Below, piece by piece: positions 1 through 19,502 of a stretch of 19,502 bases of DNA. The position numbers were made by a program, and so were the translations under genes. Each line of letters opens with the position of its first letter. Position 1 is the stretch's first letter. Below the pieces are notes generated by a model, which ran no database searches, was not told the DNA's origin, and worked only from the letters and a program-made list of their open reading frames with translations. The DNA is from Oscillospiraceae bacterium (GTDB lineage Bacteria > Bacillota_A > Clostridia > Oscillospirales > CAG-272): the NCBI GenBank assembly GCA_015064195.1, contig SVSO01000030.1, forward strand, positions 1-19,502. The letters are read 5' to 3'.

Positions 1-2
1 GC

Positions 3-527
3 GAAAAGCAGTATATCTGCACGCTGGCGCGCGACTTTATCAGTCAGGGAATGTCGGTTTTCCTCGATTCGAGCAGCACCGTGGAGCAGCTCTGCCCCAT
101 GCTCGCCGAATATCAGAGCCTGACCGTCATGACAAACGGCATCAACAACGCCCTCCGCTTAAACGAGCTTGACAACATCGAAACCTACATCACCGGCGGC
201 AGAATGGAGAATGGCTCGCACACGGTGCTGGGCGAAATGGCAGGACAGCTTTTTTCCGGCTTCAAGGCGGACGTGGCATTCATCTCCTGCCGCGGCGTGG
301 CATCGGACGGCTGCTTTGAAGCCAATCACCAGCAGGCGCTCATCAAGCAGAATATGATGAAAAACGCCAAAAGCACCGTGCTGCTTTTTGACAGCTCCAA
401 GGCGAACAAAAGCTATTTTTACCGGCTGGCGGAGTTTTCCTCCCTCACCGCCGTCATCACGGACAAAAAGCCCGATGATGCACTGGCGGACGCCATTGCA
501 TCATCGGGCTGCGAGCTGCTTTACTGA
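3..527 (+). CDS. DeoR-family transcriptional regulator, C-terminal part (5' end outside window)
   Basis: The reading frame is open from base 3, before the first Met at 51, so the gene enters from outside the window. The visible 174 residues begin EKQYICTLARDFISQG and run into FLDSSSTV, then a VMTNGINNALRL segment, ITGGRM, and a late LLFDSSKAN segment. This order is typical of the DeoR C-terminal sugar-phosphate sensor domain, in which the first DSSSTV loop and the later DSSK loop line the effector pocket. The N-terminal helix-turn-helix is not in the window. DeoR proteins usually repress sugar catabolic operons and release DNA when a phosphorylated sugar binds. The gene points toward the GH106-like gene at 1056, which has its own promoter, so control of that gene is possible but unproven. 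The family call is strong; the ligand is unknown. Confidence 0.9.
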   Translation, partial: EKQYICTLARDFISQGMSVFLDSSSTVEQLCPMLAEYQSLTVMTNGINNALRLNELDNIETYITGGRMENGSHTVLGEMAGQLFSGFKADVAFISCRGVASDGCFEANHQQALIKQNMMKNAKSTVLLFDSSKANKSYFYRLAEFSSLTAVITDKKPDDALADAIASSGCELLY

Positions 528-556
528 TCGGGCAGCAGCTCGTTATGCCATGATAT

Positions 557-802
557 TCAGGATTTTTTTACAATCTCGTCAACGACCGGATTCGTTCCGT
601 ATTCGCCGTCGGGATTGAGCATCTCCCAATCCTCGGGGGGATTGCCCAGATCCGGCACATCAAGAAGCTCGCCGCCGCGCTTGGCAGACTCGAAGGCGAT
701 GATGCCGGGGAGGTTGAACCGCGCCGTCTGCGATATGCGACACGTGGTCAAAGGACGGATCGCGCATCTTTTCCGTGATGGATTTCGGCAGCAGCCAGTC
801 GG
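557..802 (-). pseudogene. Decayed C-terminal fragment, possibly Gfo/Idh/MocA-type oxidoreductase
   Basis: Two overlapping minus-strand frames each look partly coding. About 802 to 735 reads WLLPKSITEKMRDPSFDHV and onward. About 723 to 557 reads FNLPGIIAFESAKRGGELLD, then VPDLGNPPEDWEML, and ends at a stop after a lysine-rich tail. They join into one plausible protein end only if a frameshift occurred near 725-735. The second part resembles the C-terminal helix and tail of Gfo/Idh/MocA dehydrogenases, where a PGIIAHxSAxxGG-like stretch precedes the final VPDF-like segment; this is recalled similarity, not a search result. There is no start codon or ribosome site. The fragment converges on the DeoR gene. 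Confidence 0.4.
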
Positions 803-972
803 ATTCTGGCCAGAATTGGCTCGTCCGCGAAGTTTTCCACGTAAATATTTTTGTTTGCTCCGTTGAAATCATCGTGAAGTCTGCCGCCAAGCAGCAGCGC
901 TGCTGCAACTGTCACTGCAGCCACCGAAGTGGCAGCAATAAGTGGGATTTTTGACTTTTCGGAGCGATTTCT
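796..972 (-). pseudogene. Decayed N-terminal fragment of a TasA/SipW-dependent-like secreted protein
   Basis: The minus-strand frame from 972 down to a stop at 748-750 has no start codon and is preceded by an in-frame TAA at 973-975. It encodes a lysine-containing stretch, then a hydrophobic signal-like helix (IPLIAATSVAAVTVAAALLL, with GG just after), then HDDFNGANKNIYVENF and ADEPILARIRL. I recall the DFNGxNKxVYVENFxxxPIxARIRL pattern from TasA/BsaA-like secreted proteins of gut Firmicutes. After ARIRL, near 796, the frame no longer looks coding and the neighbouring fragment takes over in another frame, so two unrelated gene remnants seem joined here. Its 5' edge lies just downstream of the promoter at 986-1014, which points the other way. 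Confidence 0.45.
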
Positions 973-985
973 TTACACAATTTTC

Positions 986-1014
986 TTGACAAGACTACCG
1001 ATTTGTGCTATACT
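986..1014 (+). promoter_or_regulatory. Sigma-A type promoter for the GH106-like gene
   Basis: A perfect -35 TTGACA at 986-991 is followed by exactly 17 bp and a near-perfect -10 TATACT at 1009-1014. Transcription would start near 1020-1022, giving a leader of about 35 nt before the GTG start at 1056. Such a strong core promoter normally needs no activator, so control, if any, would be by repression; the upstream DeoR gene is a candidate but no operator repeat stands out. Confidence 0.85.
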
Positions 1015-1055
1015 ATCAGTGCAATCGCAGTTTTTCGGATATGGAGGTAGTATCT

Positions 1056-3632
1056 GTGACTGACAAAAGACTTTCTGAAGTTATGACCGGCACACATGGA
1101 AACTACGTGTTCCCCTTTTTCTGGCAGCGCGGCAATCACACCGACGCCATTCCCGAGCAGATCGAGCGCATTTATCACGCCGGATGCACGGAATTCTGCG
1201 TCGAATCCAAGTCGCATCCCGAATTCTGCCGCGATGGCTGGTGGCGCGATATGGACATCATTCTCGCCGAAGCTAAAAAGCGCAATATGCGCGTCTGGAT
1301 TCTCGACGACGATCGGTTTCCCACCGGTCACGCGGCGGGAATGATTCAGGAAAAATATCCCCATTTACGGCAATGGCATCTGACCGAGCGTCACATCGAC
1401 CTCGTTGGACCGGCGGCGGAGCTGTCCGTGTTCGTGCGCGAGCCGGGATGCCAGGAGGACATTGTCCTCGGCGCGTACGCCTATCGCCGCATCGCCGATG
1501 CAGACGAAACCTGCACATACGAGGCCATCGATCTGACAGCGAACATCAAAGGAAATTTCCTCTACTGGAACGTTCCCGACGGCATCTGGCGCATCTTCAT
1601 CTATTTCAAATCGCGCCGCGGCGGCTTCCGCAATTACATGGACATGATCTCGGCGGAATCCGTACGCGTGCTGATTGACGCCGTGTATGAAACGCACTAC
1701 GCACACTACAGTGAATATTTCGGAAATACCATCGCGGGATTTTTCTCGGACGAGCCGGCGTTTGCCAATCAGGCGTTCCGTGCACCGCGCGTGGACTATG
1801 GCTTCTACGAGCAGCGCATCGGCACGCAGGGTCTTGCCCTGCCGTGGAACGAAAACGTCCGCGCGATGATGGAAGCATATCTCGGCTTCGATCCGATGCC
1901 GCATCTGAATTTGCTCTGGTACAGCGATGCCGCCAAAGGCGGCGAGCAGGCGGAAATCCGCTTTGCGTACATGGACGCGATCACGCGGCTGTACAGCGAA
2001 TGCTTTGACAAGCAGGTCGGCAATTGGTGCCGCGCGCACGGCGTTCTGCACACCGGTCACGTCATCGAGGACATGGGCTCGCACAGCCATTTGCGGCATT
2101 GCCCGGGACATTATTTCCGCAGCATGGCGCATCAGGACATGAGCGGTGTCGACGTGGTCTTCCAGCAGCTGCTCCCCGAGCTGGAGCATTACTACTACAC
2201 TTCTTCCGCGGCACAGGGCGTGGCAAACGGCGAATTCTTCCACTATGTGCTCGCGAAAATGGGCGCGTCGCTGGCGCATCTCACGCCTTCGATGAAGGGA
2301 CGCGCAATGTGCGAGGTCTTCGGCGCATACGGCTGGGCGGCAGATACCGCGCTGATGAAGTACATTATCGACAGTATGCTCGTGCGCGGCATCAACCATT
2401 TCGTCCCGCACGCATTCTCCACAAAATTCCCTGACGCGGAATATCCGCCTCATTTCTCCGCAGAAGGACACAATCCGAGCTACGAGGGCTTCGGCTGCCT
2501 GATGAAATACGCCAGCCGCGCGGCGCATCTGCTGTCGGACGCGGTACATATCGCGAACGCGGCGATCCTGTACGATGCGGAAGGCGAATGGGCAAGCCGC
2601 TACCGCGAGACGCATTCGATGCATCCCATCGCGTCGCGCCTGTACGACGCGCACATCGACTACGACATCATTCCGATGGACTTCCTGCAGAATGCCGAGA
2701 TCCGCGACGGAAAAATGTACATCGCTGACGAGAAATTCGACTGCTTGATCGTGTCGTATGCCGATCATCTGCCGGCGGCACTGCAGAATCTGCTCAAAAC
2801 TCTGCACGAGCGCGGATTTGTGGTCTGGTTCAGCGAAGCGATGCCGGAAAATGCGATTTTTGCGGGCAACGTGATCGCGCCGGACGAGATCGTACCGACC
2901 ATGCGCGCGATGCAGATGACCGACGTCACCGTCGACGGCGAATATCCGCGCCTGCGTATCTATCATTGCCGCAGAGACAGTCACGACATCTATATGTTCG
3001 CAAACGAGGATCTTCACGCAGCCGTATCGACGACCATTCGTCTGCCCTCGCGCGGCGAATATGCGAAGCTCGATCTGCTGGGCGAGCGCTATTTTGGCGG
3101 TGAAACGCCGGACGGCGCGCTCAAGCTGCATCTCCTGCCCGGACAGTCGCAGATCGTGATCTTCGAAGACAAGGCAGGATTTGAGGAAGAATCGCCGCTT
3201 CCAGAAGGCACGGAGATTTCGCCCACATTCAAACTTGCGCTGGCATCCTTTGAAAACCTTTCCGAATATACGGATGCGGGCACATTCGAAACATTTTTCA
3301 ACGTCACCGGCGGAGATTTCCGTCCGGAATTTTCCGGAAAGATGAAGTACACATTTCGCTTCACGGTTCCGGCAGGCGCAAAGCGTGTCTGGCTTGATCT
3401 CGGCCGAGTGGGACAGAATGCTGCGCTGACGCTGAATGGCACCGATCTCGGCATACGTATCGCGCCGCCGTATCTCTACGAGATCACCGGCGCGGCAATC
3501 GCTGGCGAGAATCGCGCCGAGGTGATCGTGTCGAATACGCTGGCGCAGAAGATGCAGGACCCCCTCTCGTATCAGCTCCCGCTGGCACCGTCCGGCCTCC
3601 TCGGCGGCATGAGGCTGCTTTGGGAATCATGA
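1056..3632 (+). CDS. GH106-like glycoside hydrolase (alpha-L-rhamnosidase family), cytoplasmic
   Basis: The predicted product has 858 residues. I chose GTG at 1056 because GGAGGT at 1043-1048 sits 7 nt before it; in-frame starts further up (1005) overlap the -10 box or lack a ribosome site. The first third looks like a TIM barrel: residues 1-60 with WQRGNHTDAIPEQIERIYHA, then VWILDDDRFPTG, then GFFSDEP at residues 228-234. The middle has MCEVFGAYGW with Glu420, matched by MCEMYAAVNW in the paralogue at 10922, so Glu420 is a candidate catalytic acid. Residues about 745-850 form a galactose-binding-like jelly roll with an LNGTDLG...PPYLYEI...VSNTL pattern, as in GH106 and related enzymes. No signal peptide is visible, so the substrate is probably an imported oligosaccharide. 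The family is likely; the exact sugar released is not shown by the sequence. Confidence 0.8.
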   Translation: MTDKRLSEVMTGTHGNYVFPFFWQRGNHTDAIPEQIERIYHAGCTEFCVESKSHPEFCRDGWWRDMDIILAEAKKRNMRVWILDDDRFPTGHAAGMIQEKYPHLRQWHLTERHIDLVGPAAELSVFVREPGCQEDIVLGAYAYRRIADADETCTYEAIDLTANIKGNFLYWNVPDGIWRIFIYFKSRRGGFRNYMDMISAESVRVLIDAVYETHYAHYSEYFGNTIAGFFSDEPAFANQAFRAPRVDYGFYEQRIGTQGLALPWNENVRAMMEAYLGFDPMPHLNLLWYSDAAKGGEQAEIRFAYMDAITRLYSECFDKQVGNWCRAHGVLHTGHVIEDMGSHSHLRHCPGHYFRSMAHQDMSGVDVVFQQLLPELEHYYYTSSAAQGVANGEFFHYVLAKMGASLAHLTPSMKGRAMCEVFGAYGWAADTALMKYIIDSMLVRGINHFVPHAFSTKFPDAEYPPHFSAEGHNPSYEGFGCLMKYASRAAHLLSDAVHIANAAILYDAEGEWASRYRETHSMHPIASRLYDAHIDYDIIPMDFLQNAEIRDGKMYIADEKFDCLIVSYADHLPAALQNLLKTLHERGFVVWFSEAMPENAIFAGNVIAPDEIVPTMRAMQMTDVTVDGEYPRLRIYHCRRDSHDIYMFANEDLHAAVSTTIRLPSRGEYAKLDLLGERYFGGETPDGALKLHLLPGQSQIVIFEDKAGFEEESPLPEGTEISPTFKLALASFENLSEYTDAGTFETFFNVTGGDFRPEFSGKMKYTFRFTVPAGAKRVWLDLGRVGQNAALTLNGTDLGIRIAPPYLYEITGAAIAGENRAEVIVSNTLAQKMQDPLSYQLPLAPSGLLGGMRLLWES

Positions 3633-3735
3633 CCACCGGCTGAGCCGGTGGTTTGAAAGCCCCCACGTGGGGACTGATACCGCAGCACTCACGTGCCGGA
3701 TGGTCTGACAACCGCACCGCTTCAGCGGTGCGGTT
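3632..3735. repeat. Compact multi-hairpin element (REP/MITE-like) at the gene end
   Basis: Within 104 bp there are three strong dyads: ACCACCGGC at 3632-3640 with GCCGGTGGT at 3644-3652; the perfect palindrome CCCCACGTGGGG at 3661-3672; and AACCGCACCGC at 3710-3720 with GCGGTGCGGTT at 3725-3735. A second CACGTG lies at 3690-3695. The first arm overlaps the stop codon of the GH106-like gene. Several dyads packed together suggest a mobile palindromic element, perhaps related to IS200/IS605-type ends, rather than one simple terminator. Only one copy is in the window, so the repeat status is inferred. Confidence 0.5.
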
Positions 3736-3750
3736 ATTTGTCTTTCTTTA
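3710..3750 (+). terminator. Intrinsic terminator after the GH106-like gene
   Basis: An 11-bp perfect GC-rich stem (3710-3720 with 3725-3735) closes a TTCA tetraloop and is followed by the T-rich run ATTTGTCTTTCTTT. It is the third dyad of the multi-hairpin element and the one best placed to end plus-strand transcription. Confidence 0.7.
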
Positions 3751-3848
3751 CCGACTCTCCCGTAAACGGGTCTATATGCTCGAATACCAGAATTTGATCG
3801 GTGAACGACCGTCATCCAGCGGCACACGCGGCGGATACTGGGGGCTTA
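3734..3848 (-). pseudogene. Frameshifted remnant of an unknown protein C-terminus
   Basis: On the minus strand, about 3848-3790 reads PQYPPRVPLDDGRSPIK in one frame. The frame from 3790 to the stop at 3734-3736 reads LVFEHIDPFTGESVKKDK. Both look like real coding sequence, and one single-base shift near 3790 joins them into one C-terminus. The stop codon lies in the arm of the terminator hairpin at 3725-3735. I do not recognise the family. It is too short to be functional and has no start or ribosome site. Confidence 0.35.
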
Positions 3849-3856
3849 TTCGGATG

Positions 3857-3898
3857 AAAAACCGCCTGTGTGCCTTATACGGCAGTCACAGGCGGTTT
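3857..3898 (-). terminator. Intrinsic terminator of the PHP / solute-binding / esterase unit
   Basis: AAACCGCCTGTG at 3859-3870 pairs perfectly with CACAGGCGGTTT at 3887-3898. A smaller TGCC/GGCA pair lies inside the loop. Read on the minus strand, the stem ends in a run of five T residues (3861-3857). It lies 31 bp beyond the PHP stop codon. Confidence 0.9.
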
Positions 3899-3929
3899 CA
3901 AGAGGTGCGGATACCAATCGTATGGAATA

Positions 3930-4721
3930 CTATCTCTCCACAGTAAATTTATGACGGTCATCCAATTGCAGAAGATCGGTAATCCTGCTGAAATTCTCAT
4001 ACATTCCTTCAAAAGCAGCCAGATAATGGGCGTCACTGCCGAGATAGAAGCGGCATCCCTCCTCTTTGGCGATGCGATACACACGCAGTTGGACCGCCAG
4101 CTCTTCTTCCGAAGCGGAGCGCCAGTCAAAATTCAGTTCAATGCCGCATCCGCGATCCGCCGCTTTGCGGAACAGGCGGATATATTCTTCGTCTGTAATG
4201 TACTGCAATACATCACGGTGTCTGCCTTCGCTCATAATCGCCGTCAGGGTCAGATGGGCAATGCCGACCTTATGAAACGGCAGATTCTGCTCAAGTACAT
4301 GGTCAAGTCTGCTGCACCATAAAGCCGCGCGCTCCTCCATCGTTTCCGTGCCGAGGATGGTATGGCCTGTCAGATGGAAATGCGTGGTCGGGATGATGAT
4401 AAAGTCAAAATCTTTATAATGCTCCGGTGCGAGACCAATGGTGTTGCTGCGATCCATATCCGTTTCACAGCCGAACAGGAAGCGTACCGATTCGGTCTGC
4501 GGAAGCGGGAGTGCTGACTTGATATATGCCATGGTCTTCTCGCCCTCGGCCGCATCGCCGAAAACCGCTCCGTCCCAGAAGTGATCGGTCACGCAGATGG
4601 TATTAAACCGATTCTTCTCTGCATATTTGAGAATGTTCTCGGGTGTCTGCGTGATTCCGAGCGCACCGGCACAGCCGGAAAGATTCGAATGGATATGTAA
4701 GTCATGATCGATAAAAGCCAT
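3930..4721 (-). CDS. PHP-domain metal-dependent phosphoesterase
   Basis: The product has 263 residues and covers a whole PHP domain. Visible metal-ligand motifs in order: HIH at residues 9-11, TDH with His47, GCE with Glu86, TTHFH with His114 and His116, an IAH about halfway, and GSDAH with Asp230 and His232. These match the trinuclear metal site of PHP proteins such as histidinol phosphatases and nucleotide or sugar phosphoesterases. No second domain, signal peptide or membrane segment is present. The start has AAGGAG about 9 nt upstream. It follows the solute-binding protein by 26 bp and is the last gene before the terminator at 3857-3898, so it is probably co-transcribed. The location suggests action on a phosphorylated sugar intermediate, but the sequence gives no substrate; a histidinol-phosphatase role is unlikely in this context. 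Confidence 0.85.
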   Translation of the reverse strand: MAFIDHDLHIHSNLSGCAGALGITQTPENILKYAEKNRFNTICVTDHFWDGAVFGDAAEGEKTMAYIKSALPLPQTESVRFLFGCETDMDRSNTIGLAPEHYKDFDFIIIPTTHFHLTGHTILGTETMEERAALWCSRLDHVLEQNLPFHKVGIAHLTLTAIMSEGRHRDVLQYITDEEYIRLFRKAADRGCGIELNFDWRSASEEELAVQLRVYRIAKEEGCRFYLGSDAHYLAAFEGMYENFSRITDLLQLDDRHKFTVER

Positions 4722-4747
4722 AGAAGCGTCTCCTTTTTTGACGGATA

Positions 4748-6187
4748 TTACTGGAAATTTTCCATCAGTGCTTCAAACTTTGCTTCCAGAACAGGCAGCT
4801 TGGATGCCAGTGTGGAACTCCAGTTTCCATTATCGGCAATCGTATAGCGGAACATTTCCCATGTAAGGAGATTCAGCTGGCTGACGAATACACGTCCGAA
4901 ATCGAAGCAGATGGAGCCTCGGACGATATCGAGCATACGGACGGAATCTTCATCGTGCGTATACTTTACTTTCATGGCAGTTTCAAATACAGCGGGCGTT
5001 ACCGTCTTGTAGCCTTCATATGCCATCGCTTCCATCACGGCAGAGGACATATCCGCATCTCTTGCATCAACGGGGATTCCGTAAAGGGTATAGGTGAACG
5101 ATGTGACGGTCTGGAATTCATCATCCTCACTGTAGGTCGCGATCGGAACGACACCGAAATCGAAATTCACATCGCGCAGGGTAAAGGAAGCCTGCAGAAA
5201 CTCGTGATTCATGAAGAGGACGTTGCCGTTTGCGAAGGCAGATCCGGCAGGATTGGTGGTCATATCGTTGGAGCCGTCGTGGAAGATGGATTGCATCTTA
5301 TCCACAAGTGCGACAGCTTTCTCACTCGTGATATCCTCGGAGATAAAGGGATTACCGTTCTTATCGATCTCGACATAGCGGAGGCCTGCGGAAAACCAGT
5401 ATGCGTCGATAAATACCGCGCCGCTGCCGGAATAGCCGTAGCGGTCCTCATTATCCGCGCTTCCGTTGCCGTTCAGATCGGCATATGCGCCGCGGCACAG
5501 CTCCGCCATCTTATCGAGCGTCCACTTTCCTTCATCCACTAAGGCATACGGGCTTTCGAGATTCAGATCGTTAAAAAGATTTTTGTTGAAATAGGTGACG
5601 ACCATGTTGTAGAGCAGCTGATTGGAAATATCGCCGGTCGCGAAATACAGCTTACCGTTGACGACGGACTGGTCTTCCAGCTGACCGCACCACCACGGCT
5701 TATCCATGTCGATATATTCCGTTTCCAGGATATCCTGAAGTAAGCCTGCTGCAGCAAGCGTCGGGAAGCACATGGAATAGCCGGAGATGAAATCATACTC
5801 CGAGGTCTGCGCCATAACGCTCTTGGAGATCGCGGTAACATATTCACCCTGCTTTGCGTTATCGCTCCAGATGTCGATCAGCTCGAAATCAACATTCAGG
5901 CGGTTGCAGACAGCAACATAGCTGTTGTAAAGGGCATCGTCCACGACCTCGCCCGTCATTTCATCCGTGTTGAATTCCGGCATGAAAACTGCAGGATTTT
6001 TAACGATGCGGATGGTTTCTCCGCCGAAATCGAGATCTGCCGGCAGATCGGTCGCAAGCTCGGTGGTTTCCGATTCCGACTGCGTATCCGTATCGGTGGC
6101 CGGTGATTCTTCAACAGAGCCTCCGCAGGATGCGAATGTGCCGCAAAGCATAGCGACGAGCAGTGCATAAACTGTGTACTTTTTCAT
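4748..6187 (-). CDS. ABC transporter extracellular solute-binding lipoprotein (family 1 type)
   Basis: The product has 479 residues. It starts MKKYTVYALLVAMLCGTFAS followed by Cys21, a classic lipoprotein signal with lipobox FASC, then a Thr/Ser/Glu/Asp-rich linker to about residue 50, so it should be anchored outside the membrane. The body has FGGETIRIV, a YNSYVAVCNRLNVDFEL segment and a late CFDF block, as in family-1 sugar-binding proteins of Clostridia. DLNGNGSADNEDRY in the middle matches a DxNxNGxxDxxD calcium loop. AAGGAG precedes the ATG by 9 nt. It lies between the SGNH esterase (84-bp gap) and the PHP gene (26-bp gap) on the same strand. No permease or ATPase gene is near. It is a paralogue of the protein at 15036. 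An oligosaccharide ligand is inferred. Confidence 0.9.
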   Translation of the reverse strand: MKKYTVYALLVAMLCGTFASCGGSVEESPATDTDTQSESETTELATDLPADLDFGGETIRIVKNPAVFMPEFNTDEMTGEVVDDALYNSYVAVCNRLNVDFELIDIWSDNAKQGEYVTAISKSVMAQTSEYDFISGYSMCFPTLAAAGLLQDILETEYIDMDKPWWCGQLEDQSVVNGKLYFATGDISNQLLYNMVVTYFNKNLFNDLNLESPYALVDEGKWTLDKMAELCRGAYADLNGNGSADNEDRYGYSGSGAVFIDAYWFSAGLRYVEIDKNGNPFISEDITSEKAVALVDKMQSIFHDGSNDMTTNPAGSAFANGNVLFMNHEFLQASFTLRDVNFDFGVVPIATYSEDDEFQTVTSFTYTLYGIPVDARDADMSSAVMEAMAYEGYKTVTPAVFETAMKVKYTHDEDSVRMLDIVRGSICFDFGRVFVSQLNLLTWEMFRYTIADNGNWSSTLASKLPVLEAKFEALMENFQ

Positions 6188-6271
6188 GTGTAAATTCTCC
6201 TTATTTTGTTTTAATTTTTTGGATTACGAATTTTGGGTTACGAAGAACGGCTGAAAAAATGTGAATGCCTG

Positions 6272-7018
6272 TTATTTTCCGATAAAAAGTGTATCGAGAA
6301 GCATCCATGCAGCCATCTGATGCATACGCCGACTCGGATGGTTGAGATAGTTTGAGAGGTGATCGGTGATATCCACGCCGTTTTCATGCATCGCCATCCA
6401 CTTTGCATATACATCGCACAGCGGAGTACCGGTTTCTTCTGCAGCCAACCGCGCCGCCTGCATATAGCGGTCAAATGTTCCGTCCGAGAAGAGGTCCGTT
6501 AGCTGTGCGGCGATCGCGCGCAGTCCCTCTCCGCGAAGCTGGGTATGCACTCTCGTACACACCGGCTGCGGCGTCATGAGGATCACTTCACTTCCCGCTT
6601 CCTGAAGACGGCGGATGACCGATACCAGCGCGTCATGATAGACCGGAATTCCATCGACTCCACGGCCGCAGTCATTGAGACCGTAGCAGACAACCGTCAG
6701 ATCCGGATGGTAAGGGAGCAGATCCCGCTCCATCCTGGCAAGCCCACCCGGCGCATTGTCACCGGAGATACCGGCATTGATAATATTGATCTGCGCTTTG
6801 GGGTACAGCATGGCGAGAAGCCGACGGAATTCTGCCGGATATCCGGATTCCGGCTCGAAAACCACGTCAAATCCGCTCTCACCCTGCTCTGTCATAGCAG
6901 ACAGCACCTCAAAGCAGCCGTTTGTCACACTGTCGCCGAGGAAACCGATCGTTGCCGGCACATGGCCGAATGCATCCGCGTTTTTACGGGACAGTTTTTC
7001 TAAGGTTTTTGTAATCAA
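6272..7018 (-). CDS. SGNH/GDSL-family hydrolase, probable carbohydrate esterase
   Basis: The product has 248 residues if started at TTG 7016-7018, which follows AAAGGAGG by 7 nt. The in-frame ATG at 7036 overlaps that ribosome site and is unlikely. SGNH blocks are visible: GFLGDSVTNG with nucleophile Ser30, NAGISGDNA with the block II glycine, YGLND with Asn115, and YLNHPSRRMH with His227. The usual Asp three residues before the histidine is absent, as in a clade of bacterial SGNH esterases that has an INHP-type motif. There is no signal peptide, so the enzyme is cytoplasmic. Removal of acetyl groups from imported oligosaccharides would fit the neighbouring solute-binding protein and glycosidases; the ester type is inferred. 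The start region carries a tandem duplication (6992-7089). Confidence 0.88.
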   Translation of the reverse strand: MITKTLEKLSRKNADAFGHVPATIGFLGDSVTNGCFEVLSAMTEQGESGFDVVFEPESGYPAEFRRLLAMLYPKAQINIINAGISGDNAPGGLARMERDLLPYHPDLTVVCYGLNDCGRGVDGIPVYHDALVSVIRRLQEAGSEVILMTPQPVCTRVHTQLRGEGLRAIAAQLTDLFSDGTFDRYMQAARLAAEETGTPLCDVYAKWMAMHENGVDITDHLSNYLNHPSRRMHQMAAWMLLDTLFIGK

Positions 7019-7067
7019 ATGCAGTCCTCCTTTCATTTGTCAGTTTTTCTAAGGTTTTTGTAATCAA
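6984..7067 (-). CDS. Possible 27-residue leader ORF created by the duplicated start region
   Basis: The upstream copy of the duplicated segment also has AAAGGAGG followed by TTG at 7065-7067. Because the repeat period is 49 bp, not a multiple of three, that start reads TLEKL and then runs in a different frame through the true ribosome site and start of the esterase, ending at TAA 6984-6986. It overlaps the first 35 nt of the esterase gene. It is either a translation-coupling leader or a by-product of the duplication; no protein family is recognisable. Confidence 0.3.
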   Translation of the reverse strand: MITKTLEKLTNERRTAFDYKNLRKTVP

Positions 7068-7089
7068 AGGCAATCCTCCTTTCATTTTA
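6992..7089. repeat. 49-bp tandem duplication of ribosome site and start codon
   Basis: Bases 6992-7040 and 7041-7089 are near-identical copies. They differ at 7020/7069 (T to G), 7023/7072 (G to A) and the last two positions. Each copy contains, on the minus strand, AAAGGAGG, a TTG start and the first nine codons of the SGNH esterase. Few changes suggest a recent event. Confidence 0.9.
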
Positions 7090-7097
7090 TCGCAATT

Positions 7098-8036
7098 CTA
7101 CTCCGCAGACCGATTCCCGGACTCCTCGATCTTCTTGAAGTCCTGTACGGATACTCCGAAATATTTTTTAAACAATCGCTGTGTATACCGTTTGTCCTGC
7201 AGTCCTACGGACAGGCATAATTCGGAAAGCGAAGCATCACTGTTTTGACACAGAAGCTCTCTCAATTGATATATCCGATATGAATTGATATAATTCGTAA
7301 TACTCACACCGGTCTCCTTTTTGTAGATCGTCGACAGATAATTCGGTGTTATCTTCAATTCCGAAGCTATCAGCGGAACCGAAAGGTATTCATGATAATG
7401 CTCCTTCACATACTGCTTTACAAGCCGGATGTAGCGTCCGTTACTGGGGGTACTTGAAATAATCCGCGTTTTTTCCTGATGAATACGCAGTGCAGAACGG
7501 GTACATATATCGATATGTGCCGCAATTTCATACCATTTGGCAACAGCAAAATAACGTTCCGACACGGTATTTGCATAATAATGATTCATCAGCTTTACGA
7601 CCGAAACCAGAATTGCCTGATAGGTTTTTTCATCCGGTCGGATATATTCCGACAAAAGCAGACGCAAATTATCGATATCATACTGTGTTGCATACGTCAA
7701 TGTATGTCCCGCATCCGTATCATAGGTCCAAAAAGACAGATCCGGTATCACAGCACGGATCTCCATAACAGAATATTCCGAGGATGGGACATCGTTTGAC
7801 GCCGGTGTGATCTGATATTGCTTTTTGGGGAACAGAACGACGATGCTGCCGCTGTCAAGCCGCACGGTATGTTCCGCATCCGAAATATCGTATGCCCGAT
7901 CGGTACTCAGAAGAAAGGTTATCGTTTTATCTGATTGTTCAATCGTAATGGCTTCATTTTCTGCAGATTTATGCAATACGGTATCCGCTTCTATGATCGT
8001 TGGATATGTGTGAAATAACAGCTGAATAAACCGCAT
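7098..8036 (-). CDS. AraC-family transcriptional regulator
   Basis: The product has 312 residues. Residues about 1-130 look like an AraC-type sugar-sensing cupin (AITIEQSDKTITFLL ... LDSGSIVVLFPKKQYQI). Residues about 205-305 are the two helix-turn-helix motifs: SVPLIASELKITPNYLSTIY and SLSELCLSVGLQDKRYTQRL, followed by FKKYFGVSVQDFKK. The ATG has AAAGGAGG 6 nt upstream. It reads away from the plus-strand glycosidase pair at 8260 across a 223-bp gap holding both promoters and candidate operators, the usual arrangement for an activator of the divergent operon. On its other side the SGNH esterase follows after 79 bp with no terminator seen, so it may head an AraC, esterase, binding protein, PHP transcript. 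The inducer is unknown, presumably an oligosaccharide from the pathway. Confidence 0.93.
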   Translation of the reverse strand: MRFIQLLFHTYPTIIEADTVLHKSAENEAITIEQSDKTITFLLSTDRAYDISDAEHTVRLDSGSIVVLFPKKQYQITPASNDVPSSEYSVMEIRAVIPDLSFWTYDTDAGHTLTYATQYDIDNLRLLLSEYIRPDEKTYQAILVSVVKLMNHYYANTVSERYFAVAKWYEIAAHIDICTRSALRIHQEKTRIISSTPSNGRYIRLVKQYVKEHYHEYLSVPLIASELKITPNYLSTIYKKETGVSITNYINSYRIYQLRELLCQNSDASLSELCLSVGLQDKRYTQRLFKKYFGVSVQDFKKIEESGNRSAE

Positions 8037-8077
8037 ACCGTTCCTCCTTTCGGTTTCGTTCCGATCACTCTATAAGT

Positions 8078-8106
8078 AGTATACACCAAAAATTCTTCAT
8101 TTGCAA
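8078..8106 (-). promoter_or_regulatory. Promoter of the AraC gene and downstream unit
   Basis: On the minus strand, -35 TTGCAA (8106-8101), a 17-bp spacer and -10 TATACT (8083-8078) are seen. The -10 is near consensus and the -35 matches at four of six bases. Transcription would start near 8072-8070, leaving a leader of about 35 nt. Confidence 0.65.
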
Positions 8107-8163
8107 GAGCTGTAAACCAAAATTCCAAAGTCGTTGTAGAATTTGATACCGGTGTGTAGAATT
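8085..8163. promoter_or_regulatory. Candidate AraC operator sites in the divergent intergenic region
   Basis: TGTAGAATT occurs twice as a direct repeat at 8135-8143 and 8155-8163, spaced exactly 20 bp (about two helical turns), ending 5 bp before the -35 of the plus-strand promoter. ACCAAAAATTC at 8085-8095 and ACCAAAATTC at 8116-8125 form a second pair, about three turns apart, over the AraC promoter, with the GAATT core in opposite orientation. AraC-type activators typically bind paired direct repeats next to the -35 box. Binding by this regulator is inferred from position only. Confidence 0.55.
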
Positions 8164-8168
8164 AACCA

Positions 8169-8197
8169 TTCCCAAGCACTTCGCCGTATGTTATAAT
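8169..8197 (+). promoter_or_regulatory. Promoter of the glycosidase pair (8260-13594)
   Basis: A perfect -10 TATAAT at 8192-8197 is preceded at 17 bp by TTCCCA at 8169-8174, which matches only four of six -35 bases. A strong -10 with a poor -35 next to direct repeats is the pattern of an activator-dependent promoter. Start of transcription is expected near 8204. Confidence 0.65.
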
Positions 8198-8213
8198 ATA
8201 TTCAATCAAGTAT

Positions 8214-8252
8214 AGGAGGAAAAGAGTGTGCCGGATGGCACACTCTATATAA
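8214..8252 (+). promoter_or_regulatory. Shine-Dalgarno, 8-codon mini-ORF and 10-bp hairpin before the 8260 start
   Basis: AGGAGG at 8214-8219 is 40 nt before the ATG at 8260 but only 6 nt before GTG at 8226, which opens an 8-codon frame (M-C-R-M-A-H-S-I) ending at TAA 8250-8252, 7 nt before the ATG. Nearly the whole mini-ORF is a hairpin: AGAGTGTGCC at 8223-8232 pairs with GGCACACTCT at 8237-8246 around a GGAT loop. No in-frame start lies near the Shine-Dalgarno. Translation of the large gene may depend on reinitiation, or on the hairpin bringing the Shine-Dalgarno close to the ATG. Confidence 0.55.
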
Positions 8253-8259
8253 GAAAGAT

Positions 8260-10875
8260 ATGTTTCAATATTTGCACTGTTATCTGCCGCAGACATGGGA
8301 TGCGCAGGTGCGCGCCGGTCTGATCAACGGGAATGCCGGTATCCGCTTTGTGGAGGCCATCACCTGTCTCGAGCATCTGAAATTCAATAATCTTGCAAAG
8401 CCGGGCGGCGATTTATTTAATGTCGCGCGTGAGCTGAACGGTCCTTTCTACATCGACCGTCTGCAGGGCGGCTGTTACATCGAAGATTATCCGTACGATA
8501 TGTCCATCGTTCAGGCATACCGCGATATGCTTGGCGACCGTTTCTGGGGATTTCAGATGCATGAATGGATGAGCAATCATAATAACGATTTCAACAAGCT
8601 GAAAATGGGTCATTGCCCGGAATGGACGGCGAAGGCGATTACCGATACGATTTTCCGCGTCTTTCCGTTCCGGTATGCGTTCTTGGAATCCATGACCGCA
8701 GAGGAACTCGCGGCTGCAGGATGTCCCGGGTCGCTTGACGATTTCATAAAAAGCAGTGAAATGCTGTTCGCCAGACGTCAGGCATATACGGGCGGAATGC
8801 TGCTCCCTTGTGACAGCTTCTATCTTTCTTATCCCATTGAGTTAAAGCTCGGTGCAAAACGCCTGATGCCGGAGATCGGAAGTCAGACACCGGATACAAG
8901 AATCCAGGTAGCCTATGCCCGCGGCATGGCCAAAGCATACCGCATTCCTTTCGGAACATACTATGAACCGTGGGGTGGTGAACCGTTCGCCGCCTGCTGT
9001 TATCAGCGCGACGGTTCAAACGAATGGAATCTCGGTGGCCCCAGCGACTTCCCGTTCCATACCGAGGGAGAAAACGGCGGCAGCTCCCGCTCGATGCAGC
9101 GCCGTCTCCATCTGTACTCCTATATGGCCGGTGCATCCTTCATGTCAGAGGAATGGGGTATGTGCAATACCTTCTATGACTGGAACGATTTCGAGCTGTC
9201 GCCGTACGGCATCGTCAAGCGCGATTTCATCCGATTCACGGAACGCTATCCCGATATCGGCAAGCCGATCGTCCCCATTGCCGTCGTTCTGCCGAAGGAG
9301 CTGCCTGCCTTTGAGATGGATGCCTTCGATTCCGACACCTATCTTGGCTACCCGGTATACGGTTCTTTTGCCGAAAAGCTGAAAAACGTCAAGACCGCGG
9401 TCAGAAAGCTCTTCTGTGAGAGCGGTCCGATGCTCGGCACGGAAACCCGAACGCTCCTCAACTGTACACTGCCGGATGCGCTCGATATGGTGCAGGAGGA
9501 CTGCGTCAAGACCGACGATTATCAATGGTTTATCGATCTTACCGGCTCTGACTCGTTTGCCAAGAAAGCGGCCGGAAAGATCTGCTCCGTCGATGAAGCC
9601 GGGGTGCTCCTTGATGAAGCCCTGCCGTGCACCGTCCGCGGCAATGGGATGAAGCAGTTCACAAAGACGGATGACGGTACCGTATACGTCCTCTTCACCA
9701 ATAACAGCGGCGTGATCCGTTCCGTTGCAGACGGCGAGGTTCTGTTAAAAGAAGCCGCTGAAGTTCTGACAGTCATGACAAAGAACGGTCAGTCTCTGCA
9801 GATGCTGGAAGGTGCAGCCGCATCCACCTTGATGAGTCCGGAATCTATCATATTGAGATTCCCGCAGGAGGCTGGTTCTTCGGCACACTTCGCTGACCGT
9901 AAAACTGATAAATCTGCCAGGAGATCTATTATTATGTCAATTGAGATCAATTATAACGATCAAACAGTAATGCAGAACGGGTTTCCCGTGATCCGGAAGA
10001 TGGGGGCTGTCAGCCCCTGCGGTGAATCCTCGCCGTTTGAATTCCACGGCCGGATCTACCGTCTGGAGCTGCAGGATTCCTCACACGGCATCAACAGCAA
10101 CAATACCGTTTTCGCGTTGATCCGTGACAGAGAGACCGGAGAGATTCTTTCCCGCTTCGGGCGCGGCTGTTATTATTATTCCCTGTATCAGGAGAATGAT
10201 ACCGTATATGTGATCGGGACAAAATATACGCCGCCGCATTTTTACAGCAGCACATTGATGATCTTTGAGAGCCGCGATCTCATCACATGGACCTGCCGTG
10301 AACTGCTTGGCAATCCCGGCTGGAAATTCTTCAATACCTCGCTGACCAAAGGCCCTGACGGGTATGTGCTGTGTGTGGAAACGGAGGGGCCTCCCGGATA
10401 TGACGGCATTCCGTTCACCGCATTTTTCGCCGCATCCAAGGACATGATCCACTGGGAATGGATGGATTATAACAAAGCTTATCCGAAGGAGCGCTACATC
10501 GGCGGCCCATGGCTCAGATACAGCCGCGGTTATTACTATCTGACCGGAAATGCGGAGCTGCCCTGCAACAGATTCGGGATCTATATCTATCGGACGAAGG
10601 ATTTTGACACATGGGAAATCGGCTATTACAATCCGATCATGCTGCCGGGAATCGAAGATAAAAAAATATCACCTTATGCCTATGATCTGACGAAGGAACA
10701 TCTCAGTCAGATCCGGACCGGATTTGTCTCCGGCAATTTGAATTTTGATATGTGTGATTGGAATAAAAAATCGCTGATCACCTACAATGCAGGAAATCTT
10801 TGCGGCTTCTGCTATCTTGCCGAAGCGGAATATGACGGATCTGTTGACGATTTTCTGGATGCCAACTTCCATTGA
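8260..10875 (+). CDS. Two-part glycosidase: TIM-barrel-like half joined to GH43/GH117-like beta-propeller half
   Basis: The product has 871 residues and no signal peptide. Residues 1-550 look like a glycosidase catalytic region of a family I cannot name: FWGFQMHEWMSNHNND early, then TYYEPWGGEPFAACC with a candidate catalytic Glu, then FMSEEWGMCNTFYDW with adjacent glutamates, then a beta-rich end finishing ESIILRFPQEA. Residues 559-871 read as a separate domain: repeated propeller-blade patterns (STLMIFESRDLITWTCRELL, FFAASKDMIHWEW, FGIYIYRTKDFDTWEIGYYN) like five-bladed GH43/GH117-type propellers. The 24-residue joint looks like translated intergenic DNA and contains a ribosome site and ATG at 9919-9936, so this may be two genes fused by a shift, with the second half also made separately. 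It is first in the operon under the AraC-type promoter; the GH106-like gene follows after 46 bp. Confidence 0.75.
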   Translation: MFQYLHCYLPQTWDAQVRAGLINGNAGIRFVEAITCLEHLKFNNLAKPGGDLFNVARELNGPFYIDRLQGGCYIEDYPYDMSIVQAYRDMLGDRFWGFQMHEWMSNHNNDFNKLKMGHCPEWTAKAITDTIFRVFPFRYAFLESMTAEELAAAGCPGSLDDFIKSSEMLFARRQAYTGGMLLPCDSFYLSYPIELKLGAKRLMPEIGSQTPDTRIQVAYARGMAKAYRIPFGTYYEPWGGEPFAACCYQRDGSNEWNLGGPSDFPFHTEGENGGSSRSMQRRLHLYSYMAGASFMSEEWGMCNTFYDWNDFELSPYGIVKRDFIRFTERYPDIGKPIVPIAVVLPKELPAFEMDAFDSDTYLGYPVYGSFAEKLKNVKTAVRKLFCESGPMLGTETRTLLNCTLPDALDMVQEDCVKTDDYQWFIDLTGSDSFAKKAAGKICSVDEAGVLLDEALPCTVRGNGMKQFTKTDDGTVYVLFTNNSGVIRSVADGEVLLKEAAEVLTVMTKNGQSLQMLEGAAASTLMSPESIILRFPQEAGSSAHFADRKTDKSARRSIIMSIEINYNDQTVMQNGFPVIRKMGAVSPCGESSPFEFHGRIYRLELQDSSHGINSNNTVFALIRDRETGEILSRFGRGCYYYSLYQENDTVYVIGTKYTPPHFYSSTLMIFESRDLITWTCRELLGNPGWKFFNTSLTKGPDGYVLCVETEGPPGYDGIPFTAFFAASKDMIHWEWMDYNKAYPKERYIGGPWLRYSRGYYYLTGNAELPCNRFGIYIYRTKDFDTWEIGYYNPIMLPGIEDKKISPYAYDLTKEHLSQIRTGFVSGNLNFDMCDWNKKSLITYNAGNLCGFCYLAEAEYDGSVDDFLDANFH
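9919..9936 (+). promoter_or_regulatory. Internal ribosome site and ATG for the propeller half
   Basis: AGGAG at 9919-9923 lies 10 nt before ATG 9934-9936, which is in frame with the large gene (residue 559) and begins MSIEINYNDQTVMQNGFPVI. Initiation here would give a 313-residue protein ending at 10875, a normal size for a free-standing GH43-like propeller. Confidence 0.55.
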
Positions 10876-10921
10876 CCTCTGATCCGCCATTGCAATCTCA
10901 AGACAAACATGGAGGCTTCTT

Positions 10922-13594
10922 ATGCTGAAAATCACCGAAAAAGAACTCTTTCCCTACCGACCGATCCCGTTTTACTACATCACCTCCCATGATCCGGAAG
11001 AGCTGACGTATCAGGCATTTTATGACGATCTTTCCGATATGAAGGAAAAGGGATACGGCGGCATTGTACTGTTCAACCGCCCGCCGGAAGGCTTTCTGCC
11101 GGAGCTTTATTTTACCGAAGCATGGTTTTCCATGGTGGGAAACTGCCTTGCGGCGTGCCGCGATCTCGGACTCCGTGTCTGGATCAACGATGATTACGAT
11201 GCACCGCCCGGTACGGTTGGCGGAAGACTGCAGAGCATCGCACCTCATCTGATGCCCAAGCGTCTGCGTCTGCAGGGCGACAGCTCCGTTGTGGCTGTGA
11301 ATGTTCCGTGGGGATTTCCGGCATTTGAAGAGCCGGAGAGTGCTAAACTGTTTCAGCAGTATGTCTATGAAGAATACAAAAGGCGGTTCGGCGATTATTT
11401 CCGCACGACCGTCGTCGGCTTCTTCTCCGATGCCGATTCCAGACGTGTCAACTCCGATGTATATTCTCCGACCTCGGATATGAAGGAATACTTTCCGTGG
11501 TCCGATCATTTCAAGCCGACCTTTGAATCGCGCTACGGCTATGATATCACGCCGTATCTTCCGTCGATTCTGCGCCGGGAACCCTCTTGGCAGAGCAGGG
11601 ATTACTGGGAGCACTGCGGTGAATTATACATGGGATGGTTTCAGTCGAATTACGAATGGTGTCAGAAAAACGGGCTTGCGTACACGTTCCACACGAGCGA
11701 CAGCGCCCCCTTCCGCATCGAGACTACTTATTTCAATTCCACATTCCATGAAGGAAAGGCGATCGATGCCGGCATCCACTGCGATTATCCCGGCACAGAT
11801 CATGAAACGCTCGATCTGAACGGCGGCAGGCTCTTTCTGCGCGATCGCTTCCATATCTCCGCAGCTGTATGGGGCGGGGATGATTCGCTGCGCCGTGCGG
11901 AAAATTTCTACGATGTCTATGCCGATCTCCGCGCCAAGCAAGCGCAGTCGTGTGCGTATCTGAATGACAAAAAAGGCGTTATGTGCGAGATGTATGCCGC
12001 TGTCAACTGGAATGCATCCTACAAGGATCTTCGCAATATCGCATCCTGGCAGATCATGCAGGGCGTCAGCTTCATCGTATACCAAGCCTATCATTACAAG
12101 CTGCGCGGGGATACCAAATTCTTCGCCCCGCTTTCTTTCGGCAGACACAGCCATACCGATTTCAATATGAAAGCGTTCAATGACACGCTTGCTGAATACG
12201 CCTGTCGCTGCTCGCAGGGAAACCTGCAGGTGGATTTCGCGCTCCTTGATCCGACCGATGCGATCTGGGCCGGCACGGGCGACAGTTTGATCTATCTCGA
12301 TCTTGCGAAAAAGCTCAACCGATTCCCACAGGGGTATATTCTCTCTGACATCAAAGGTCTCTCCAAAAAAGCATCCGAGCTGAAAGCCGTCATCAATCCG
12401 GGGCTGAAGCTCAGCGAAAATGAACGCTCTGTTATCCGTGATCTCGGTCTTATCCTTATCGAGGCGGAGGAGATCACGACTCCTGCTGCGATGGAGGAGC
12501 GTTTCCCAAGCGGCATCCGCTGGGAGGGCGACGGCGATCTCATGTTCATGCGCCGCAGGCTGGATAACGGCAGGAGTGTTGTCATTGCCGGCAACATCGA
12601 GCAGGAAGAAACGCTTACCGGCACACTCTGGATCAATGACTGCGCGCATCCGATCGAGCTTACCTCCGGCGAGCTGGCTTTCTTCGGCGATACATTCGAT
12701 ACCTGCCGCGAGCCGCTTGCCGATGCACCAAAGCAGTATCTCGATGCGTGCGTGCCGGTCATCTATGATAAGCCGAACATCGTTCCTCTGATGCGCTGGG
12801 AGGGCGAGGATGGCCGCGGATTCTCACTGCTTCAGCCGCAGGCGCGCATATCGCCGCTTCTCGCGGCGTACGGCGCACCGAAGCCCTTTGAAGCGCTGAA
12901 CAATCCGCCGACAAAAACACCGCGCTTCCCTTTTGCCGCCGAGGACAGTATCCGTGACGCCGAGTTTCTGATCTCCGACCGATTCGTATCATCGCACATC
13001 GGCGCGGTATGTCTTGACGGCGCGGAGCTTTCGGTCAGCGGAGAGGCTATGATCTTTGATGACCGCTATACGGTTTACCGCTTTGATATCGAAAAGGGCG
13101 ATCATGTTCTCTCCCTCCGACTGACATCGGACGTATGGACGCCCGATCTTCTGTACCTGCGCGGCGATTTCGGCATCGAGGTCAAAACAAGCGGAAATCC
13201 GATCTACTACGGCTCTGTCTATTCCATGCAGAACTATGTCCCCGAATATGCACAGGTAACGCTGTCGAAACGTCCGTCTGTATTAAAAACCGATATGCCG
13301 TGGACAAAACAAAAAAATCCTTTCTATTCCGGAGCGGTCGACTACTTCTTTACTGTCAGCATAGATGATGCATTTAAACCGAAGTATCTTGTTGTGCCCG
13401 GTGTTCGGGATGCTGTAAAGGTATATATTGACGACATCCTTGTTGGAGATTCGATTTTTCCTCCGTATCACATTCCGGTATCACTTGCAAGCGGCGTTCA
13501 TACAATCAGAATTCGTGTTGCTAATACTTTGGGGAATATGCTTGAGGGATATTCAGCACCGTCCGGATTATGTGAAATGCCATACCTGATATAA
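10922..13594 (+). CDS. GH106-like glycoside hydrolase, divergent second copy
   Basis: The product has 890 residues, starts at ATG 10922 with GGAGG about 7 nt upstream, and has no signal peptide. Its plan repeats the protein at 1056: an N-terminal barrel with YQAFYDDLSDMKEKGYGGIV and VWINDDYDAPPG, then GFFSDAD at residues 166-172, then MCEMYAAVNW with Glu356, and a C-terminal jelly roll (about 800-885) with VYIDDILVGDSIFPPYHIPV and VANTLGN. The N-terminal part before GFFSD is about 60 residues shorter than in the other copy. Where the first copy has SDEP this one has SDAD, so that acid is not conserved, whereas the MCE glutamate is. This suggests related but different substrates. It is second in the AraC-controlled operon and ends before the terminator at 13699-13731. 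Confidence 0.78.
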   Translation: MLKITEKELFPYRPIPFYYITSHDPEELTYQAFYDDLSDMKEKGYGGIVLFNRPPEGFLPELYFTEAWFSMVGNCLAACRDLGLRVWINDDYDAPPGTVGGRLQSIAPHLMPKRLRLQGDSSVVAVNVPWGFPAFEEPESAKLFQQYVYEEYKRRFGDYFRTTVVGFFSDADSRRVNSDVYSPTSDMKEYFPWSDHFKPTFESRYGYDITPYLPSILRREPSWQSRDYWEHCGELYMGWFQSNYEWCQKNGLAYTFHTSDSAPFRIETTYFNSTFHEGKAIDAGIHCDYPGTDHETLDLNGGRLFLRDRFHISAAVWGGDDSLRRAENFYDVYADLRAKQAQSCAYLNDKKGVMCEMYAAVNWNASYKDLRNIASWQIMQGVSFIVYQAYHYKLRGDTKFFAPLSFGRHSHTDFNMKAFNDTLAEYACRCSQGNLQVDFALLDPTDAIWAGTGDSLIYLDLAKKLNRFPQGYILSDIKGLSKKASELKAVINPGLKLSENERSVIRDLGLILIEAEEITTPAAMEERFPSGIRWEGDGDLMFMRRRLDNGRSVVIAGNIEQEETLTGTLWINDCAHPIELTSGELAFFGDTFDTCREPLADAPKQYLDACVPVIYDKPNIVPLMRWEGEDGRGFSLLQPQARISPLLAAYGAPKPFEALNNPPTKTPRFPFAAEDSIRDAEFLISDRFVSSHIGAVCLDGAELSVSGEAMIFDDRYTVYRFDIEKGDHVLSLRLTSDVWTPDLLYLRGDFGIEVKTSGNPIYYGSVYSMQNYVPEYAQVTLSKRPSVLKTDMPWTKQKNPFYSGAVDYFFTVSIDDAFKPKYLVVPGVRDAVKVYIDDILVGDSIFPPYHIPVSLASGVHTIRIRVANTLGNMLEGYSAPSGLCEMPYLI

Positions 13595-13830
13595 TTCGGA
13601 CTCCTCAGCTAAGAACACCTCTTACGGCAGTACTTTCATTCTGCCATATTGCTGAGTATATTCACTTTTATAATCGTGAGCGAATACAACTAAAAACAAA
13701 ACTGACTCCGCTCGAAAAACGGAGTCAGTTTGCTGCTTAGAATTTTTTATTACCTACCTTAGGAGGCTTTTTGTGCTGTCCGAACAATTTGGGACAGTTC
13801 AGAATTATAGTACTACCATAGGAAGTTTTG
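13595..13830. other. Convergent intergenic region with terminator and possible IS relic
   Basis: This 236-bp gap between convergent units holds the terminator at 13699-13731. Beyond it lies a strong Shine-Dalgarno look-alike (AGGAGG at 13761-13766, then GTG at 13773) and a dyad CTGTCC at 13776-13781 with GGACAG at 13792-13797. On the minus strand the segment reads CPKLFGQHKKPPKVGNKKF to a stop at 13737-13739, which looks coding-like but is out of frame with the GH28-like gene. TGTCC...GGACA dyads occur at ends of some insertion sequences (IS21-type among them), so a relic end is possible. No functional gene is supported. Confidence 0.35.
13699..13731. terminator. Terminator shared by convergent transcripts
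   Basis: AAACTGACTCCG at 13699-13710 pairs perfectly with CGGAGTCAGTTT at 13720-13731 around a 9-nt loop. On the minus strand it is followed by TGTTTTTAG, a usable T-run, ending the GH2 / binding protein / GH28-like operon. On the plus strand the T-run (ATTTTTTATT) begins about 10 nt later, so termination of the GH106-like operon there is likely but weaker. Confidence 0.8.
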
Positions 13831-15021
13831 TTATTGCAAGAGGAGATCAAGGCTGCCGATTGCTCCGTCCTGCACGAGAAGCTTGTCTCCGCCGCAGTCA
13901 ATATCGCGGAGATACAGGTGCTCCACCTCGCCCGCAATATGCAGAATCGGGATCTCTTTGTCCGTGAGATTTTCCTGAGAAGCGTGCTCAATGGATAGCC
14001 GTCTGACAGTCGTACCGGCCAGCACCGTCACAAGCGGAACAGCGGTGGTCATCTCTCGACGGTGAAGATTCCTGATGTGGAGGGAGCGGACATTCAGTCC
14101 CGTATCCACATAGATCGGCGAGAACACATAGCTGCCATCTTTGCAATAATGAGAATATCGCTCTGCTTTGGATACGAAAATATTGTCAAAGCTCAGCGCA
14201 TCGTATTCGCCCCGGATGCCATCCCATGCATAGAAGCGCGTCACGCCGATAGCATACTGATAGTATGTGCCGTAGACATTGCGGATCGAAATGCGCTCGA
14301 CTCTGGAACGGGTAGACAACAGCCGTACCGCGCTGTGACAGTTATCCGCAAAGATGCCGTCCACTTCAATATCGGAGATGGGACCTCTCAGAAAATCGTC
14401 GGCATTCAGTGCCAGCAGATCATCATAGCAGGTGCCCTTCAGATTGCGAATTGTGCCGAAGTGACAGAAGCCGTCAATGTGTACGCCATCCATGTTGACA
14501 GCTGCAGGATTTCCGAAATTGAAATCAAAGCGGATATTTTCGATTGTGAACTCTTCTGCATGGGCAAGTTCGATACCGAAGGTTACAGGATCCTTGATCG
14601 TGATGTCGCGGAGGGTCAGCCGTTTGATGCCGCAGAAGCGCATGACAACGCCCATGTAATCTTCCATAAAGTGTCCTGCATCGCAGGTTTCACCACACTG
14701 ATATTTCCCCGTTGCCAGTGGATTCGGTGACTGACCGAGATTGTTGAAATCCCAAATTCCGCCGATGACTGCAATGTCATGGTCATCGATGGATGCATTC
14801 GCCAGCATCAGGCAGTCTGCACCGTCTGCAAGGCGGATGGTTGCCATCAGTGGCAGGCGGAGCGTCTGACCGCTGTGAATGATCAGCGTGCGGCTGATCA
14901 CATAATGTGCGGTGGTTCCGGGGAGAAATACCTCGGAAATGCCGCTGTCAAGCAGTTCCTGAATAGCATCTGTATCGTCACAGATTCCGTCGCCGATGGG
15001 CAGAATATTACGTTCGCTCAT
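13831..15021 (-). CDS. GH28-like right-handed beta-helix protein (polygalacturonase fold)
   Basis: The product has 396 residues from ATG at 15021; an in-frame ATG at 15039 overlaps the AAAGGAG ribosome site and is rejected. It begins NILPIGDGICDDTDAIQELL, the usual opening of pectin-lyase-like helices, and continues with repeating beta-helix rungs (RLTLRDITIKDPVTFGIEL, EEFTIENIRF). GH28 motif 1 appears as N-M-D-G with Asp178 and motif 2 as Asp200-Asp201 in CYDDLLAL. Motif 3 is altered: instead of G-H-G there is NCHSAVRLL with His229 and Arg233, and no RIK is obvious. There is no signal peptide, so it should be cytoplasmic, unlike secreted polygalacturonases. It lies 14 bp after the solute-binding gene and is last in the operon. 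It is probably a hydrolase on galacturonate-containing oligosaccharides, though a lyase or epimerase relative is possible. Confidence 0.82.
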   Translation of the reverse strand: MSERNILPIGDGICDDTDAIQELLDSGISEVFLPGTTAHYVISRTLIIHSGQTLRLPLMATIRLADGADCLMLANASIDDHDIAVIGGIWDFNNLGQSPNPLATGKYQCGETCDAGHFMEDYMGVVMRFCGIKRLTLRDITIKDPVTFGIELAHAEEFTIENIRFDFNFGNPAAVNMDGVHIDGFCHFGTIRNLKGTCYDDLLALNADDFLRGPISDIEVDGIFADNCHSAVRLLSTRSRVERISIRNVYGTYYQYAIGVTRFYAWDGIRGEYDALSFDNIFVSKAERYSHYCKDGSYVFSPIYVDTGLNVRSLHIRNLHRREMTTAVPLVTVLAGTTVRRLSIEHASQENLTDKEIPILHIAGEVEHLYLRDIDCGGDKLLVQDGAIGSLDLLLQ

Positions 15022-15035
15022 GTCTGTTTCTCCTT

Positions 15036-16487
15036 TCAACGGTAAGGTTCAAGCAGCTTATCAAATGCTTTTTCTGCAAATGCCTGCTTGGATGCATATT
15101 TGGACTGAAGATTGCCATTGTTGCTGCGGAAGCAGTCCACCATGGTGTGTGCCGCATAGTTCATGGTACTGGAATTCATAAAAACAAAGTCGAAGCAAAG
15201 TGTTTCACGGATCAGCTCCAGCATTTTCACACTCTCTTCATCCCGCGCAACCTTGTTTTTGCAAACCACCTCATAGAAGGCCGGCACGACCAGCTTACAG
15301 CTCTCGGATGCCATGGCCTCCATCACCATGCCCGCAAGCTCCATATCACTGCCATTCGGCAGGAGGAAGGATGTATAAGAATCGCCAAGTGTATTACGGT
15401 ATTCTGGCTGTGCTTCATCAAATTTAGGATAAGGAAGAATACCAAATTCCGTGTTGTTTTCACGCAGTGCGGTGGAATTTTCAAGGCTTGCGGCAAGAAG
15501 CAGCAGGTTGCCGCCGTCAAACAGCGTGATCAAATCCTGTTCGGTCGCACCCTTGTATACAAATGCGCCCGGTTCATTCCAATACAGTGCATTGAGCTTT
15601 TCCAGTGCATCCTGCGCCCGGTCGGAAGCGATATTCAGCTTGGGGAAACCGTCATCACCAACCGTGTACATGGGCAGATCAAAGGAGGTCTGATAAGCGT
15701 AAATATCCTGATCGAGATTGGTTGCGATGGCATAGCGGTCTTCCGCATCTGCCTCTGTGTTGCCGTTCAGATCGCTGTAGGCATTCTTTGTCAGCGATAC
15801 CAGCATATCATATGTCCATCTTCCGTCATGCACGATCTCATACAGGCTCTCATCGCTTACAGTTTCAGCCATTTTCTGATTGAAGAAGAAACAGCGGCTG
15901 TAGGACCAGATGGTCAGCGCGGAGTCTCCGGTGATCATGTAGATGTGATCGTTGATGGTCATGGTGTCATTGATACCCTTTGCCCACCAGCGTCTGTCGA
16001 GATCAATATGCGGCACAGTGCTCCAGTCCTGGAACAGCTTTTCGCCGATGAGGGCAGCGATCATGGGCGTATAGCCGGCAATCACCTGATAGGAATTGTC
16101 ACCTGCCATGCTGTCCTGCCGCACCTTTTTGTTGAATGCCGTAGACTCATCGCCCCATGCACAAGGTTGGGAAATAAATTCCAGCTTGATATTGAGCCGT
16201 TCCTCCACTTTGCGGTTGCGGTTGTATACTGCATCATTAACAATGTCGCCGTTTTCCGATTCCACGTCAAATTCGTATTTTTGGCCATCACGGATGAGCA
16301 TGGTAAAGCTTTCCCCGCCAAAATCAGCCTCCGGCAGACCGTCTGTCTCCTCCGTGACAGCTTCGGTGGTATCTGTCACCACTTCCGAATCGGTGTCGGT
16401 GACGGTTTCGGGTGTATCTGCACCGCCGCCGCAGCTGACGAGCAGGCAAAGTGCCAGAATAAGTGCTGAATAATTTCTGTTTTTCAT
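15036..16487 (-). CDS. ABC transporter extracellular solute-binding lipoprotein (second copy)
   Basis: The product has 483 residues from ATG at 16487, preceded by AAAGGAG; the ATG at 16505 overlaps that ribosome site and the GH2 stop codon. MKNRNYSALILALCLLVSC gives a lipobox with Cys19, followed by a Thr/Asp/Glu-rich linker to about residue 50. The body shows FGGESFTMLI, VYNRNRKVEERLNIKLEF, DLNGNTEADAEDRY (a calcium-loop-like DxNxN segment with the glycine changed) and a late CFDF block, all at the same relative places as in the protein at 4748, so the two are paralogues. The gene lies 14 bp after GH2 and 14 bp before the GH28-like gene, with ribosome sites abutting the upstream stop codons, so translation is likely coupled. 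No permease gene is near. The ligand is inferred to be an oligosaccharide processed by GH2 and GH28-like enzymes. Confidence 0.9.
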   Translation of the reverse strand: MKNRNYSALILALCLLVSCGGGADTPETVTDTDSEVVTDTTEAVTEETDGLPEADFGGESFTMLIRDGQKYEFDVESENGDIVNDAVYNRNRKVEERLNIKLEFISQPCAWGDESTAFNKKVRQDSMAGDNSYQVIAGYTPMIAALIGEKLFQDWSTVPHIDLDRRWWAKGINDTMTINDHIYMITGDSALTIWSYSRCFFFNQKMAETVSDESLYEIVHDGRWTYDMLVSLTKNAYSDLNGNTEADAEDRYAIATNLDQDIYAYQTSFDLPMYTVGDDGFPKLNIASDRAQDALEKLNALYWNEPGAFVYKGATEQDLITLFDGGNLLLLAASLENSTALRENNTEFGILPYPKFDEAQPEYRNTLGDSYTSFLLPNGSDMELAGMVMEAMASESCKLVVPAFYEVVCKNKVARDEESVKMLELIRETLCFDFVFMNSSTMNYAAHTMVDCFRSNNGNLQSKYASKQAFAEKAFDKLLEPYR

Positions 16488-16501
16488 AATGGTAACTCCT
16501 T

Positions 16502-18868
16502 TCATTCTTTTATTATACGCGATATGGTTTCATACATATCGTCTCTGCTGATAAATCCGGCGATGGTTTTGACCCAGCGTTTCATATCGTTGAGCGCAAA
16601 CGCCGGTGTGCCGTGAATGTAGTGATTGACCCCGCGGATGCCGTTCGCCTCCCATTCGATGAGCAGCAGCCGTTTCTCCGACCATGCGATGTCGATGCCG
16701 TTCACGCCAATCGTGCTGTTGGACGGCACACGGGTCTGTCCGTGCAGCAGAAGTGCACCGCTGTCGCCGTCCGTTACACGGTAGGTAATGTTCTGCTCCT
16801 CGAAGGTATCATTGGCTGCATACAGCCGGATCGACCAGTCGCGCGGCTCGTCGAAGGAGAGCATCACATTCTGCTGGGACTGGCGGATGTAGTAATACGC
16901 CAGCTTTTTGTGATAATCCCAGCTGACAACGGCATCGGAGAACTGCGGCCAGCCGTCGATCATGTTCCACCAGATGATGCCGCTCCGTGTCCATTTGAGC
17001 TGGCGGGAGGATTCGATGAAATACTTATCCGCCTCCGCCTGTGATACCTGTGACATGAAGATATAATCCTCAAGATTGTCCGGCTGACTGCCGAACAGCT
17101 GGTAGATCTGCCGCGCCATCAGCGGAATACGGTAAGCGTACGGCCCGGCTTCACCGTACATCTCTGCGGCGTGTGTGATCCATTCATCATTTCCCTGCCA
17201 CGGCCACAGCTTGTCCGGTGACAGGAAGGATTCCATCGATTCTCTGTCACAGCTGCCATGATAGCCGATCTCGCTGATGAACGGACAGCGCAGATTCCGA
17301 TAATAGGGGCTTTTGAAGTAATCGCGGGAACCCCACGGATGATCCTCCGGAAGCAGCGGTTTGTACGGCTCTGCCGATACCCATGTTTCGGAATAGGGTG
17401 TAGATTTCAGCCGATCCGCCTGCTTAATGGTGCGCATGGTGGCATACGGCGAGGACGGAAGATACGGCCGAAACGGATCGACCCGCCGCAGTACCTCCGG
17501 AAGTACATCGCGTGTGATGCGGTTCTTGTCCGGATCGTGCTTTGCGATGGACCACAGATGGGCATCGCATTCATTGTCGCCGCTCCATAGAATCAAAGAC
17601 GGATGCCGTCGCAGACGCTTTGCCGTTGCTTCCGCTTCTGCTTTCATTGCCTCGGCAAAGGAATCGGTCTGAGGATAAAACGCACAGGCCATAGCAAAAT
17701 CCTGCCAGACCATGATACCCAGCCGGTCACATCGGTCAAAAAACTCGTCGCCTTCGTAGCAATTGCCGCCCCAGCAACGGAGAATGTTGCAGCCTGAGTC
17801 AGCAAACAGCTCCAGCATTTTCTCATACCGGGATGCGGAACGGCTGTGGAGTGCATCGGCAGGCACCCAGTTGGAGCCGCGGCAGAAAATCTTCTGTCCG
17901 TTGATCTCAAAATGAAAATCGCCGTCGTATTCATCGCTGATTTCCGAATGCACCAGTTTGACCGTGCGAATTCCGAAAGTAGTTTGATAATCTGCCAGCA
18001 CCTCTTCGCCGCAGATCAGCTCTGCTTTGATCTCGTATATCGGCGCATCTCCATATCCGCGCGGCCACCACAGTGCCGGATTCTCCACGCGGAAAAAGAA
18101 ATTTCCGTTTGGAAAGCGAACCGTATGGTCATAGCGGAATGCCCTCACGCCGTCAAGACTGCCGGTCAGCCGCAGAATCAGCCCGTCGTGATAGGGCACA
18201 TCGGTACGCAGACGAAACGAGCAGCCAAGCTTCGCCGATGCGCTGTTTGCATCTACGGTGGCCAGATACAGCTCGGCAATCTCGTTCGCATCCTCAATCT
18301 CCAGCATCACATCCTTCCAGATGCCTGCCGAAACCAGCCGCGGCATAATGTCCCAGCCATACTGCGACGGCGCTTTCCGCACCGTCAGCGATTCATAGTT
18401 GATGTGATATGCCCACTCAAATGCATCGTTCGGCTGTGCTTCCGCAAAGATCAGCGGAGAGGCGATATCGATTTCCAGCGTATTTTCACCGATTCGCACC
18501 GAATCCGGCATAGGAAAGCGATGATCGATCAGCGCATTTTCCGTGTGGGCAAATTTCTCACCGTTGAGAGAATAATCTGCGATGCAGTCAACGCCCAAAA
18601 AGTGCAGGAATGCGTGCTGACCTGCCGAAAGCTCCGGCATACGGAACTTGAGTGTGTAGTGCCAGTGATAGAATTCATACGCTCTTGCGAGCTTGATGTT
18701 GTTAGCCTGATACAGCTCCGGCAGAATACCCGACCGCATCAGATCAAGCTCCACATTTCCGGGAATTACCGCCTCGATCTCCGTTTCGGGCGACGGCATC
18801 CCGCGGCGTCTCGCTTCCTCATCATAGAAGCGAAGCCTGCATTGTCCGCTCAGTGATAGTTGTTTCAT
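16502..18868 (-). CDS. Glycoside hydrolase family 2, beta-mannosidase-like
   Basis: The product has 788 residues, near the usual 800-870 for this subfamily. Order of parts: a jelly-roll sugar-binding domain (1-200; FYHWHYTLKF, FLHFLGVDCIADYSLNG), an immunoglobulin-like domain ending FGIRTVKL, a TIM barrel from about 320 (GSNWVPADAL, NILRCWGG), and a beta-rich tail. The acid/base is Glu433 in WSGDNEC and the nucleophile Glu533 in SEIGYHG, both intact; GNWVPAD-like and GNNE-like motifs are characteristic of beta-mannosidase-type GH2 rather than LacZ-type. There is no signal peptide, so it is cytoplasmic. AAAGGAGG precedes the ATG by 6 nt. It is the first gene of the operon and lies next to a tandem AraC gene. 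Beta-mannoside activity is the best guess; beta-glucosaminide or related activities occur in the same subfamily. Confidence 0.92.
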   Translation of the reverse strand: MKQLSLSGQCRLRFYDEEARRRGMPSPETEIEAVIPGNVELDLMRSGILPELYQANNIKLARAYEFYHWHYTLKFRMPELSAGQHAFLHFLGVDCIADYSLNGEKFAHTENALIDHRFPMPDSVRIGENTLEIDIASPLIFAEAQPNDAFEWAYHINYESLTVRKAPSQYGWDIMPRLVSAGIWKDVMLEIEDANEIAELYLATVDANSASAKLGCSFRLRTDVPYHDGLILRLTGSLDGVRAFRYDHTVRFPNGNFFFRVENPALWWPRGYGDAPIYEIKAELICGEEVLADYQTTFGIRTVKLVHSEISDEYDGDFHFEINGQKIFCRGSNWVPADALHSRSASRYEKMLELFADSGCNILRCWGGNCYEGDEFFDRCDRLGIMVWQDFAMACAFYPQTDSFAEAMKAEAEATAKRLRRHPSLILWSGDNECDAHLWSIAKHDPDKNRITRDVLPEVLRRVDPFRPYLPSSPYATMRTIKQADRLKSTPYSETWVSAEPYKPLLPEDHPWGSRDYFKSPYYRNLRCPFISEIGYHGSCDRESMESFLSPDKLWPWQGNDEWITHAAEMYGEAGPYAYRIPLMARQIYQLFGSQPDNLEDYIFMSQVSQAEADKYFIESSRQLKWTRSGIIWWNMIDGWPQFSDAVVSWDYHKKLAYYYIRQSQQNVMLSFDEPRDWSIRLYAANDTFEEQNITYRVTDGDSGALLLHGQTRVPSNSTIGVNGIDIAWSEKRLLLIEWEANGIRGVNHYIHGTPAFALNDMKRWVKTIAGFISRDDMYETISRIIKE

Positions 18869-18896
18869 GCCTGACCTCCTTTGTTGTTACAGCTTT

Positions 18897-18902
18897 AGTA
18901 TA
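18897..18902 (-). promoter_or_regulatory. -10 element of the GH2 operon promoter
   Basis: On the minus strand TATACT (18902-18897) lies about 30 bp before the GH2 start. At the 17-bp position upstream there is only TAGCGT, a poor -35. This suggests activator dependence, in line with the neighbouring AraC gene. Confidence 0.55.
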
Positions 18903-18933
18903 TCACAACGGAAGGCCAAACGCTAAGCAATTC

Positions 18934-18960
18934 TTTAAAAATGTTCAGCGGATTTTTAAA
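18934..18960. promoter_or_regulatory. Perfect 9-bp inverted repeat upstream of the GH2 promoter
   Basis: TTTAAAAAT at 18934-18942 is the exact reverse complement of ATTTTTAAA at 18952-18960, with a 9-bp spacer. Its centre is about 45 bp upstream of the -10, where activators commonly bind. It is A/T-only, so it could also be a curved or UP-like element. Confidence 0.45.
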
Positions 18961-18979
18961 ATTCTGCCGAATGACGCAA

Positions 18980-19011
18980 AACAGCCGCTGTGCCATAACA
19001 CAGCGGCTGTT
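18980..19011 (-). terminator. Intrinsic terminator of the second AraC gene
   Basis: AACAGCCGCTGTG at 18980-18992 pairs perfectly (13 bp) with CACAGCGGCTGTT at 18999-19011 around a 6-nt loop. On the minus strand it is followed by a short T-run (TTTTGCG). It starts 6 nt after the AraC stop, separating that gene from the GH2 operon. Confidence 0.9.
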
Positions 19012-19017
19012 ATATTG

Positions 19018-19502
19018 TCAGACTCCGTTCTGCTTCCGGAAATCGGTTGGAGATATACCGACCACGGTGCGGAATGCCCGTTCAAATGTGGAGATGCTGC
19101 CGAATCCACAGTCATGTGCGATCTGAAGAACGCTTCGGTTAGTTTCGGAGAGGGCTTGCTTTGCCTTGTCGATTCGCAGTTGTCGGAGAAATTTGACAAA
19201 GCTGCATCCGGCATATTCGGTAAACAGACTGCTGAGATAGCAGGACGAAATGTTGATGAAGCAGGCAACATCATCAAGGCAGACCGGATCCGCATAATGC
19301 GTGTACAGATACGATACCGCCTTTTTCACATAGGCAGACCGCATCGCGCAGTCCGGTCTTGCTGCCGCTTTATTGGACACCCGCAGCAGAATGATCAGCA
19401 TCAGCATCGCCAGTGAGATTCCCTCGAGCTCCGAATACCGATCGTCCTCCGCAATCCGGCTGAAGCGCCAGAAATAATCGCAGAACCGTTCAAAATCATC
19501 CG
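19018..19502 (-). CDS. AraC-family transcriptional regulator, C-terminal part (5' end outside window)
   Basis: The frame is open to the window edge; the visible 160 residues begin DDFERFCDYFWRFSRIAEDD, before any internal Met, so the gene is cut by the window and not naturally short. The final 100 residues form the AraC DNA-binding domain: KKAVSYLYTHYADPVCLDDV, an ISSCYLSSLFTEYAGCSF first helix-turn-helix, then RSVLQIAHDCGFGSISTFER and FRTVVGISPTDFRK for the second. The segment before it, including MLMLIILL, is part of an unseen sensor domain and might be membrane-near, which cannot be judged here. It ends 6 nt before a terminator and lies 149 bp upstream of the GH2 operon, which it probably activates. 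Confidence 0.92.
   Translation of the reverse strand, partial: DDFERFCDYFWRFSRIAEDDRYSELEGISLAMLMLIILLRVSNKAAARPDCAMRSAYVKKAVSYLYTHYADPVCLDDVACFINISSCYLSSLFTEYAGCSFVKFLRQLRIDKAKQALSETNRSVLQIAHDCGFGSISTFERAFRTVVGISPTDFRKQNGV

Follow-up and report, generated by a model that had tools for sequence, protein, structure and literature searches.

Within the window (a stretch of 19,502 nucleotides from contig SVSO01000030.1 of an Oscillospiraceae bacterium) we identified a single open reading frame on the forward strand (8260-10875). It comprises 871 codons and stays open across the joint between two glycosidase-like halves, in agreement with the original prediction. The two halves correspond to two genes that appear to lie within a cluster for carbohydrate use. 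The features of the locus are collected in Table 1.

Table 1. Features of the joined open reading frame and of its joint
Feature	Position	Strand	Description and basis
Upstream gene, part in native frame	8260..9813	+	518 codons, barrel-type glycosidase-like; relatives about 545 aa
Frame-change site	9814..9815	+	Net deficit of one base against relatives; placed to within a few bases
Displaced end of the upstream gene: its last 26 codons (SRIHLDESGIYHIEIPAGGWFFGTLR), formerly in frame, with their stop TGA (9894-9896)	9816..9896	+	Profile, endings of relatives, codon usage
Earlier spacer between the genes (37 bases), containing old-frame stops TAA 9900, TGA 9906 and TAA 9909	9897..9933	+	
AGGAG, likely ribosome site of the downstream gene	9919..9923	+	Sequence; AAAGGAG at the matching place in locus L001
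Downstream gene with its own start	9934..10875	+	313 aa, propeller-type glycosidase-like; lengths of relatives, model, nearest folds

Between AGGAGG (8214-8219) and the ATG at 8260 there is an inverted repeat of 10 bp without mismatches (8223-8232 / 8237-8246), its arms separated by a loop of 4 bases. Folding of 8214-8262 gave a z score of -2.1, and 3 of 200 shuffled sequences were equally stable. No counterpart of this hairpin was seen by eye at the matching place in 24 upstream stretches of relatives' loci, and Rfam gave no match within the window. One locus (L005) has a hairpin just ahead of its ribosome site. Elsewhere in the window, two proteins encoded on the reverse strand (4748-6187 and 15036-16505; 479 and 489 aa) have lipoprotein-like beginnings. 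They did not match Pfam at E 0.01; reading their sequences, we take them to resemble solute-binding proteins. Relatives of both occur near genes of the upstream family in L004, L006, L010, L019 and L021.

The upstream gene belongs to a large family of barrel-type, glycosidase-like proteins of about 545 aa, most of whose members are unnamed. A search with the first half (549 residues), in which only the 7998 best candidates were scored, found 552 matches, 120 of which were listed. All but two of the listed matches stand alone as proteins, 534-558 aa long; the exceptions are the window's own 871-aa protein and a 360-aa fragment. The upstream half has no sequence match in Pfam, NCBIfam or the PDB, and there is no precomputed Pfam domain in the 120 listed relatives (of 552 matches). 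Invariant glutamates are present in the family alignment. Structure predictions were made for one relative (P0002) and for the second half of the window's protein. The fold of P0002 is nearest to the barrel glycosidases GH164, GH42 and GH98, although identity to these is just 10-12%.

Relatives of the downstream half likewise occur as proteins in their own right, 275-334 aa long (120 listed of 163 matches, from a search that could not return proteins longer than about 548 aa). The ATG at 9934 agrees with the starts of these relatives (e.g., P0121, MSIEINYDAS...). The model of this half (pLDDT 94.3) is a propeller, a fold that has five blades in glycosidases of this type. Its nearest solved folds are GH130 and GH43-type propeller glycosidases, alike in fold with identity of about 10%. 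The propeller described in the original prediction (GH43/GH117-like) is confirmed as to its fold, that of GH43/GH130-type propeller glycosidases. For this half the window's own protein matched nothing in Pfam, NCBIfam or the PDB at the sequence level; among the 120 listed relatives (163 matches), PF04616 is present in 3 and PF00251 in 1.

We located the end of the upstream gene using a profile of length 545 built from 59 members of its family (P0002-P0060). In the phase of the open frame (phase 0) the window matches this profile from residue 1 with 922 bits, and the alignment nominally reaches position 534 but fits poorly at its end. The tail read two bases later in each codon (phase 2) matches positions 520-544 of 545 (E 1.4e-6, a value that holds for the search of three reading phases only). 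LEG, which the relatives share, closes the phase-0 match, and from 9816 onward it is phase 2 that fits. The phase-2 tail scores above the phase-0 reading against every one of the 59 relatives (mean identity 46% vs 16%). Its peptide, SRIHLDESGIYHIEIPAGGWFFGTLR, stops at the TGA at 9894-9896, and the relatives end alike (e.g., P0005, QYHIDLPAGGWFFGTIR).

A codon-usage model trained on the window's other genes, which makes no use of relatives, favours phase 2 in 9816-9893 by 16.3 nats. As a control, 413 stretches of equal length over the genes were scored; 8 favoured a wrong phase, the strongest by 7.1 nats. Of these eight, two are neighbours, in the same phase, within the AraC gene (2.3 and 1.8 nats). 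The switch in codon usage falls between about 9780 and 9817. Given the change of phase in the profile, the tail scores and the switch in codon usage, the reading frame breaks at about 9813-9816, with a net change of one base fewer than in the relatives.

This places the break farther upstream than was first proposed. The original prediction had the first half ending in a normal-looking beta strand (ESIILRFPQEA), followed by some 20 residues of translated intergenic DNA. Since the phase-2 tail is the conserved C-terminus of the family, the supposed strand is that C-terminus read out of frame. Former stop and intergenic bases do form part of what follows, as proposed, but the stretch that is not native is 40 residues long (9814-9933), and about 80 of its 120 bases were formerly coding. 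The joint otherwise retains the features described: four stops occur in the frame two bases later (TGA 9894, TAA 9900, TGA 9906 and TAA 9909), and the AGGAG, the likely internal ribosome site, is present 10 nt upstream of the in-frame ATG at 9934. In locus L001, AAAGGAG is found at the corresponding spot ahead of a separate second gene.

When the two halves were searched separately, as the original prediction had proposed, the listed relatives proved to be separate proteins. Because the search with the second half could not return proteins longer than about 548 aa, that half was also scored against proteins as long as the fusion, and of 522 candidates just the window's own protein passed. The alternative named in the original prediction, an old fusion shown by many homologues joined through a conserved linker, thus found no support among these 522 candidates. 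The broken and fused form does not recur among relatives (522 fusion-sized candidates; 120 listed matches of 552), and the native C-terminus is conserved in another frame just past the break, both as in a singleton frameshift near the 3' end of a gene. An old, selected fusion, with the joint serving as a true linker in a bifunctional glycosidase, is highly improbable: the frame is open through the joint, but no fused relative was found among the 522 candidates, and the old C-terminus, which forms the last three strands in the model of P0002, is still conserved in the lost frame.

Relatives do occur side by side. Among 33 loci in genome contigs that carry the first family, the second family is its direct neighbour in three (L001, L013 and L033), each time with a stop codon between the genes. 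The second gene follows the first after a gap of 24 bases in L001 and of 14 bases in L033. In L001 the second ATG happens to share the phase of the first gene, behind the stop of that gene. The order in L013 (6019-8586) is reversed, with the propeller gene first and a gap of 12 bases; thus the pair has been rearranged and has remained adjacent. Both families are present in L027, far apart and on opposite strands, and no second-family gene was found in the DNA fetched for the remaining 29 loci, some of which ends at a contig end.

Contigs and locus tags hint at other pairs. P0010 and P0132 are on one contig with neighbouring tags (ACOYI8_00045 and ACOYI8_00040), and the equal-sized longest contigs named for P0023 and P0183 (5601) and for P0018 and P0186 (4122) suggest further pairs of the two families. 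Second-family genes were matched in 9 of 19 genomes behind the loci at E 1e-30 and in 8 of 295 genomes at E 1e-80, and first-family genes in 7 of 394 genomes at E 1e-150 (loci L051-L057). No closer neighbouring pair was seen in these added searches, with L051-L057 lying outside the second-family scan. In one genome (G016) the second gene (69%) is on a stretch (L034) from which the first gene is absent. A joint alignment of both halves, with the window's protein as bridge, misaligned the first half and was not used. An exact search of viral contigs with 35 window bases across the break found nothing, a result that says little about a bacterial chromosome. Overall, the pairing of the two families recurs but is not general.

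We conclude that these are very probably two ordinary neighbouring genes joined by a frame break in the upstream one, rather than an established fusion. Several observations were counted against such an accidental join. The pairing is not general, as the 29 loci and L027 illustrate, and the nearest relatives listed for the two halves (P0002-P0005 and P0121) were not seen as pairs. The listing of the 871-aa protein on two contigs would fit a real, established allele, and small preferences for the wrong phase occur elsewhere, as in the control windows above. The suggestion that a one-base indel joined two genes holds in that the net change is one base and the genes were ancestrally separate neighbours; its placement does not, as the break is upstream of the supposed last strand, inside the last approximately 26 codons.

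Before the break, the stop of a barrel glycosidase-like gene would have been followed after 37 bases by a propeller glycosidase-like gene that has a ribosome site to itself. Losing one base net at about 9813-9816 would have shifted the frame of roughly the last 26 codons of the upstream gene. The shifted frame happens to be free of stops up to the in-frame ATG of the downstream gene, and a single frame of 871 codons results.

A different explanation of the locus would be programmed frameshifting, with ribosomes slipping back one base at about 9813 to make a normal first enzyme and the fusion as an alternative product. A slip in that direction and at that place would join the two conserved frames, and phase 2 has no stop between 9762 and 9894. 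However, an XXXYYY-type slippery run and a long homopolymer are absent from 9701-9900, the region tested, and the relatives encode the first protein without a shift, which makes this the least credible of the explanations considered. Both programmed slippage and an old fusion were rejected, the former for want of an XXXYYY slippery heptamer (9701-9900), the latter for the conserved tail in the lost frame and the absence of fused homologues among the 522 fusion-sized candidates.

The age of the break bears on whether the base is missing in the organism or in the consensus only. We compared the tail of the window with those of 39 relatives (P0002-P0040), binning tail identity by identity of the body to the window. 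At 55-60% body identity the tail of the window is 41.7% identical to the relatives' tails (n = 14), vs 42.1% between relatives (343 pairs). The corresponding values are 47.8% (n = 18) vs 47.0% (251 pairs) at 60-65%, 55.4% (n = 5) vs 54.9% (48 pairs) at 65-70%, and 71.2% (2 comparisons) vs 57.8% (14 pairs) at 70-75%. The tail is thus undecayed in the lost frame, which means a break that is recent by this measure, or else an error.

The chances are about even that the loss is a real, recent mutation of the strain, which would damage the C-terminal end of the first enzyme and join this enzyme to the second. No homopolymer (at least 5 A/T or at least 4 G/C) was found in 9701-9900, the window's other tested genes show no frame switch comparable to that at 9813-9816, and the fused protein is listed on two contigs. 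These observations also count against an error, as the site has no error-prone homopolymer and the tested genes have no other frame break. On the other side, the tail shows zero decay, and a single set of reads, assembled twice, may lie behind both contigs. An error of sequencing or assembly, with two normal genes in the organism, is a serious possibility, though one that falls a little short of even. It accords with the undecayed tail, with the intact stops, gap and ribosome site, and with a fused form found nowhere else (522 fusion-sized candidates).

Passages of the GeneTack survey of frameshift genes in prokaryotic genomes (PMC3711429) bear on both explanations. They state sequencing error or a recent indel as the causes of singleton frameshifts. 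Singletons at the 3' end are there held to be relatively likelier to be indel mutations, which favours a mutation here, and singletons validated by BLASTp are expected to be sequencing errors rather than indels, which favours an error. The locus resembles these singletons in that one gene is broken near its 3' end while the relatives are intact. Unlike them, its new frame enters the next gene and joins two open frames; these passages deal mostly with transitions by which one gene is split or overlapping genes become linked. On balance, a recent mutation is slightly favoured over a sequence or assembly error.

If the loss is real, translation from 8260 would yield a first enzyme whose last strands are replaced by 40 foreign residues, and would then carry on into the propeller. 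Ribosomes may also still start at 9934: the old stops, the 37-base gap, the AGGAG and the ATG at 9934 all survive, and therefore the propeller may still be made alone, via internal initiation. The second activity is probably kept. The first enzyme is probably impaired in its C-terminal beta domain, with weakened activity, as the displaced stretch corresponds to the last three strands of the P0002 model (521-524, 530-534 and 539-544). For this reason a working bifunctional enzyme, as originally proposed, appears unlikely on the evidence of the model: the break replaces the conserved C-terminus of the first enzyme. The support for such an enzyme consists of the open frame, in which the two domains are not both complete, the first leaving its native frame about 26 codons early. 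A bolder reading is improbable as a whole: a real loss has become fixed in this lineage, the strand-like out-of-frame residues SIILRFP take the place of a lost native strand, and the cell produces a working two-domain glycosidase along with free propeller from the retained internal start, a fusion caught at its birth.

The locus illustrates how one missing base can open a frame across two plausible enzymes, so that automatic annotation would record a bifunctional enzyme that does not exist. Should reads show that the loss is real, this would be a very young gene fusion in which the ancestral joint is still fully legible. Both families, whose copies in the window are without a Pfam or NCBIfam match, look like uncharacterised glycosidases that are worth testing in their own right.
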